Source: an uncultured Paracoccaceae bacterium (GTDB lineage Bacteria; Pseudomonadota; Alphaproteobacteria; Rhodobacterales; Rhodobacteraceae). Taken from it: a stretch of DNA of 64,000 nucleotides. The notes below the pieces were generated by a model. That model saw only the letters and a program-made list of their open reading frames with translations, did no database searches and was not told the DNA's origin. The stretch spans positions 124,001 through 188,000 of the forward strand of contig CALSNT010000011.1 of the NCBI GenBank assembly GCA_943787785.1, written 5' to 3'. The stretch's first letter is position 1; each line of letters starts with the position of its first letter. This document shows positions 1-64,000 of the stretch, one piece after another. Position numbers and translations under genes: made by a program.

Positions 1-1
1 G

Positions 2-766
2 CTCATTTGGATCATGCGCCTGTCGCTTCGGGTAGAGCGCGCTCGGTGGATGGCACTGTTGTCCCGTGCGGTATTCCTGCTTGTCGCCACGTTCTGCTTC
101 ATCGCCGCAATCCGCGTGATGCCGTTGGCGGATGCGCTCGCCATCGTATTCGTCGCGCCGTTCATCGTTTTGCTGGTGGGTAAATTCTACCTCGACGAAG
201 AAGTCGGGCCTCGCAGGGTTGCGGCGGCTCTTGTGGGGTTCGCAGGCGTTCTTTTTGTTATTCAGCCCAGCTTCTCGGCTTTCGGCCCGGTAGCGCTATT
301 CCCCGTCGGAACTGCGGTGTGCTTCGCGTTCTACATTCTAGTGACGCGAGGCCTGTCCCGGCAGGTACATCCGGTGAGCCTTCAGTTCTATACAGGGCTG
401 ATCGCAGGGTTGCTTTGCGTTCCGGCCCTGGCGCTGGCTGACGGTTCACGTTTGGAAGCTCTAGATCCAGTATGGCCGGCTGGCATTGCTTGGGTGTGGC
501 TTGTTGGGGTCGGTTTCTTTGCCGCGTTGAGCCACATGATGATGACCTACGCGCTATCGATGGCACCTTCCGCCACGCTTGCTCCGCTGCAATACCTCGA
601 GTTGCCAGTGGCTACCCTGCTCGGCTATCTGGTTTTTCGTGACTTCCCTAACGTGCTGACGCTCATCGGTATTGGGATCATCATCGGCGCGGGGCTTTAC
701 ATGATCCACCGTGAGCGGGTTACCGCCATGCGGCTGGTAACCGAGCGGGCCGCGCCACCGATCTGA
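2..766 (+). CDS. EamA/DMT-family permease, 5' end outside the window
   Basis: Hydrophobic protein with about eight predicted membrane helices and the two-fold EamA repeat of the drug/metabolite transporter superfamily. The stretch 'PLADALAIVFVAPF' is typical of the end of the first EamA half. The second half contains 'PLQYLELPVATLLGYLVF'. These are inner-membrane carriers that usually export metabolites or amino acids; the substrate cannot be read from sequence. The first in-frame ATG is at 14, but the frame is open back to base 2 and the visible 250 residues are some 40-60 short of the family's usual 290-310. The real start therefore lies upstream of the window. The hydrophilic tail ends in ERAAPPI before the TGA. 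Family assignment is firm; function is unknown. Confidence 0.85.
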   Translation, partial: LIWIMRLSLRVERARWMALLSRAVFLLVATFCFIAAIRVMPLADALAIVFVAPFIVLLVGKFYLDEEVGPRRVAAALVGFAGVLFVIQPSFSAFGPVALFPVGTAVCFAFYILVTRGLSRQVHPVSLQFYTGLIAGLLCVPALALADGSRLEALDPVWPAGIAWVWLVGVGFFAALSHMMMTYALSMAPSATLAPLQYLELPVATLLGYLVFRDFPNVLTLIGIGIIIGAGLYMIHRERVTAMRLVTERAAPPI

Positions 767-1023
767 GGCAATGGCCCCTGGTTTGGCGACGCCAAGGGAC
801 AACTCATTTTCAGCGATACAGCAATTCAGAAGGGGAGGCTCCCCGTGAGCAAGCGCACGTCCCGCCTGATCAACGCGTGCAATTGGAACGACTCACAGTC
901 TAGGTTTTCGCATTGATATGAGGGACTTCGCGCCTTCTTGCTTCCACAGTGCTTCCACGGTGGGATCAAACACAGACGCCGCCCAGAGGGCGGCGCTTAA
1001 GCGTTTGATAATGCGTGTAATTT

Positions 1024-1070
1024 TGGTTGCGGGGGTAGGATTTGAACCTACGACCTTCAGGTTATGAGCC
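1024..1070 (-). pseudogene. 3' fragment of an initiator tRNA (fMet, CAU)
   Basis: On the minus strand the sequence runs from the anticodon loop (CTCATAA) through the variable loop and a complete T-arm (GGTTCAAATCC) to the acceptor strand and an encoded CCA. The T-arm and acceptor halves match alphaproteobacterial initiator tRNA as I recall it. The 5' half is missing: upstream of the anticodon the bases no longer pair with the CCTG on the other side. This is what a tyrosine-recombinase attachment site leaves when an element integrates into the 3' end of a tRNA gene, so it is best read as an att relic and not a working tRNA. Confidence 0.7.
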
Positions 1071-1789
1071 GTGTCGAACAAACCATGAACTATTGCGCTC
1101 GCCTGCGTATTCCTTCGATATTTCCGCCACTTCGTGCCCCCTACACCGGTCCGAACGCGTGCTTTGTCGCGTATTTCGCCAGTGCGGAACTGGGCTGCTT
1201 CCGCGCCCTGGGCTGGCCCTTGCCGACAAACACGCTGGATCTGTTTGCAGAGCACAGGGTCCTGACAAACGGCACCCTCCTCCCCAACGGCAATGGTCTA
1301 CTAGGCGCTGCACGCCGCTACGGCATCGACACAATAGGCGCAGACGAAAAAGAGACCATGCGCGATCTCATCATGGCCGGTGGCCCTTGGTCTGCGACAG
1401 AGCGCGCGGCCATCCTCGATTATTGTGCCATCGATGTGGACCTGCTGCGGCCGCTTCTGGAGGCGATGGCGCCAGGACTTACCATTACCCCGCAGCGGCT
1501 TGGGCATGCGGTCTGGCGGGGCCGCTACACGGGCGCGGTTGCCACGATGGAACACAACGGTGTGCCCATCGACACAGACACTCTGGAGGCCATCAACTCG
1601 AACTGGCAGAGCATCCAGGAACAACTCATCGCCGACGTGGACCAGACCTACGGGGTGTACGACGGGCGGACGTTTAAGATGGACCGCTTCGCCGCTTACC
1701 TTGCCGCCAACGACATACCCTGGCCGAGATTGGACACAGGGCGGCTGGCGCTGGATGATGGCAATTTCCGCAACATGGCCCGTTCCTAA
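1064..1789 (+). pseudogene. Truncated DNA polymerase A-type protein fragment
   Basis: The translation from about residue 35 resembles the family-A polymerase/3'-5' exonuclease proteins carried by integrative elements of alphaproteobacteria. It has 'VAYFASAELGCFRALGWPLP', then 'TLDLFAEHRVLTNG', then a GLLGAARRYGIDTIGADEKE region. About 235 residues remain, whereas such proteins are usually over 600 residues, and the frame stops at a TAA followed by unrelated sequence. The polymerase motifs are absent, so it cannot be a functional polymerase. It starts right beside the tRNA fragment, consistent with being cargo of the element that used that attachment site. The N-terminal 30 residues of the open frame probably are not part of the original protein. 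Confidence 0.55.
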
Positions 1790-2022
1790 CCGTTGCAGCT
1801 GAGGACAGGATCGCCCCCCAACTCGCGCAGCTGGATTATCTGCATAAAGAGCTCGGCCCCTTGGGCGAGAGCAACGAGGCGCGGGTCATGGCGACGGTAG
1901 GGCGGGAGTTGGACGATTTTCTCTCCGGCTGTATCGCTGCGCTTGAGGACCTTCGCCTTCGCACAGCAGCCCTCGCCAATCGCAACGGACCGAACCATGG
2001 GGTGCTGCGCAACTCTGAATAG
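1789..2022 (+). pseudogene. C-terminal fragment of an unrecognised protein
   Basis: Directly after the polymerase fragment, another frame reads about 77 codons without a stop, beginning TVAAEDRIAPQLAQLDYL and ending GVLRNSE before TAG. Composition is normal for a protein (mixed helix-forming residues, few rare ones), but there is no start codon or ribosome site. I do not recognise the family. It is probably a remnant of another gene of the same decayed element, and it could also be a chance open frame. Confidence 0.25.
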
Positions 2023-2136
2023 TCCCGACCGCCCCCCCCGGCCTATTACAATTCCGTCGAGGCTGGATATGCACCGTAAAGGGCCAGGAGTCGCCGGAAC
2101 TCTCGGGGGGGGCAGGGCGCTCCGCCCAGTTAGGAT

Positions 2137-2616
2137 GTGGTTCATCTAGCCGAGCTCTACGCCATCGAGAAGGAGATCAGGGGTAAATCACCCCAAGAAC
2201 GCGCCGCTGTGCGCCAGTCCCGGGCCAAACCCGTCTTTGATGACCTTGAGGCCTGGCTTCACGCGCAACTTCCCAAGATCTCCGGCAAATCCCCATTGGC
2301 GCAGGCCATTCGCTATGCCCTGGGGTGGATGACCAAGGCGCGGCCCTATCTGTCCAACGGCCATCTGTCGCTCGACAACAATGCAGCCGAGCGCGCAATG
2401 AAGCCTGTTGCAATCGGCAGGAAAAATTATCTATTCGCGGGCTCTGAGCGCGGTGGCAAAGCCATGGCCATCGCCTACACCCTGATCGAAACCGCTAAAC
2501 TGAACAATGTCGACCCACAGGCGTGGCTCACATGGGTTCTCGCCCAAATCGCCGACCACAAGATCAACAGGATCGACGAACTCATGCCGTGGCGTTACGC
2601 TGCTCAGGCAGCGTAA
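2137..2616 (+). pseudogene. IS66 transposase (TnpC) C-terminal fragment
   Basis: About 155 residues of the C-terminal third of an IS66-family DDE transposase. They include '[20 protein letters not shown]', which carries the NNxxER motif with the catalytic glutamate, and '[13 protein letters not shown]' at the end. The same tail occurs almost unchanged in the other IS66 copy of this window (12302-13534, opposite strand). All sequence before the [10 protein letters not shown] segment is missing, so it is inactive. The IS66 terminal region appears to continue to about 2664 (GGACGGTCAC), which matches the equivalent flank of the second copy. Confidence 0.85.
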
Positions 2617-2779
2617 CTGGCATCCGTGGAACGCGACAGGGCGGGGTCAACGGACGGTCACGTTAATCAGGCCCAGAAACGGAGTTTTTCAACAGAATCA
2701 GCCCAAAGTTCCAAATACTGCACGCTGCTTCAGTGTCCGCTTCTTTGCGCCAACGAAAATGCGAAAGTGACGGGTCCTC

Positions 2780-2986
2780 TTGACATGGAATTTCAATCAT
2801 ATCCGACTGGTCGAGAGATCGCACCTGTCAGCGCGTCAGACGCTTGCCAAGCTGGGGCTGCCCCGCACGACATTCTACCGTTGGTATGATCGGTATCTGC
2901 AGCGTGGCGAGGCCGGGCTAAAGGACCAGGCGCCGCAAACGGATCCGCAGCTCCTGATTCTCCTGGCTTGCAGTTACACAACCTAA
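2780..2986 (+). pseudogene. IS3-type transposase N-terminal helix-turn-helix fragment
   Basis: The translation contains a winged-helix-like DNA-binding segment: SARQTLAKLGLPRTTFYRWYD followed by a short RGEAGLKDQ stretch. This is the typical N-terminus of IS3/IS481-type transposases in Rhodobacteraceae. The reading frame departs from the family soon afterwards and stops, leaving only about 65 residues with no DDE catalytic domain. It is a remnant inside the mobile-DNA debris between the tRNA fragment and the two-component operon. Confidence 0.6.
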
Positions 2987-3135
2987 TGGTTGGTTGAGCA
3001 TAGCGAACTCTGCAGCAGGTCTCGCGCTCAATCGGGTCTTCTTACTGAGCGATCGAACTAAGCGCGTACCAGAAACTACCAATCAATGCCGCGTTTTGTA
3101 TGGTTCAGCGAAGGCTTATAAGGGCGCACTAACAT

Positions 3136-4464
3136 TTACCACGAAACCTGAACGCAAAGGCCTGATTCTGCTCGATTTTCTAAAGACAATATGGCTCCGC
3201 GCTGCGACGCCATATCCCCTACAATTGCAAGGCCAAGCCCATGTCCAACGACTCCAGAATCTAAGCGCACACCGCGACGTGTCGCAGCCTCAAGATCACT
3301 GGTAGAAATGCCAGGGCCATCGTCAAGTACGCGAATAAACCCGGTGTCGCGTGACCCTTCGATCTCAATCGCCACCGTCCTGCTCGTCCATTTTAAGGCG
3401 TTATCGATCAAATTTCCCAACAATTCAATCAGACTAAATTCGTCAAATGGGCAGATTGCGCCTTCGTCAATCTGCACCTTCCACGTGACGGGTTTGTCAC
3501 TGATGCGGTGCTTGAACGACTGCACGAGGCGATCAACAACCGGCCCGGCTTGGCACCATACATCCGTGGCGTTCCCGTCACGCACCCTGGCAAGTTCACG
3601 TTCTACAGAATGTTGCATCGCAGAGATCTGAGCGTCGATTTCGCCTGCGATGTCTGACCGGTCGATTTTATTGAGTTGCCTGGATACGCCTTGCAATATT
3701 GTCAGCGGCGTTTTGAGCCCGTGCGCCAAATCACTTGCACTGGCCCTGGCTCGTACAAGATTCTTGTCCTGTGCGTCGAGCAATTCATTCATTCCTGCGA
3801 CCAATGGCAGCAATTCAGTCGGATAATCTGTCGAAACGCGATCACGCTGCGTATCTGTGATGGTCGCAACTTCCGTTCGCACTTTTTCTAGCGGCCAAAG
3901 TCCGACACGAACTTGTGCCCAGGAAGCGAAGATCAGAAAAACGCCCAGAATTGCCATAGATATCGACAGGTTGGTTGTGAATCCGGCCACGGAAGCGTCG
4001 ATCTGCGCCTGGTCGATTGCAACTAACATGGTGATGGCTTGATCGCCGTCAGAGCTATTGAAAGAAACTATCCAACTCGCCGCAAGAACGTGGTCACCTG
4101 CCGTCGTATGCCCTGATTGAAATGTGATTTCGCCCGGCAAACTCGCGTGAGGTGTTTGGATGGCTCCTGCCCAAGATGACGGCGAAAGGAATGCAGATTG
4201 GCCATCAACGGTCAATTGCCAATAGTACCCGCTCAACGGTTCTTCAAATCGAGGATCAGATAGCGGCGCAACACTGATGTCTCCAGGCTGATTGATCGAT
4301 GTGCGATCCGTCAATTGCGATAGATAGACTTCAAGTTCTGCCTCGACACGGGCCTGAAAGTAAGTCTGAAACAGCAACTTCAGTATGATTGCAGTCGCTA
4401 TTAGGGCCATACCGGTTGAAAGTGCCGAGAACACCAGCAAACGCGCATTCAGTGATCGGAACAA
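3136..4464 (-). CDS. Sensor histidine kinase (PhoQ/QseC-like)
   Basis: Inner-membrane sensor kinase of 442 residues. There is one membrane helix near residues 10-33, an extracytoplasmic sensor segment of about 130 residues, and a second helix near 165-185. A dimerisation/phosphoacceptor helix follows with His248 in 'DLAHGLKTPL', then a HATPase_c domain with N-box (NLIDNALKW), G1 box (DDGPGIS) and G2 box (GHGLGLAI). All catalytic motifs are intact. The gene starts 16 bases inside the end of the response-regulator gene, so the two are translationally coupled. It is the last gene of the five-gene minus-strand operon that begins with the Ala-Ser repeat protein. The signal sensed is unknown; a PepSY-type exported partner is encoded two genes upstream. 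Confidence 0.9.
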   Translation of the reverse strand: MFRSLNARLLVFSALSTGMALIATAIILKLLFQTYFQARVEAELEVYLSQLTDRTSINQPGDISVAPLSDPRFEEPLSGYYWQLTVDGQSAFLSPSSWAGAIQTPHASLPGEITFQSGHTTAGDHVLAASWIVSFNSSDGDQAITMLVAIDQAQIDASVAGFTTNLSISMAILGVFLIFASWAQVRVGLWPLEKVRTEVATITDTQRDRVSTDYPTELLPLVAGMNELLDAQDKNLVRARASASDLAHGLKTPLTILQGVSRQLNKIDRSDIAGEIDAQISAMQHSVERELARVRDGNATDVWCQAGPVVDRLVQSFKHRISDKPVTWKVQIDEGAICPFDEFSLIELLGNLIDNALKWTSRTVAIEIEGSRDTGFIRVLDDGPGISTSDLEAATRRGVRLDSGVVGHGLGLAIVGDMASQRGAILSLENRAESGLCVQVSW

Positions 4465-5126
4465 GCGACGTCCTCTGGTATGGTGTAACCAAACCCGCGT
4501 TTGGTCTCGATCAGATCAATCCCCAATTTGCGTCGTAGGCGACCAACCAAAACCTCAACTGCATTGCTGTCGGGTTCCTGATCTCGAAAATAAATCATTT
4601 CTGCCAGATTCTCTTGCGAGATTGCAGACCCACGATTGTGCATCAGGTAGTTTAGCAATCTGTACTCGAGCGGCGTCAATTTGAGCGGTCTATCTGATAC
4701 AGAAGCGCGCATTTGGCGTAGATCAAGTTTCAGTTTGCCAGCAAACAAAATTGTTGATTTTTGTGAGGTGTTGCGGCGCAGCAAAGCTCTAAGTCGGGCG
4801 AGTAATTCCTCGACATGAAATGGTTTGGTCAGATAGTCATCTGCCCCTGCGTCGATGCCCTCGACCCGCTCGTTCCAACTGCTTTTCGCGCTCAGTAGAA
4901 GGACGGGAAAAGCGATATTCTCTTCGCGCCATTTGCGCAAAACACTGATCCCGTCGAGCTTTGGCAGACCGATATCCAGTATTGCTGCAGAATAGAGCTC
5001 GGTTCCGCCTTTGATCCAACCATCGTGACCGTCCGACGCGACTTCCGCGATAAATCCGTCGGACTCCAGCACCTCAGCCAAAAGGCCCGAGATCTTTGGT
5101 TCATCTTCTACAATCAGAATGCGCAT
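4449..5126 (-). CDS. OmpR/PhoB-family response regulator
   Basis: 225 residues. The receiver domain has the acidic pair ED near residues 7-8, phosphoacceptor Asp51 in 'AILDIGLPKLDG', and the conserved Lys in DYLTKPF. A winged-helix DNA-binding domain follows (LTPLEYRLLNYLM, then VEVLVGRLRRKLG and TKRGFGY). It is the cognate partner of the kinase whose gene it overlaps. The start codon follows the stop of the PepSY-protein gene with no gap. OmpR-class regulators commonly bind 11-bp direct repeats, and one is present upstream of the first gene of this operon (7428-7449), so autoregulation is a reasonable inference. Confidence 0.92.
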   Translation of the reverse strand: MRILIVEDEPKISGLLAEVLESDGFIAEVASDGHDGWIKGGTELYSAAILDIGLPKLDGISVLRKWREENIAFPVLLLSAKSSWNERVEGIDAGADDYLTKPFHVEELLARLRALLRRNTSQKSTILFAGKLKLDLRQMRASVSDRPLKLTPLEYRLLNYLMHNRGSAISQENLAEMIYFRDQEPDSNAVEVLVGRLRRKLGIDLIETKRGFGYTIPEDVACSDH

Positions 5127-5657
5127 CTAACAGCCGCTTACCCCGGCAATACGCCCCGATCCTGCATGCACAGTGACGGTTTGCACTGCACCACCTGAGG
5201 AAACCATTTTCAGCTGATAGATCGGCCTGCCTGACTGTTCGGAAAAACCAACATTGATCAGGCGACCAGGGTGGCGTTTTTTTACTTTGGCCACGACTTG
5301 GCGCAACGGCATTGCGTTTTCACGATCGATGGCGCGCTGCGCATTGCGCATATCTGTTTGACTGATCGTGGCGTGTTCAGGAACCGTCCCAAGTGTGCAA
5401 CCGTCTGCCTTGTTTTCTCCTTCTGGTAGTTCAGCTCCTGAAGGTGTCGACGCTGGGCTAGCGCTTGATGCCGGGGACGCAGCGGACGCGGGCGAAGCAG
5501 GGGACGCTGCCGATGCCGCGGATGCTGCAGACGCACTACTGGCCGCGTGGGCACGACTGAGGCCGAACAGAGCGGGTGCCGCATAGGCAGCTCCAGCCGC
5601 AAGGCCCAAACGTGCCAGCGCTTGGCGACGCGTAACTCTCTGATTTCTAATCTTCAT
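5127..5657 (-). CDS. Tat-exported protein: Ala-Ser-x triplet stretch plus PepSY-like domain
   Basis: 176 residues. The N-terminus is a twin-arginine signal (TRRQALARLGLAAGAAYAAP) with likely cleavage after AHA at about residue 38. Residues 39-73 are a pure triplet run of the form A-S-x, where x is A, P or S: about 12 triplets, some PSP-like. The C-terminal part, about 100-172, has the length and pattern of a PepSY domain: a helix (RNAQRAIDREN), a helix with VVAKVKKRHPG, then strands GFSEQSGRPIYQLKMV and VTVHAGSGRIAGV. The protein is predicted to be periplasmic. The gene overlaps the HPr-kinase/PqqD gene by 11 bases and abuts the response-regulator gene, so the five genes are co-transcribed. 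PepSY proteins are often encoded beside OmpR/kinase pairs; the triplet run is not usual for them. The PepSY assignment is by pattern, not by alignment. Confidence 0.72.
   Translation of the reverse strand: MKIRNQRVTRRQALARLGLAAGAAYAAPALFGLSRAHAASSASAASAASAASPASPASAASPASSASPASTPSGAELPEGENKADGCTLGTVPEHATISQTDMRNAQRAIDRENAMPLRQVVAKVKKRHPGRLINVGFSEQSGRPIYQLKMVSSGGAVQTVTVHAGSGRIAGVSGC
5439..5543 (-). repeat. Coding microsatellite-like run for Ala-Ser-x triplets (PepSY protein)
   Basis: About 35 codons encoding alternating Ala-Ser-(Ala/Pro/Ser) triplets, visible in DNA as a degenerate 9-base period in the series GCx-AGC/TCx-GCx. Codon choice varies between repeats, so the period is conserved at the protein level more than at the DNA level. 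This argues for selection on the peptide over recent slippage alone. Confidence 0.7.
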
Positions 5658-6885
5658 GGGCGGCCAGTTGTGCTCTGTTGACGCAGGCTATCAGTCTGTT
5701 TTGAACGAGATCCTTAAGAACCCTGCTGCAGTCTCGATGAATTTGATCAGCTGGGACTGAAGGGAAAGCTTCCGAAAGTATATAGACAACGTCTGCAAGA
5801 GTCATGGACGACGCTAGAAGCCGCCAGATTGCACCCGACGTTCCATTAAGCCGAAGCACACCAATCCCTTCGGCATCGGCCAAATAGGTCTCTTCGCCAA
5901 CGTCGACGACTGTTGCTCCGGTCTCTTGGATATACGCTTGCAGAACGTCAAACTGCGGCGCTGGCTTCGATTGCGCTTCTAGGTCAGCCTCTCGGGGCGT
6001 CAACATAGGGAATTTCTCGGTATCGACTGACGGTTGATTCCACACTTCAAACGTCGCTTCCAATAGATCAGCGGCTTCTTCTGCACCGGTATAGCTCAGA
6101 TCGAAGAGTTCAGCCGAACTGACAATCTGGTGGGCCGTTTTCAGGATGTGCCCGGCATGGGTACTGCGAGCAAAATTCTGGGATATCAACTCATTCAAAG
6201 CGGTAGCCGGATCGATTGGCCTCAGTTCGGGTGCAGCCGTCTGACGTCGGTCTAGCAAAACGATTGCGCCGACTGGAAGTTTAGTGTTCCTGTCTACGAC
6301 AGCGTCGCTCTCAAGGTACTTATACTGGAAATTTTCAGGGCCATTGTTGTTGCGCACCCAATCTTCAAATCCCTTTGACATCTCTGCCGGTTGAGGCAAT
6401 CGGACGCGCGGCAGAATTCCATTCGCAACGCCCAAAATTCCACTGTCTGGTGATGCGGTTATCGATAAAAAATCGTCGGTGAACAGCCTATGCCCGCGAT
6501 AAGCAAGAACGGCAGCCAGCTGGCTCTTGCCTGCCCTGCGACGGTTCGGAAACAATACTAAGCGGCCATTGAATTCAACCGCCGCACAATGAACGCAAAG
6601 CCGCGAGGGAAACGTCCGAATTTGTTCCCAGCTAAGTTCTGCGATCAAATCACAAACCGCGTTCAATGCATTCCAGCTTTTCGCCTCAACATTTCCAGTG
6701 GCTAGGCACCGAAATTTCCCTTCGTTTTCCCCATTTATCGACATGAACGGCACTTGTTCTGACGATGCGTCAGAAAACGAATGCGGCCAGTTCGCCATGA
6801 TTTGGTTGATGATTGGAACCAACTCTTCGGCGTTGCTGAGATGCATCGGAGCATTCAGGTCTGAAATTTTGAGGGCTATCGGCAA
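5647..6885 (-). CDS. HPr-kinase-like P-loop protein fused to a PqqD domain
   Basis: 412 residues. The middle resembles the HPr kinase/phosphorylase-related fold: LCVHCAAVEFNGRLVLFPN leads into a P-loop RRRAGKSQLAAVLAYRG, followed by RLFTDDF as the likely second acidic metal-binding motif. The Walker A is unusual: the first Gly of GxxxxGKS is Asn114. Residues about 325-405 form a PqqD-like domain (LRLNGTSGAIWRLLASS, then a winged-helix-like tail). PqqD domains are leader-peptide recognition elements in several peptide-modification pathways. HPr-kinase-related proteins are known to co-occur with PqqD-family proteins. The gene lies between two exported Ser-rich proteins and overlaps one of them, so these are the obvious candidate clients. 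The TTG start at 6885 has no good ribosome site; an ATG at 6846 is an alternative. The biochemical role is inferred. Confidence 0.7.
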   Translation of the reverse strand: MPIALKISDLNAPMHLSNAEELVPIINQIMANWPHSFSDASSEQVPFMSINGENEGKFRCLATGNVEAKSWNALNAVCDLIAELSWEQIRTFPSRLCVHCAAVEFNGRLVLFPNRRRAGKSQLAAVLAYRGHRLFTDDFLSITASPDSGILGVANGILPRVRLPQPAEMSKGFEDWVRNNNGPENFQYKYLESDAVVDRNTKLPVGAIVLLDRRQTAAPELRPIDPATALNELISQNFARSTHAGHILKTAHQIVSSAELFDLSYTGAEEAADLLEATFEVWNQPSVDTEKFPMLTPREADLEAQSKPAPQFDVLQAYIQETGATVVDVGEETYLADAEGIGVLRLNGTSGAIWRLLASSMTLADVVYILSEAFPSVPADQIHRDCSRVLKDLVQNRLIACVNRAQLAAHED

Positions 6886-7002
6886 ATTGTGAACCTGAAC
6901 AAGAACTGACTACTGCAGACTAGCGGCGCTTAGTTGAGATTTAAACACACGACCGCATGGCATTTAGGCTTTCCATGCGGTCGCGCCAGTAACTCTAGTT
7001 TC

Positions 7003-7341
7003 TTAGTTCGTGCAGAAACCAGCCCCAGCGGGGTCTGTAACAGACGGATCGCAATTTTCCGAACTCGAAGGCCCAGAAGAGGCGCTGGCTGCAGACGCCG
7101 CACTTGGTGTAGATGCGGCTGAGGCCGTGCTGGCGGCAGACGCTGCACTGGCAGCCGAAGCCGGGCTGGCCGCAGACGCCGCGCTAGCTGCCGAAGCTGC
7201 GCTGGCAGCTGATGCGCCACTGGCAGCGTGCGCTGCGCTAAGTTTGGTCAATGTCGGAACGGTGTATGCCGTAAGCGCAATCGCGCCAATCCGCCCGATT
7301 ACCTTGCGGCGGCTCAGTTTTGTGTCCGTCTTAGCTGTCAT
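7003..7341 (-). CDS. Tat-exported Ala-Ser-x repeat protein
   Basis: 112 residues from an ATG preceded by GAGGACAGATC. A twin-arginine signal (LSRRKVIGRIGAIALTAY) ends in AHA near residue 39. It is strikingly like the signal of the PepSY protein two genes downstream (same RR-x(4)-R-x-G spacing, AY-x(2)-P, LS-x-AHA-AS). Residues 40 to about 93 are some 17-18 consecutive triplets of the form A-S-x, nearly all ASA, with occasional ASP, AST and PSA. The last 19 residues (ENCDPS..GFCTN) carry two Cys. There is no other domain. It is the first gene of the operon, about 118 bases upstream of the kinase/PqqD gene. No family is known to me. Possible roles are a substrate to be modified on Ser, a wall- or surface-associated disordered polypeptide, or a structural filler. 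Confidence 0.75.
   Translation of the reverse strand: MTAKTDTKLSRRKVIGRIGAIALTAYTVPTLTKLSAAHAASGASAASAASAASAASAASPASAASAASAASTASAASTPSAASAASASSGPSSSENCDPSVTDPAGAGFCTN
7063..7224 (-). repeat. Coding repeat run for about 18 Ala-Ser-x triplets
   Basis: A 9-base-period run (one Ala, one Ser and one variable codon per unit) covering about half of the gene. The units vary in synonymous positions (GCx and AGC/TCx choice), so the run is not a clean recent expansion. It is longer and more uniform than the run in the neighbouring PepSY protein gene. Confidence 0.75.
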
Positions 7342-7427
7342 GATCTGTCCTCTTTTCCTACTCAAACGCGCGAAATGTCGCGTGCCATCGCCAAAAGTCT
7401 CATGTCTGGGTGAACAGTTAGCTTAAC

Positions 7428-7449
7428 GCGTTTGTCAGCTTTCTGTCAG
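7428..7449 (-). promoter_or_regulatory. Candidate OmpR/PhoB-type 11-bp direct repeat
   Basis: On the minus strand, two 11-base units lie head to tail: CTGACAGAAAG then CTGACAAACGC. The identical cores CTGACA are exactly 11 bases apart, the spacing bound by OmpR/PhoB-class dimers. The site is about 87-108 bases upstream of the start of the Ala-Ser repeat gene. A response regulator of that class is encoded in the same operon. The second CTGACA could also serve as a -35-like element. The link to this regulator is inferred. Confidence 0.5.
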
Positions 7450-7846
7450 TTAACGATTGTTTAGCATAATGTTATCTACGCGCCTTTACATTTTGCGGCC
7501 ACCATTTTCGATTGGAACGCTGCGCGCACTTACCGTCACGGTGAGAACGTCGAACCCAACCGCCCGCTTGTCCAACCAAGCGCGTCGCGCCCGCCAATCT
7601 TTCAATGGAAAGTAGCGATGCTTACCCGACATCCCCCAAGTGGCATGCCCTTCGTCGTCAAGGTCGCCTGATCAGGCGCGTAGATCAAGCATTTTGCGGC
7701 CATTGAGGCGCACACCGCTGTTGAGGCGGCTGGAACAGTGCGGATCAAGCTGCGAATCCGCCTCATCCAGGACTGTGGACCCCATTTTTCAGCGCGACGG
7801 GCAGACCTGTCCTGCTGCATTCGTGCGGTTTGGGTCAGGGTCGCGG
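7450..7846. other. Region between the repeat-protein operon and the IS1380 fragment
   Basis: No convincing gene. It has an AT-richer start (7450-7490), then more GC-rich sequence carrying a short direct repeat 'CATTTTGCGGCCA' in two places (around 7488 and 7689). A 48-codon minus-strand frame (7486-7632) starts at an ATG, but nothing about it is recognisable. The right part is probably the terminal region of the IS1380 element. Confidence 0.4.
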
Positions 7847-8759
7847 TTACGCGCATGACGGCGGCGCTCGCAAGCGTTGGATCGCGGCAAGGATGGCGCG
7901 CACCATCGTGCCGGTCACCGCGACCTCGGCAAGTTGGAAGGTGATGGCGCGGGCGTGGCGCACGACCCGAGCACCGATCTTTATCAGCTTGAGCTGGAGG
8001 CTGGTCAACGACCAATCCGCCATCGCTTCGGGCAACTCGATGCAGCGCAGGAAGGTGGCCAGATTGTAGGCCAGCGCGTGCAGGTGCAGCCGGACCTCGT
8101 TGTCGCGGAACCGCTTGCACGACAGGCGCGTCCAGTGGAAGGCATATTTGCCCTCTTTGATGTGCTGCTCGGCGGTGCCACGTCGATTGTAGAAACGTGT
8201 GACCTCGTCCGGCTCCATGGGCAGGTTGGTCACGATGAAGCCGATCTTTGGAAACAGCTCGCCCGGGTGCCATTCGATCTTGCAGATGACACGGCGCGGC
8301 TTGTCCCAGGATGCGGCCTGATACTGGAAGTCCTCGTAGAACCGCTTCACTTTGGTCTTTGAGGGCCGCCCCACGGGCCGGGTCAACCGGTGGGCGATGC
8401 AGCCTTCCAAAACTGCGTTCTTCTTCATCCGGATGGCGTAGAAATAGCCCGCATCTTCCAGCCGCTCATAGAGTGCCGGGATCGCGTAGGCGGCGTCAGC
8501 GCGGAAGAAGCGGCCACCAAGGTTGCGACCAGCATAACGGGCGATGACGGGATCGAGGACATCCCGCCAGCCGTCGGCGCTGTGGACATTGCCGTTTCGC
8601 AGGGCGCAGCGTTCCAGCATGCCAAACTGGTTGAACAGGAAGTTCGGGTGGTAGCAGGTGCACTCGAAGTGCCCATTCCAGGCGGCACCTTCCTGATCGC
8701 CATGGGTCGGACTGACCGAGCTGTCCATGTCCAGCGTGATGTACTTCAGCCCGTTGCGG
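7847..8759 (-). pseudogene. IS1380-family transposase, N-terminus removed by IS21
   Basis: About 300 residues of the C-terminal two thirds of an IS1380-type DDE transposase: ITLDMDSSVSPTHGDQ (a catalytic Asp region), FRADAAYAIPALYERLEDAG, then YNRRGTAEQHIKEGK with the typical Glu and ending RLRAPPSCA. The frame is open up to 8759, where the left end of the downstream IS21 element (TGTCAACGGCGG) begins. The N-terminal third is therefore gone. The missing part is not found beyond the other end of the IS21 copy, so the insertion was followed by deletion or rearrangement. Confidence 0.85.
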
Positions 8760-8897
8760 TGTCAACGGCGGCATAAAACCCGGCCACTGGGGCGGAGCAA
8801 AAGCCGGCCATTTTGGGGTGTGCGCCTTGGAGCGTGAGGCCCTCAGGTAGCGAGCACGTTCCAAGGCGCATTGGCCGTCAGGCCAACCTGATGGTGA

Positions 8898-9656
8898 TTA
8901 GTTTTTGGCGCGTCGTGATTTGCTCTGGTTGAGGCGGTAGCTTTCGCCGTTCATTTCCAGAATGTTCACATGATGGGTCAGGCGATCCAGCAGGGCACCT
9001 GTGAGGCGTTCGGTCCCGAATGTGTCGGTCCATTCTTCGAACGGCAGGTTGCTAGTAATCAGGGTTGAGCCGCGTTCGTAGCGCTGTGAGATCAGCTCGA
9101 AGAGCAGTTCAGCGCCGGTTTTGCTGAGGGGTACGAAGCCCAGCTCGTCGATGATCAGCAGTTTGACCTTCGCCAGTTGGCGCTGCAACCGGAGCAAGCG
9201 CTTTTCGTCTCTGGATTCCATCAGTTCATTGACCAACGCCGCCGCTGTTACAAACGCCACCGGCAGCCCCTTTTGACACGCTGCAAGGCCCAGCCCGAGC
9301 GCGACGTGGGTTTTGCCGGTGCCGGACGGGCCGAGCGCGATGACGTTCTCTTGGCGCTCGATCCAATCACAGCGTGCCAATTCCAGAACCATCATCTTGT
9401 TCAGCGATGGGATCGCCTTGAAGTCGAAGCTGTCCAGGCTTTTGACCGCCGGGAACTTCGCCGACTTGATCCTGCGTTCGACCATGCGTCGTTCCCGGTC
9501 GATCAGTTCCAGCTCGGTCAGCCGGGCCAGATAGCGGACATGGTCCACGCCCTCTGCGGCGCAGATACGCGCTTGCTTGTCGTGCTCACGCAGGAATGTG
9601 GGCAACCGCAGGGTTTTGAGATGATGGGCCAGCAGGAGTTCTGGTGCGTCAGTCAT
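8898..9656 (-). CDS. istB: IS21 helper ATPase IstB
   Basis: 252-residue AAA+ ATPase of the IstB/DnaC type. Walker A is GPSGTGKTHVALGLG, Walker B is LLIIDELGF, and sensor motifs are TLITSNLPFEEW and GALLDRLTHHV. IstB assists the IS21 transposase in target selection and strand transfer. The gene overlaps the 3' end of istA by 4 bases, the usual arrangement. IstB itself looks complete, but its partner gene is broken. Confidence 0.93.
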   Translation of the reverse strand: MTDAPELLLAHHLKTLRLPTFLREHDKQARICAAEGVDHVRYLARLTELELIDRERRMVERRIKSAKFPAVKSLDSFDFKAIPSLNKMMVLELARCDWIERQENVIALGPSGTGKTHVALGLGLAACQKGLPVAFVTAAALVNELMESRDEKRLLRLQRQLAKVKLLIIDELGFVPLSKTGAELLFELISQRYERGSTLITSNLPFEEWTDTFGTERLTGALLDRLTHHVNILEMNGESYRLNQSKSRRAKN

Positions 9657-11160
9657 GCGCCACCGCCTGCCAGCAGGCTCATGTAGGTCGCCGCAGACGT
9701 TGTGGCGACATTGGTTCTGGGCAGGAACGGATAGACATCCAGATCCAGCCGCGGCGGTCGGCGTTCAACACGGCACAACAGCAGATGCTTGATCGCGTCG
9801 AAGCTGGCCGCTCTCATCAGCAGTGCGTCTTTGATCGCCAGATGCAGCACCGCCAGATCAAAGCGTTCCAACAGGCGAAGAACCTGCACATACTCCCGCT
9901 TGCCGGTTTTGCCCTGGCGGGCTTCCAGTAGTCGTTGGAGCGTTTTGAACGCCTCGGGCAAGTCCCAGCCCTGCAGTGGGCGCGGCCTGATCAAAGGACA
10001 TGATCTTGCGCTCGATCAGGCGCAGGTAATGCACCGGGTCAAACACCATATCGCCTGAGTCATAGGAGCGGGGATGGTCTGCGATGATCTCTGCCGCGCA
10101 GCCAATCACGACGCGGTCAACGAAGCCTTTGATCCAAACCTCCCGGTGGCCATAGGCAACAGGGACTGAGTAATCGTTGCCCCGGTAGCGCACCTGGGAT
10201 GTTGATGTGACTTGGCCACTTTGGAGATCACAGGCTTCAAAGGGCGCGGCGGGCAAAGGACGCATGGCCGCCAGATCAGCCTCCAGCCGTTCGCCGATAC
10301 TGACCTTGTGACCGCGCAGCATGTCGGCCTGCCGTTTGCGGCATTGTTCTTCAAGGTAGTCGTTGAACGCATCCCAATGGGCAAAGCGCGGGATCGGCAC
10401 CATGAAGTTACGCCGCCCGTACCCGACCAAGGCCTTCGACTTTGCCCTTATCATTGCCCTTGCCGGGACGGCCATAACGGTCACCGATCACATAATGAGA
10501 GAGCATCGCGCTGAACCGCTGGGTTCGTTGCGGGTGCCGTCCGGCATGATCTTGGCCACAAGGCAGCGGTCATTGTCGTAAAGGACAGAGCGCGGCACCG
10601 CGCCGAAAAAGCAAAGGCATGCACATGCCCGTCCAGCCAGGCTTCGGTGTTCGCCGCAGGATACGCGCGGATGTAGCACGCATCACTGTGGGGCAAATCA
10701 AAGCGCAAAGAAGTACGCCTTTTGCTCGACACCGCCGATCACAACCAGCGCTTCGCCAAAGTCGGCCTGGGCGTGTCCAGGCGGATGGCTCAGCGGAACA
10801 AACATCTCCTTGCCGGAGCGCTTCCTGGATCGGACGTAGTCTTTGACAATCGTGTAACCGCCACTCGAACCCACACTCGTCACGCAGACCGTTCAAAGAT
10901 CCGCTTGGCCGTATGGCGCTGCTTGCGTGGACGGGTCTTGTCTTCCCAAGCCATTGGTCGATCTGACCCGTATATGGATCAAGCCTGGGACGCCTGATCG
11001 GCGCCGTTCGCCGATATCCGGGCGGCTCAGAATACGCCAACATCTTCGAAACACTGTCCCGGCTGATCCCAAAATCCCGGGCAATCCGGCGCCCGCTCAA
11101 CCCTTCCTCAAAGTGAGCGTGACGCACCTTCAAATACAAATCCACGGTGAATATCCCCAA
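9653..11160 (-). pseudogene. istA: IS21 transposase istA, frameshifted
   Basis: Three overlapping frames together span the length of a normal IstA of about 500 residues. They are an N-terminal HTH part (FEEGLSGRRIARDFGISRDSV, 11160 to about 10700), a middle part (RYRGNDYSVPVAYGHREVWI, within 10484-9858) and a C-terminal part (GKREYVQVLRLLERFDLAVL, 9994-9653). At least two indels separate them, so no full transposase can be made. The order and pieces match the intact copy at 33798-35297. Confidence 0.85.
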
Positions 11161-11262
11161 GCCCTCCCGAAATCCGAAAGGGCAAAAGTGGACGACTTTT
11201 ACGCCGCCCGCGACAGCACTGTGCCGCCGCTACCGTGGACGAGTATTGCTCCGCCGTTCTCA

Positions 11263-11728
11263 TGTGCCAAGCCAACAACAGGCTACTCCAGACGCTGCAG
11301 GTGGCGGAATACCCTCAGCTGCATCAACTGCAACATCTCAGGCGGACTTTGATCGCCTTAAGCCCCAAGCCGCGCAGGGGCCAATCTCAACATCATAAAC
11401 ATCTGGCGTCATACAGCGCACACAGCGCATACAAGCACCGTGTTGGTGCCGACCTGTCCACGTCAGCAGCTCGTGTAGTAATCAGCGTGGGTTGGGGCTG
11501 TACGCGGTGTTTTTGGGCGGAACTGTGCATTTTTCCGGGATACGACACGTATAGATTTTCATTGCTCAAAAGGCTGGCAGACATAGCTCAAATGGCCAAT
11601 CAGAAGCCGAAGTGCCGCGCGAATTAAGCCGTATTATATTCAGATAGTCGCTGTTTCCCACACCTCATCTCGGTTGTACCGAACACAGGTACAAACAAAT
11701 CCACGGTTATGTTATGAAGACGTTTTGT
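11263..11728. other. Stretch with no recognised gene between IS21 copy 1 and the IalB gene
   Basis: No family is recognised in either strand. A plus-strand frame across 11235-11627 begins inside the IS21 end and has the composition of noncoding sequence. The last 100 bases before 11729 are relatively AT-rich and may hold the terminator of the IalB-family gene, but no clean hairpin with a T-run is visible. Confidence 0.4.
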
Positions 11729-12223
11729 CTATAGAGCCTTTGCTTCTAAAGCAGAAAATGCCGCTGTAAACCCAGACAAAGATACGCTCAACGACACTTC
11801 CCGTCCCTCATACATCGCGAATGAAAAATTTGCTGACACACCAATAGTAAATGCATCAAGTATAGCCTGGTCATTTTTACGGATGACAAAACATGCCTGG
11901 TTGTTACATGTGGAGTAAGGCCAATCGGTAAGGAAGATCTCATCTACACTCACTGTGATTGGCTGCTGCAAATCAAGCATCAATGGGAGACCGATCTCTA
12001 ATGTGGTCCCGTCTGCATTATGTTTGACATTCACAACGGCAACAACTTGACCGTTCTGATTGCGCTGCGTTTGGTTCATGTTGCATCGTTCTTGATCGTC
12101 ACGATTTACACATGTTAGTTGCCAATCTTGAAAAACCTCTCTGGTCGTAACCACGTCAGGACTTTGAGCCAGAGCGGCATGGCTCATGACCATTAAAAAC
12201 ATCCCACTGAGTATATGTTTCAT
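11729..12223 (-). CDS. IalB-family (invasion-associated locus B) secreted protein
   Basis: 164 residues from the ATG at 12223, which has AAGGAAAAACAA before it. The longer frame to 12250 lacks a ribosome site. A Sec signal peptide (MKHILSGMFLMVMSHAALAQ) is followed by the IalB-type domain: FQDWQLTCVN, then RCNMNQTQRNQNGQVVAVV, DWPYSTCNNQACFV, and a tail with GVSANFSFAMYEGREVSLSVSLSGFTAAFSAL split over the last 45 residues. IalB proteins are periplasmic or outer-surface proteins of alphaproteobacteria whose molecular role is unclear outside Bartonella. An IS66 element ends about 33 bases upstream of the start codon, so the native promoter may be displaced. A paralogue lies at 40760-41362. Confidence 0.8.
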   Translation of the reverse strand: MKHILSGMFLMVMSHAALAQSPDVVTTREVFQDWQLTCVNRDDQERCNMNQTQRNQNGQVVAVVNVKHNADGTTLEIGLPLMLDLQQPITVSVDEIFLTDWPYSTCNNQACFVIRKNDQAILDAFTIGVSANFSFAMYEGREVSLSVSLSGFTAAFSALEAKAL

Positions 12224-12256
12224 TTGTTTTTCCTTGTCCGTGAACGCCATTATTGT

Positions 12257-13590
12257 GTGACCGTCCGGCCAACCCGCCCTGTCGCGATCAACCGATCCCA
12301 GTTACGCTGCCTGAGCAGCGTAACGCCACGGCATGAGTTCGTCGATCCTGTTGATCTTGTGATCAGCGATCTGGGCCAGAACCGATGTGAGCCAAGCCTG
12401 TGGATCGACATTGTTGAGCTTGGCGGTCTCGATCAGAGTATAGGCAATGGCCATGGCTTTTCCGCCGCGCGGTGAACCGGCAAACATCCAATTTTTCCTG
12501 CCGATGGCGACGGGTTTGACAGCGCGTTCGGCTGTGTTGTTATCGGCTTCCAGGCAGCCGTGATCGAGGTATTGTCGTGCCTTGGGCATGCGGCCCAGGG
12601 CATAACGGATGGCCTGAGCCAAGGGCGACTTGCCAGAGATCTTAGGAAGTTGTGCGTGCAGCCAGACCTCAAGATCATCAAAAACGGGTTTGGCCAGCGC
12701 CTGTCGCAGGGCGACGCGTTCTACGGGCGATTTGCCGCGGGCCTCTTTCTCCAGGGCATAGAGCTTGGCGATCCGCCGTATGGCCTCCTCAGCAATGGCG
12801 GAACCTTGCGCCGCGTGCACATCCACAAACTTGCGCCTGACATGGGCCATGCAGGCCATCTCGCGCGCCTTGTCGGCGCCGAACACACCGTTGAAGCCGG
12901 AATAGCCATCTGCATGCACCCATCCTTTGTAACCTGAGAGATGGGACACAGGATGCGCGCCCTTTCGATCGATGGTGAACTGATACCAAGCGCAGGGCGG
13001 AGATTGGCCAGACCACGGGCGTTCATCCCGAACGTAGGTCCAAACCCTGGCGGTCTTGGTCTTCTTGGTGCCGGGTGCTTGCATCTTCACGGGTGTGTCA
13101 TCCGCGAACAAGGCATCGCCGCCTCGCACTATGCGCCCAATGGCGTCAGCCAGTGGTTCCAGCAGCGCCGTGGATCGCCCCACCCAGTCGGCCATGGTTG
13201 AACGGTCCAGGTCGATCCCTTCACGGGCATAGATTTGCGACTGGCGATAGAGCGGCAGATGATCCGCATATTTGCTGACCAGCACGTGCGCCAGAAGGCC
13301 GGGGCCGGGCCTGCCGCGCTCGATGGGCCGCGATGGCAGCGGCGCCTGACATATCGCTTCGCAGCAGGCACACGCCATGCGGGGCCGGACGATCCGGTTC
13401 ACCACAAACCGCCCCGGAACATATTCCAGTTCCTCGGTGACATCCTGACCCAGCTTCTTCAGCGAACCACCGCAGTGATTGCAGTCGTCACCCGGCGAAA
13501 GAACCTGGTCATGCCGATCCAGATGATCGGGCAACGGCTTGCGGCTATGCTGGCGGGCGGGTTTGCCTTCTTCGGTCCCTGTGGCGGGCT
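12257..13590 (-). mobile_element. IS66-family element, truncated copy
   Basis: The right terminus (GTGACCGTCCGG on the plus strand at 12257) corresponds to the end of the other IS66 fragment near 2664. The opposite side fuses at about 13590 into an integrase gene fragment: the IS66 frame stays open to there ([20 protein letters not shown]). The first part of tnpC and the small genes tnpA and tnpB are missing. Confidence 0.7.
12302..13534 (-). pseudogene. IS66 transposase TnpC lacking its N-terminus
   Basis: 410 residues remain of a transposase usually over 500 long. Present are the zinc-finger-like N-terminal segment ([17 protein letters not shown]), the central domain ([16 protein letters not shown] with catalytic Asp; [16 protein letters not shown] with the second Asp) and [20 protein letters not shown] with the Glu. 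The DDE set is therefore complete. The first part (leucine-zipper region) is cut at the junction near 13590, and the only start in this frame is a TTG. It is likely inactive. Confidence 0.85.
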
Positions 13591-13596
13591 CAAGGG

Positions 13597-13990
13597 GCGG
13601 AAAGACCGCAAGGTGATGCTGTCACCAGGATTGCTTGACCTGTTGCGGGATTACTGGTGCGAAGCACGGCCTGAGGGGTGGATGTTCCCTGGCAAGCCGA
13701 AGATCAACCCGATCTCACCGCGTCAACTCAACCGGGCCTTCACATCGGCCAAGCGTATGGCGGGGATCAGCAAGCCCGCGACGCTGCATACCCTGCGGCA
13801 CAGCTTTGCCACTCATCTGCTGGAGGCTGGCACGGATGTGCGGGTGATCCAGGTGCTGCTTGGCCATGCCAAGCTGACTACAACGGCGCAGTACACCAAA
13901 GTCGCCACAAAGATGATCCGGGAAACAACCAGCCCGTTTGAGGCCCTTAAGCAACTGAACCTGCAAACCCGCAAGAAGCGACCGGGGTGA
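13597..13990 (+). pseudogene. Tyrosine recombinase C-terminal fragment (IS91-associated integrase)
   Basis: From [20 protein letters not shown] onward the sequence is the catalytic domain of a tyrosine recombinase: [18 protein letters not shown] (HxxR), then [19 protein letters not shown] with the catalytic Tyr. The N-terminal half is missing. The open frame continues upstream only because it runs into IS66 sequence. Integrase genes of this type sit directly ahead of IS91-family transposase genes in many proteobacterial elements, as here (10 bases apart). Confidence 0.8.
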
Positions 13991-14000
13991 GACACGGGCA

Positions 14001-15194
14001 TTGCCCCGCGCAAGGCTGGAGGTTGCTGACATATTCCGAAGATACGGCCCCGCGTGGCGGCGGGCCAATGCCGGGCATGTCAGCCTGAGCCAGCTCAAGG
14101 TGATGTCGGCGATCGAAGCCTGCCGGACAGAGGCGCTCGGCGGGCATGTGGCCGCTTGCACCAAATGCGGCCACCGGCATATCGCGTATAACAGTTGCAA
14201 GAACCGGCACTGCCCGAAGTGCCAGGGACCCGCGGCGCGGGACTGGATGGCAGCACGTGCCGAAGATCTGCTCCCGGTCGAGTATTTCCATGTCGTCTTC
14301 ACGCTACCAGCCGAGATTGCGCGGATCGCCCTTTGGAACAAGAAGGCGGTCTACGGGCTACTGTTCAAGGCCTCTGCGGAAACGGTGATGACCATTGCCG
14401 CCGATCCAAAGCGCCTCGGCGCCCGCGTCGGCATGACCAGCGTGCTCCATACCTGGGGATCGGCGCTGACGCATCATCCGCACATCCATATGATCGTGCC
14501 CGGCGGTGGCTTGTCGCCAGACGGCACAAGATGGGTCGCCTGCAAGCCGGGCTTCTTCCTGCATGTCCGGGTGCTGGCGCGTCTGTTTAGCCGCCTGTTT
14601 CTGGAAGGGCTGATCGTGCTGCATCGCACCGGACAGCTTGCCTTCTTCGGTGATCTGGCTAGGTTGGTGGACGCTGATGCCTTTGCCAAATGGCTGGCTC
14701 CGCTGCGCAAAACCGAATGGGTGGTCTATGCCAAACCGCCATTCGGCGGGCCCGAAGCGGTACTGGCCTATCTCAGCCGATACACGCACCGTGTTGCGAT
14801 CTCGAACCAGCGCCTCGTCAGCGCCAATACCAATACCGTGTCGTTCCGATGGAAGGACTACCGGATCAAACGCGGAGACCGAATGAAGGTCATGCGGCTT
14901 GATACACACGAGTTCATCCGCCGCTTCCTCATGCATGTTCTACCTGACGGGTTCCATCGCATCCGCCACTATGGCCTGCTGGCCTCCGCACAGCGCAAGG
15001 TCAATATCAACAAGGTACGCACATTGCTCGACGCGGAAACGGCCAGGCAGGAAGACGCATCCACCGCCGAGATCATATCGCTGACACTGCGAGAGCCATG
15101 CCCGGATTGCGGCGGGGTGATGCGCATCATTGAAACGTTCCGGCGTGGCCAAGTTCCCAGATCCCGCGCTCCACCAAGGGAACAGGCCGCATGA
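14001..15194 (+). CDS. IS91-family HUH transposase
   Basis: 397 residues, apparently full length. An N-terminal zinc-ribbon (CRTEALGGHVAACTKCGH, then CKNRHCPKCQ) precedes a Y2-type HUH Rep domain with THHPHIHMIVPGGGLSPDG and the tyrosine motif AYLSRYTHRVAISN. A C-terminal segment has CPDCGGVMRIIETFRRG. Enzymes of this family move by a rolling-circle mechanism and can mobilise adjacent DNA from one end. The gene follows the integrase fragment with 10 bases between them. It is the only transposase gene in this nest besides istB that appears intact. Confidence 0.9.
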   Translation: MPRARLEVADIFRRYGPAWRRANAGHVSLSQLKVMSAIEACRTEALGGHVAACTKCGHRHIAYNSCKNRHCPKCQGPAARDWMAARAEDLLPVEYFHVVFTLPAEIARIALWNKKAVYGLLFKASAETVMTIAADPKRLGARVGMTSVLHTWGSALTHHPHIHMIVPGGGLSPDGTRWVACKPGFFLHVRVLARLFSRLFLEGLIVLHRTGQLAFFGDLARLVDADAFAKWLAPLRKTEWVVYAKPPFGGPEAVLAYLSRYTHRVAISNQRLVSANTNTVSFRWKDYRIKRGDRMKVMRLDTHEFIRRFLMHVLPDGFHRIRHYGLLASAQRKVNINKVRTLLDAETARQEDASTAEIISLTLREPCPDCGGVMRIIETFRRGQVPRSRAPPREQAA

Positions 15195-15424
15195 CAAAAC
15201 GCCCGTTCATCCCATCCATTGCAGACCGGTTGGCTCAGCCATATCGGCCCAAACCCCTCGTGCGCAGCGTTCCGGCCAAGCGCGCAAACCGGCTGCGACC
15301 CGGGTTAAATCTAAGGCAAACGCTCCGGTGGAACAGGGAAGCGACTGCTTTCAACCCGCTCAATCTTCCTAGCAACGCGCCCGAAGCGGCCACTGACCCA
15401 ACCGACAGCACACTTTGCCCATAG
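15191..15424 (+). CDS. Small Pro/Arg-rich ORF after the IS91 transposase
   Basis: 77 codons. Its ATG overlaps the transposase stop (ATGA), and the translation is rich in Pro, Arg and Ala, without a hydrophobic core. It may be a short passenger frame near the end of the IS91-type element, or noncoding. No family is recognised; kept because of the coupled start. Confidence 0.3.
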   Translation: MTKRPFIPSIADRLAQPYRPKPLVRSVPAKRANRLRPGLNLRQTLRWNREATAFNPLNLPSNAPEAATDPTDSTLCP

Positions 15425-15602
15425 ACAACGCCCGACCCCCGCGGCTTCCTCCCTGAGAGATTTTCCAACGCGGGCCACACGCGCGCCAAGCCGAAACCTC
15501 GCATCCTGGCCCGCATCAGAAAATCTTCATCTTCTGTAGCCTTCGCTGCGCTATATACGAACGGCTGGTTTCGTTTCCCGGGGTCACGGCCTGCTGCTGG
15601 TT

Positions 15603-15905
15603 CTACCCCGGTTTCGGGCCGCGCGTGCGCGGTCCGGTTAGTTTCCCGGCGCCCGCCAGAAGTTCCTCGTACTCCGCCAGCCGCACTAGTCCGTCGCTGC
15701 GCCGGCGCTTAGCGTCGAGGGTTTCCTGCCCATGTATGTACAGGGGGTGCTCAGCGCCACCGCGCACCGTCTCAGGGCGCCGCGCGCCGTGATAGCGACA
15801 TGTTGCCATCCCGAACGCGGCGGGGTTCCAGCAACGCCCACCCGACGTTTTAGAATGCGCAGCGCAGCGTGCAGTTTTTCCGGCTGCGACTGAGGGTAGT
15901 GGCAT
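15603..15905 (-). CDS. Small phage/ICE-type protein with HGA-R-R-P motif
   Basis: 100 residues from the ATG at 15905. A CRAHSK-like Cys/His segment (KTARCAAHSKTSGGRCWNPA, then TCRYHGARRPETVRGG) precedes a basic, helical tail (TLDAKRRRSDGLVRLAEYEELL). Proteins with a short Cys-His segment followed by HGA/HGG-x-P are frequent in prophages and integrative elements of alphaproteobacteria and are of unknown function; a small metal-binding, nucleic-acid-associated protein is a fair guess. It follows the hypothetical gene at 15913 with 7 bases between. Confidence 0.6.
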   Translation of the reverse strand: MPLPSVAAGKTARCAAHSKTSGGRCWNPAAFGMATCRYHGARRPETVRGGAEHPLYIHGQETLDAKRRRSDGLVRLAEYEELLAGAGKLTGPRTRGPKPG

Positions 15906-15912
15906 GGTGATC

Positions 15913-16536
15913 CTATGTTGCTGGGCTCGGAGAAGGCGCATCGCCAAATAGCCGCTGACGCACGGACGGATCATGGGAAAATACGTCGATCTGGAGGGCT
16001 GAGTTAGCCCGAGTATTTTTTTCTTGGTGCCATAGCGCGTTTCCCAAATAGTCTTCGATCAGACGTTCAGCATCGCTGACGAGCTCATATATGGGCGACT
16101 TGCCCGACTTGATCGCCCTGACCTCGCGCTTGACGTTGCTCTCCAATCGGCGGTGTAGCCTGTCACATTCCCGAAGAATATCGTTTATCCAGATCGTGCC
16201 AGATCGCAGGAGACTTTGTACTTCTACCGGAGATAGCCCATCACCTTCCAACGCCGCTATTGCGGGACGTACGTCATGCCCAAGAATTTCTGCCACCATT
16301 GCGGGCGTATGCTGCAGGTACTCATCCATCTCGTCACTCAAGCAACTCCCTAGGCTCACGGGGTTGCCTGGCCACGCTGTGCCGTTCTGGTGGTCGTACA
16401 TGGCGACCATCGTTCTGAGTAGCCGCCGTATTGCCGTCAGAGCGTTGTCGAGTTTATAGACGCCGCTCTTTAGCGGATGGTTGCGTCGATTTCGCTGTGC
16501 CTGTTCGAACGCTCTTCGGCAGGGGTTCATCGTCAT
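15913..16536 (-). CDS. Hypothetical protein of the satellite element
   Basis: 207 residues, largely helical and charged, with an N-terminal basic stretch (RRAFEQAQRNRRNHP). It has no signal peptide, membrane helix or motif I recognise. It is encoded between the putative origin and the HGA protein in the same direction as the replication gene, so a role in the element's replication or packaging is possible but unsupported. The neighbours are spaced tightly (7 bases downstream). Confidence 0.55.
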   Translation of the reverse strand: MTMNPCRRAFEQAQRNRRNHPLKSGVYKLDNALTAIRRLLRTMVAMYDHQNGTAWPGNPVSLGSCLSDEMDEYLQHTPAMVAEILGHDVRPAIAALEGDGLSPVEVQSLLRSGTIWINDILRECDRLHRRLESNVKREVRAIKSGKSPIYELVSDAERLIEDYLGNALWHQEKNTRANSALQIDVFSHDPSVRQRLFGDAPSPSPAT

Positions 16537-16658
16537 ATCGGGTCTCCATTCAGATGTTATGATATAACATAAACTATGTGGTGTGAATCCTTTTTTGGCA
16601 AAGGGCGGAAGGTATTGCGCCGCCCGCTAGCGGCCTATTTCCGTTGTGCCGTTGGTGT

Positions 16659-16864
16659 TGCGCACGTGCGCACGACTAACCACCAACTTTTCTTGCGCCT
16701 GTTGCTGGCGGCTTACGATAGTTGTGCGCAGTGAGACATATTTCAATAAAATATATATATAACATATACTTAAAAGGTATGTAGGTAGAAGTTAGAAAAA
16801 GCTGTGCGCAATGCGCACCGGCATATGTCTCACGACCGCAGGCTGTGCGCAGGTGCCATGCGCA
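16659..16864. other. Putative replication origin of the satellite element
   Basis: Seven copies of TGCGCA occur in about 206 bases, starting at 16659, 16667, 16725, 16805, 16812, 16846 and 16859. They flank an AT-rich core (16742-16800, TA-repeat rich). An 11-base inverted repeat, GTGAGACATAT (16731-16741) and ATATGTCTCAC (16823-16833), brackets the core. Clustered iteron-like motifs around an AT-rich segment next to a primase-helicase gene are what satellite origins look like. It is the only long noncoding stretch in the element (16537-17164). Confidence 0.55.
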
Positions 16865-17164
16865 CGTTTCCGCGCCAAGTCTGAGCGGCTGTCAGGGGCC
16901 ATTCGCAACGCGATCTCGGCAGCACCCACCCTTCCTGAAATCCTGAGGTTGTCTGTGGACCGCACCGTGGGGGCATCCGGGCTATATGCGCCGTAGTCGC
17001 GCCGGACCTAGTATACGATTCTGGACGAGCGGGCCCCAAGTCTAGACCCCTTCGGCTATCGGTATCACAACACGCACCCGCGGGGCGCTGCGCCGGCGAA
17101 TGGCCAACATCTCATCGAACTCAGCTAGCCGCGCTAGCGCCTTCATGCCGTCAATACTTACCTC

Positions 17165-19687
17165 CTAGAGCCGGACATAACGGCGCGCATGGCGGTGCTC
17201 ACCCTTGGTGAATTTGCCCTGCGGTTTGAACCCAAGAGCCGTTAGGCAGGCGATCAGGCGATTCTGGTCGGCCCGTGACAGTTTGCTGCTTTCGAAAACA
17301 AGAAAATCGGCGGCCTGGTTCAGCGCCACTTCGGTTTCGCCTTCCAACGCGCGCTCCAATTTGCCCTGCCAGATATCTTCAACAACCCGGCTAGCCTGCG
17401 CGGCCTCTGCCAACCCTACGAGGTGACCCGTCATGTGCCACGGCTTTTCTTGCCTGTACCAATACACGGCCTCTGCCCACAGCTCGCTGCGGTCGCGTTT
17501 TAGCGCTTCAAGATCGATATTCCCGACCCGAACCGGCCAGAAGCGGCGGTTGCCGGTCTCGTCGCGCAGGTAGGCATATTGGTTCGTAGTTCCCACGAAT
17601 ACGCAGCGCCGCGGGTATATAGTCTCGGACCGATCATAGGGCCGCCGGTACCGCTCCGTCTGCCGCGAAATAAAGGCTTTGGTATTTTCAACGTCCGCCT
17701 TGGTCATAGCCGAAAGCTCGGGGATCTCGATGATCCACTTTCCGCGAAGGTGGTCACTGGCGTCTTTAGTACCAATACTCGGCAGGCTATCGCTGAACCA
17801 CTCCTCGCCTGCCAATATCTTAAGGGCGGTAGACTTCCCCGGGCCTTGACCGCCTTCAAGCACGAGCATGGTGTCGACCTTGCACCCGGGCTGTAGTGCC
17901 CGAGCAACCGCAGAAACCATAAACCTGCGGCTGACCTCAATTAGGTATAGTCGATTCGCTTTAGTCAGTTGCCGATCTTTCCCTGCTCCGAAGTAGTCCG
18001 TGCAAAGGTGCATGATTTTTGGTTCATGAGTGGTCGGCGTCCAGTTAATTGCGCGCTCGATGTCCTCCAGCATGTGACGCACAGGCGAGATTACGTTTTC
18101 GGACGCTGTCGCATGGATCGCGTCAATAACCGGCTGTCTGCCCATACTGACGAATTTATGACGCTGGAACCACGTCTGCGTGCGTGTCATGTCCGTGTCT
18201 TCTACCAACCGCGGCTTGAAGGAAGCCCGGGGCGTCCTGACACCCGGCAGCGGTCGAACCAGCGTGGTTTCATCGGTCATCTCGTTGTAGGCGAAGACGC
18301 CGTCCCACTCTTCACTTTGCTCCAACACGACCATGGCATTGGCCACGTTCGCAACCGGGGCCTTGCCACCCGGTCTACGTGTGATGGAATAGGGGTCATC
18401 GAGCAGACTGAGAAACGGCAGCTTATCACTAGTGGCTACAGGCTGAATCGGAAGCGTGGCCGGAACTGGGGCCGACTGACCGTTGGCCGGGTCCAGATTG
18501 TTAAACTGTCGCCTGTCCGTGGACAGCTTCAAGGCGTCAGCGACGCTGAGCAGATAGTTTGTGCTGGTGCCTACGTCGTGCAAAAACGGGTCGCCATCGT
18601 CTCCTATGCGGATGAACGCGGCCTCAGAATTGCTGTCGCGGAAAGGTGTTTCGCACCGGATTTTATCTCCAGACTGCATGTCCATCAGCAATTCCTGCAG
18701 CGGACGCTCAACGCCCTTGATCTCAATAGGTGTGTTGAGCTTGAGGGTGCCGGTGTCTGCGATAGACAGGCTTCCCCCGCGCGAAAAAGTTACGACCCGT
18801 CCTGTCATCTCGCGTAGTTCCTCGAGGCGTGCAGGCGCCGGCAGACTGATTCCACTGAGGTCAAGCACACCTCCGTCGGGGTTCAAGATCCTGACATCGG
18901 CGTCGGCGACGCAGTACCCGGGGGCATCCACCACTGGACGGGCGGTAAACACGAGCCGACCTGAGACCAGCACGGACCAGTCGAGAACGCTGCGTGCATC
19001 ATTCCCGATCAATTCACCGGTTTTGCGGCTGTACCTCGGTGAGTCAAAGCTCAGGCCCTGTAGCTGGGTTTCCAACTTTAGGTGTTCACGGAGCACGTCG
19101 ATTTTGCCGGGTTCGGATACTTGAACGAAGGCGTGCGTAGCTACCCCGGGAAGGTCACCCTTCTTATGCACTCGCGCTGACGAGGACCGCGCTTCGACTC
19201 GACAACACGTGCTGATACCGGGGACAACCGGTTCGAGATACTCAAGGCGCTGCTGGATGCCCCAAGCGACTTGCGCCGCTGGCATGCCCAGTGGACTGTC
19301 CGCGTCAAACAATATCCAGCTGGAAGGATTAATGCCCCGCTTCAACCGGGCCGCATACAGATCACCATCGATCACCTGCACCCCACCCGGGACATCTTTG
19401 CGTTCGACCCCTAGCAGTTTAGCGAGGCGCTTTTCAGTGACGATTTGGAATTGTGCACCCACCTCGGCGCCTTCAAACAACCCCGGCAATAGCACGATGT
19501 CGTCTTTTTCGCTGAATATTTTTAGGAGCCTAACCATCTTCTCGGCGGTTTCGATAACCACGGTCTTGCCGCGACCCTCGACCAGTTGCGCAACGGCGGT
19601 TTTTTCCAGCTTACCACTCGCGTCTAACCGGAACTGTTTGCTTACTCGGGAGGGCGGGTCGGCCTTTATCAGCGATACATAATCCAT
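17165..19687 (-). CDS. VapE/D5-like primase-helicase (satellite replication protein)
   Basis: 840 residues. The C-terminal third (from about residue 540) is a superfamily-3-type helicase of the virulence-associated E family. Walker A is EGGQGPGKSTALKILAG, followed by FSDSLPSIGTKDASDHLRGK, Walker B WIIEIPELSAM, and YPRRCVFVGTTNQYAYL with the sensor Asn. The N-terminal part contains a probable primase-like region (ILFDADSPLGMPAAQV, later RVEARSSSARVHKKG), as is common in bifunctional satellite replication proteins. It would initiate and unwind at the element's own origin, which lies just downstream at 16659-16864. The gene ends close to that origin and starts 28 bases after the AlpA-like gene. 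The protein looks complete. Confidence 0.82.
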   Translation of the reverse strand: MDYVSLIKADPPSRVSKQFRLDASGKLEKTAVAQLVEGRGKTVVIETAEKMVRLLKIFSEKDDIVLLPGLFEGAEVGAQFQIVTEKRLAKLLGVERKDVPGGVQVIDGDLYAARLKRGINPSSWILFDADSPLGMPAAQVAWGIQQRLEYLEPVVPGISTCCRVEARSSSARVHKKGDLPGVATHAFVQVSEPGKIDVLREHLKLETQLQGLSFDSPRYSRKTGELIGNDARSVLDWSVLVSGRLVFTARPVVDAPGYCVADADVRILNPDGGVLDLSGISLPAPARLEELREMTGRVVTFSRGGSLSIADTGTLKLNTPIEIKGVERPLQELLMDMQSGDKIRCETPFRDSNSEAAFIRIGDDGDPFLHDVGTSTNYLLSVADALKLSTDRRQFNNLDPANGQSAPVPATLPIQPVATSDKLPFLSLLDDPYSITRRPGGKAPVANVANAMVVLEQSEEWDGVFAYNEMTDETTLVRPLPGVRTPRASFKPRLVEDTDMTRTQTWFQRHKFVSMGRQPVIDAIHATASENVISPVRHMLEDIERAINWTPTTHEPKIMHLCTDYFGAGKDRQLTKANRLYLIEVSRRFMVSAVARALQPGCKVDTMLVLEGGQGPGKSTALKILAGEEWFSDSLPSIGTKDASDHLRGKWIIEIPELSAMTKADVENTKAFISRQTERYRRPYDRSETIYPRRCVFVGTTNQYAYLRDETGNRRFWPVRVGNIDLEALKRDRSELWAEAVYWYRQEKPWHMTGHLVGLAEAAQASRVVEDIWQGKLERALEGETEVALNQAADFLVFESSKLSRADQNRLIACLTALGFKPQGKFTKGEHRHARRYVRL

Positions 19688-19715
19688 CGGTAAAACCTCC
19701 TAATCGGCGCGCGTT

Positions 19716-19967
19716 CTATTTCGAGGTCTGACCGGTGAGATACTGTCGCGCATCTGCGACGGTCCAACGGATCGAATTTGGGCCGAGCTTCACCGGCTCT
19801 GGCAGCCGACCATCGCGCACGTCGCGCCACATACTGACGCGGCTACGCTGCGCTAGCGCTTGAAGCTGCCGGACACTAATCAGCGCGCCGTCAGGCAAAC
19901 TATCTAGATCGACGATATCGTTTTCATTGTTAGCAGCCATTGGGCGTCTCCATCTTGTCTCACACAA
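19716..19967 (-). CDS. AlpA-like helix-turn-helix regulator/excisionase
   Basis: 83 residues with a MerR/AlpA-type HTH (LISVRQLQALAQRSRVSMWRD, then GRLPEPVKLGPNSIRWTVAD). Such small proteins control integrase expression or act as directionality factors in P4-type elements. It sits between the integrase and VapE genes, all on the same strand. The first start in frame is used; an ATG seven codons later (MAANNEND) is equally possible. Confidence 0.75.
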   Translation of the reverse strand: MCETRWRRPMAANNENDIVDLDSLPDGALISVRQLQALAQRSRVSMWRDVRDGRLPEPVKLGPNSIRWTVADARQYLTGQTSK

Positions 19968-20230
19968 CTCGACCGCTAGCGGCCGTCACATGCCCGAGGC
20001 GGTTTTGCACCATTTTTCAGGCTGTTGCATGAGATTATGGGGATCGACCCCCTGATTTCAAGAAGGCCTACGGCGTAGGAAACGCGCACGCCATCATCTT
20101 CAGTTTGTTGGCTAAGCACACTCCCGCACAACGGGTCACGGTGGGTCCCAATGGGTCACATGATGCTACATTCCAAGAAGCGGCTACCTGCGACATTCTG
20201 TCCTAAATATTTTTTTGAGGTGATCCGCTT

Positions 20231-21424
20231 TCAGGCCGAAACCACCAGTTTCCCCCACGCCTCCATCATCGGGCGGCGTTGCTCTAGGAGGTCAGTGCGG
20301 TGGTATGCTGCTTCCGCTTGGTTCTTAATTGTGTGCGCTAGGGCGCGCTCGGCAAGGTCGCGGGGATACCCATTTTCTGATGCCCAGTCGCGGAAGCTGG
20401 ACCGAAAGCCGTGCGCTGTAGCGGTGCGCCCAGCGGTGTCACTCGGCACTTTATGGTAGCGCAGGAACTTCGTCAGAGCCATGTCGGTGAGTAACCCACC
20501 TTGAGGCGCCGGAAAGACGAGATCGTTACGCTTCCGCTCCAACATATCCCGTAGCAGCGCCACTGCGGGCGAACTTAGCGGCACCCTGTGTTCAACGCCG
20601 GCCTTCATTCGGTCGGCGGGAACGGTCCATATAGCGGCATCAATGTCGATCTCGTCCCACGTCGCGGCGCGCGCCTCGCCGGACCGAGCAGCCGTTAGAA
20701 TGACAAACGTCATCAGTGCGTGCGTTGATTTTTGACCACCCGCCAGCTTAGCGCTGTAGAAATCCGACACCTGACGCCATGGCATGGCGGGATGGTGCTG
20801 CACCCGTTTAGACTTCGACGGCTGTTTCGGAAGCAGTCGGGCAACGGACAGAACCGGGTTTCCCGCGGTCATGTCCTGCGAATACGCCCAGTCCATCACT
20901 TCGTGGCACCGCTGCTTTATACGCTGTGCTGTCTCCGGCTTCGTTAGCCAGATGGGGCGCAGTGCCTCTGCGAAGTCGGCAACTTTGAGATCGGCCAACG
21001 GGGTGCTCCCGATATACGGGAACATATAAGTGGTAATTGTGTTGATCCATTGCTGTCTGTGCTTGGCGTTCTTGAACCCCGGGCTCAACTCCTCGAACCG
21101 CTTTCGTGCCGCGACTTCAAACGTCAGGGTCTCAACAATTGCCGCGCTGGCGGCGCTCTTGCGCTCGTCTATTGGGTCTTTACCAGCCGCAACTAGCCGT
21201 AGCGACGCGCTAGCGGCGTCCCGGGCGTCTGCGATACCGACATCGGGGAATGTGCCTAGCCCGAGATCACGGCGTTTCTTCGTCACCGGCGACGTGAAAC
21301 GTAGTTTCCACGCCCCACGGCCGTTCTGAGACCTGTGCGGATGCAACCGCAGACCTTTGACACTGCCGTCCGATATCGCCGGGTCGCCCGCCTTCATCGC
21401 CTTTGCTTTTGTAATGTTTAACAT
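20231..21424 (-). CDS. P4-type tyrosine integrase
   Basis: 397 residues. The N-terminal DUF4102-type domain (GLRLHPHRSQNGRGAWKLRF) is followed by a core-binding SAM-like domain and the catalytic domain with Arg in TAARSGEARAATWDEID, HGFRSSFRDWASENG (HxxR) and an ALAHTIKNQAEAAYHRTD tyrosine motif. It would integrate and excise the element. Its start faces the right edge, so the attachment site should be within a few hundred bases beyond 21424. No tRNA gene is visible there. A short direct repeat GAGTCCACA occurs just before the start codon (twice within 21427-21448). Confidence 0.9.
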   Translation of the reverse strand: MLNITKAKAMKAGDPAISDGSVKGLRLHPHRSQNGRGAWKLRFTSPVTKKRRDLGLGTFPDVGIADARDAASASLRLVAAGKDPIDERKSAASAAIVETLTFEVAARKRFEELSPGFKNAKHRQQWINTITTYMFPYIGSTPLADLKVADFAEALRPIWLTKPETAQRIKQRCHEVMDWAYSQDMTAGNPVLSVARLLPKQPSKSKRVQHHPAMPWRQVSDFYSAKLAGGQKSTHALMTFVILTAARSGEARAATWDEIDIDAAIWTVPADRMKAGVEHRVPLSSPAVALLRDMLERKRNDLVFPAPQGGLLTDMALTKFLRYHKVPSDTAGRTATAHGFRSSFRDWASENGYPRDLAERALAHTIKNQAEAAYHRTDLLEQRRPMMEAWGKLVVSA

Positions 21425-21450
21425 CTTGAGTCCACATCTGAGTCCACACT

Positions 21451-22219
21451 ATTATGAACCAATATGGCGTCAGACGAAACAGCCTGAAACAGATTTACGA
21501 AAATAATCTTATATATTATAGATACTTAGTAAGGTATGCGTGGAATTTCAGTGGATTGAAGGTGATCGTTATGGCGGATCTAGGGTCCGCCATTTATCCA
21601 TCATTTCTTTTAACGTCGAGTTGCGCCGCTCTTTCGGCGGGATGCCGGGTGCATCAGGTGGCGTTCAGTCGTTTCGAAGCGAATTGTATACAGGTGTCTC
21701 GATTGCTCGAGTGATTCGCGGAATTTCTGGGCTAAACACCCAGCCAATCGTTGATTCTTCGGGTTGCTGTATACACGATACGGATACGTCCGCCGGCAGT
21801 AACGCATATTTTGGCCAACGCGGCCGAGCGCAAATCCTTGTCAACCGCGTGGCCAGGTTGCGTCCGGGCTGACGTCCAGCACGGGTTCTACTAAATCGTT
21901 AGCAGATAATCTTTCTTGAAAACATGCGGTTATCGACGTCATTGAAGGGTCGATCAAATTCCGGGTCTGCGTGCCGACAAACATCCAGCCATACGATTTC
22001 GCACCTGGGGCGCATGCTCGGACTGAACCGAACCCAAGGAAACGCTTGTTTGGCCGGGGGTTTGTTCTAATGTCTGCGAGGATCAAGTGCGGGGGTGGCG
22101 GGTGAAAACCCAAGAACCTGTTGCCGAACGGCAAGAGAACCCTGCCCACGACATCCGCTAGACCAATGCCGCTGATCGGGTCCGCCCGTACAGCGGCGCA
22201 AAATCCTTTGGGAGGAAAC
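21451..22219. other. Intergenic region between the satellite integrase and the TRAP operon
   Basis: About 770 bases without a credible gene. The first part is AT-rich. There is a hairpin ATGGCGGA/TCCGCCAT at 21571-21593 without a T-run. The right part (about 21840-22219) should hold the TRAP operon promoter, but no clear -35/-10 or operator could be assigned. The right border of the satellite must lie here; no repeat matching the left side was found by eye. Confidence 0.4.
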
Positions 22220-23314
22220 ATGACTGATACTGTAAACCGCAGAAAATTCCTGCGCGGCTCGGCCGTGGCAGGCGCGGCTGTGCTTGCCACTCCGGCAATC
22301 GCGGCCAACCACACTACCACACTGAAGATGCAGGCTGCCTGGGGCGGCGGTATCTTCCTTGAAAACGCGCAGTCCTATGTCGACCGCGTTCACGCAATGG
22401 CTGGCGACGCGCTGAAGATCGACCTTCTTGCGGTGGACTCGGTTGTGAAGACCTCGCAGATGCAGGACGCCGTTCACCGCGGTGTGCTGGATGCGGCCCA
22501 CTATGTGCCTGCTTACTGGTACTCCAAATCCAAGACCGCGTCGCTGTTCGGCACCGGCCCCTGCTTTGGCTGGTCCTCTCAGGAAGTTCTGGGCTGGGTC
22601 AACTATGGCGGCGGTCAGGAGCTGTTTGACGAACTGATGGCCTCGCTCGGCCTGAATGTTGTGTCGTTCTTCAACTCGCCGATGCCCGCCCAGCCGCTTG
22701 GCTGGTTCAAAGAGCAGATCACCGATGCATCCCAGATGAACGGCCTGAAGTACCGGACCGTTGGTCTGGCCGCAGACGTTCTGCTGGAGATGGGCATGTC
22801 GGTCGTGCAGCTTCCGGGCGGTGAAATTCAGCCTGCCATGAAGTCCGGCCTGATTGACGCGGCCGAGTTCAACAACCCAACTTCGGACCGTGATTTCGGC
22901 ATGCAGGACGTCTCAAAAGACTATCACCTTGCCTCGTTCCACCAGAGCCAGGAATTCTTCGAGGTGACCTTCAACAAAGACAAGTACAACGCATTGCCTG
23001 CTGAACTGCAGGCGATCCTGAAGTATGCGTCCGAGGCTGAGAACTCGAACTTCTACTGGCACAACACCAAGCGTTATGCTGATGACCTCGTCACGCTGCA
23101 GGAAGAGCAGGGCGTCAACGTCCACCGCACGCCGGACAGCGTGATGGCCGCTCAGCTGGAAGCCTGGGACATCGTTGTCGATCGTATCTCGGGCGAGGAT
23201 GAGTTCTTTGCCAAGGTCATCGAAAGCCAGAAAGCCTATGCCAAGAACGTCATGGGTTACCTGAACCTGAACCAGCCCGACTACAAGCTGGCCTACAACC
23301 ACTACTTTGCTTGA
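22220..23314 (+). CDS. TRAP transporter substrate-binding protein (DctP type)
   Basis: 364 residues from the ATG preceded by GGGAGGAAAC; the open frame extends upstream but without a ribosome site. A Tat signal (NRRKFLRGSAVAGAAVLA) ends near AIAA. The mature protein has the DctP fold pattern with LKMQAAWGGGIFLENAQSYV at the start and LKYRTVGLAADVLLEMGMSV in the middle. Sequence features (tryptophan-rich WSSQEVLGWVNYGGG, SPMPAQPLGWFK) resemble the subgroup annotated for 2-oxoacids or mannitol/chloroaromatic compounds, so an organic carboxylate is likely. It feeds the DctQ/DctM membrane pair encoded next. A strong hairpin follows the gene. Confidence 0.9.
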   Translation: MTDTVNRRKFLRGSAVAGAAVLATPAIAANHTTTLKMQAAWGGGIFLENAQSYVDRVHAMAGDALKIDLLAVDSVVKTSQMQDAVHRGVLDAAHYVPAYWYSKSKTASLFGTGPCFGWSSQEVLGWVNYGGGQELFDELMASLGLNVVSFFNSPMPAQPLGWFKEQITDASQMNGLKYRTVGLAADVLLEMGMSVVQLPGGEIQPAMKSGLIDAAEFNNPTSDRDFGMQDVSKDYHLASFHQSQEFFEVTFNKDKYNALPAELQAILKYASEAENSNFYWHNTKRYADDLVTLQEEQGVNVHRTPDSVMAAQLEAWDIVVDRISGEDEFFAKVIESQKAYAKNVMGYLNLNQPDYKLAYNHYFA

Positions 23315-23334
23315 TCTAAGCGTTTGGCAATCTG

Positions 23335-23361
23335 TCCGGGGGCCCGCAAGAGGCCCCCGGA
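23335..23361 (+). promoter_or_regulatory. Intercistronic hairpin after the binding-protein gene
   Basis: Perfect 10-base stem TCCGGGGGCC/GGCCCCCGGA with a 7-base loop, between the binding-protein gene and dctQ, without a T-run. Such structures commonly protect the upstream mRNA and let the binding protein be made in excess over the membrane subunits. Confidence 0.55.
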
Positions 23362-23389
23362 TATTTGACGGCATTGGGGAGGGCACGTC

Positions 23390-23983
23390 GTGCATAAACT
23401 GGTTCACGCTATCGAGGGCTTAAGCATCTGGGTTGGCCGCGCCTTTGGCTGGTGCATCCTGATCCTGACTCTCTCGGTCAGCTACGAAGTTTTCATGCGA
23501 TATGTGCTGAACTCCCCTACGGTCTGGGCCTTCGACATGATGGTGCAGATGTACGGCGCCTTGTTCCTGATGGCTGGCCCCTATGCTTTGGCGCAGGACA
23601 CCCACGTGCGTGGCGACGTGCTTTACCGCCTGTTCTCGGTCCGCTGGCAGGCCCGGCTGGATTTTCTGCTCTACCTGATCTTCTTCTTCCCCGGCATCCT
23701 GGCCCTTTTTTGGTACGGCTGGGAGATCGCGTCGGACAGCTGGCGCTATCAAGAGGTTAGCTGGAACAGCCCCGCCCGCATCCAAATCTACTTCTTCAAG
23801 ACGCTGATCCCGCTGGCCGGTGGCTTGCTGCTGCTGCAGGGCTTCGCCGAATTGCTGCGTTGCTGGAATGCGATGAAAACTGGTGAGTGGATGGAGCGTC
23901 TGGACGATGTCCGCGAAACTGAAGACATGCTGATGCATATGGATGAGGCCGCGATCCCCGGCATCACCCCCGCAAAAGACTAA
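23390..23983 (+). CDS. TRAP transporter small permease (DctQ type)
   Basis: 197 residues with four membrane helices (WVGRAFGWCILILTLSVSYE; FDMMVQMYGALFLMAGPYAL; LDFLLYLIFFFPGILALFW; FKTLIPLAGGLLLLQGFAEL). The conserved DctQ loop (DTHVRGDVLY) is present. It forms the membrane complex with DctM. The start is a GTG preceded by GGGGAGGG. The C-terminal soluble tail has DDVRETEDMLMHMDEA. Gap to the next gene is 30 bases. Confidence 0.9.
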   Translation: MHKLVHAIEGLSIWVGRAFGWCILILTLSVSYEVFMRYVLNSPTVWAFDMMVQMYGALFLMAGPYALAQDTHVRGDVLYRLFSVRWQARLDFLLYLIFFFPGILALFWYGWEIASDSWRYQEVSWNSPARIQIYFFKTLIPLAGGLLLLQGFAELLRCWNAMKTGEWMERLDDVRETEDMLMHMDEAAIPGITPAKD

Positions 23984-24013
23984 GCGACTTCACATAAATC
24001 GAGAGATAACGTC

Positions 24014-25378
24014 ATGACGAACCCCGAAGTCGCCATCCTGATGCTCTGCATGTTTATCGTGCTGGTGCTGCTTGGTTTCCCGATCGCCTTCACCCTGATC
24101 GCCATGGGCGTGGCCTTCGGCTACTACGCCTACTACTCCGGCGCGCCAGAGACCTTCTCGGACATCTTCAACAACAATATCTTCTACCTGCTGAACCAGA
24201 ACACCTATTCTGTGATGGAAAACGACACCCTCGTCGCGATCCCGCTGTTTCTGTTCATGGGCTATGTGGTGGAACGCGCGAATATCGTCGACCGGCTGTT
24301 CTTTTCCCTTTACATGGCAGCGCGCAACCTGCCCGGATCGCTGGCGATTGCGGCGCTGATCACCTGCGCTGTATTCTCGACAGCGTCCGGCATCGTGGGG
24401 GCAGTGGTAACGTTGATGGGCCTGCTGGCTTTCCCGGCGATGGCAAACGCGAACTACAACAAATCCTTCGCATCTGGCGTGATCTGCGCGGGCGGCACGC
24501 TTGGCATTCTGATCCCGCCGTCGATCATGCTGATCGTCTATTCCGCCATCGGCAACCTGTCGCCCTTGCGCCTTTATGCAGCCGCCGTGTTCCCCGGCCT
24601 GCTGCTGGCGGGCCTCTATATCGTCTACGTAATCATCCGGGTCTGGATTAACCCGCGTCTGGCCCCAAAGCCGGCAATGGAGGACGTGCCGCCGCCGTCG
24701 AAAATCTACTGGGACCTGCTGGTCTCGTTCGTGCCACTGACGGTGCTGATCGCGCTGGTTCTGGGCTCGATCCTGGGTGGTTTGGCAACGCCCGCCGAAG
24801 CGGCTGCCATGGGCGCGCTGGGTGGGATGATCCTCGCCGTTCTCTACCGCTCGATGACGTGGGAGAAACTAAAGGAAAGCGTGTTCCTGACCGCCAAGGC
24901 GACCGCGATGGTCTGCTGGCTGTTCGTGGGCTCGTGGACCTTCGCCTCGGTCTTTTCCTACCTCGGCGGGCATGACCTGATTTCCGAATGGGTGATCGGG
25001 ATGGACCTGTCCACCATCCAGTTCCTGATCATGGCGCAGCTGATCATCTTTATCCTCGGCTGGCCGCTGGAATGGTCCGAGATCCTGATCATCTTCGTGC
25101 CGATCTTCCTGCCGCTACTGGAACCTTTTGGCGTTAACCCGTACTTCTTTGCGATGCTGGTTGCTTTGAACCTGCAAACCAGCTTCCTGACCCCGCCAAT
25201 GGCGATGTCGGCTTATTATCTCAAAGGCGTGCTGAAAAAGCAGATCGAGCTGATCGAGATATTCAAGGGCATCATGCCCTACCTTGGCATCGTGATCCTG
25301 ACGATGGTGCTGATGTATATCTTCCCTGGCATCGCGCTGTGGTTCCCCGACTACCTGTTCGGTGAATACGTTCCGTGA
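24014..25378 (+). CDS. TRAP transporter large permease (DctM type)
   Basis: 454 residues, about a dozen hydrophobic segments. It has the DctM/ion-transporter hallmarks: PLFLFMGYVVERANIVDRLF, then GTLGILIPPSIMLIVYSAIG, and near the end QTSFLTPPMAMSAYYL. It carries out sodium- or proton-driven uptake of the ligand handed over by the periplasmic binding protein. It overlaps the amidase gene by 4 bases, indicating tight co-expression. Confidence 0.93.
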   Translation: MTNPEVAILMLCMFIVLVLLGFPIAFTLIAMGVAFGYYAYYSGAPETFSDIFNNNIFYLLNQNTYSVMENDTLVAIPLFLFMGYVVERANIVDRLFFSLYMAARNLPGSLAIAALITCAVFSTASGIVGAVVTLMGLLAFPAMANANYNKSFASGVICAGGTLGILIPPSIMLIVYSAIGNLSPLRLYAAAVFPGLLLAGLYIVYVIIRVWINPRLAPKPAMEDVPPPSKIYWDLLVSFVPLTVLIALVLGSILGGLATPAEAAAMGALGGMILAVLYRSMTWEKLKESVFLTAKATAMVCWLFVGSWTFASVFSYLGGHDLISEWVIGMDLSTIQFLIMAQLIIFILGWPLEWSEILIIFVPIFLPLLEPFGVNPYFFAMLVALNLQTSFLTPPMAMSAYYLKGVLKKQIELIEIFKGIMPYLGIVILTMVLMYIFPGIALWFPDYLFGEYVP

Positions 25379-26715
25379 GTGTGCCCGCTCCCTATAGCCT
25401 GAGCGCGGCTGACGCGGCAGACGCCGTCGCGTCGGGCCGCCTGTCGTCCGTCGATCTGGTCAAATCCTGCCTTGCCCGGATCGAGGAGACTGACGGTGAG
25501 ATCAAGGCCTGGGCACATCTGGATGGCGATGCCGCGCTGGCGCAGGCCGCGGAGTGCGACCGCATCCGCAAAGCAGGCCTCGCCACCGGTCCCCTGCATG
25601 GAGTTCCGGTCGGATTGAAGGACATAATCGACACAGCCGACATGCCAACCCAGCGCGGCACGGCGATCTTCGCAGGCCGGACGACTGACACCGACGCCCG
25701 GATCGTCGAACACCTGCGCGAGGCGGGTGCTGTTATCATGGGCAAGACCGTAACGACCGAGCTTGCCTTTCTGCACCCAAACGAAACCCGCAATCCGCAT
25801 AGTCCCGACCACAGCCCCGGTGGCTCTTCCAGCGGATCCGCAGCGGCGGTCGCCGCACAGCAGGTGCCGTTGGCAATCGGCACCCAGACCAACGGTTCGG
25901 TGATCCGCCCCGCATCATTCTGTGGCACCTTCGGCTTCAAACCGACCCGCGGCGTGATCTCGCGCACGGGCGTTCTGCAAACATCGGTTTCGCTAGACCA
26001 GGTTGGTTGCTTCGGGCGGACACTGGCCGATGTGGCCTTATTGACGGATGCCATCGGTGGCTATGACCAGCGCGATCCGGTCAGTTTCGCCCGCCCGCGC
26101 CCGGATAATAGTGGCGGCGCCGCCGCTGACGCTCCGGTCCCGCCCGACCTCGTCTGGTTCGATTTGCCGTTCAACTACCGCCTGTCTAACGAAGCGAGCG
26201 AGGGGTTGGCGGCCGTGCGCGACGCATTGGGCGAGCAAGTCACCACACTGCCAGCCGCTGACACCCTGTCCAACCTCGTCGCCGTGCAGGCCCATATCCA
26301 CGAATACGAGATTTGTCAGCATCAGGCTGAGGTTTTTGATCAGCATTGGGACGCGCTCAGCGACGCGCTGAAGACCGTCATCGAACGTGGCCGCCAGATC
26401 AGCCGCGCTGAATACGAGGACGCTCTGGTCGTAAAAGCCTCTGCCGAGAAATTCTTTGATGAGCTGTTCTTCGAATTCGACGCCATCCTTGCACCCGCCG
26501 CCGCTGGCGAGGCTCCGCGTTTCGGCGATGGCACCGGCGATCCGATCTTCTCGACTTTATGGACCCTTGCGGGTCTGCCCTGTGTTACACTGCCCCTGCT
26601 GGTGGGCGACAACAACCTGCCGATTGGTGTGCAACTGATCGGCCCCGCAGAGAAAGACGACAGGCTGCTGCGCACTGCGCGCTGGCTGCAGATTGAACTG
26701 GCCAAAGCGGCTTAG
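25375..26715 (+). CDS. Amidase-signature family hydrolase
   Basis: 446 residues of the amidase signature family (GatA/AtzE-like). Catalytic Lys is in VGLKDIIDTADMP and the two Ser in HSPGGSSSGSAAAVA, with the nucleophile in IGTQTNGSVIRPASF. The C-terminal FSTLWTLAGLPCVTLPLL stretch is typical. It hydrolyses an amide or carbamoyl bond to ammonia and a carboxylate. Starting inside the end of the DctM gene, it probably acts on the imported substrate or on a derivative. It is not gatA: the context contains no gatB or gatC and the protein is shorter than many GatA proteins. Confidence 0.85.
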   Translation: MSVPAPYSLSAADAADAVASGRLSSVDLVKSCLARIEETDGEIKAWAHLDGDAALAQAAECDRIRKAGLATGPLHGVPVGLKDIIDTADMPTQRGTAIFAGRTTDTDARIVEHLREAGAVIMGKTVTTELAFLHPNETRNPHSPDHSPGGSSSGSAAAVAAQQVPLAIGTQTNGSVIRPASFCGTFGFKPTRGVISRTGVLQTSVSLDQVGCFGRTLADVALLTDAIGGYDQRDPVSFARPRPDNSGGAAADAPVPPDLVWFDLPFNYRLSNEASEGLAAVRDALGEQVTTLPAADTLSNLVAVQAHIHEYEICQHQAEVFDQHWDALSDALKTVIERGRQISRAEYEDALVVKASAEKFFDELFFEFDAILAPAAAGEAPRFGDGTGDPIFSTLWTLAGLPCVTLPLLVGDNNLPIGVQLIGPAEKDDRLLRTARWLQIELAKAA

Positions 26716-26730
26716 ACGAAAGGACGCGAC

Positions 26731-26925
26731 GTGTCATATGGCGTAAAATTTATCATGGGTCTGATCGGCACTGGGCTGTTCGTGACCTTCATCGGCGGGC
26801 TGTCGCACAGTATCTCGACCGGGTTTGCCGGGTTTTCGGGCGGCGCTCCGTTCATGATCATCGCCATCGTGATCTGCGGCGCGGCAATCTATGACTTCTA
26901 CGACACCTGCATCCGCAAGAAATGA
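26731..26925 (+). CDS. Small two-helix membrane protein in the TRAP/amidase operon
   Basis: 64 residues from a GTG preceded by AAAGGACGCGAC. Two hydrophobic segments (VKFIMGLIGTGLFVTFIGGL and FMIIAIVICGAAIYDFYDTC) end in a basic tail (IRKK). No family is known to me. It starts 15 bases after the amidase and overlaps the dehydrogenase gene by 4 bases, so it belongs to this operon. Possible roles are an accessory to the transporter or a small membrane regulator. Confidence 0.7.
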   Translation: MSYGVKFIMGLIGTGLFVTFIGGLSHSISTGFAGFSGGAPFMIIAIVICGAAIYDFYDTCIRKK

Positions 26926-27881
26926 CCAAGCCCCGGCTGTGGATCACCCGCCGTCTGTCCGACGCGACGCTGGAGCGCGCGGCGCGGGACTATGACGTGG
27001 TCATCAACCACGACGACACGCCGGGAACCGCCGACCAGCTGATCGCGGCCAGTGCCGAGTTCGACGCGATCCTGCCCTGCCATTCCGAGCACTTCAGCGC
27101 TGAGGTTGCTGCCCGTCTTGACCCACGTCTGAAGATCATCGCTAACCACTCGGTCGGCGTCGACCATTGCGATCTGCCGGCCCTGAAGGCGCGCGGGATC
27201 ACTGTGACAAACACGCCAGACGTGCTGTCCGATGCCACCGCCGAACTGGCGATGTTGCTGATGCTGGGCGCGGCGCGCGGGGCCGTCGCCGGAGATCGGA
27301 TCGTGCGAAGCGGCGCCTGGGACAGCTGGTCCCCCGCTTTCATGGTCGGCAAACAACTTGGCGGTGCGCGTCTGGGCATCATCGGCATGGGCCGGGTGGG
27401 ACGCGCCTTCGCTGCCAAAGCACGCGGGTTCGAGATGGAGATCCACTATTTCAACCGCTCCGAACTCTCCCCTGATCAGGCGCATGGCGCGATCTATCAT
27501 TCGACGGTCGAAAGCCTGCTGGGCGTCGCCGACTTCCTGTCATTGCACTGCCCGGCCACGCCCGAAACCACAGACCTGATGAACACCGCCCGCTTCGGTT
27601 TGCTGCCACAAGGGGCTGTCGTCGTGAACACGGCCCGAGGCGCGTTGATCGACGAGGATGCCCTGATGGCGGCCCTCGACAGCGGTCAGGTCGCGGCTGC
27701 GGGCCTCGACTGTTTCAAGACCGAGCCCGGCGGCAATCCGGCCTTTGTCGGATACGACACCATCTTCATGCTTCCCCACATCGGCAGTGCAACGACCAAG
27801 ACCCGCGATGCGATGGGCTTCCGCGCACTGGACAATCTTGATGCGTTCTTTGCCGGGGAAGCGCCGCGAGACGCGTTGTAA
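26922..27881 (+). CDS. D-2-hydroxyacid dehydrogenase (glyoxylate/hydroxypyruvate reductase type)
   Basis: 319 residues with a two-domain D-isomer-specific 2-hydroxyacid dehydrogenase pattern. The NAD(P)-binding loop is ARLGIIGMGRVGRAFAAK; catalytic Arg is in VVNTARGALIDEDAL, with Glu in the following segment and His in MLPHIGSATTKTRD. It interconverts a 2-oxoacid and the matching D-2-hydroxyacid. With an amidase and a TRAP carrier in one operon, the pathway may convert an amide-bearing 2-hydroxy- or 2-oxo-acid. The exact substrate is unknown. Confidence 0.9.
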   Translation: MTKPRLWITRRLSDATLERAARDYDVVINHDDTPGTADQLIAASAEFDAILPCHSEHFSAEVAARLDPRLKIIANHSVGVDHCDLPALKARGITVTNTPDVLSDATAELAMLLMLGAARGAVAGDRIVRSGAWDSWSPAFMVGKQLGGARLGIIGMGRVGRAFAAKARGFEMEIHYFNRSELSPDQAHGAIYHSTVESLLGVADFLSLHCPATPETTDLMNTARFGLLPQGAVVVNTARGALIDEDALMAALDSGQVAAAGLDCFKTEPGGNPAFVGYDTIFMLPHIGSATTKTRDAMGFRALDNLDAFFAGEAPRDAL

Positions 27882-28058
27882 GGCCGCTCGCTTGAGTGAC
27901 TCTTGGCCTACCCTCAGGAAACCGATTGTCGAAATGTTCAGCATGAAAGACCGTCAGATCAATGTGGCAGTCTGGGCTTAGGGAGTGCTGGCCACCGTCG
28001 GTTCATTTACGAATTTGTTCACGCAGGCTTTCGCCACGATGGCCCTAGCCCGAGTTGA

Positions 28059-31000
28059 TCAAACAAAGACGAAATCATCAATCGTCAGCGCCGTTCCATT
28101 GTCCAACTCAGCAATCAATTCGGCAGCGGCCACGCCGCTGCCGTCACTGTCGTAGGACAGATCTCCGGTTGCGCTGTCGTAGGTAAAGCGTGTGTCTGCA
28201 GCTGACGCGACGCCTGCGAACTCGAACAATGCAGCATCGAATGTCGGACCGACGCCGAACGCAGCGGCGTCCAGTGCAATTTTATCTGCGCCGGGCGTAA
28301 AATAGCGCAGGCGGTCAGAGTTGGTGTCCCCGAATTCCCGGAATACGAAGGTGTCCGCGCCAAGGCCTGCGTACTGCAGGTCATTGCCGGAACCGCCTTC
28401 CAACGTGTTTGTGCCGTCGTCGGCGTAAAGCCGATCGTCGCCAGCACCTGCATTCAGATCGTCGTCGCCGGTTCCGGCACGCAAACGGTCGTCGCCCGCC
28501 CCGCCGATGAGGGTATCATTCCCCGCATCGCCGTAGAGGTTGTCGTCGCCGTCGCCACCGTCCAGCATGTCGGACCCGTCGCCGCCGCGCATGTAATCTG
28601 CGCCGCCGCCGCCACCCATCTCGTCGTCGCCAAGTTCGCCATATAGACGATCGTCATCGTCGTCGCCTGCAAGGGTGTCGTTTCCGTCGCCTCCAAACAG
28701 GGTGTCATTGTCGTCGCCACCGGACAGTTGGTCGTCGCCGGCATCGCCGCGCAGATTGTCCAGCCCATCGCCGCCAATAAGCACGTCTGCCTCGCTTCCT
28801 CCACGCAGCTTGTCGTCGCCCAGTCCGCCCTCGATCATATCCGCGCCCGCCGCCGCCGTTGACATAATCGTTGCCAAGCCCGCCGGTCAGGCTGTCGTTG
28901 TCGTCGCCGCCAAAAATCGTGTCGTCGCCATCTCCGCCGTCGATCACGTCGATGCCCGCGTCACCGCTGAGGCGGTCGTTACCGGCTTCGCCGACGATAT
29001 CGTCATCGCCATCGCCGCCACGGATGTCGTCATCACCGTCGCCGCCTTCGATTATGTCATTACCGCCATCGCCGCGCATGACATCGGCCATCGCTCCGCC
29101 CAACAGGGTGTCTGCGCCGAGGCCGCCATACATGCTGTTCAGACCTGCGCCGCCGACCAGACGGTCATCACCGTCGCCACCCGACAGACGGTCATCGCCG
29201 TCGCCACCTTCAAGCTGGTCGTTGCCTTCGCCGCCATAGAGTTTGTCGTTACCTGCACCACCGCTCATGGTGTCTTCGCCGGCGTGACCGTGCATGTTGT
29301 CGTCACCGTCACCGCCATCCATCTGGTCGTTGCCGTCGCCACCGCTCATGTAGTCATTGCCAAGACCACCCGTCAGCGTGTCGTCGCCTGCGTCGCCATA
29401 GACCCGATCGTCGCCATCACCGCCGTCGACGATGTCAGCGCCATCTCCGCCGCGCGCAAAGTCTGCGCCTGCTCCTCCGGTGACGTGATCGTCGCCACCA
29501 TCGCCGTAGACCTTGTCGTCGCCCTCACCCCCTGAAACCGTATCGTTGTCATCACCGCCCTTCATGACATCGTCACCAAGGTCACCGCTCAGCGTATCTT
29601 CGCCTGCGCCGCCCGACCCTGTGTCGTTGCCTTCGCCACCGCTCAGGTTGTCGTTGCCTGCATCGCCGTAAAGGCGATCATCGCCTGCGCCACCGTCGAG
29701 ATCATCGTCACCGTCGCCGCCCGCCAGACGGTCGTTTCCGGCGTCGCCATCCAAATCATCGTTGCCGCCGTCGCCGTAAAGGACGTCGTCGTAATCGCCG
29801 CCGCGCATCTGATCGTCGTCGCTGCCGCCCTTCATCCAGTCGTTGCCTGCACCGCCGGACATATCGTCCTCGCCGGCGTCGCCGTACATCTTGTCTGCGT
29901 CGTCGCCGCCGCTCATCTGGTCGTTACCCCGCGCCGCCTGACATCCAGTCGTCGCCACCGCCACCTTCGAGGTTGTCGTTTCCGTCGCCGCCGCGCAGCG
30001 AGTCGTTTCCGGCCTCGCCGTCCAGATCGTCGTCGCCTCCATCGCCATAGAGCTTGTCGTCGCCTTCGCCACCACGGATTGTATCGTTGCCGTCGCCGCC
30101 AAACGCCCGGTCGAGGCCCGCTCCGCCGTCGATTTCATCATCGCCGCCGTAGCCATAGAGATTGTCATTGCCACCGTGACCCCGGATCAGATCAGCGTCG
30201 TCATAGCCGTGTAGACTGTTGGCGAGTTCGGTGCCCTCGACGAGGTTCGGACCCGGATCACCCGGGTCTTCGACCAATGGCAGCCCACCGTCATAGAGTG
30301 CGGCCAGGGCATCCAGGTTGCCGTCGCCTTCAGACAAAAGGAACGCTTCGTATTCCGCCAGCGGGCGGTCGAGCACGGCAATATTGGCAATCGTGCCCGT
30401 GAAGAAATAGCGCAGGTTGTCGTTCGCCCCGACCCGAGTTTCGGTCGAGGCACCAAGTACAATATCCTCAGTGTTGCCGATCATTCCCGCCGGGAAGCCA
30501 TCGGCGTCAGCCACAAGCTCGCCGTTCTGATACAGCTTCAATGCACCGTCTTCGAAGGTGAATGCGACGTGGGTTTCGACACCTGCCTCGACTGTTTCGC
30601 CATAAAGATAAGTGGTCTCGCTCTCGCTCTGGAAGCGCAGTTTCAACTGGCCTGTCGGGCTGAGGTAGACCGTCAGATGACCACCATCTTTGTAGTCGTA
30701 ATGGTCCTTCGACAGCAGCGCCTGCCAGGTTTCACCGGACGGATCGTCGGCGGTGAAGGAGAATGCCCAGGTCCCCTCGGCTTGCGCCATTGGGGCGGTG
30801 TGGTCGATTTTCTTAGTGTAGTCGCCGGTACCATCATAGATGCCGCCTTCGTCGGCCAACACGATTGCCGGCGCGGCAACACCGTCGGGAATGGCCGAAG
30901 CCAGGTCTACATCGCCATTTTGAAACCACGTGTTCGAGGAATAGGCTGCCGGGTCAGACCCAATCGGGTCACCGTCCACATCGCGACTGTCATAGCCGAA

Positions 31001-32856
31001 CAATTCCTCTCCGTTCGGGCCGATGGACGTCTTTGTCTCTCCGGTCGGGGCCAGCGCTTCGTTCAGGTCGTCAATGGTTTCGACAATGCCATACATCACT
31101 GCTGCATTCGTCTCGATCATGCCCTCTTCGACCAGATCGCCGTAGACGACGATGTAGCCAAGGCTGTCTTCATCGTGCGCGCCGCCGCCGCCGCCTTGCT
31201 GCGAATAGGCGTGGATGATCGACACCATGTCGTCGTTGAACCCGTCGTCATCCGTGTCGATCGCCTTGTAGGACACCTCGACCTGCGTGGTGTGACCGAT
31301 GACCGAGATCGAGTCCTCGGATGCGTTGAAGTCGGCAATTATATCAATGCCCAGCGTGTCGACCCAGTGATCGTGGATGCGGTTGTTTTCGCCTGCCACT
31401 CCGGCCCAGTTGATGGTGCGACCGTCATCCTGGATATGCTCCATGATGATGTCCATCTTGGCGTTGATGACGGTTTCGAAATAGAAGTGGTCGGCACCCG
31501 CGCCGCCGATCAGCACGTCGTCGCCGACAAGCGGCTGATCTACCCAGTCGATCAGCTTGAGGTATTCGTTGCTGATCGAGGGATCGGGGAAGGGGCGCGA
31601 GGGTTCGCCCAGCACCAGCTGGCCCGCGCGCTGTTCGCCCGCGTCAGCCCGGCTGATAAGCAGGTCGTCGCCACCGCCACCCTCCAGCAGGTCCGAGCCG
31701 CGCCCGCCGTCCAGAATGTCGTTAAACGACCCACCTTCCAAGTGATCGTTGCCGTATCCACCAAGCAGCGTATCTGCACCTGCTTCGCCCATCAGATGAT
31801 CGTTGCCTGCGCCACCTTCGATGGTGTCATTGCCGTCGCCACCTTCGAAGACATCGTCTCCGGCCAGCATAGGTTCGGGACCGGACGGGTTGGTCAGCGC
31901 GGCGCCCGGACCATTGGCCATCAGTTCGGCGATCTCCTCGGCGCTCAGCGCATCGCTTGCGTCCATACCTCCCCAGATGCCAAAATCCTGAATCGCGCCG
32001 GTGAAGGCGCTGGCCAGGTCTTCGTCGTCGGTCGCGAATTGCTGTGCTGTATCGTTCAGATTGGCGCGGTGGGTGTCCGCGCCAAGAACCCAGGGTTCCT
32101 CGTTCTGAAGCATGAAATAACCGGTAAACTCATTGGGCGAGGGCACGTCCCCCTCGACGGCCGTCCAGCCGTCGGCGCCAATGGCCACTCCTTCAACATA
32201 GGCGATGACTCCTTCCGAGGTATAGGACACGGCGACATGCGCCCACTCGCCTTCAGCGAAGACCACGTCGTTGCTGATCCAGGCTTTGTTGGCGTCGCCA
32301 TCGCCCGGTGCAGTACGCAGATAAAGCCGCCCGTTTTCGGCGAGGCCCAGGCGGAAATGGCCGCCGTCCTGCACGCCGTTGTGGTCCTTGGACAGGAAAA
32401 TATCTTTGCCTGCGACCAACGCGTCGGGACGTACCCACAGGGCGATCGTGCCTTGAGATACCTCGAAATTGGCGTCGTGGTTTATGAAGGCAAAGTCATC
32501 CTTACCGTCGAAAAGCAGCGCGGTTCCGGGCGCGCCGTCGCGCCCAGCCGTCGCGCCATCGGTGCGTAGCAGCGCTTGATTTTCATAGAGAGTATAGGCA
32601 CGCACTTCCGGCCCGCCACGCGCGTCGTCAAATACACCGTCCTCGCCTGCTGCCAACGACCAATAGGCCAGCGCGCCGGGCAGCCCGTCAGGTTCCGGCG
32701 CTTCATCTGGCGCAATATGATCGCCGACGGCTGTTGCGGCTTTTTCTGATCCCGGCGCGGTGTTGTCCTCGCCCGCAACGGCGATGGTTCCAAGTTGCTC
32801 GAATGGATCGCGGGTGAGCTCTGGTTCGTCCAGATGGACGGGCGTTACCAGAAGGG
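28059..32856 (-). pseudogene. Large RTX/LamG exoprotein gene, broken by frameshifts and IS21
   Basis: Read leftward, the gene encodes two LamG-like domains (TALLFDGKDDFAFINHDANF.. and GTWAFSFTADDPSGETWQAL..), then long arrays of RTX nonapeptides (GGDGNDxLxGG type) that bind calcium. It ends in a T1SS-type C-terminal domain (LGADTFVFREFGDTNSDRL, stop after TIDDFVFV). Three frames carry it: 32856-29924, about 29935-28860, then 28877-28059. At both switches an extra G in a G/GC run (near 29930 and near 28862) restores the frame if removed. The 5' end is cut at 32857, where the IS21 left end begins, so the signal-free N-terminus is replaced by IS sequence (open to 32998). As read it cannot yield one protein; sequencing error in the G-runs is possible. 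Confidence 0.8.
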
Positions 32857-33045
32857 TGTCAACGCCGGACCAAAAACGCACCACACGCCGGGGAGAAAGT
32901 GCACCACTTGGCTGGCTCTGGCCGGAGTAATAGTGCACCGCCTCGTTGGATGTAGGTTTGTCCATAGGCCCGCACGGCGGAGTGCCCCCATAGAGCAACG
33001 AAGCTGTGCGGGGCTGTGGTCAAACCGGGTTGCGGAGTTATCGCT

Positions 33046-33801
33046 TCAGGTCTTGTCCGACTGACGGCTGTGTTTGAGGCGATAGCTCTCGCCGTTCATT
33101 TCCAGAATGTGGACGTGGTGAGTCAGCCGGTCGAGAAGCGCGCCAGTGAGGCGTTCGGATCCGAAGGTGCTGGTCCACTCATCGAACGGCAGGTTGGACG
33201 TCACGATGGTTGATCCGCGCTCGTAGCGTTGTGAGAAGACCTCAAACAGCAGTTCAGCGCCGGTTGGTGACAAGGGCACATACCCAAGCTCATCGATGAT
33301 CAGCAGGCTGTATTTGCTCAATTGCTTCTGCAGACGCAGCAGGCGCTTCTCATCCTGGGCTTCGAGGAGTTCGTGCACCAACGCTGATGCGGTGATGAAG
33401 CCGACGGCCAGGCCCTTCTGACACGCCGCCAGCCCAAGGCCGAGGGCGATATGGGTCTTGCCGGTGCCGCTGTTTCCCACTGCGATGATATTCTCGTTGC
33501 GGGTAATGTAATCACAACGGGCCAGTTCCATCACCAGCATCTTGTTCAACGAGGGCATGGGTTTGAAGTCGAAGCTGTCGAGGCTTTTGACGGCCGGGAA
33601 CTTTGCAGACTTGATCCGTCGCTCCACCATGCGCCGCTCCCGGTCGATGAGCTCCAGTTCGGCGAGGCGCAAAAGGTATCGGGAATGATCGATGCCTTCT
33701 GCCGCGCATTGTTTGGCGACCTTGTCATACTCGCGCAGGAAAGTCGGCAGACGCAGGCTCTTCAGATGATGAGTCAGCAACAGTTGGGGCGTGTCGGTCA
33801 T
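33046..33801 (-). CDS. istB: IS21 helper ATPase IstB
   Basis: 251 residues from the ATG at 33801 (MTDTPQLLL), which overlaps the istA stop by 4 bases. The frame is open upstream to 33921, but that is istA sequence. Walker A is GNSGTGKTHIALGLG, Walker B is LLIIDELGYVP, with TIVTSNLPFDEW and GALLDRLTHHVHILEMNGES. It is the AAA+ partner of the IstA transposase. It is very similar to, but not identical with, the IstB of the other IS21 copy. Confidence 0.94.
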   Translation of the reverse strand: MTDTPQLLLTHHLKSLRLPTFLREYDKVAKQCAAEGIDHSRYLLRLAELELIDRERRMVERRIKSAKFPAVKSLDSFDFKPMPSLNKMLVMELARCDYITRNENIIAVGNSGTGKTHIALGLGLAACQKGLAVGFITASALVHELLEAQDEKRLLRLQKQLSKYSLLIIDELGYVPLSPTGAELLFEVFSQRYERGSTIVTSNLPFDEWTSTFGSERLTGALLDRLTHHVHILEMNGESYRLKHSRQSDKT

Positions 33802-35297
33802 GACCGAGCTCCTGACAGAAGCGCCATATAATCGCCGGGGGATGTGACCGCGACATGGGCTTTTGGCAAATATGGATAAACCGTCATGTCCAGCCGGGGC
33901 GGTCTGCGCTCGATCCGGCACAGCACCAAATGCTTCACGGCATCAAAACCAATGGTACCGCGTTCAAGAGCACTCTGTATTCCGGCCTCCACGTCCACGA
34001 TCCGGAATGTCTCCAGCAGCCGCAGAACCTGAACGAACTCGCGTTTCCCCTTTTTGCCCATCCTGGCCTCCATGAGGCGGCGCAGGATGAGAAAGGCTCC
34101 GGGCAGCTCCCAATCAGCCAGTGGGGCCGCCTGATCAAGCGCATTGGTCTTCTGTTCGATCAGCGCCAGATAATGAAGCGGATCATAGATGTAATCCTCC
34201 TTCTCCCAAGACCGGATATGGCGGGCGATGACTTCAGCGCCGCAGGCAATCACCACCTCATGCACATAGCCCCGCACCAGAACTTCCTGATGACCAAAAG
34301 CAGTCGGAACAGAATAGTCGTTGCCGCGATACCGCACGAGGGACAGTGAACTCACTCGAACAGATTGCTTGTCGCAGGCGTCATAAGGAACAGCTGGCAA
34401 GGGCTGGAGCCGTTCTGCATCATGGGCAAACCGTTCGCCAATAGTGCCTGTCTGACCTCGCAGTTTGTCATCCATGCGTTTGCGACATTGTTCAGCCAGA
34501 TGCGCATTGAGCTCATCAAAGTTGGCGAACCGGGGCTTGGGCACCATGAAGTTGCGCCGGGTGTACCCCACCATCCCTTCGACTTTACCTTTGTCATTCC
34601 CCTTGCCGGGGCGGCCAAACCGATCCTCAAACAGATAATGGGACACCAGCTCTGAGAACACGCGGGTGCGTTTGCGCTGGCCGTCCCCCAGAATGCGGGC
34701 AACCGCGATCCGTGTGTTGTCATAAAGGATCGACGTAGGAACACCGCTGAAGAACGCGAACGCAGCGACATGCGCATCACAGAATGCCTCCGTCGTCTCG
34801 GCCGGATATGCCTTCAAAAAACACGCATCCGAATGTGGCAGCTCCATCACCAGAAAGTGGACTTTCCGTTCAACGCCACCGATGACGGCAAGCGCCTCAC
34901 CAAAGTCAGCCTGGGCATGGCCCGGTGGATGTGACAGCGGCACGAACATCTCCCGCTGACGCTGGCGGGCTGCGAAGATGTAATCCTTAACAATCGTGAT
35001 GCCGCCCGCAAAACCATGCTCATCGCGCAGTCGCTCAAAAACCCGCCTTGATGTATGCCGCTGCTTTTTGGGAACCAGTTTGTCTGCCGCAAGGATCTGA
35101 TCGATTATCCCCGTATATGCATCCAGCTTTGGACGCCTGATCTCTGTGTCGCGCCGATAACCTGGCGGGATCGAAAACCTCAGCATCTTCTCAACAGTAC
35201 GACGGTTGATCCCGAAAATACGTGCCGCTTCCCGACGGCTCATCCCGTCAATAAGAACAGCGTGACGAACCCGACCATATAAATCCACGTGCTTCAA
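33798..35297 (-). CDS. istA: IS21 transposase IstA
   Basis: 499 residues, complete. The N-terminal HTH (LIDGMSRREAARIFGINRRT) is followed by an RNase-H-like DDE catalytic core with HPPGHAQADFGEALAVIGGV (first Asp), TSILYDNTRIAVARILGDGQ (second Asp), and a Glu in the NDKGKVEGMVGYTRRNF segment. The C-terminal part has VRYRGNDYSVPTAFGHQEVL. All catalytic residues are in place, so the element could be active. Confidence 0.95.
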   Translation of the reverse strand: MKHVDLYGRVRHAVLIDGMSRREAARIFGINRRTVEKMLRFSIPPGYRRDTEIRRPKLDAYTGIIDQILAADKLVPKKQRHTSRRVFERLRDEHGFAGGITIVKDYIFAARQRQREMFVPLSHPPGHAQADFGEALAVIGGVERKVHFLVMELPHSDACFLKAYPAETTEAFCDAHVAAFAFFSGVPTSILYDNTRIAVARILGDGQRKRTRVFSELVSHYLFEDRFGRPGKGNDKGKVEGMVGYTRRNFMVPKPRFANFDELNAHLAEQCRKRMDDKLRGQTGTIGERFAHDAERLQPLPAVPYDACDKQSVRVSSLSLVRYRGNDYSVPTAFGHQEVLVRGYVHEVVIACGAEVIARHIRSWEKEDYIYDPLHYLALIEQKTNALDQAAPLADWELPGAFLILRRLMEARMGKKGKREFVQVLRLLETFRIVDVEAGIQSALERGTIGFDAVKHLVLCRIERRPPRLDMTVYPYLPKAHVAVTSPGDYMALLSGARS

Positions 35298-35414
35298 TCC
35301 CGCCCTCCGCCAAAAACGAAGAGCCTAGCAGGACAGGCAAATCAGCCCATCTGCAGCCAGATGATCCGGCCGCTACGTGGTGCAGTATTCCACCGGCGTT
35401 CTCACAGCCCATAC

Positions 35415-35443
35415 AAAAGCCCGCGTCAGTTTCCTGCGCGGGC
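35415..35443 (-). terminator. Rho-independent terminator of the DUF882 peptidase gene
   Basis: On the minus strand, stem GCCCGCG (35443-35437) and CGCGGGC (35425-35419) with an 11-base loop, followed by TTTTG. It lies about 30 bases past the stop of the peptidase gene at 35473 and just outside the IS21 right end. Confidence 0.7.
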
Positions 35444-35472
35444 CATTTTTGAAACTGAATTCCCAGGTTGCC

Positions 35473-36036
35473 CTAGCGACCCCAGGTCCGGACCACACCA
35501 CAATCCACATGTGTGAAGTTGCTACCTGAATACCGGCCTACGCCACCTGAATTGCATGCCGCAGCCGCGCGCGCCACTTGCGAGACCGAGCGTGACTTCA
35601 ACCGCAGATCAGCTGCCTGACCTTTCATGTGCAGCGAGTTCTTCGCCACGTTGCGCGACCGTGACCGCAGCATTGCGTTGGTCTTGGGCGAGCGATAGCC
35701 CGACAACAGAAGATAGGGTTCACGAACCCGCAGCAAACGGTGCGACGCCGACATGATGTCGATCGAGCGGGTGTCAATGTTGCGGATGTCATTCGTGCGC
35801 CAATCGCGCATGAAGAAGTTGATCTCGCGCAGGGCCTCTTTGACGTATTTGCCATCGACCCAGTAGATCGAATTCAGGCTTTCGCCAGTGCGGCCGTTGT
35901 ACATCTTGACCCGGCGAATGTCGCCTGCACCGCGCAGGATGCCAAATGCGTTGGAATATGTGGGGGCTGCGACAACCGCTGTCGCTGCGAAGATGCTTAG
36001 AAGTTTGCGCCTGCTCAGTCCTTCATTCGTTGTCAT
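35473..36036 (-). CDS. M15/DUF882-type (YcbK-like) peptidoglycan peptidase, Tat-exported
   Basis: 187 residues with a twin-arginine signal (GLSRRKLLSIFAATAVVAAP). The mature part is of the YcbK/MepK type: LLSGYRSPKTNAMLRSRSR, zinc ligands in SLHMKGQAADLR (His, Asp) and His in NFTHVDCGVVRTWGR. Such enzymes cut cross-links in peptidoglycan in the periplasm. It is divergent from the L,D-transpeptidase gene about 370 bases away, whose 3-3 cross-links are a known substrate of YcbK-type enzymes; the pairing of the two genes fits this. Confidence 0.88.
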   Translation of the reverse strand: MTTNEGLSRRKLLSIFAATAVVAAPTYSNAFGILRGAGDIRRVKMYNGRTGESLNSIYWVDGKYVKEALREINFFMRDWRTNDIRNIDTRSIDIMSASHRLLRVREPYLLLSGYRSPKTNAMLRSRSRNVAKNSLHMKGQAADLRLKSRSVSQVARAAAACNSGGVGRYSGSNFTHVDCGVVRTWGR

Positions 36037-36406
36037 GATCAGCGTGTCCCGTCGCTTACCTGATGCCGCTTATGTTGCGGCGTTTCAATCACCTCATCCC
36101 CAGGTGCTCTCAACTTATGACACAAACGTAACGTTTGACCAAGGGGGCACGAACCGTTTCAACGAAGTGACAGAAATATAGGCGAAAATCTGCTTATCTG
36201 TCCAGCGCATTGAAATATTCGAGGCCATCGTCCCCCCAACCCGCAAATCCAAATGCCGGAGGGCACAATGGATGCCCGTTCCGGCACGGTAGCGTCTTGG
36301 CCAACCGACATGGCGCAACCGTGATCGGACAAAGTTGGACCAAGACAAAGACAGCCTGTAAAGGAGACGACAACGCCGTGATTCCGGCAATTGAAGCGAG
36401 AGAGGA
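36037..36406. other. Divergent promoter region (peptidase/L,D-transpeptidase)
   Basis: About 370 bases between two divergent cell-wall genes. The peptidase side (36100-36180) is AT-richer and likely holds its promoter. Near 36355-36406 purine-rich stretches (AAAGGAGACGA; GAGAGAGGA) precede the transpeptidase. No repeat or operator recognised, and no small gene supported. Confidence 0.4.
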
Positions 36407-38047
36407 TTGAAGTTGCTGACCACCCTTATTCATCGCGCCGCCGTCGCGTCCGCCTTTGCATTGGTTGCAGCGCATTCGCTGCCCACACCAGCGACAGCGC
36501 AGTCGACCATCACTGCGCCGGTTTTGGCCGAAGTCACCGCATTCAAGCAAGCCGTTGCCGCCGGTGCGTCAGCGGACGAAGTCGTCGCTCAATTTTATCG
36601 TGACACCGGGTATCAGCCGATCTGGACCGGCGCTGATGACGACGACCGCGACAGGCGCGCCGCGCTGCTGCATGCCGTGTCTTCTGCGTCAATTCACGGT
36701 CTTCCCGCCGGTCGGTATCAGCCCGACGCGCTCGAAGCACAGATGGCCGCTGCTCGCAGTGAAGGTGACCGGGGCCGGTTGGAAGTTGACCTGACCATTG
36801 CGTTCCTGCGCTACGCACAGGACATCCAGACCGGAATCCTCACGCCGGGCAAGATTGACAGCGACATCAAGCGCGACGTTCCGGTTCGGGATCGGCGCGA
36901 GATTCTCGATACATTCCTGGCCTCGTCTCCGACGACATTCTTCCGCACTCTGATGCCGCGCGCCCCTGAATACGCGCGCCTGATGAAGGAAAAACTGCGC
37001 CTTGAAGGACTGATCGAACAGGGTGGTTGGGGCCCAACAATCGGGTCCGAAAAACTGGCCCGCGGCGACAGCGGCGATGCTGTGATTGCTCTGCGTAACC
37101 GACTGATCGCAATGGGATATCTGGAAAGCAACGCGCGCACGGAATTTGACGCCAACATGGAACGCGCGATCTACGGTTTTCAGTTCGATCATGGCCTAGA
37201 GGCGGACGGCGAGGCTGGCGCCACCACGATTGCCGAAATCAACAAGTCTGCCAAGGATCGCCTTGGGCAGATCCTTGTGGCGATGGAGCGCGAGCGTTGG
37301 ATGAACATCCCGCGCGGTGACCGCCACGTTTGGGTGAATCTAACGGATTTCTCGGCCGCAATCATCGACGACGACAAGGTGACCTTCCGGACCCGCAGTG
37401 TTATCGGCAAGGATCAGTCGGGTCGGCGCAGTCCTGAATTCTCGGATGAGATGGAGCATATGGTCATCAACCCACAGTGGTTTGTGCCCCGTTCGATCGT
37501 GACCAAGGAATATCTGCCGCAACTGCAGCGCAATCCATATGCCGTCAGTCATCTGCGCGTGACGGACTCGCGTGGTCGCGTGGTCAATCGCGGCTCGGTC
37601 AACTTCAATGCCTACTCGGCTCGCAGCTTTCCCTTCGCCATGAGCCAGCCGTCGGGGCCACGGAATGCCTTGGGTCGAGTCAAGTTCATGTTCCCCAACA
37701 AGCACAACATCTATCTGCACGACACCCCAGCCAAGGCGTTGTTCGAGCGGGAAGTGCGGGCCTTCAGTCACGGTTGTATCCGTCTGAACGACCCGTTTGA
37801 TTTCGCCTACACAGTGTTGGCGCGCCAGACGGAGGATCCGATCAAGTTCTTTCACACCCGTCTTGAGTCCGGGCGTGAGGCACGGGTCGATCTGGACCAG
37901 ACGATCCCGGTTCATATTGTCTATCGCACGGTCTTCACCGATGCGCGCGGCAAGGCGCATTATCGGCGTGACGTGTATGGCCGCGATGCAGCGATCTTGC
38001 GGGCGCTGGAAGGGCAGGGCGTCGTCGTTGGTGCGACGAACAGCTGA
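36407..38047 (+). CDS. L,D-transpeptidase (YcbB-like) with peptidoglycan-binding domain
   Basis: About 546 residues. The Sec signal peptide is AAVASAFALVAAHSLPTPATAQ. A peptidoglycan-binding domain lies around residues 210-275 (ARGDSGDAVIALRNRLIAMGY). The YkuD catalytic domain follows, with INPQWFVPRSIVTKEYLPQL and the active-site AFSHGCIRLNDPFDFAY. It forms 3-3 cross-links or attaches proteins to the wall in the periplasm. The start is uncertain: TTG at 36407 abuts the Shine-Dalgarno GAGAGGA, while TTG at 36413 has a better 6-base spacing; no ATG or GTG fits. Confidence 0.92.
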   Translation: MKLLTTLIHRAAVASAFALVAAHSLPTPATAQSTITAPVLAEVTAFKQAVAAGASADEVVAQFYRDTGYQPIWTGADDDDRDRRAALLHAVSSASIHGLPAGRYQPDALEAQMAAARSEGDRGRLEVDLTIAFLRYAQDIQTGILTPGKIDSDIKRDVPVRDRREILDTFLASSPTTFFRTLMPRAPEYARLMKEKLRLEGLIEQGGWGPTIGSEKLARGDSGDAVIALRNRLIAMGYLESNARTEFDANMERAIYGFQFDHGLEADGEAGATTIAEINKSAKDRLGQILVAMERERWMNIPRGDRHVWVNLTDFSAAIIDDDKVTFRTRSVIGKDQSGRRSPEFSDEMEHMVINPQWFVPRSIVTKEYLPQLQRNPYAVSHLRVTDSRGRVVNRGSVNFNAYSARSFPFAMSQPSGPRNALGRVKFMFPNKHNIYLHDTPAKALFEREVRAFSHGCIRLNDPFDFAYTVLARQTEDPIKFFHTRLESGREARVDLDQTIPVHIVYRTVFTDARGKAHYRRDVYGRDAAILRALEGQGVVVGATNS

Positions 38048-38150
38048 GGCCGGATCTCCGCTAGGTAAATGTTTCAGCGCGCCTTCGGGCGCGCTGTTTC
38101 GTTTCGGGATAGGCCACGCTAAAGCTGCGCCCCGAAGAAGGGAAACAGGC

Positions 38151-39245
38151 ATGAGTGCATTCACCCTGGCAGATATAGCAAAGGCCCTCGGGGCACCCGT
38201 TCTGGGCGATGCTACGCTGCCCCTGACCGGTGCCGAAGAGCCGGCCAATGCTGCGCCAGACCAACTGGCGATGGCGATGAATCCGGCCTACGCCGAAGGC
38301 CTTTCCGTAGGTCAGGCACGGGCGGCGCTGGTCTGGCCAGGGGCCGACTGGCAGGCGTTGGGTCTGGACGGCGCTGTTGAGGTGCCACGCGCTCGCCTTG
38401 CCATGGCAGGCGTCACCGCAATGTTTGATCCGGGGCCAGAGGTCGCACCGGGCATCCATCCCAGCGCAGTAGTCGACCCAAGTGCCAAGATCGGCGAGGG
38501 TGCGGCCATCGGCCCATTCGTCGTCATCGGACGCGGCGTGCGTATCGGCGTCAACGCTCGTATCGCATCGCATGTCAGCATCGCTGAGGGCGCTGTGATC
38601 GGCGATGACGCCCTGATCCACGCAGGCTTGCGCGTCGGTGCGCGTGTCAAGATCGGCCATCGCTTCACGGCCCAGCCCGGCGGGGTGATCGGAGCCGATG
38701 GATTTTCTTTCGTCACAGCAGAAAAATCCGCCGTCGAGACTGTTCGTGAAACCCTCGGGGCGGACACGCCAACCGACGCGCAACCCTGGTTGCGGATCCA
38801 TTCGCTCGGCACGGTCGAGATTGGCGACGATGTCGAGTTCGGTGCGAACTCCACCATCGACCGGGGCACTGTCCGCGCGACCACAATAGGCGACGGTACC
38901 AAACTCGATAACATGGTGCATGTCGGGCATAACTGCCGTATCGGGAAGAACGTGCTGCTGTGCGGGCAGGTCGGCATCGCGGGATCGGTCGAGATTGGCA
39001 ATCAGGTGGTCCTGGGTGGCCGGGTCTGTGTGCAAGACAACATCTTCATCGGAGATGGGGTTATCGCCGGTTTCGGCAGCGTTATCATGTCGAACGTTCC
39101 CGCAGGCCGCGCCATGCTGGGCTATCCGGCGACTCCAATGCAGGCGTCCATTGAAAGCTACAAAGTCATGCGCCGCCTGCCACGCTTGGCCCGCGACATT
39201 GCAACACTCAAGAAAGCGGTTCAAAAGCCGGACTCGAACGACTAA
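38151..39245 (+). CDS. lpxD: UDP-3-O-(3-hydroxyacyl)glucosamine N-acyltransferase
   Basis: 364 residues from the ATG preceded by AGAAGGGAAACAGGC; the open frame extends upstream without support. N-terminal substrate-binding domain, then a left-handed beta-helix of hexapeptide repeats (IHPSAVVDPSAKIGEGAAIG and following). The catalytic His lies in DNMVHVGHNCRIGKNVLL. It adds the amide-linked 3-hydroxyacyl chain in lipid A synthesis, in the cytoplasm. It is followed by an ACP and a ketosynthase gene instead of the usual fabZ/lpxA. Confidence 0.95.
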   Translation: MSAFTLADIAKALGAPVLGDATLPLTGAEEPANAAPDQLAMAMNPAYAEGLSVGQARAALVWPGADWQALGLDGAVEVPRARLAMAGVTAMFDPGPEVAPGIHPSAVVDPSAKIGEGAAIGPFVVIGRGVRIGVNARIASHVSIAEGAVIGDDALIHAGLRVGARVKIGHRFTAQPGGVIGADGFSFVTAEKSAVETVRETLGADTPTDAQPWLRIHSLGTVEIGDDVEFGANSTIDRGTVRATTIGDGTKLDNMVHVGHNCRIGKNVLLCGQVGIAGSVEIGNQVVLGGRVCVQDNIFIGDGVIAGFGSVIMSNVPAGRAMLGYPATPMQASIESYKVMRRLPRLARDIATLKKAVQKPDSND

Positions 39246-39286
39246 ATCAGCCCAGACAGCAGGCATATCGGTAAACAGGGTTTCCC

Positions 39287-39553
39287 ATGTCGCAGAGTGT
39301 AAAAGACCGGATCATCCGGATCATGGCTGAACAAGCGGTGCTGGAACCCGGTGACGTGACGCCCGAACACTCTCTTGAGGACCTTGGCATCGATAGCATC
39401 GGGCTGGTTGAGGCGATATTCTCGATCGAAGAAGAATTTGATGTTGAAGTGCCGTTCAACGCCAACACCCCGCAGGACAGCAGCTTCGACATTTCATCTG
39501 TCGCAGCCATCATCGGGGCGGTCGAAGGGCTGATTGCGGCGCGCGCTGCATGA
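39287..39553 (+). CDS. Specialised acyl carrier protein
   Basis: 88 residues. Phosphopantetheine attachment Ser is in DLGIDSIGLVEAIF (DSI instead of the DSL of housekeeping AcpP). The protein is acidic and four-helical in length, and the later part (VEVPFNANTPQDSSFDISSV) resembles the NodF/special-ACP class. Encoded 41 bases after lpxD and overlapping the ketosynthase gene by 4 bases, it probably carries a particular acyl chain, plausibly for lipid A. Functional assignment is inferred from context. Confidence 0.88.
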   Translation: MSQSVKDRIIRIMAEQAVLEPGDVTPEHSLEDLGIDSIGLVEAIFSIEEEFDVEVPFNANTPQDSSFDISSVAAIIGAVEGLIAARAA

Positions 39554-40758
39554 AGCGGGTCGCGATAACCGGCGCGGGGACGATCAACGCGCTGGGGCAT
39601 TCGGTTCCCGAAACGCTGTCTGCGATGGCCGAAGGTCGTTGTGGGATCGGCCCGCTGAAGTTCCGCGATGTCGAGCGTCTGCAGGTGCAGATCGGTGCGC
39701 AGGTGCAGGGATATGTCGAAGAGGATCACTGGTCCCGACAGCAAATCGCCCTCTATGATCGCTTCACCCAATTCGCCCTGATCGCCGCCGCGCAGGCGGT
39801 CGACCAATCCGGACTGAGCATCGACGGAGAGCTGGCCGACCGGGCCGGGGTGATCCTGGGCACATCAGGTGGTGGCCTAAGTACGCAAGACGAGAATTTC
39901 CGCGTTGTCTATGAAGAGGGCAAGAATCGCGTTCATCCGTTTGTAGTGCCGCGTCTGATGGCCAATGCGGCAACCAGCCATGTATCGATGATCCATGGGC
40001 TGCGTGGCCCGTCCTACGCGGTCAGCACCGCCTGTGCGTCCTCGAACCACGCGATGGGGCAGGCGTTCCAGATGGTGCGTTCCGGCGCCGCCCCGGTGAT
40101 GCTGACTGGTGGGTCCGAGGCGATGCTGTGTTTTGGTGGGGTGAAAGCCTGGGAGGGGTTGCGTGTGATGTCGCGTGACGCCTGCCGCCCGTTCTGCGCC
40201 ACGCGCAACGGCATGGTGCAAGGCGAGGGGGCCGCGGTCTACGTCTTCGAAGATTGGGATCACGCTATGGCCCGCAGGGCCGAAATTCTGGCCGAGGTTG
40301 CGGGCTTTGCAATGACCTCGGACGCGTCGGACATCGTAATGCCCTCGCAGGACGGAGCGTCGCGGGCGATGGCCGGGGCGCTGGCTGACGCAGGTCTTGC
40401 CCACGAGGAGGTTGGCTATATCAACGCCCACGGCACCGGGACGGCGGCCAATGACCGCACGGAATGCGCGGCGATTGCGCAAGTCTTCGGCGATCACGCG
40501 GCGCGCCTTATGGCATCCTCAACCAAGGCGATGCACGGTCATTGTATCGGCGGAACCGGCGCAATCGAGTTATTGGCCTGCATCTTGGCGCTGCGCGATG
40601 ATGTTGTGGCTCCAACGATCGGCCACCAAAAGGCGGATCCGGAGTGTCCGCTGGACGTGGTGCCAAACGAAGCGCGTGACGCCCGGGTGGACGTCGCGTT
40701 GTCGAATGCTTTCGCCTTCGGTGGCCTGAACGCCGTGCTGGCGTTGCGGCGGGTGTGA
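39550..40758 (+). CDS. 3-oxoacyl-ACP synthase (FabF/NodE-like)
   Basis: 402 residues with the condensing-enzyme triad: Cys in AVSTACASSNHAMGQ, His in INAHGTGTAANDRTE, and Lys-His in SSTKAMHGHCIGGTGAIE. The fold and length match KAS II. The pairing with the small ACP recalls nodF-nodE, whose products make special fatty acids. It elongates the acyl chain on the ACP encoded just before it. Its stop lies 1 base from the stop of the convergent IalB-family gene, so no separate terminator exists between them. Confidence 0.92.
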   Translation: MKRVAITGAGTINALGHSVPETLSAMAEGRCGIGPLKFRDVERLQVQIGAQVQGYVEEDHWSRQQIALYDRFTQFALIAAAQAVDQSGLSIDGELADRAGVILGTSGGGLSTQDENFRVVYEEGKNRVHPFVVPRLMANAATSHVSMIHGLRGPSYAVSTACASSNHAMGQAFQMVRSGAAPVMLTGGSEAMLCFGGVKAWEGLRVMSRDACRPFCATRNGMVQGEGAAVYVFEDWDHAMARRAEILAEVAGFAMTSDASDIVMPSQDGASRAMAGALADAGLAHEEVGYINAHGTGTAANDRTECAAIAQVFGDHAARLMASSTKAMHGHCIGGTGAIELLACILALRDDVVAPTIGHQKADPECPLDVVPNEARDARVDVALSNAFAFGGLNAVLALRRV

Positions 40759-40759
40759 G

Positions 40760-41362
40760 TTATTGGCTGACCCCGTTGGCCGCATTCACAGCGTCATAGC
40801 CAGCGGTGAATCCAGTCAGCGAGATTGCCAGGTTGACCCGCTGATCAGGTGCCCCTGCGGGGACGATCTGCATCAACGCCGCATTGCCCCGTTTGAACGA
40901 GGTCACCTCGGCCGCCGTAAATCCAATGCGCGAAAAACAACCGATACCGGTGCAGAACGTGAACGGATAGCGCTTGGCCTTGGCGTTATCGACCTGGATT
41001 GTCACGGCAGGGGTCAGCAGGGTTTCAAGCGGCGTAATGATGGTCGCGCCTGCTGAAGCCTTCCCGCCATCCTTCAGCCCAAAAACGGAAATCTCGGCGA
41101 CTGAGTTTCCCTTCTCATCCTTCAACAGCTGGTACAACTGGCAGGGATCATTGCCTTCCTTGGCGCGCACGCAGCGCATCTCCCAATCGCCAAACGTTTC
41201 TGGGACATAGGTGGTGCCCGGTGCATCGGGGTCGGCAACCTCGTCTCCAAGGCTAAGCCCATCGGCCGCGCCTTCGGCCGCAGGTTGTTCGGTCTGAGCC
41301 CACGCAGCGCTGCCAAAAGCCAGTGCAAGGCCAAGAATAAGGGGTTTGATCAGATCAGCCAT
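40760..41362 (-). CDS. IalB-family secreted protein
   Basis: 200 residues. The signal peptide (LIKPLILGLALAFGSAAWA) is followed by a Glu/Ala-rich linker (QPAAEGAADGLSLGDEVADP) and the IalB domain: FGDWEMRCVRAKEGNDPCQL, then FTFCTGIGCFSRIGF with paired Cys, and a GTPDQRVNLAISLTGF-like end. It is a paralogue of the protein encoded at 11729-12223, with which it shares DWxxxC, paired Cys and a final SLTGF/SLSGF. It lies in the periplasm or outer envelope; role unknown. Confidence 0.88.
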   Translation of the reverse strand: MADLIKPLILGLALAFGSAAWAQTEQPAAEGAADGLSLGDEVADPDAPGTTYVPETFGDWEMRCVRAKEGNDPCQLYQLLKDEKGNSVAEISVFGLKDGGKASAGATIITPLETLLTPAVTIQVDNAKAKRYPFTFCTGIGCFSRIGFTAAEVTSFKRGNAALMQIVPAGAPDQRVNLAISLTGFTAGYDAVNAANGVSQ

Positions 41363-41735
41363 CGTTGCCTCGTCAATCAGAAAATGTGTCAGTTTGAACG
41401 GGATTTAGCACGGGGCCGCGCCGGTGTCAGGCCACAAATGCGCGACATTGTGCACCGACGCTAACACACAAAAAAAGGGTCGAAACCGACCCTTTTTCCG
41501 CATTTTTTTCTCCCCGTCGGACTGGCCGACTTAGCCATTGGCGCAAAAACTAAGGGCAAGATCGCGCTGCGTCAACAGGGAATTCCTTGACTTCAAGATC
41601 GGAGCGGAACATCCGGAAAACAATCAACTAACTTGGCCATTGATTGTCCAGTAATTGCGGCAGCCGCCCGGACAACATACCAACACACGCGTCGCCCGGA
41701 CTGCATCAGGACTAGCAGGTTCGGGTTAAGTTTGT
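41363..41735. other. Intergenic region with an orphan hairpin
   Basis: No protein gene supported. It contains the bidirectional terminator-like hairpin at 41472-41497, an AT-poor left half next to the IalB-family start and a right half that should contain the promoter of the HerA-like gene. A small RNA ending at the hairpin is possible; nothing recognisable marks one. Confidence 0.4.
41472..41497. terminator. Symmetric rho-independent terminator hairpin
   Basis: Stem GGGTCG/CGACCC with loop AAAC, flanked by AAAAA on the left and TTTTT on the right, so it can terminate in both directions. It lies about 110 bases upstream of the divergent IalB-family start and ends no known gene on either strand. 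Confidence 0.65.
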
Positions 41736-43319
41736 ATGTTGGGCAAAATGAGCAATTTTAAGGGGGCGGTCGGCGTGTCTGACACAATTTTTATCGGCGG
41801 TGGTGGCGAAGGCTACCGTGATCCTCAGCGCATGTTGCTGGAATACGCAAACCGCCACGGATTGATCGCTGGCGCGACGGGCACCGGCAAAACCGTGACC
41901 TTGCAGATTTTGGCCGAAAGCTTCTCGGCACAAGGTGTTCCGGTGTTCCTGTCGGATGTTAAAGGTGATCTGTCTGGTCTGGCAGAAGCAGGCAGCGAAG
42001 ACTTCAAGCTGCACGAGGCATTCACCAGCCGCGCAGAAAAGATTGGCTTCTCGGACTACATCTACGAATCCTTCCCGGTCACCTTCTGGGATCTGTTCGG
42101 CGAGCAAGGCCACCCGATCCGCACAACGGTCGCCGAAATGGGGCCACTGCTCCTGGCGCGCCTTATGGAGTTGTCCGAGGCGCAGGAGGGTATCCTGAAC
42201 ATCGCCTTCCGGGTAGCCGACGACGAAGGCATGCCGCTGCTGGATCTCAAAGACCTGCGCGCGCTGCTGGTTTGGGTGGGCGAGCATAAGGCAGAGCTGA
42301 GCCTGCGTTACGGCAATGTCTCGACCAGTTCCATTGGTGCGATTCAACGCCAGCTTTTGGTTATCGACAATCAGGGCGGCACCAATTTATTCGGTGAGCC
42401 GGCGCTTGATATCGCAGACATTTTCCGCACGGACATCGACGGACGCGGGCGTATCTCGATCCTGGCATCCGACAAGCTGATGTCCTCGCCCCGGCTTTAT
42501 TCCACGTTCCTTCTTTGGCTGCTGAGCGAGTTGTTCGAGGAACTGCCCGAGGTCGGTGACCCCGAAAAACCCAAGCTGGTTTTCTTCTTTGATGAAGCAC
42601 ATCTGTTGTTTGACGATGCACCCAAGGCGCTGATCGACAAGGTGGAACAAGTGGCGCGGCTGATCCGCTCCAAAGGCGTCGGCGTCTATTTCATTACCCA
42701 GAATCCGGCGGACGTACCGGAAGACATTTTGGGACAGCTTGGCAATCGTATCCAACACGCGCTGCGTGCCTTCACTGGGCGCGACCAGCGCAACCTGAAA
42801 CGCGCCGCGCAAACCTATCGCGCCAATCCGCGTTTCGACGTTGAGACGGCGATCCGCGAAGTTGGCGTCGGCGAAGCCGTAACCTCGATGCTGGAAAGGA
42901 AAGGCGCGCCCGGCGTGGTTGAACGTACTCTGATCCGCCCGCCATCCTCGCGCCTTGGCCCGATCAATAAATCGGCGCGGGCCGCTTTCATCAAATCCTC
43001 GCCCATCGCGGGCAAATACGAAGAGGTGAAGGATCGCGAAAGCGCCTATGAAATATTGACCAGGCGGGCGGAGCTGGCCGCCAAGGAAGCAGCCGAAGCT
43101 GAAGCGCGTGAAGAGGAGGCTGAAGCGCAAGAACGCGAGTACCGCACGGGTCGGCGCTACAAGGGAGAGCGCGTGGAACGGTCAACATCGCGCAGCAGGT
43201 CCAGCAAGAGCGACAGCTTCGGTGGCGCGCTGGCGAAGGTGGTCGTCAAAGAGCTAAAGGGGACGACCGGTCGGCGGATCGTGCGCGGGATTTTCGGGAC
43301 GCTGTTCAAGGGGCGGTAG
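41736..43319 (+). CDS. HerA-like (DUF853) ATPase
   Basis: 527 residues; the likely start is at or just after MSNFKGAVG. Walker A is [20 protein letters not shown], Walker B is [14 protein letters not shown], and a later arginine-finger-type region is [20 protein letters not shown]. The C-terminal part is a charged helical segment ([20 protein letters not shown]) and a basic tail ([13 protein letters not shown]). Proteins of this family are HerA/FtsK-like P-loop ATPases annotated as DUF853; their role in most bacteria is not established. It is a cytoplasmic, single-gene unit here. Confidence 0.88.
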
Positions 43320-43388
43320 CGTCGCGCTGATTTCAGACAAGTCACTATTGGTCTTTAGGGGGTCATTCAAGCGATCTGGACACAATTC

Positions 43389-43445
43389 GGGCGAGCGCCT
43401 GCCTGGGGCCGCGGACAGGCGCTCGCCCGACGCCTGTCAGGCTTG
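43389..43445. repeat. Extragenic palindromic repeat, copy A
   Basis: A 13-base inverted repeat GGGCGAGCGCCTG (43389-43401) and CAGGCGCTCGCCC (43416-43428), then an overlapping stem GACAGGCG..CGCCTGTC (43414-43438) followed by AGGCTTG. A close relative lies at 48132-48163. It occupies the gap between the convergent HerA-like and bactofilin genes and is the main feature of 43320-43623. Confidence 0.7.
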
Positions 43446-43623
43446 ATTCCGGACGAATGACATCAAGTCACAAACATCCGTTTCAGCCAAGAAATCCACT
43501 GCCCGGCAAGCCAGTCAGTTGACCGAAGCAAGACGCCTTTGCCACTCCGACAGTGGTTCGTTCAAATTAGGCACGCGCGGTAAGCTACACGATTGGGAGG
43601 CAGGGCAAATGGCGGCGGACGCC

Positions 43624-44121
43624 TCAGCTTTCGACGGTCGCCCGTGCAATCGCGCGAGGTTTGCCGGCGGCGTTCAGAGGATCATCCTGTCGTTGGACCG
43701 AGCCTTCGAAATGCGCGCCGCTTTCGATGGCGATGGTCTTGTGCACGATGTCACCTTCGACCCGCGCGGTTGCGGTCAGGCGGACTTTCAGCCCGCGTAC
43801 CTTGCCGATTACCCGGCCATTGACGACCACGTCGTCGGCCAGGCATTCGCCCTTGATCGTTGCGCTTTCACCGATGGTCAGAAGATGCGCGCGGATGTCG
43901 CCTTCTAGCTTGCCTTCGATCTGAATGTCGCCCGAGGTCTTAATGTTTCCGACGATCGTCAGATCTGCCGCCAAAAGGGATGCGGGCGGTTTGCCGCGTG
44001 TTGCGGGCAAGCTCGCTGACGCGTCCGAGGCAATGCTTGCAGGTGGTGGTCCGCCTTCGCCACTGGCCGGGCGGTTGACCGGTGTGTCAGTTTCGTCCGG
44101 GGTTTTATTCTTAGAAAACAT
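43624..44121 (-). CDS. Bactofilin (polymer-forming cytoskeletal protein)
   Basis: 165 residues from the ATG at 44121; the longer frame to 44259 lies in the M23 gene. A Pro/Ala-rich N-terminal tail (PVNRPASGEGGPPPASIASD) is followed by the bactofilin beta-helix core (LTIVGNIKTSGDIQIEGKLE, GDIRAHLLTIGESATIKGE, VVVNGRVIGKVRGLKVRL, ARVEGDIVHKTIAIESGAHF). Bactofilins polymerise at the membrane and position cell-wall enzymes. The start overlaps the end of the M23 peptidase gene by 11 bases, a frequent bactofilin arrangement. Confidence 0.93.
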   Translation of the reverse strand: MFSKNKTPDETDTPVNRPASGEGGPPPASIASDASASLPATRGKPPASLLAADLTIVGNIKTSGDIQIEGKLEGDIRAHLLTIGESATIKGECLADDVVVNGRVIGKVRGLKVRLTATARVEGDIVHKTIAIESGAHFEGSVQRQDDPLNAAGKPRAIARATVES

Positions 44122-45442
44122 CTCGCGCAGCCTTAATATATCGCATCGGATTGATGGCCTTGCCGCCGATCCGAATTTCGTAGTGGAGGTGTGTGCCGGT
44201 CGACCGACCGGTGTTCCCCATAGCAGCGACCCGATCCCCGCGCGAGACCCTCTGCCCAACTTTCACATAAATTTTCGACGCATGAGCATAGCGAGTTTCG
44301 TACCCATAGGCGTGCTGGACCTTTACCAGATTTCCATAGGCACCGGCACGTCCCGCATGGGTGACGACCCCGTCAGCGGTCGCGCGAATGGGAGAGCCAT
44401 GGGCACCGGCAAAATCTGTCCCCGAATGCATCCTTCCCCACCGCGGACCGAAGCCCGACGTATACCGGAACGACTGCGTCAGCGGAATCATGAACGGCGT
44501 CTTTTCGACGGCAAGCCGGTAGAGGTTGATGCGATCCAGGCTGGCCAAAATCTCATTGGCGCGCAGCGTCATTTCATCGGGGGCGCCGCCCTTGGTCGAA
44601 AACGTAAGCGGCGTCAACGGGCCACCTTGGCCGGAATAGTCACGCCGCACCTGTTCGATTAGGTTGTCAGTATTCACGCCTGCCGAACTGAACATTTTCT
44701 CAAGCGGCTGGACCGAGACGGTCAAGGCTTCTTCCAGTTGGGCAAAAATCCGATCCGAGCGTTCCTGTTCGATCCGCTTTTCACGCAGCAGGTCTTCCAG
44801 CTCGGCGCGGGCAGCTCTCGATTCAACAGACTCGATATCACGCTCGGCAGCGGTCACGTCCAGCAGATCGGCCAGCATGTCGACGGTGGCCGCTATTTCG
44901 CGTGTCCGGCTGGTGGTGCCGGTCTTGGGTGAGCCATCGTCGGTCAGAAGCCCCGACAGCATCTCGCCCTCGGCCATGGCCGCATCGCGCTCCAGGATCG
45001 TGCGGCGCAGCGCGGTTTGAACCACCTTGATGCCAGTCTCGAGCTCGCGGCGACGGTCCTCACTCGCCAGCAGTTCGGACTGCATGTTGGAAACTTGTTG
45101 CAGTGCAGTGTTGAACCGCTCCTGCGCAAGACGCGCTTCTTCGGCGCGGGCGTCGCGCGACCGGCTCATCGTGGCCAGACGCTTTTCGTAAAGCAGCTGA
45201 TCGCGGGCGACCTGATCGCGGACATTCCCGACGCCGACCGAGTCCATCAGCAAGATCGCGGTGGCAACTATTGTCCAGCCAAGGACCAGCGCGCAGCCGG
45301 TCAGGGCAATCAGTTGAATTTTTGGAGAGAAGCGAACGTATCGGGTTTCCCCTTCCGATCGCAGAAACAGTCGTTGCTCAGGAAATGCACGCTCCAGCGC
45401 CGAATCCTGCCTACGGTGTCCGTGGTGGTAGTTTGACCTCAC
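44111..45442 (-). CDS. M23-family peptidoglycan endopeptidase (membrane-anchored)
   Basis: 443 residues. A basic cytoplasmic N-terminus is followed by one membrane helix (LIALTGCALVLGWTIVATAI) and a long coiled coil (residues about 85-230, EARLAQERFNTALQQVSN and similar). The C-terminal LytM/M23 domain has zinc ligands in GRMHSGTDFAGAHGSPI (His, Asp) and STGTHLHYEIRIGGK (HxH). The catalytic motif set is complete. The protein acts in the periplasm and is probably localised by the co-encoded bactofilin. Confidence 0.93.
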   Translation of the reverse strand: MRSNYHHGHRRQDSALERAFPEQRLFLRSEGETRYVRFSPKIQLIALTGCALVLGWTIVATAILLMDSVGVGNVRDQVARDQLLYEKRLATMSRSRDARAEEARLAQERFNTALQQVSNMQSELLASEDRRRELETGIKVVQTALRRTILERDAAMAEGEMLSGLLTDDGSPKTGTTSRTREIAATVDMLADLLDVTAAERDIESVESRAARAELEDLLREKRIEQERSDRIFAQLEEALTVSVQPLEKMFSSAGVNTDNLIEQVRRDYSGQGGPLTPLTFSTKGGAPDEMTLRANEILASLDRINLYRLAVEKTPFMIPLTQSFRYTSGFGPRWGRMHSGTDFAGAHGSPIRATADGVVTHAGRAGAYGNLVKVQHAYGYETRYAHASKIYVKVGQRVSRGDRVAAMGNTGRSTGTHLHYEIRIGGKAINPMRYIKAARDVF

Positions 45443-45612
45443 ATCCCCGTCCTGTGCTCGTTCCTGTCCCCGGTGCTCTTATAGTCCGGGTTCCCCAACC
45501 CGCACGGCGCAGGGCCTTGGTAACGACCAAAACATGCATTCGCAACGATTCTGACTGTTGTTTTCCTGCATCGGCAAGGCTGCGTTGACGTTGGCGGAAT
45601 TCCGCCTAGCGA

Positions 45613-46425
45613 TCAGGTGAGTCCCTCTGTCAGTGGCCAGTAGAAATCCGGTGGCATCCCGGCCTCGGCGCGTTTTTCTTCGTTGAAGGGTGGTCTCAGC
45701 GTGCTGTGGAAGTAGCGACGGACCAGATCGTGAAATGTTTCCTTTGGGTCCAACCCGTGCCGCCCACACAGAAAATGGAACCATTTTGAGCCATAGGCGA
45801 CATGTCCGACCTCCTCGGAATAGATCGTCTCCAGCGCCTCGACAGCGCCAGTCAGCTTTGCTTTGCGAAACACCTCAATCATCCCTGGCGTGACGTCCAG
45901 CCCGCGCGCTTCCAGCACCATTGGAACAACTGCCAGGCGGCCCATGAAATCCTCCTCGGTATCTTCCGCCGCGCGCCACATTCCGGCATGGGCGGGCAGG
46001 GCGCCGTAGTGGCTGCCGAGGTCTTCCAGGCAATCGCACATCAAATTGAAATGCTTAGATTCTTCGTCTGCTGCGCGCACCCAGTCGTCATAGAAGCCAA
46101 GCGGCATTTTCACATCCCTGAAGCGTGCGATCAGGTCCCAATGCAGATCCACGGCATTCAACTCGATATGGGCAACAGCGTGCAGCAAAGCGATGCGCCC
46201 GGTCTCAGACCCGGGTTTGCGGCGCGGCACATCGCGCGGGTCTTTCAACTCCGGTTTATCCGGTCTGGCCGGGAACGATGGCGGCGCGGCATCCCCCAGC
46301 TCCTGTGGCTGGCCTTGCGCGCGCGCCGCCTGCCAGCGCTGCACATGGGCGCGCGATATCTGCGTCTTTGTTCGACCATCCGCAGTCGTCAAAACATCGA
46401 CCGCCATTTCAGTGAGTGAGGTCAC
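45613..46425 (-). CDS. DUF455 ferritin-like protein
   Basis: 270 residues from a GTG that overlaps the stop of the peroxiredoxin gene (GTGA). The frame open to 46596 is read-through of that neighbour. The helical core has paired carboxylate/histidine motifs: LLHAVAHIELNAVDLHWDL (E..H) and WVRAADEESKHFNLMCDCL (E..E..H), then VEALETIYSEEVGHVAYGS. These are the metal-ligand spacings of the ferritin-like fold. DUF455 members are di-metal proteins of unknown reaction. Co-expression with a Bcp-type peroxiredoxin suggests oxidant or metal homeostasis. Confidence 0.85.
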   Translation of the reverse strand: MTSLTEMAVDVLTTADGRTKTQISRAHVQRWQAARAQGQPQELGDAAPPSFPARPDKPELKDPRDVPRRKPGSETGRIALLHAVAHIELNAVDLHWDLIARFRDVKMPLGFYDDWVRAADEESKHFNLMCDCLEDLGSHYGALPAHAGMWRAAEDTEEDFMGRLAVVPMVLEARGLDVTPGMIEVFRKAKLTGAVEALETIYSEEVGHVAYGSKWFHFLCGRHGLDPKETFHDLVRRYFHSTLRPPFNEEKRAEAGMPPDFYWPLTEGLT

Positions 46426-46886
46426 GTCTGCGTCCGCACCTCGGCCAGAACCTCGTCCACGTGACCCTTCACTTTCACCTTGTTCCAGACCCGCTCTATC
46501 CGACCATTGGGGCCAATCAGCATCGTTGTGCGGACAATGCCAAAATAGGACTTTCCGTACATCTGCTTTTCTACCCACACGCCATATCGCTCGCAAACAT
46601 CGCTGTCGGTATCCGACAGCAACGGCACGGCCAGCCCGTGTTTGTCGCGAAACTTGTCGTGCTTGGCGACCGTATCCTTCGAGACGCCGAGGATCCCGAC
46701 ACCGACTTTCTGGAAGTCTGCGAGATGCGCGGTGAAGGCCAGCGCCTCGGCCGTGCAGCCCGAAGTGTCATCCTTTGGATAGAAGAACAGCACGACGCGG
46801 GAGGGGCGCAGGTTAGATAGTGTGACCTCGCCACCGCCGTCGCGGGGCAGAGTGAAATCCGGTGCGTTGTCGCCGACGTTCAGCAT
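46422..46886 (-). CDS. bcp: Bcp-type thioredoxin-dependent peroxiredoxin
   Basis: 154 residues, AhpC/TSA fold. Peroxidatic Cys lies in [20 protein letters not shown]; the resolving Cys position is not obvious from the pattern, so one-Cys behaviour is possible. Ending VRTQT, it overlaps the DUF455 gene. It reduces peroxides in the cytoplasm. It is divergent from queA, 113 bases away. Confidence 0.92.
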
Positions 46887-46999
46887 TTCGTCTCCGTTTT
46901 CAGGCCGCGTGTCGCGGGCATACTGGCGTGCCGTTGGTGGCTGGTCCAGTCGATTGGCTCAATCTTGCGCACAGACCGGAATCCGGCCACATGCGGACC

Positions 47000-48061
47000 A
47001 TGAAACTCAGCGACTTCGATTTTGATCTCCCCGAGGGGTTGATTGCAACGCGGCCCGCCAGGCCAAGGTCTTCGGCCCGGCTGTTGGTGGCAGAGGGGGC
47101 GCGGCTGACTGACGCGAGCGTTTCGGATCTGCCCGACTGGCTGCGGCCCGGTGACCGGTTGGTGTTGAACGATACCCGAGTAATTCCCGCACGCCTGAGT
47201 GGTCTGAGGCATCGCGACTCGGCGCAAGGTCAGGTTGCCGCGAAGATCGAAGTGACGCTTCTAGAGCCGCGCTCGGACGGCTCGTGGCAGGCGTTGGTCA
47301 AACCGTTGAAGAAGGTCCGGGATGGAGAAGACATCGTCTTTTCCCCGGACCTGAGTGCAAGCGTGACCCGGCGCGCGGAAGGTCAGGCCACCATCAAGTT
47401 CAACCTGTCGGGGGCTGATTTCGATGCAGCATTGGCGCAGGCCGGGGCCATGCCGCTGCCGCCCTACATAGCGGCATTACGCGCGCCCGATGCGCAGGAT
47501 CGCACCGATTATCAAACTGTTTGGGCACGCGCGCCGGGGGCGGTGGCGGCACCGACCGCCTCGCTGCATTTCGACGAAGATCTGCTGTCGGCATTGCGTC
47601 AGCGAAACGTCGGCATAACGTATGTCACACTGCATGTCGGGGCGGGGACGTTTCTGCCAGTGAAGGTAGACGACATTGCCGATCACAAGATGCATGCCGA
47701 GCGGGGCGAGGTCACCGAGGTTGCTGCCGCCGAGATTGCCGAAACCCGCGCCGCCGGCGGCCGCATCATCCCGGTCGGCACGACCGCCCTACGCCTTTTG
47801 GAAACCGCCGCCCGCGACACGGGCGAGGTTGCCGCATGGTCGGGGGCGACCGACATCTTCATCACGCCCGGATTCCAGTTCCGCGCCGCCTATGCACTAA
47901 TGACCAACTTCCACTTGCCGAAATCAACGTTGATGATGTTGGTCTCGGCGTTTCTGGGAGTGGAGGAAGTCCGCGCAGCATACGCCCACGCGATTACGCA
48001 GGAGTATCGATTCTTTTCCTATGGCGATGCGTCGTTGCTGGTGCCGAGGCGGGGCGCGTAG
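47000..48061 (+). CDS. queA: S-adenosylmethionine:tRNA ribosyltransferase-isomerase
   Basis: 353 residues. The second of two nearby ATGs (47000) begins the family-typical [19 protein letters not shown]. It has the QueA signatures [33 protein letters not shown] and [18 protein letters not shown]. It makes epoxyqueuosine in tRNA in the cytoplasm. No other queuosine gene is nearby. It is divergent from bcp; ORFs on the opposite strand are shadows. Confidence 0.95.
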
Positions 48062-48116
48062 GGGTGACGGCTGAGTGGGGGTGATGGCTTTCGGCCGTCG
48101 CACGGCTATCCAAGCG

Positions 48117-48163
48117 CCTGTCCGCCGGGCAGAAAGGCGCTCGCCCGGCGCCTTTCAGGCTTG
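48117..48163. repeat. Extragenic palindromic repeat, copy B
   Basis: Contains CGCCTGTCCGCCGGGCAGA then stem GAAAGGCG..CGCCTTTC (48132-48156) and AGGCTTG. Relative to copy A at 43414-43445 the third base of the stem changes from C to A and its partner from G to T, so pairing is preserved. It lies between queA and moaA. Confidence 0.7.
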
Positions 48164-48290
48164 TCCCGGTCGAAGGGCTGCACTTTGCAAATATTGGCAA
48201 TATTTCAAAGACGACCAAGAAGTTGGCCAGTCTCTTCACCTCTCCGATAGCGAATCGATAAGAATGCTGGTCGGCCACGGCGGCGACTAG

Positions 48291-49301
48291 TCACCCGCCC
48301 GTATGGCTCATGTGCCGACTGACCTGACCGTCCGCTTTTTGCCGTGAATAGTCAAAATCATGACCCTTCGGCTTCAGCGAAATCGCGCGGCGTATCGCTT
48401 CTTCCAGCGGTGCGTCCGCCTCGCTGCCTCGCAGCGCGCTGCGCAGGTCGGCGTTGTCTTCCTGGCCCAGACACATGAACAACTCACCCGTGCAGGTCAG
48501 GCGCACCCGGTTGCAGCTTTCGCAGAAATTGTGGGTCAGCGGGGTGATCAACCCGATTTTCTGGCCAGTCTCCTCGACACGAACATAGCGCGCCGGGCCG
48601 CCAGTGCGTTCGGGCAGGTCAGTCAGGGTGAAACGGCTGGCCAGCTGCGCCTGCAGGTCATCCAGTGACCAATACTGACCTACACGATCCTCGCCGCCGA
48701 GGTCGCCCATCGGCATCACTTCGATAAACGTCAGGTCCATGTCGCGGGAGGCGCACCAGTCAGCAAGGCTAAACAACTCTTCCTCGTTAAAACCCTTCAG
48801 AGCGACGACGTTGATCTTGACCCGCAATCCTGCCGCCTGCGCAGCGTCGATCCCTTTCAGGACCTGTGGCAGACGACCCCAGCGGGTCACGCGGGCAAAC
48901 TTGTCTTCGTCCAGTGTGTCGAGCGAGACATTCACCCGCCGCACACCGGCGGCAAAAAGATCATCGGCGAATCGCGACAGTTGCGACCCATTGGTCGTCA
49001 GCGTCAGTTCTTCCAGTGCGCCGCTGTCCAGATGACGGCTCATCGAGCGGAAGAAGGTCATGATCTCGCGCCGGACCAGCGGCTCACCGCCGGTGATCCG
49101 AAGCTTGCTGACCCCAAGGCGCACGAAAGCTGAACACATACGGTCCAGTTCTTCCAGCGTCAGAAGCTCTTTCTTGGGCAAAAACGTCATGTTTTCCGAC
49201 ATGCAGTAGACACAGCGGAAGTCGCAACGGTCGGTGACCGAGACGCGCAGATAGCTGATAGCTCGCTGGAACGGATCGACAAGAGGGGCCGGATTGGACA
49301 T
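48291..49301 (-). CDS. moaA: GTP 3',8-cyclase (molybdenum cofactor synthesis)
   Basis: 336 residues. The radical-SAM cluster Cys are in [16 protein letters not shown] (residues 26, 30, 33), with SAM-binding [15 protein letters not shown]. The C-terminal second-cluster Cys are in [18 protein letters not shown]. The protein ends in the Gly-Gly typical of MoaA. It converts GTP to the cyclic pterin precursor in the cytoplasm. No other moa gene is next to it. Confidence 0.96.
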
Positions 49302-49397
49302 GGCGAAACCCTAGGCGGGTCGGCGGTCCACTACAAGGGCAGGGGGCTACGCGCACAATGCGTTGAACCTGCCGTGATTGTCGCCTAGTTTGCCGCG

Positions 49398-49877
49398 ATG
49401 CGACTCGTAATTTTGCCCCTGCTGGCCCCGCTTGCCCTGACTGCCTGTACCGAAGGCTCGTTTTTCGACACCCTTTTTGCGCCCTATGAAGCGCCTGTGA
49501 TCGAGGAGGTCGCCGCCCCGGCGCCAGCGGCACGGACACCTACCTTTGTTGCGCCGCGTGTGGCCTCGGCCCCGGTCGATCCCGAAATCGCCGAGCAGCG
49601 CGCTGCTGGTGTGTCAGCTGCTGCGGCGAACAAGGGCCCGAAATTGGGAAGCACGATCGCCTCGCTCGGTGATCCAACCGATGGCGGCCTTTGGATCGAA
49701 ACGTCGCTGGTGTCGGCCCCGACAACCGGCAAGATCGAGTATCCGATCACCCGCAAAACAGTCGAAGTTCAGCTGCGTCCCGCCGGGTCCGGCGGCAGCC
49801 GAGCCTCTCTGGCCGCGTTCCGAGCGCTGGACGCACCCCTGACCGGCCTGCCTGAGTTCGTGATTTACGGTCAGTAA
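49398..49877 (+). CDS. Lipoprotein of unknown function
   Basis: 159 residues. A lipoprotein signal (MRLVILPLLAPLALTAC) puts the lipidated Cys at residue 17. The mature part has a Pro/Ala-rich stretch (EVAAPAPAARTPTFVAPRVA) and a C-terminal segment (ITRKTVEVQLRPAGSGGSRA, then GLPEFVIYGQ) that suggests a small beta domain. I recall similar roseobacterial proteins annotated inconsistently (for example as D-galactarate dehydratase), without support here. It is divergent from moaA. Confidence 0.8.
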   Translation: MRLVILPLLAPLALTACTEGSFFDTLFAPYEAPVIEEVAAPAPAARTPTFVAPRVASAPVDPEIAEQRAAGVSAAAANKGPKLGSTIASLGDPTDGGLWIETSLVSAPTTGKIEYPITRKTVEVQLRPAGSGGSRASLAAFRALDAPLTGLPEFVIYGQ

Positions 49878-50006
49878 CCCCCTTGGACGACCGGTCTATT
49901 CGAGTGGTCGGCTACTAGGACAGCATGCATGCACGGCTACGGTGATCCGGGATATTGGCCGGAATACTAATGCTGCCAACTTGGCAAGTTCACCGCACTG
50001 ATTGGG

Positions 50007-50504
50007 TCAGCTGCGCCCGAGTTTTGCATAAAGCGCGTCGCGCACGTCTTGCGTCACAAATGTCGTCACGTCGCCGCCAAGGCGCGCAATCTCTTTCACC
50101 AGTTTCGAAGCAATCGCCTGATATTCCGCGTCGGCCATCAGGAAGACGGTCTCGATCCCGTCATCCAGCGCGCGGTTCATGCCGACCATCTGGTATTCAT
50201 ACTCGAAGTCGGCAACAGCGCGTAGACCCCGGATAATCATGCTGGCACCAACATCGCGGGCGCAGTCGATCAACAGGTTGTCGAAGGGGTGGACGAGGCA
50301 CTCCATGCCGGTTTCTTTTGTGATCCGGGCGCATTCGGCTTTGACCATGGCGACGCGTTCATCCAGGTCAAAAAGCGGTCCCTTGTCCTGATTGATCGCG
50401 ACGCCGATCACAAGCCGGTCCACCAGCGCCGAGGCGCGGTGGATTATATCAAGATGCCCCAGCGTGATCGGATCGAACGTCCCCGGGTAAAGGCCGATGC
50501 GCAT
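50007..50504 (-). CDS. coaD: Phosphopantetheine adenylyltransferase
   Basis: 165 residues. The N-terminal nucleotidyltransferase motif GLYPGTFDPITLGHLDII contains the Thr and His ligands of the GxxxPxTxGH signature. A second motif is MNRALDDGIETVFLM, with a conserved SSKLVKEIA-like ending (IASKLVKEIARLGGDV). It catalyses the fourth step of coenzyme A synthesis in the cytoplasm. It is on its own transcription unit with a 66-base gap to the CBS gene. Confidence 0.96.
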   Translation of the reverse strand: MRIGLYPGTFDPITLGHLDIIHRASALVDRLVIGVAINQDKGPLFDLDERVAMVKAECARITKETGMECLVHPFDNLLIDCARDVGASMIIRGLRAVADFEYEYQMVGMNRALDDGIETVFLMADAEYQAIASKLVKEIARLGGDVTTFVTQDVRDALYAKLGRS

Positions 50505-50570
50505 GGGCGTCCCTTTCGGCGCGTTTCAGACGCGGGCGAGGCAAGCTGATTGGATAGCGATTTGCAAGCC

Positions 50571-51005
50571 TTAGTGGCCCATCACCATGTCAGCCAGCGC
50601 GTCGCGTTCCATCGAAAGCTCACTCAGGCGGGCTTTGACCACGTCGCCGATTGAAATCAGGCCGATCATCTTGCCGTCCTCGATCACTGGCAAGTGACGA
50701 AAGCGCCCGTCTGTCATCTGGGCAAGAACCTGGTCGGCAGTTGAACTGCTTGTGCAGCTTTGCAGGTTGCGGGTCATCAGGTCGTCGACCGTGTCGGTCA
50801 GACAACCGGTGCCGCGCTTGCCAAGCTCGCGCACAATATCGCGTTCCGACAGGATCCCTTCGGCCACCTCGCCGTCAAGTGAGATAATCACCGCACCGAT
50901 CCGCTTTTCCGACAGCATCGCAACGGCATCTGTGATCGGCGTGCCGGGCGGCAGGGTCAGCACGTTGCCTTCGGGTTTGGCGTTCAGAATCTGGCGGACG
51001 AGCAT
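50571..51005 (-). CDS. CBS-domain pair protein
   Basis: 144 residues from the ATG at 51005 (GAAAGGAACGCCC upstream). Two CBS motifs fill the protein: TPITDAVAMLSEKRIGAVII with ILSERDIVRELGKRG, and TADQVLAQMTDGRFRHLPVI with LISIGDVVKARLSELS. CBS pairs bind adenine nucleotides and serve as regulatory modules; stand-alone pairs of this type are common in alphaproteobacteria and of unknown target. Confidence 0.88.
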   Translation of the reverse strand: MLVRQILNAKPEGNVLTLPPGTPITDAVAMLSEKRIGAVIISLDGEVAEGILSERDIVRELGKRGTGCLTDTVDDLMTRNLQSCTSSSTADQVLAQMTDGRFRHLPVIEDGKMIGLISIGDVVKARLSELSMERDALADMVMGH

Positions 51006-51404
51006 GGGCGTTCCTTTCGCAGTGTTCTTAAGGCAGCTTCTCTGCCCGCGAGGGCTCGTGTCAAGCGGTTGGATCGCCGCTGGCCTCTGGCGACACACCA
51101 TTTCGATCATTGGAGACCGCCTGGCATTGCTCGCATTTTCGCCCGGTGCGCGCCTGCCCGCCGGGCAGACGCTTCTGTGACGCTCCACATCTCACTGACG
51201 TCAAAGCAAATGCGGGACAATGAAGTGCACCAAACCACCGTTGCCGCACCAGCCCCCAGACAGGTGCACACGCTGCTCGCGCTGCATCAGATTCGACAGC
51301 AGAAAACCCCCAGAAAAAGACCGCCCCTCGCGGCACATTCTCCCCCTATCATCCCTGCGCCCTGCGCAGTATCAACCCACAGACATCAGATGACGGAGGC
51401 AACG
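51006..51404. other. Upstream region of the methylmalonate-semialdehyde dehydrogenase gene
   Basis: About 400 bases. They contain a partial relative of the palindromic repeat (CGCCTGCCCGCCGGGCAGACG at about 51151-51171), which resembles the start of copy B. No gene is supported. The last 30 bases hold the start region of mmsA, with ACGGAGGCAACG as the ribosome site. Confidence 0.45.
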
Positions 51405-52904
51405 ATGGCGGAACTAACTCACTACATTGGCGGCACGCGTGTGGCTGGAACATCCGGGCGCTTTGCCGATGTGTTCAACCCAGCAACGGGCGAGGTGCAG
51501 GCCAAGGTTCCGCTTGCCACGCAGGCCGAGCTTGACGCTGCCGTGGACCGCGCCGCCGCCGCCCAACCCGCCTGGGCCGCCACTAACCCGCAGAAACGCG
51601 CCCGCGTGATGATGGAAATGGTGCGCCTGATAAACCGCGACATGGACAAGCTGGCCGAGGCGCTGAGCCGTGAACATGGCAAGACCATCCCTGACGCCAA
51701 AGGAGACGTGCAGCGGGGTCTTGAGGTCATCGAATTCTGCATCGGTACGCCGCATCTGCTGAAGGGCGAATACACCGACAACGCTGGGCCGGGCATCGAC
51801 ATGTTCTCGATGCGTCAGTCGCTGGGTGTCGTCGCGGGCATCACCCCGTTCAACTTCCCCGCGATGATCCCGCTTTGGAAAATGGGCCCGGCCCTGTCCT
51901 GCGGCAACGCCTTCATCCTGAAACCATCCGAGCGTGACCCCTCGGTCTGCCTGATGCTTGCCGAGCTGTTCACCGAAGCGGGCCTGCCCGACGACATCCT
52001 GCAGGTCGTCAATGGCGACAAGGAGAGCGTCGACGCGATCCTCGACAACGAGACAATTCAGGCCATCGGCTTCGTCGGCTCGACCCCCATCGCCGCCTAT
52101 ATCTACGAGCGCGGCTGCGCGAACGGCAAGCGCGTGCAGTGTTTCGGTGGTGCCAAGAACCACATGATCGTCATGCCGGATGCCGACATGGATCAGGCCG
52201 CCGACGCGCTGATCGGTGCTGGCTATGGCGCTGCGGGCGAACGCTGCATGGCGATCTCGGTCGCAGTGCCGGTGGGGGATGAAACCGCTGACCGGCTGGT
52301 CGAAAAGCTGGTGCCGCGGATCGAGAAGCTGAAAGTCGGCCCCTACACCGCCGGCGACGACGTGGACTATGGCCCGCTGGTCACCGGAGCCGCCAAGGAG
52401 CGCGCGCTGGGGCTGGTGAATTCGGGCCTCGAACAGGGCGCAGAGCTGGTCGTCGATGGCCGCGATTTCTCGCTGCAGGGCTATGAAGATGGCTTCTTCG
52501 TCGGCCCGCATCTGTTCGACCGCGTGACCAAGGACATGGACATCTACAAGCAGGAGATTTTTGCTCCGGTGCTGTGCACCGTGCGCGCGCAATCCTATGA
52601 AGAGGCGATTGGCCTTGCCATGGACCACGAGTACGGCAACGGCACCGCTATCTTTACCCGCGACGGCGACACGGCGCGCGATTTTGCGCATCGGATCAAC
52701 ATCGGCATGGTCGGTGTAAACGTGCCCATCCCGGTGCCGCTGGCCTATCACACTTTCGGCGGCTGGAAGAAATCTGGCTTCGGCGACCTGAACCAGCACG
52801 GGCCGGACGCCTTCAAGTTCTACACCCGGACCAAGACGGTCACCGCGCGTTGGCCGTCAGGCTTGAAAGAGGGCGGAGAGTTTGCCTTCAAGGCGATGGA
52901 CTGA
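51405..52904 (+). CDS. mmsA: Methylmalonate-semialdehyde dehydrogenase (CoA-acylating)
   Basis: 499 residues from the ATG preceded by ACGGAGGCAACG; an upstream ATG at 51390 lacks its own site. Aldehyde-dehydrogenase fold with SVGVVAGITPFNFPAMIPLW-type motif (SLGVVAGITPFNFPAMIPLW), Rossmann motif VGSTPIAAYIYERG and catalytic Cys in AAGERCMAISVAV. These features fit MmsA, which converts malonate/methylmalonate semialdehyde to acetyl- or propionyl-CoA in valine and inositol breakdown. No mmsB or inositol gene is visible nearby. Confidence 0.93.
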   Translation: MAELTHYIGGTRVAGTSGRFADVFNPATGEVQAKVPLATQAELDAAVDRAAAAQPAWAATNPQKRARVMMEMVRLINRDMDKLAEALSREHGKTIPDAKGDVQRGLEVIEFCIGTPHLLKGEYTDNAGPGIDMFSMRQSLGVVAGITPFNFPAMIPLWKMGPALSCGNAFILKPSERDPSVCLMLAELFTEAGLPDDILQVVNGDKESVDAILDNETIQAIGFVGSTPIAAYIYERGCANGKRVQCFGGAKNHMIVMPDADMDQAADALIGAGYGAAGERCMAISVAVPVGDETADRLVEKLVPRIEKLKVGPYTAGDDVDYGPLVTGAAKERALGLVNSGLEQGAELVVDGRDFSLQGYEDGFFVGPHLFDRVTKDMDIYKQEIFAPVLCTVRAQSYEEAIGLAMDHEYGNGTAIFTRDGDTARDFAHRINIGMVGVNVPIPVPLAYHTFGGWKKSGFGDLNQHGPDAFKFYTRTKTVTARWPSGLKEGGEFAFKAMD

Positions 52905-52926
52905 CGTCCGAACGCTTGTTGAGAAT

Positions 52927-52959
52927 CGCCGGCCCGCATCTACGGTTTTCGGGCCGGCG
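52927..52959 (+). terminator. GC-rich hairpin after mmsA
   Basis: 10-base stem CGCCGGCCCG/CGGGCCGGCG with a 13-base loop beginning 23 bases after the mmsA stop. No long T-run follows, so it may act as a transcription barrier or an RNA stabiliser. Confidence 0.5.
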
Positions 52960-53028
52960 TCGAAGTTCCATGTGCCAGAAAGCCTGTGAACGGAACGGAT
53001 CAGAGATCAACGCTGAGGGACCACAGTC

Positions 53029-53361
53029 ATGACCGGAATCAACCGCCGCCTTGTTGTTGTCGGTCTCGCAGCGGCTCCGCTCGCGACGTTGATCGCCGGA
53101 CCTGCCCGGGCCGCCACGCACCGGGTCCGGATCAAGGGGTTCCAGTACCATCCCGCTGAGCTGGACGTGTCGGTTGGTGACAGGGTCGAGTTTACGAACA
53201 TGGATTCGACCCCCCATACCGCGACCGCCGTCTACAAACGCTGGGATACCGCACAGCTTGGCCGCGGCAAGTCGGCAAAAATCGTCATTTCTTCTGCAGG
53301 TGACCATTCCTACTACTGCCGCCCGCATCCAGCCATGAAAGGCGTGATCCGCGCCAGGTGA
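53029..53361 (+). CDS. Tat-exported cupredoxin, copy 1
   Basis: 110 residues. The signal (GINRRLVVVGLAAAPLATLI) ends at ARA. The mature part is a small blue-copper (amicyanin/pseudoazurin-like) fold: FQYHPAELDVSVGDRVEF, ligand His in STPHTATAVY, Cys and His in HSYYCRPHPAMKG, Met in the same motif. All four type-1 copper ligands are present. It is likely a periplasmic electron carrier. A second copy follows with the same layout. Confidence 0.92.
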   Translation: MTGINRRLVVVGLAAAPLATLIAGPARAATHRVRIKGFQYHPAELDVSVGDRVEFTNMDSTPHTATAVYKRWDTAQLGRGKSAKIVISSAGDHSYYCRPHPAMKGVIRAR

Positions 53362-53506
53362 AGGCATGTTATCCAGTGTTCGAGACCTTGCGACCCCCAT
53401 CAAATCGCTGTCGCGTCGAATCTGTCACAATCTTCACCATAGGTTCAGTTGCGCATTCCGTAGGGTCACGCCACATTGCGATCATCACTTTCAAGGAGTT
53501 CAAATC

Positions 53507-53839
53507 ATGACGAAAATTACCCGCCGCACTGCCGTTGCAGGCCTTGCCGCCGCCCCGTTGGCCGCCTCACTGCCGGGCGCCGCCATGGCTGCCACGCATC
53601 AGATCTCGATCGAAGGTTTCAAATTTAATCCAGCCGAGCTCAGCGTTGCTGCCGGAGACACAGTCGTCTTCACCAACAACGACGGAGCGCCTCATACCGG
53701 CACCGCCGTCGACAAAAGCTGGAGCACCGCACGTCTGGGCAAGGGACAGTCGGAAGAAGTCGTGATCTCAACCGCGGGTGATCACTCGTATTTCTGTCAG
53801 GTGCACCCCAACATGAAGGGCCTGATCAAGGCCAGCTGA
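53507..53839 (+). CDS. Tat-exported cupredoxin, copy 2
   Basis: 110 residues from the ATG preceded by CAAGGAGTTCAAATC; the open frame extends upstream to 53366 without a site. Tat signal ITRRTAVAGLAAAPLAASLP ends at AMA. Copper ligands: His in GAPHTGTAVD, Cys and His in HSYFCQVHPNMKG, Met. It is closely similar to copy 1 over the mature part (QISIEGFKFNPAELSV), so the pair is a tandem duplication. Its own promoter probably lies in the 145-base gap. Confidence 0.92.
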   Translation: MTKITRRTAVAGLAAAPLAASLPGAAMAATHQISIEGFKFNPAELSVAAGDTVVFTNNDGAPHTGTAVDKSWSTARLGKGQSEEVVISTAGDHSYFCQVHPNMKGLIKAS

Positions 53840-53916
53840 CACGACTGCCGGTTTGACAGACCGGTCCGCGATCCTGTCTGGTGGGTGGAAACGCCCGCCA
53901 GACAAGTGGACCCCAC

Positions 53917-55050
53917 ATGGACGACCCTGCCTTCACCCTTGGGATTGAAGAAGAATACATCCTCGTCGATCTCAAGTCGTTCGAGCCGGCGAATGTCCCG
54001 CCGGGCATGCTGGATGCCTGCAAGGAGCGCCTCGGCGGGCGGGTCAGTCCGGAATTCAAGACCTGCCAGATCGAGGTTGGCACCGGCATTTGCGCAACCA
54101 TCGCCGATGCCCGGGCCGAACTGATCGAGCTTCGCACCTGCATCCGCGACATCGCGGGTGAAAGTGGCCTGACCCCCATCGCAACGTCGTGCCATCCCTT
54201 CGCCGACTGGAAACAGATCGGTCAGAGCGACGGCGACCGATACACTGACCTTGCCGATGCGATGGGCCATGTCGCCCGCCGCATGGTGACCTGCGGCTGC
54301 CACGTCCATGTCGGCATCGGCGATGATGATATGCGCATCGACCTGATGAACCAGTTCGCTTATTTTCTGCCACACCTGCTGGCGCTGTCAGGATCGTCTC
54401 CGTACTGGGAGGGGGTGGACACCGGTTTGGCCAGCTATCGCCTTTCCGTTTTCGACAACATGCCGCGATCCGGCCTGCCGCCGAAATTCACTGACTGGAG
54501 CGAGTATCAGCGCTCGGTCGATGTGCTGATTGAGACCGAGATTATCGAGGATGCCTCGAAAATCTGGTGGGACCTGCGGCCATCGTCGCGCTTTCCGACG
54601 CTAGAGGCGCGGATCTGCGATGTGATGCCGCGCATGGAGGACGCGCTGTCGCTGGCGGCCGCATGTCAGGCCCTGATGCGCATGCTGTGGCGATTGAAGA
54701 AACGCAACCAACGCTGGCGGATTTACGACCGGTTTCTGGTGGGCGAGAACCGCTGGCGGGCGCAGAGGTACGGCACCAGTGGGACGCTTATTGACCTTGG
54801 TCAGCGCGCGTTGTTGCCGATCTCGGACGCCGTGGAGGAGTTGATTGATCTGACGAGCGAGGATGCCAGTGCCTTGGTCAGCGGCCCCGAACTGGCGCAT
54901 CTACGGGACATTGTTTTGGGTGGTGCCAGTTCTGATCGTCAACGTGCCGTATTTCGCGCGACCCGCGACGCAGGCGCGACTGAGGACGAGGCACTGCGTT
55001 CGGTTGTAGAGAGCCTCATCTCAGAATTCTCACAAGGCCTGCCGCGCTGA
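53917..55050 (+). CDS. YbdK-type carboxylate-amine ligase (glutamate-cysteine ligase family 2)
   Basis: 377 residues from the ATG in CCCCACATGG; the frame begins earlier without a site. Family motifs: [13 protein letters not shown] (first acidic motif), then [17 protein letters not shown] and [19 protein letters not shown]. These are the YbdK-type carboxylate-amine/thiol ligase signatures with conserved acidic and basic ATP/Mg ligands. It joins a carboxylate to an amine with ATP in the cytoplasm; the physiological substrate of this family is not settled (weak glutamate-cysteine ligase activity is known for YbdK). Confidence 0.9.
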
Positions 55051-55181
55051 GGGAGGCATATTTGCGACGAAACGCCTGGCTGCGGCGCAGTTCGGAGCGC
55101 TTCGGTCCATTTCAGCTTCACCTGGGCAAAGAGAGAGGGCCACCCAACCGGACGGCCCTATCTTTGGTTCCGTGACGCGGC

Positions 55182-55646
55182 CTAGGCCGCCTTGAACACC
55201 AGGCTTACCCCGTTCAGGCAATGGCGCTTGCCGGTTGGTTGCGGGCCATCATCGAAGATATGTCCCAGATGCGAGCCGCAGCGGCGGCAATGCACTTCGG
55301 TCCGCACGGTGAACAGCTTGCGATCCGGCATTGTCCGCACGGCATTCGGCAGGCTTTTCCAGAACGACGGCCAGCCAGTACCGCTGTCGAATTTTGTGCT
55401 GGAAGGGTAGACGGCCAGATCGCAGCCCCGGCAATGATATGTTCCGTCAGCCCAGTTTTTATCCAGTGGCGACGATCCGGCACGTTCGGTGCCGTTCTGA
55501 CGCATCACCTTGAACTGGGTCTTGGTCAGTAGCTGGCGCCATTCGGCCTCGGACCGGGTCACTTCGAAAGCGGCAGAGGCGGGGCCTGCGACAGCCATTG
55601 CGGCGGCGGTTGCGGCGGTGGTGGTCAAAAAGCTGCGGCGGTCCAT
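55182..55646 (-). CDS. msrB: Tat-exported methionine-R-sulfoxide reductase (MsrB)
   Basis: 154 residues. Signal with two Arg (MDRRSFLTTTAATAAAMAVA), cleavage near ASA. The mature part is MsrB: zinc Cys pairs in TYHCRGCDLAVY and EVHCRRCGSHLGHIFDDGP, catalytic Cys in GKRHCLNGVSLVF. It repairs oxidised Met in exported proteins, in the periplasm. It is single-gene, opposite in direction to its neighbours. Confidence 0.94.
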   Translation of the reverse strand: MDRRSFLTTTAATAAAMAVAGPASAAFEVTRSEAEWRQLLTKTQFKVMRQNGTERAGSSPLDKNWADGTYHCRGCDLAVYPSSTKFDSGTGWPSFWKSLPNAVRTMPDRKLFTVRTEVHCRRCGSHLGHIFDDGPQPTGKRHCLNGVSLVFKAA

Positions 55647-55956
55647 GATCTTCTCCCGTTTGTTCTGTTTCAGGTGCCGCCCGGGTCCGAGGGACTGGAC
55701 CCGGGCGACGATCCGACGCCGTTATGGCGAAATTCTCCCAAGCAGCGGCCGGAAGGGTCCGATCACTGCCTTTTCGCTGGCGACACTAGCAAACACGAGG
55801 CCGCCGACGCGATAGTTTCGGCGGCCCGATCAAACAATCGTGCACAACCGTTAGCGAAACGAGAGGACGCCTCAGCGCCTTGCACACTCGCCGATTTTGA
55901 TGCACCACACCCATCGGCTGCGCAGGGGTGCTGCGCATTGGCGAAAAGGGCAGGAC

Positions 55957-56943
55957 ATGGCGGACGGAACGCGCGACGCATCGGCGAAACCTACCGAGGA
56001 AATCTCGGTCAGCGAGGTGTTCGGCATCGACAGTGAGATGCCGGTGAAGGCCTTCGCCGAGCGCACCGACCGCGTGCCGGAAATCGACTCGACCTATAAA
56101 TTCGACCCCGACACGACACTGGCGATCCTCGCCGGGTTTGCCCACAACCGCCGGGTGATGATCCAGGGCTATCACGGCACCGGAAAATCGACGCACATCG
56201 AACAGGTCGCCGCGCGACTGAACTGGCAATGCGTGCGGGTTAACCTTGATTCGCACATCAGCCGGATCGACCTGATCGGCAAGGACGCGATCAAGCTCAG
56301 GGACGGCAAGCAGATCACCGAGTTTCAGGAAGGCATCCTGCCCTGGGCCCTGCGCAACCCCTGCGCCATCGTGTTCGACGAGTATGACGCGGGCCGCGCT
56401 GACGTGATGTTCGTGATCCAGCGGGTTCTGGAAACGGACGGCAAGCTGACCCTGCTGGACCAGAACGAGGTGATCACGCCGCACAAATATTTCCGCCTGT
56501 TCTCGACCGCGAACACCGTCGGGCTGGGTGACACCACGGGCCTGTACCACGGCACCCAGCAGATCAACCAGGGCCAGATGGACCGCTGGTCGCTGGTCGC
56601 GACGCTGAACTACCTGTCCCACGACGCAGAGGCGGCAATCGTGCTGTCCAAGGCGCCGACTTATAACAACGACAAGGGTCGCAAGATCATCAGCCAGATG
56701 GTCACGGTGGCCGACCTGACCCGTGTGGCCTTCATGAATGGGGACCTCAGCACGGTCATGAGCCCAAGGACCGTCATCGCCTGGGCCGAAAATGCCCGGA
56801 TTTTCCGGGACGTCGGTTATGCCTTCCGCCTGAGCTTCCTGAACAAATGCGATGAGTTGGAACGTCAGACCGTGGCCGAGTTCTACCAGCGCTGCTTTGA
56901 CGAGGAACTGCCGGAGAGTGCCGCGAGCGTAGCGTTGGGTTGA
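55957..56943 (+). CDS. cobS: Cobaltochelatase subunit CobS
   Basis: 328 residues from the ATG in GGACATGG; the open frame extends upstream to 55897. AAA+ ATPase with Walker [21 protein letters not shown], Walker [12 protein letters not shown] and sensor [11 protein letters not shown]. With CobN and CobT it inserts cobalt into hydrogenobyrinic acid a,c-diamide in the aerobic B12 route. cobT lies 2.1 kb downstream on the same strand, separated by other genes. Confidence 0.93.
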
Positions 56944-57110
56944 ACCGGATAGCCAACGGCGTCAAATTTTCCGTTATTGCCTGTTTTCCGATGGCCGTAT
57001 TCTTGATGGCCGACCCTGAACTTCGAACAGTAAACAACTGGATGCGCTTGGCTCTACTCTATCTGGTGTATGGGTCAGTTCTTGTCTGGTTTTTCCTGAA
57101 TAGAAAATAG
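56940..57110 (+). CDS. Small membrane protein overlapping the cobS stop
   Basis: 56 residues: a TTG start overlaps the cobS TGA (TTGA), as in coupled reinitiation. The translation [20 protein letters not shown], then [13 protein letters not shown], then [20 protein letters not shown] shows two hydrophobic helices with a short polar turn and a basic end. No known family. The coupling argues that it is real; homologues would be needed to be sure. Confidence 0.5.
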
Positions 57111-57180
57111 CGAAAAACTGAAGGACGCGAGAGTTTGTTTGGGCTGAAGGCGGCCATTCAGATGACCGCCCTCGAGGTTC

Positions 57181-57786
57181 CTAAGCCGCCGATTGCAGGT
57201 CGGTTTCCCGTGCGCCGATTGTTGCGTTGAGCCACCAGTCCAATTCGTCGAACATGGCTTGCGTTCCGGGCAACAGATGGTCTTCCACATCTGCCATCGG
57301 GCCGTCTTCACCCATCGGGTGGACCTTCATGAAGTCCGCCCCCTGAAGGTGGACCGCTGAGCGTAGTGGCACCATCTGCAGCTCGATCCCAATGGTGCGC
57401 AGATGCTCGACAGCCCGTGCGCCGCCGGTTGCGCCATAGCCGACAATCGCCATCGGCTTTCGGTTCCACTCTTTATAAGCCTGATCCAATGCGTTCTTCA
57501 GAACCGCTGGAATCGACCGGTTGTATTCCGCAGTAACGAAGATAAATCCGTCGAAGGTCGCAAGCTTTTCCTGCCAGGCAACCGCCTTCGGGTCTTCGGA
57601 CGGCATCCAGAGGTTCGAGGCCATCTCGGCAAAGAATGGCAGGTCAAAATCGCGAAGGTCGAGGATCTCGACCTCCCAGCCATTGCGGGCGGCGGCCTTT
57701 TCGTAGACCCATTGAGTTGGCTTCTCTGCAAATCGAGTCGGTCGGGTCGAGCCGATAATCACGGCAATACGGGGTTTCTTTTCCAC
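57181..57786 (-). CDS. NADPH-dependent FMN reductase-family flavoprotein
   Basis: 201 residues from the GTG at 57786 (AAGGAAACCGAA upstream); the frame to 57876 has no site. Flavodoxin-like fold: AVIIGSTRPTRFAEKPTQWV (FMN-phosphate loop), FVTAEYNRSIPAVLKNALDQ (substrate/FMN loop), VGYGATGGARAVEHLR. Related proteins reduce quinones, chromate or azo dyes. Divergent to the HxlR-type regulator 102 bases away, which probably controls it. Confidence 0.9.
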   Translation of the reverse strand: MEKKPRIAVIIGSTRPTRFAEKPTQWVYEKAAARNGWEVEILDLRDFDLPFFAEMASNLWMPSEDPKAVAWQEKLATFDGFIFVTAEYNRSIPAVLKNALDQAYKEWNRKPMAIVGYGATGGARAVEHLRTIGIELQMVPLRSAVHLQGADFMKVHPMGEDGPMADVEDHLLPGTQAMFDELDWWLNATIGARETDLQSAA

Positions 57787-57888
57787 TTCGGTTTCCTTTT
57801 GTAGTGTGGTATCGAATCTATACCATGTGCATATCGGTGCCCGCTCTGGGGGCGCAAGAAGGCACGATTTGGACACGAGGACACCGCG

Positions 57889-58275
57889 ATGCCGCCAAGT
57901 AACTCAAAGGAAACCGCCTCAAGCCAGGACTGCACCCGGATTTCGGAGCTGCTGTCGCGGGTTGGTGACAAATGGTCGATGCAGGTGATCCGAACGCTCA
58001 GTGCCGGGTCGATGCGATTCAACGCCCTGAAACGAGAGATTGGCGACATCAGCCAGAAGATGCTGTCGTCGACCTTGAAAACCCTGGAACGTGACGGATT
58101 TATCAGCCGCACGGTGACGCCTGTCACCCCACCTATGGTGGAGTACGCGCTGACCGATCTGGGCCGCGATCTGGAACCAGCGGTTTGCCAGCTGGCCGAC
58201 TGGACGTTGCGAAATGCTGAACGGATCGAATCGGCGCGGCAGACCTATGACGATGACGCCATGGCGGCAAAGTAG
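57889..58275 (+). CDS. HxlR-type transcriptional regulator
   Basis: 128 residues with the winged-helix HxlR domain: ISELLSRVGDKWSMQVIRTL, MRFNALKREIGDISQKMLSS (recognition), LERDGFISRTVTPVTPPMVE (wing). HxlR proteins respond to quinones, aldehydes or disulphides. It has a Cys near the N-terminus (DCTRISELL) that could sense redox state, as in related factors. The divergent FMN-reductase gene is the obvious target. Confidence 0.92.
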   Translation: MPPSNSKETASSQDCTRISELLSRVGDKWSMQVIRTLSAGSMRFNALKREIGDISQKMLSSTLKTLERDGFISRTVTPVTPPMVEYALTDLGRDLEPAVCQLADWTLRNAERIESARQTYDDDAMAAK

Positions 58276-58378
58276 ACCACCCTGACAAGGATCGACGACA
58301 AATACGCCTGTCTAATGCTGGCGTACTTTGGCTTCGTCGACCCTTTCCCAGCATCGCAGCAGAGTGCATAACGCCGTC

Positions 58379-58489
58379 ATGAACACGACCGGAAACTCCC
58401 CCGCTGATCCGTTCGAGAAGGCGCTGCGCTTGGCGACGAAGGTCGTGGCCGTGCTGGAAACTTCGTTGTATCGACCAACTTCCTCGTGA
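58379..58489 (+). pseudogene. Truncated copy of the cobT 5' end
   Basis: A 36-residue frame, beginning NTTGNSPADPFEKALRLATK, matches the start of CobT ([20 protein letters not shown]) at DNA and protein level. Homology is lost about 70 bases in. The stop overlaps the GTG of the next gene (GTGA). It is a remnant of a partial cobT duplication or of an insertion between cobS and cobT. Confidence 0.65.
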
Positions 58490-59052
58490 CCCCCTTCTCC
58501 GACCTCCTCGCCAACATCGACTGGCTCTCGGCGATTGTCGCGCTCATTGCGATGGCGATTTCGATCATCTTCTCGCTCCGCTCAACCCGCTCCAGCGAGA
58601 ACGTCGAGAAGATCGAGGCGTTTAATGCCCATCAGGCCTATCGCTCGGAAATCATCAGCTGGGGCCGTGAATGTCTCGATGCGATGAGCGAAAGTATCAT
58701 CCTGTGCAAATTCGATCCGGCCCGGAATCCAGACCGCTTCTACGTCCGCCTGTTCGAGAACCGCAGCCAGTATTACAGCCTGATTGATCAGGGCCGTTGG
58801 TTTCTGAAGAACACCGGCCCCGAAGAATACCGCCAGTGGAAAGACAACTCCTATCGCGGGCTTGCACCCGAGGCGATCGAGTATCTAATGGACGCGCAAG
58901 CCATCGCAAAGAAGATCAACTTCAAAGAACTGGCTGACAACGGCGACCGGATCGCCGAGATTGTGGACCAGAAACGCAAATTTACCGCCTGCATTCAGGA
59001 CATCGTCGATCCCGAAACCGTCCAGACCCAGTTGGAAAGAATGACCGCATGA
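58486..59052 (+). CDS. Membrane-anchored protein of unknown function, coupled to cobT
   Basis: 188 residues. One N-terminal membrane helix ([19 protein letters not shown]) is followed by a cytoplasmic helical domain ([40 protein letters not shown]). Nothing in it resembles a known family that I can name. The GTG start overlaps the end of the truncated cobT copy, and the stop overlaps cobT's ATG by 4 bases (ATGA), so it is co-translated with cobT. It is unlike anything usual in cobalamin operons, so it was probably inserted here. Confidence 0.7.
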
Positions 59053-60926
59053 GCGCGCCCAACGACAACCCAGCCGACCCGTTCAAGAAGGCGCTTGCCG
59101 AGGCCACCAAGGTCATGGCCGACGACCCGGAGCTGTCCGTCACTTACACGGTGGACCCTCCGGGGCTGTCGAGCGACTCAGTCCGCCTGCCACAGGTCTC
59201 TCGCCGGATGACGCGCGACGAAGTGTTGCTGGCCCGTGGCACCGCCGACGCCTACGCCCTGCGCCACAAATTCCACGACCCTGCCACCTTCAACCGCTAT
59301 TCCCCCGACGGCCAGATGGCCCGCGACCTTTATGAAGCGATGGAGGAGGCTCGGTGTGAGGCGATGGGCGCGCGCGAAATGCCGGGCACTGCCGGGAACA
59401 TCGATGCCAAGATCGCCAGTGAGGCTTCCAAGAAGGGCTACGGAGAGATTACCGAGGCCGCGCAAGCTCCGCTCGCCACTGCTGCCGGGTATCTGGTGCG
59501 CCATCTGGCGACGGGGCGCGAACTGCCGCCCGATGCGGCCAATGTCATGGAATTGTGGCGCGGGTTCATGGAATCCCAGGCGGCAGAGAATTTCGATAAC
59601 ATCGACGACGCATTGGCAGATCAGGCGAGTTTCGCGCGTCTGGCGCGGCAGATAATCTCAGACCTCGGCTACGGCGACCAGCTTGGCGACGATCCGGACG
59701 CCGATGAAGACAGCGATGACGCGGGCGAGGAAACCGACGAGGCCGATGATAATCCCGACAACCAGAACGAAGGCGACGACGAGGGGGAAGATGACGACGA
59801 GGCTTCTCCCGAACGCTCTCAGGACCAGATGGACGACGCCGCGCAGGCACAGGTCTCGATGGAGGATATGGAGGATCAGGAGCAGGGGGATGAGGCTGAG
59901 CTTCCTGAAGGCGATCAGCCACTGGACCCGCCGCCGCCCGCTCCGATCAGCGATGCGGACCCGAACTACATGGTATACTGTGCTGATTTTGATGAAGAAA
60001 TTGCCGCGGAAGACCTCGCTGAACCGGCTGAGCTGGAACGGCTTCGTGCTTACCTCGACCAGCAGTTGGAACCGCTTAAGGGCGCAGTCAGCCGGTTGGC
60101 GAACAAGCTGCAACGCCGCCTGCAGGCGCAACAAAACCGCAGCTGGTTGTTCGATCTGGAGGAAGGCACACTGGACGCGGGGCGTCTGGCCCGCGTGGTC
60201 GCCAACCCGACGACGCCACTGTCCTTCAAGCAGGAAAAGGACACCGAATTTCGCGATACGGTGGTGACGCTGCTGCTGGACAACTCCGGATCCATGCGGG
60301 GCCGTCCGATTTCGATTGCAGCGATCTGTGCCGACGTTCTGGCGCGCACGTTGGAGCGCTGCCAGGTGAAAGTTGAGATCCTCGGGTTCACGACCCGTGC
60401 CTGGAAGGGCGGGCAGGCGCGCGAACGTTGGCTGAACGAGGGGCGCGCGCAGCTTCCCGGCCGTCTGAACGACTTGCGCCATATCGTCTACAAATCCGCC
60501 GACGCCCCTTGGCGACGCACCCGGCCCAACCTGGGCTTGATGATGAAGGAAGGGTTGCTGAAGGAAAACATCGACGGCGAGGCGCTGGAATGGGCGCACC
60601 GGCGCACTACCCGCCGGTCCGAGGCGCGCAAGATCCTGATGGTGATTTCCGACGGCGCGCCGGTGGATGACAGCACGTTGAGTGTGAATCCGGCCAACTA
60701 CCTCGAAAAGCACCTGCGCGACGTGATTGCGATGGTCGAAAAGAAGCGCGCTGTCGAGCTGATCGCCATCGGCATCGGCCACGATGTCACTCGGTACTAC
60801 GACAAGGCCGTGACCATCACCGATGTGGAACAGCTGGCCGGGGCGATGACGGAACAGCTCGCTGGTCTGTTCGACAATGATCCCAGGGCGAAGGCCCGGA
60901 TGTTCGGGATCAAAAAGGCGAGTTGA
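59049..60926 (+). CDS. cobT: Cobaltochelatase subunit CobT
   Basis: 625 residues. The N-terminal region ([20 protein letters not shown]) is followed by a long acidic low-complexity linker (about residues 213-265, [20 protein letters not shown]) and a C-terminal von Willebrand A domain with the MIDAS motif [16 protein letters not shown] and [13 protein letters not shown]. With CobS it forms the chaperone-like AAA+/VWA complex that helps CobN insert cobalt. Its start overlaps the stop of the preceding membrane-protein gene by 4 bases. Confidence 0.94.
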
Positions 60927-61326
60927 GGCGGGCCGAGCCGCTGTGGACACCTAAATGCAGCAGAATGGTTCGGCCCGATTCTGCCTGGCGCGGACCTTGG
61001 GATCGCGCACAACCGTTGCACGGAACCAAGGCGAAGCCGCCGGGTGAGCGCCTGACCGTCCCGCAGTCTGGCGCTTTCGCAATGAGGCGCAACGCATTGT
61101 GGTCAAAGCCAATGCTGCACGATAAATTGCCCCATCCAAACGTTGCTGCGCCACGCCCCGATCAGGCATTCGCCCGGCTTGTGCCCAGATTGTACGAATG
61201 CCTGTCCCGGGCCAACTTCCAGAATTTCGCACCCAAGTTTCGAACCGACACACAGAATCCATTTCCTTGGTTGCCATTGCGGCCTGTTCGCGTTCCTCTG
61301 AACTCTCCACGACTAACGGATACCCC
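60927..61326. other. Intergenic region between cobT and the aminopeptidase gene
   Basis: About 400 bases. No gene with a ribosome site is supported; a plus-strand frame (60923-61381) crosses into the aminopeptidase gene in another frame and has atypical composition. The upstream part of the aminopeptidase frame (from 61198) lacks family similarity. Confidence 0.5.
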
Positions 61327-63114
61327 ATGTTCCAATCCTTCGACGCCTCCACAGCGCCTGACCAAGGCCCACCCCGACTGACCGCCCTGCGCGAGCAAAT
61401 CACCGCCGACGGGCTGGACGGCTTCCTCGTGCCGCGTGCCGACGCGCATCAGGGTGAATATGTTGCTGACCGTGACCAGCGCCTCGCTTGGCTGACCGGC
61501 TTCACCGGCTCGGCCGGTTTTGCAGCCGTTCTGACCGATATTGCAGGTGTTTTCATCGACGGACGCTATACGCTGCAGGTTCGCGATCAGGTCGCCGAGG
61601 TTTTCACCCCCGTGGCCTGGCCTGCGACGAAACTCGGCGATTGGCTCGCCGAAAAGCGACCCGCCGGAGGTCGCATTGGATTTGACCCATGGCTGCACAC
61701 GAAAGCCGAGGTTGACGCAATCACGAAGGCCGCGCCTGCGCTGGAAATGGTGCCCACCGACAATCTCGTTGACCGCATCTGGGAGGATCAGCCGGACCCA
61801 CCGGCAGGCCAGGCAATCCCTTACCCCATTGAGTTTTCAGGTGAAAAAAGCGGTGATAAGCGCACCCGCATTGCCGCCGCGATCAAATCTGATGGTCATC
61901 GCGCGGCTGTCCTGACGTTGCCCGACAGCATCTGCTGGCTGCTGAACATCCGGGGCTCCGATGTCACGCGCACGCCGCTGGTTCATGCCTTCGCGATCCT
62001 GCACGACAACGGGCGCGTGGCGCTATTCGCCGAGCCGGAGAAATTTGCCGGCCTCGGCCCCGACCCGGCCATCGACATTGCCCCGGTTGGCGACTTCCTT
62101 CCAACCCTCGCAGCCCTCACCGGCCCGATCCGGGTCGACAAGAAAACTGCCCCATTGGCAGTCAGTGCGGCTTTGCGCACCGCCGCGGTCGAGGTCGCCT
62201 GGGCCGACGACCCCTGTACCCTCCCAAAGGCGTGCAAGAACGCCACTGAAATTGACGGCACCCGCGCGGCTCATCTGCGCGACGGGGCGGCGATGGTGGA
62301 ATTCCTCGCCTGGGTTGACCGCGAAGCCCCCGGCGGCAAACTGACCGAAATCGACGTCGCAACCGCGTTAGAAGGCTTCCGGCGCGGCACCAACGAGTTG
62401 CGCGACATTGCCTTCGACACAATTGCGGGCGCAGGTCCAAATGGCGCCATTGTGCACTACCGTGTTACTCATGACACCAACCGTCCGGTCAAACCCGGAG
62501 AGTTGCTACTTGTTGATTCCGGGGGCCAATACCTCGACGGGACCACCGACATCACCCGCACGATCGCCATCGGCGAGGCACGCCCCGACCACATCGCCTA
62601 CTTTACCCGCGTGCTGCGCGGTATGATTGCAGTCAGTCGGTTACGGTTTCCACGCGGGCTGGCCGGACGAGATCTGGACGCCGTGGCGCGCGCGCCGCTC
62701 TGGACCGCCGGTCAGGACTACGACCACGGAACCGGCCACGGCGTCGGCACGTACCTGTCGGTTCACGAAGGCCCGCAACGGCTGGCAAAAACCGGAGAGG
62801 TCCCGTTCGAAGAGGGCATGATCCTGTCCAATGAACCGGGCTACTACCGAACCGGCGACTTCGGCATCCGCATCGAGAATTTGATCGTTGTCGAAGCGGC
62901 TCCGCCGCTGATGGGGGCCGATGATCGCGACATGCTGAGTTTCGAAACCCTGACATTTGCTCCCATTGACCTCCGACTGGTCGACCCGGAACAGATGACG
63001 GGGGATGAGGTGGACTGGCTGAACAGCTACCACGCCAAAGTTCGCCATGAGATCGGCCCGCGCGTGAGTGCCGAGGCGGCGGAATGGCTGGAGCAAGCGA
63101 CCCGCCCGATCTGA
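61327..63114 (+). CDS. Xaa-Pro aminopeptidase-type M24 peptidase
   Basis: 595 residues from the ATG at 61327. Three-domain layout: two N-terminal creatinase-like domains (LTALREQITADGLDGFLVPR; PYPIEFSGEKSGDKRTRIAA) and the C-terminal pita-bread domain. Metal ligands are in DSGGQYLDGTTDITRTI (two Asp), GTGHGVGTYLSVHEGPQ (His) and NEPGYYRTGDFGIRIENLIV (two Glu). It removes an N-terminal residue before Pro, in the cytoplasm. Length and domain number match bacterial and eukaryotic APP1-type enzymes. Confidence 0.92.
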   Translation: MFQSFDASTAPDQGPPRLTALREQITADGLDGFLVPRADAHQGEYVADRDQRLAWLTGFTGSAGFAAVLTDIAGVFIDGRYTLQVRDQVAEVFTPVAWPATKLGDWLAEKRPAGGRIGFDPWLHTKAEVDAITKAAPALEMVPTDNLVDRIWEDQPDPPAGQAIPYPIEFSGEKSGDKRTRIAAAIKSDGHRAAVLTLPDSICWLLNIRGSDVTRTPLVHAFAILHDNGRVALFAEPEKFAGLGPDPAIDIAPVGDFLPTLAALTGPIRVDKKTAPLAVSAALRTAAVEVAWADDPCTLPKACKNATEIDGTRAAHLRDGAAMVEFLAWVDREAPGGKLTEIDVATALEGFRRGTNELRDIAFDTIAGAGPNGAIVHYRVTHDTNRPVKPGELLLVDSGGQYLDGTTDITRTIAIGEARPDHIAYFTRVLRGMIAVSRLRFPRGLAGRDLDAVARAPLWTAGQDYDHGTGHGVGTYLSVHEGPQRLAKTGEVPFEEGMILSNEPGYYRTGDFGIRIENLIVVEAAPPLMGADDRDMLSFETLTFAPIDLRLVDPEQMTGDEVDWLNSYHAKVRHEIGPRVSAEAAEWLEQATRPI

Positions 63115-63170
63115 AGGGATTGCACTATCGCCGTGTTGGCTTAGGCTGACCGGTCAGCAAAGGGGCAAGA

Positions 63171-63512
63171 ATGGCCGATCACATCACAATCTCTCCGGCA
63201 GCGGGCACTTGGGTGGTTCGTGCCGGTGGCGCAATCCTGGGCGAAAGCAAACATGCGCTGGAGCTGCGCGAAGGCACCTACGACCCGGTGATCTATTTTC
63301 CGCGGAGCGATGTCGCCATGGCCTTATTGGACCGGACCGATAAGATATCGCACTCCCCCCACAAGGGCGAGGCGAATTACTACTCGATCCAGACCAAAAG
63401 CCAAACGCTGGCTAATGCGGCATGGACGTACGAAAACCCGATCCTGAGTGTCGAGCGGATCAAGGATCATCTGGCATTTTATCCCGGTCAAGCCACAGTC
63501 GAGCGGGTCTGA
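63171..63512 (+). CDS. DUF427-family protein
   Basis: 113 residues from an ATG preceded by AAAGGGGCAAGA. Pattern of the small beta-rich DUF427 domain: AGTWVVRAGGAILGESKHAL, then PVIYFPRSDVAMALL, SPHKGEANYYSIQT and HLAFYPGQATVERV. The family is widespread in alphaproteobacteria and unassigned. It stands 56 bases after the aminopeptidase gene, so may share its transcript. Confidence 0.9.
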   Translation: MADHITISPAAGTWVVRAGGAILGESKHALELREGTYDPVIYFPRSDVAMALLDRTDKISHSPHKGEANYYSIQTKSQTLANAAWTYENPILSVERIKDHLAFYPGQATVERV

Positions 63513-63624
63513 TCTTGCTTGCCGGGACGACATGTCGACCTCGATAACTTTGCGTCGCACGCGCCAAGATCAGAAACGGTGCCTCGGGATCCAAGATCCC
63601 TGGGTTCCTGGCCGGGGGCGGTAG

Positions 63625-63645
63625 CTGGGGGCATTCTGCCCCCAG
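63625..63645. repeat. GC-rich extragenic hairpin (roseobacter-type repeat)
   Basis: CTGGGGGC ATTCT GCCCCCAG: 8-base stem with 5-base loop, followed by ACCCCCGGAGGATATTTGCA. I recall similar 'GGGGGC..GCCCCC..AGTATTT' runs between genes in Rhodobacteraceae genomes. It lies between the convergent DUF427 and HAD-phosphatase genes and may double as a terminator. Confidence 0.6.
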
Positions 63646-63752
63646 ACCCCCGGAGGATATTTGCAGGCCGATGATGTGATAAGGGGAGCGTCAAACCGGG
63701 TTGGCTTGATGCTGTGTATGTGTGGAGTCGCGGAGGGCCGATATTTTCCGCC

Positions 63753-64000
63753 TTAGCCGATCAGCCCGGCCACTACGTCCCTCAAGTCATCGAAATGATC
63801 CAGAAGCGCCTCGGGCTGCAACGCCTCTACTGCGCGCCCGTTCGGCCCGAAAGTGACCAGCACGCAGGGCACACCAGCCGCCGCTGCGGTTTTACGATCC
63901 GTCACCGTGTCTCCAATCAACACCGAATCGATTACCTTGCCGCCGGCCTCTTCAACCGAGGCAACGTAAGGGATCGGATCCGGCTTGCTGACCGGGAAGG
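63753..64000 (-). CDS. HAD-family phosphatase (phosphoglycolate phosphatase-like), 5' end outside window
   Basis: About 81 C-terminal residues. KPDPIPYVASVEEAGGKVID and VLIGDTVTDRKTAAAAGVPC carry motif III Lys and motif IV GDTxxD of the HAD superfamily; then VLVTFGPNGRAVEALQPEAL. This fits Gph-type phosphoglycolate phosphatases. Its N-terminal nucleophile (DxDGT) lies beyond base 64000. Confidence 0.85.
   Translation of the reverse strand, partial: FPVSKPDPIPYVASVEEAGGKVIDSVLIGDTVTDRKTAAAAGVPCVLVTFGPNGRAVEALQPEALLDHFDDLRDVVAGLIG

Follow-up and report, generated by a model that had tools for sequence, protein, structure and literature searches.

What would a kinase-like protein with its own PqqD domain do between two proteins that carry putative Tat signals and tracts of regularly spaced serine? 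This question is raised by one operon in the window, by which we mean the whole 64,000-nucleotide stretch of DNA analysed here. Our reading, to which we give a probability of roughly 0.6 for the full model from binding to export, is that the operon encodes a RiPP-type system in which serine phosphorylation is coupled to export. On this reading it belongs to a widespread group that is related to known systems for peptide phosphorylation and seems not to have been described.

Locus layout and the conserved gene pair

All five genes are present as open reading frames on the minus strand (7365-3136; Table 1), and the window operon consists of these five only, with transposase genes on either side. 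The initial annotation had described a five-gene operon with overlaps of 11 and 16 bases and one zero gap, ending in an OmpR/kinase pair, and these figures are exact: genes 2 and 3 overlap at 5647-5657, genes 4 and 5 at 4449-4464, genes 3 and 4 abut at 5127/5126, and genes 4 and 5 are assigned as that pair. Genes 1 and 2 are separated by 117 bases. Gene 1 may start at an ATG at 7341 (112 aa) or at a TTG at 7365, and ends at 7003.

Table 1. Features of the operon in window coordinates
Feature	Position	Strand	Remark
Gene 1, small Tat-signal precursor with (Ala-Ser-x)n tract and C-terminal two-Cys segment (CDPSVTDPAGAGFC)	7003..7341	-	
Twin arginine of gene 1	7306..7311	-	
YTVPTL, YxxPxL motif within gene 1 Tat signal (putative recognition motif)	7249..7266	-	
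Gene 1 tract, Ser at every third residue	7066..7221	-	
Gene 2, HprK-like kinase with fused C-terminal RRE/PqqD domain	5647..6885	-	
Gene 2 P-loop RAGKS, residues 117-121	6523..6537	-	R117, G119, K120, S121 in 42/42 relatives
Gene 2 D137-D138	6472..6477	-	Counterpart of BsfK D186-D187 (PMC10368454)
Gene 2 RRE/PqqD domain, residues 316-402	5680..5940	-	N347, D385 = LppB N33, D70 (PMC13381572)
Gene 3, Tat-YxxP signal, Ala-Ser-Pro tract and putative C-terminal PepSY domain	5127..5657	-	
YAAPAL, YxxPxL motif within gene 3 Tat signal	5568..5585	-	
Gene 3 serine-periodic tract	5439..5543	-	
Gene 4, OmpR-type response regulator	4449..5126	-	
Gene 5, membrane sensor histidine kinase	3136..4464	-	

The five genes had also been taken as the unit of the system, a view we rejected since loci such as L021-L025 retain genes 1 and 2 only. 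Sequence comparison reduces the conserved core to a pair of genes: one encodes a small protein with a Tat signal and a serine-periodic tract, the other an HprK-like kinase that has a PqqD-type domain fused to it. This pair, or split versions in which the kinase and the RRE are separate genes adjoining the same type of precursor, occurs in many Alphaproteobacteria and some Beta- and Gammaproteobacteria, including 31 of 395 genomes in a sample of the window's family; the neighbourhood is conserved well outside this strain. Two modules have each been added to the pair with a single origin in the kinase tree: the PepSY protein with the two-component system, found in the window and about 12 genera, and a subtilase with an ECF sigma factor. 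The module seen in the window is, by the same comparison, one of two alternative add-ons. Current annotation of the family reads 'PqqD family protein' beside 'hypothetical protein', a pairing that our reading, if true, would explain.

A YxxP motif inside the Tat signal

The signals have a twin-arginine n-region, a hydrophobic region and an AxA site, features that suggest Tat use by the partner proteins; that of gene 3 matches TIGR01409 weakly (12.7, below the cutoff of 16.7). The signals of genes 1 and 3 had been called near-identical, which overstates an identity of about 47% over 32 residues. They have in common the pattern RR...AYxxPxLxxLSxAHA, and YxxP lies inside the Tat signal of nearly every partner protein, its Tyr and Pro conserved as strongly as the twin arginine. 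At 67 non-redundant loci picked by the kinase alone, the upstream small protein carries YxxP in about 62 cases and FxxP in one (L036); of the others, L055 has no precursor and three are truncated by contig ends. A 32-residue leader profile gave 24 matches in 14 kinase-bearing genomes, one or two per genome and every one at the kinase locus, and in 20 relatives without the kinase two weak partial matches, nothing convincing.

We rejected YxxP as a general Tat feature, as none of about 50 further Tat signals, taken from the same genomes and from related ones, contains it. A Fisher test of motif presence gave p of about 5e-33, a figure that treats related sequences as independent and whose 62 loci were gathered with a pattern containing the motif, and the locus-by-locus reading is the better evidence. 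The single regular-expression match among the background signals (L139) falls beyond the signal. Taken across these genomes, the YxxP-type signal appears to exist only beside this kinase, in one or two copies per genome. It could be argued that the kinase acts on another cytoplasmic protein, as HprK itself does, and that the Tat-Ser proteins merely happen to lie beside it. We consider this highly improbable: the signal type is confined to this locus, the pair has been kept in alpha-, beta- and gammaproteobacteria, and the same signal and tract are shared by three different kinds of partner protein.

The kinase-RRE protein and the serine tracts

Gene 2 had been described as an HPr-kinase-like P-loop protein with its own PqqD domain, and this description holds. 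The PqqD match is above its cutoff (PF05402, 42.5 bits vs 23.4) and the Pfam HPr kinase match below (21.5 vs 33.3). Support for assignment to the HPr kinases comes from a match to TIGR04352 (7.6e-14; 51.5 bits, below the curated cutoff of 200), from the invariance of the catalytic residues and from the predicted fold. In the alignment of 42 relatives H99, G119, K120, S121 and D138 are present in all and D137 in 41, and H99, K120, S121, D137 and D138 correspond to H148, K169, S170, D186 and D187 of BsfK (PMC10368454). The P-loop of the window protein, FPNRRRAGKS, has an intact GKS and no usual first Gly, a residue that many distant relatives possess (e.g., TGPSRAGKS). When the model of the entire kinase-RRE protein was used in a fold search, the matches were to PEPCK and HprK folds and the RRE part was barely covered; the RRE assignment is based on sequence profile.

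By that profile, the domain is closest to the recognition elements of lasso peptides and linear polyphosphorylated peptides (LPP), elements that bind YxxP leaders: it matches TbiB1 (1.3e-11) and LppB (9e-9), as well as PbaB1 and TfuB1, with canonical PqqD far weaker (0.012). N33 and D70 of LppB contact the Pro kink and the Tyr of the leader (PMC13381572); of the equivalent positions here, N347 is Asn in 37 relatives and Asp in five, and D385 is kept in 41 of 42. The initial guess that the PqqD domain reads the Tat signal, the kinase acts on serine and export follows fits this comparative evidence, namely YxxP in the signal, a domain whose nearest relatives bind YxxP and a signal found only beside the kinase. 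The kinase itself may act without YxxP, because phosphorylation of BsfA did not change with Tyr(-17)Ala or with Leu(-12)Ala (PMC10368454).

The fusion may alternatively be mainly a Tat proofreading escort, which would mask the signal until its protein is ready for export and whose nucleotide-binding domain drives release and does not modify serine. Redox enzyme maturation proteins such as DmsD and TorD are cytoplasmic factors that likewise read a Tat signal ahead of export; they bind its hydrophobic and C-terminal parts (PMC3316669), where YxxP sits here, and such help might be required by the S8 and PepSY partners, both of them folded proteins. We saw no family relation to redox enzyme maturation proteins, and the reader here bears its own modifying enzyme. 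The small precursor offers little that needs folding, the catalytic residues H, K, S and D do not vary, and related kinases phosphorylate precursors with RRE-bound leaders, all of which makes an escort role improbable.

The (Ala-Ser-x)n tracts noted in the initial annotation are real. Chance or nucleotide slippage as their origin was rejected on two grounds: within the gene 1 tract Ala is encoded by all four of its codons and Ser by five, and across tracts the Ser spacing is kept as companion residues change (Ser is constant, Ala, Arg and Glu are present in some tracts and missing in others, and the period is three in 44 of 57). This constancy favours Ser as the phosphate acceptor, as does Thr, which replaces much of the Ser at L061 and L098. 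Counting against phosphorylation, Gly predominates and Ser is sparse in the tracts of L032 (Rhizobiaceae) and L041 (Phyllobacteriaceae), and an S8 tract (L047) is acidic rather than Ser-rich.

How many serines would be modified matters for the model. The kinase may modify one Ser near the mature start, as in BsfA and LppA (both Ser3), with the tract a spacer or surface-active region. The characterised relatives modify one residue, and in about 95% of the small precursors a Ser or Thr lies 16-20 residues past the Tyr, roughly the Tyr-to-site spacing of LppA and BsfA (18-19 residues; PMC10368454, PMC13381572). Ser density and period three nevertheless span the whole tract and persist as other residues change, which would be needless for one site, and we regard single-site modification as rather unlikely. 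Multi-site modification of the tract is itself a tentative idea, because LppK and BsfK each modify one Ser. LppK, which adds 1-4 phosphates to its precursor (PMC13381572), is a precedent for the phosphorylation model. We hold only tentatively a version in which the RRE reads the Tat-signal motif, many tract serines are phosphorylated and completion frees the signal, the cassette having been grafted onto the PepSY partner and the subtilase as a general tag for modified export.

Related systems and the proposed mechanism

The statement that no system of this make-up had been described was too strong, as phosphorylated lasso peptides and the LPP reported from Bacillota in 2026 (LppA/LppK/LppB/LppS) use the same enzyme pair (PMC10368454, PMC13381572). 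An LPP-type trio stands at one locus here: HprK-like kinase, YxxP-reading RRE, and a precursor with a conserved YxxP leader and variable C terminus. As in LPP, the leader would be removed by an enzyme of signal-peptidase type. In contrast to LPP, a single chain usually combines kinase and RRE, and a Tat signal itself serves as leader. The mature part consists of a long Ser-periodic tract, the tag also occurs on larger proteins (PepSY, S8 protease), and the hosts are Proteobacteria. Neither an SpI-like leader peptidase nor an MsbA-like transporter occurs at the window operon or among annotated neighbour clusters, where we likewise saw no dedicated peptidase, nucleotidyltransferase or ABC exporter. 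The phosphorylated lasso systems (BsfK/BsfB1, PadeK, ThcoK, PsmK; PMC10368454, PMC9266682) share an HprK-like kinase with the same catalytic residues, a YxxPxL leader and an RRE, which as BsfB1 accelerates BsfK (PMC10368454). The product here is, unlike theirs, a linear exported protein, and a lasso peptide was rejected, with no macrolactam cyclase or B2 leader peptidase at the window operon or in recognised neighbour clusters. Filing under the HPr-rel-A system (NCBIfam TIGR04352 HprK-related kinase A, TIGR04353 PqqD family chaperone) was also rejected: 40 of 42 relatives match TIGR04352 and four match TIGR04353, but the window protein scores below the TIGR04352 cutoff, outside the curated family. 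The literature searched, with few subscription journals among it, yielded no paper that describes an HprK-PqqD fusion acting with Tat substrates, and the word 'kinase' is absent from the main text of the two RRE survey papers searched.

Phosphate could also be only an intermediate on the way to a different final mark, e.g., a sugar phosphate, added by an enzyme whose gene lies elsewhere; such a role has been proposed for PsmN-type partners. In pseudomycoidin PsmK phosphorylates and PsmN then adds hexose (PMC9266682), and LPP clusters also contain a nucleotidyltransferase (PMC13381572). Against this, no nucleotidyltransferase-like gene was noticed among the annotated part of the conserved neighbours, and we assign it a low probability.

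Sequence itself shows that signal and kinase-RRE are paired, and it gives the motif, the gene order and the conservation of catalytic and binding residues; on these we build export-coupled phosphorylation as follows. In the cytoplasm, the C-terminal PqqD-type domain of gene 2 would bind YxxPx[L/M/F] buried in the Tat signal of both partners, and the fused HprK-like domain would pass phosphate to Ser, sometimes Thr, of the disordered tract right behind it. Release of the signal would then permit Tat export, and signal peptidase would cut after AxA, so that the tract protein (gene 1) and the PepSY protein (gene 3), both modified, are set free in the periplasm. The number of sites and the order of these steps are likewise part of the model. 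ATP is scarce outside the cytoplasmic membrane, and the scheme, if true, suggests a route to phosphate on proteins there. RiPP-style precursor modification and Tat export would use one signal, the signal peptide doubling as an enzyme recognition tag; Proteobacteria would gain a counterpart of LPP, and a simple two-gene system would be at hand for asking whether phosphorylation can gate Tat export.

The PepSY product probably acts in the periplasm on the histidine kinase/response regulator pair whose genes come next, either as its input or as a brake. The PepSY Pfam score of gene 3 is below cutoff (20.3 vs 24); the model of the C-terminal domain has a pLDDT of about 90, and its best PDB matches, weak at E 0.03-0.05, are 4exr and YpmB 2gu3, both PepSY-type proteins. 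Genes 3-5 have the same order and, on these assignments, the same domain content as ordinary triads of PepSY protein, OmpR regulator and sensor kinase. However, 15 PepSY-matching proteins of relatives, several of them in such triads, have neither Tat-YxxP signal nor Ser tract, whereas the PepSY proteins adjoining this kinase carry both.

Operon and its surroundings

The five-gene operon runs on the minus strand from 7365 to 3136 of the window, where we recovered, with the same values, the gene overlaps (11 and 16 bases) claimed in the initial annotation. Insertion-sequence genes lie on both sides, placing the operon in a transposon-rich stretch. In gene 1, Ser occupies almost every third tract position. 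The tract draws on each of the four Ala codons and on five Ser codons, and so is kept at the protein level.

Genes of the operon and its flanks (window coordinates)
Feature	Position	Strand	Length	Description
Gene 1	ATG at 7341	-	112 residues	Tat-type signal, 52-residue tract, C-terminal segment CDPSVTDPAGAGFC
Gene 2				HprK-like kinase with C-terminal PqqD-type domain (RRE)
Gene 3				Signal and tract of gene 1 type, then predicted PepSY domain
Gene 4				OmpR-type regulator
Gene 5				Sensor kinase
IS66	2137-2616			Operon flank
Orphan HTH fragment	2780-2986			Operon flank; probably insertion-sequence derived
DDE_Tnp_1_4 transposase	7847-8728			Operon flank
IstB/IS21	8898-9656			Operon flank

The YxxP motif and its predicted recognition domain

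In a signal-anchored alignment, a Tyr and the Pro three residues on, within the hydrophobic region of the Tat signal, equal the twin arginine in conservation, and x-[LMFV] comes after the Pro. Loci were selected for this count through the kinase, not through the motif; YxxP is present in about 62 of 67 non-redundant loci, the others comprising one with FxxP, one without a precursor and three truncated at contig ends. S8 proteases and PepSY proteins at kinase loci also carry it. No [YFW]xxP stands between RR and cleavage site in the other Tat signals inspected, about 23 from the window's genome and 27 from relatives. A leader profile built from 47 signals gave 24 matches in 14 whole kinase-bearing genomes, every one at a kinase locus; in 20 relatives without the kinase it hit just twice, weakly and along part of its length at the RR end. 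The signal therefore co-occurs with the kinase-RRE, and nowhere else in these genomes.

Against solved structures, the profile of the gene 2 C-terminal domain matched TbiB1 (1.3e-11), LppB (9e-9), PbaB1 and TfuB1, with canonical PqqD a far weaker match (0.012); the first four are lasso or linear polyphosphorylated peptide (LPP) recognition elements, which bind [Y/W]xxPx[L/V] leaders (PMC13381572). LppB N33 and D70 touch the leader's Pro kink and Tyr (PMC13381572); among 42 relatives of gene 2 the counterpart of the former, N347, is Asn in 37 and Asp in five, and that of the latter, D385, is kept in 41. Motif and domain, found independently, agree, and binding is predicted. As a caution, Ala at the leader Tyr or Leu left phosphorylation unchanged in the Bsf lasso system (PMC10368454).

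The gene 2 profile had matches in 31 of 395 sampled genomes of the window's family and in 34 of 385 at class level, where some kinases are unfused. In genome_contigs it gave 55 loci, the weakest being mere remote kinase relatives; hosts included Rhodobacterales, Rhizobiales and Rhodospirillales among the alphaproteobacteria, as well as Halomonas, Guyparkeria, Halothiobacillus, a Solemya symbiont and Limnobacter. Among loci inspected in related genomes (L-numbers), a separate RRE gene stands beside an unfused kinase at L049, L034, L030, L036, L186 and L188, and Tat-YxxP precursors adjoin unfused kinases at L185-L189. Nearly all uncut loci have, directly upstream of the kinase, a gene for a small protein that combines a Tat signal and a low-complexity tract.

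Kinase and serine-periodic tracts

The AlphaFold model of gene 2 (pLDDT 94) has the HprK/PEPCK fold. H99, R117, G119, K120, S121 and D138 are invariant in the 42 relatives and D137 is conserved in 41; the His, Lys, Ser and two Asp are those that lasso precursor kinases also conserve (cf. PMC10368454). Phosphorylation by one of these, BsfK, is sped up by its RRE partner (PMC10368454), and LppK places one to four phosphates onto one Ser (PMC13381572). We infer that gene 2 would phosphorylate tract Ser. Modification of a single Ser fits, being consistent with known cases, and 95% of precursors have a Ser 16-20 residues past the Tyr; modification of multiple tract Ser also fits, the period of three being maintained in the tracts. 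This period was seen in 44 of 57 precursors, a set that included two misassigned ORFs (L016, L035) left out of later Ser-spacing analysis.

Tract type varies strongly by locus, including (SAA)n, (SEP)n, (SRP)n, (SGP)n, (SYSRP)n, (TRP/SRP)n, RS-rich and Gly-Ser. Ser is the constant residue, several precursors lacking Ala, several Arg and several Glu; informative exceptions are two Rhizobiales tracts in which Gly predominates and a subtilase with an Asp run. The precursor at L049:5276-5593, adjoining a split kinase and RRE, has an Arg/Lys-Ser tract that recalls eukaryotic SR proteins. A Gemmobacter aestuarii subtilase (L047:4087-5529) carries DDDDDDDD in place of the Ser of other partners, as if fixed negative charge took over from a phosphorylated tract. 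A short hydrophobic C-terminal peptide, for example MPIWMRRMLGI or MPLWLQQFLGLV, recurs after the tract at L043, L044, L059, L060 and L091; in the window's clade a two-Cys C terminus takes its place.

Add-on modules and relation to LPP systems

The PepSY and two-component module occurs in the window's gene order in about 12 genera, and an S8 protease with ECF sigma module at 16 loci; on the kinase tree, a single gain or loss accounts for each. PepSY proteins adjoining the HprK-PqqD kinase have both Tat-YxxP signal and tract; both are absent from the PepSY-matching proteins of relatives, several of which belong to PepSY-regulator-kinase triads. The signal-plus-tract cassette is thus attached to at least three protein kinds, which argues that it is the substrate unit. 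In a second genome of the window's genus, an insertion with a 474-aa transposase-like ORF (L192:3146-4570) lies between the PepSY and regulator genes and cuts the former. Directly downstream of the Rhodovulum strictum kinase, an 867-aa protein (L048:7341-9944) without a Pfam match resembles an outer-membrane beta-barrel receptor.

The system would function like an LPP system. We place it outside LPP as defined because its leader is a Tat signal and because neither the operon nor those neighbour clusters that were annotated showed an SpI-like peptidase or an MsbA-like exporter. Export may be gated by phosphorylation via the motif in the signal peptide, which would be categorically newer. On the Paracoccus plasmid examined, RefSeq goes no further than 'PqqD family protein' for the kinase-RRE and 'hypothetical protein' for the precursor.
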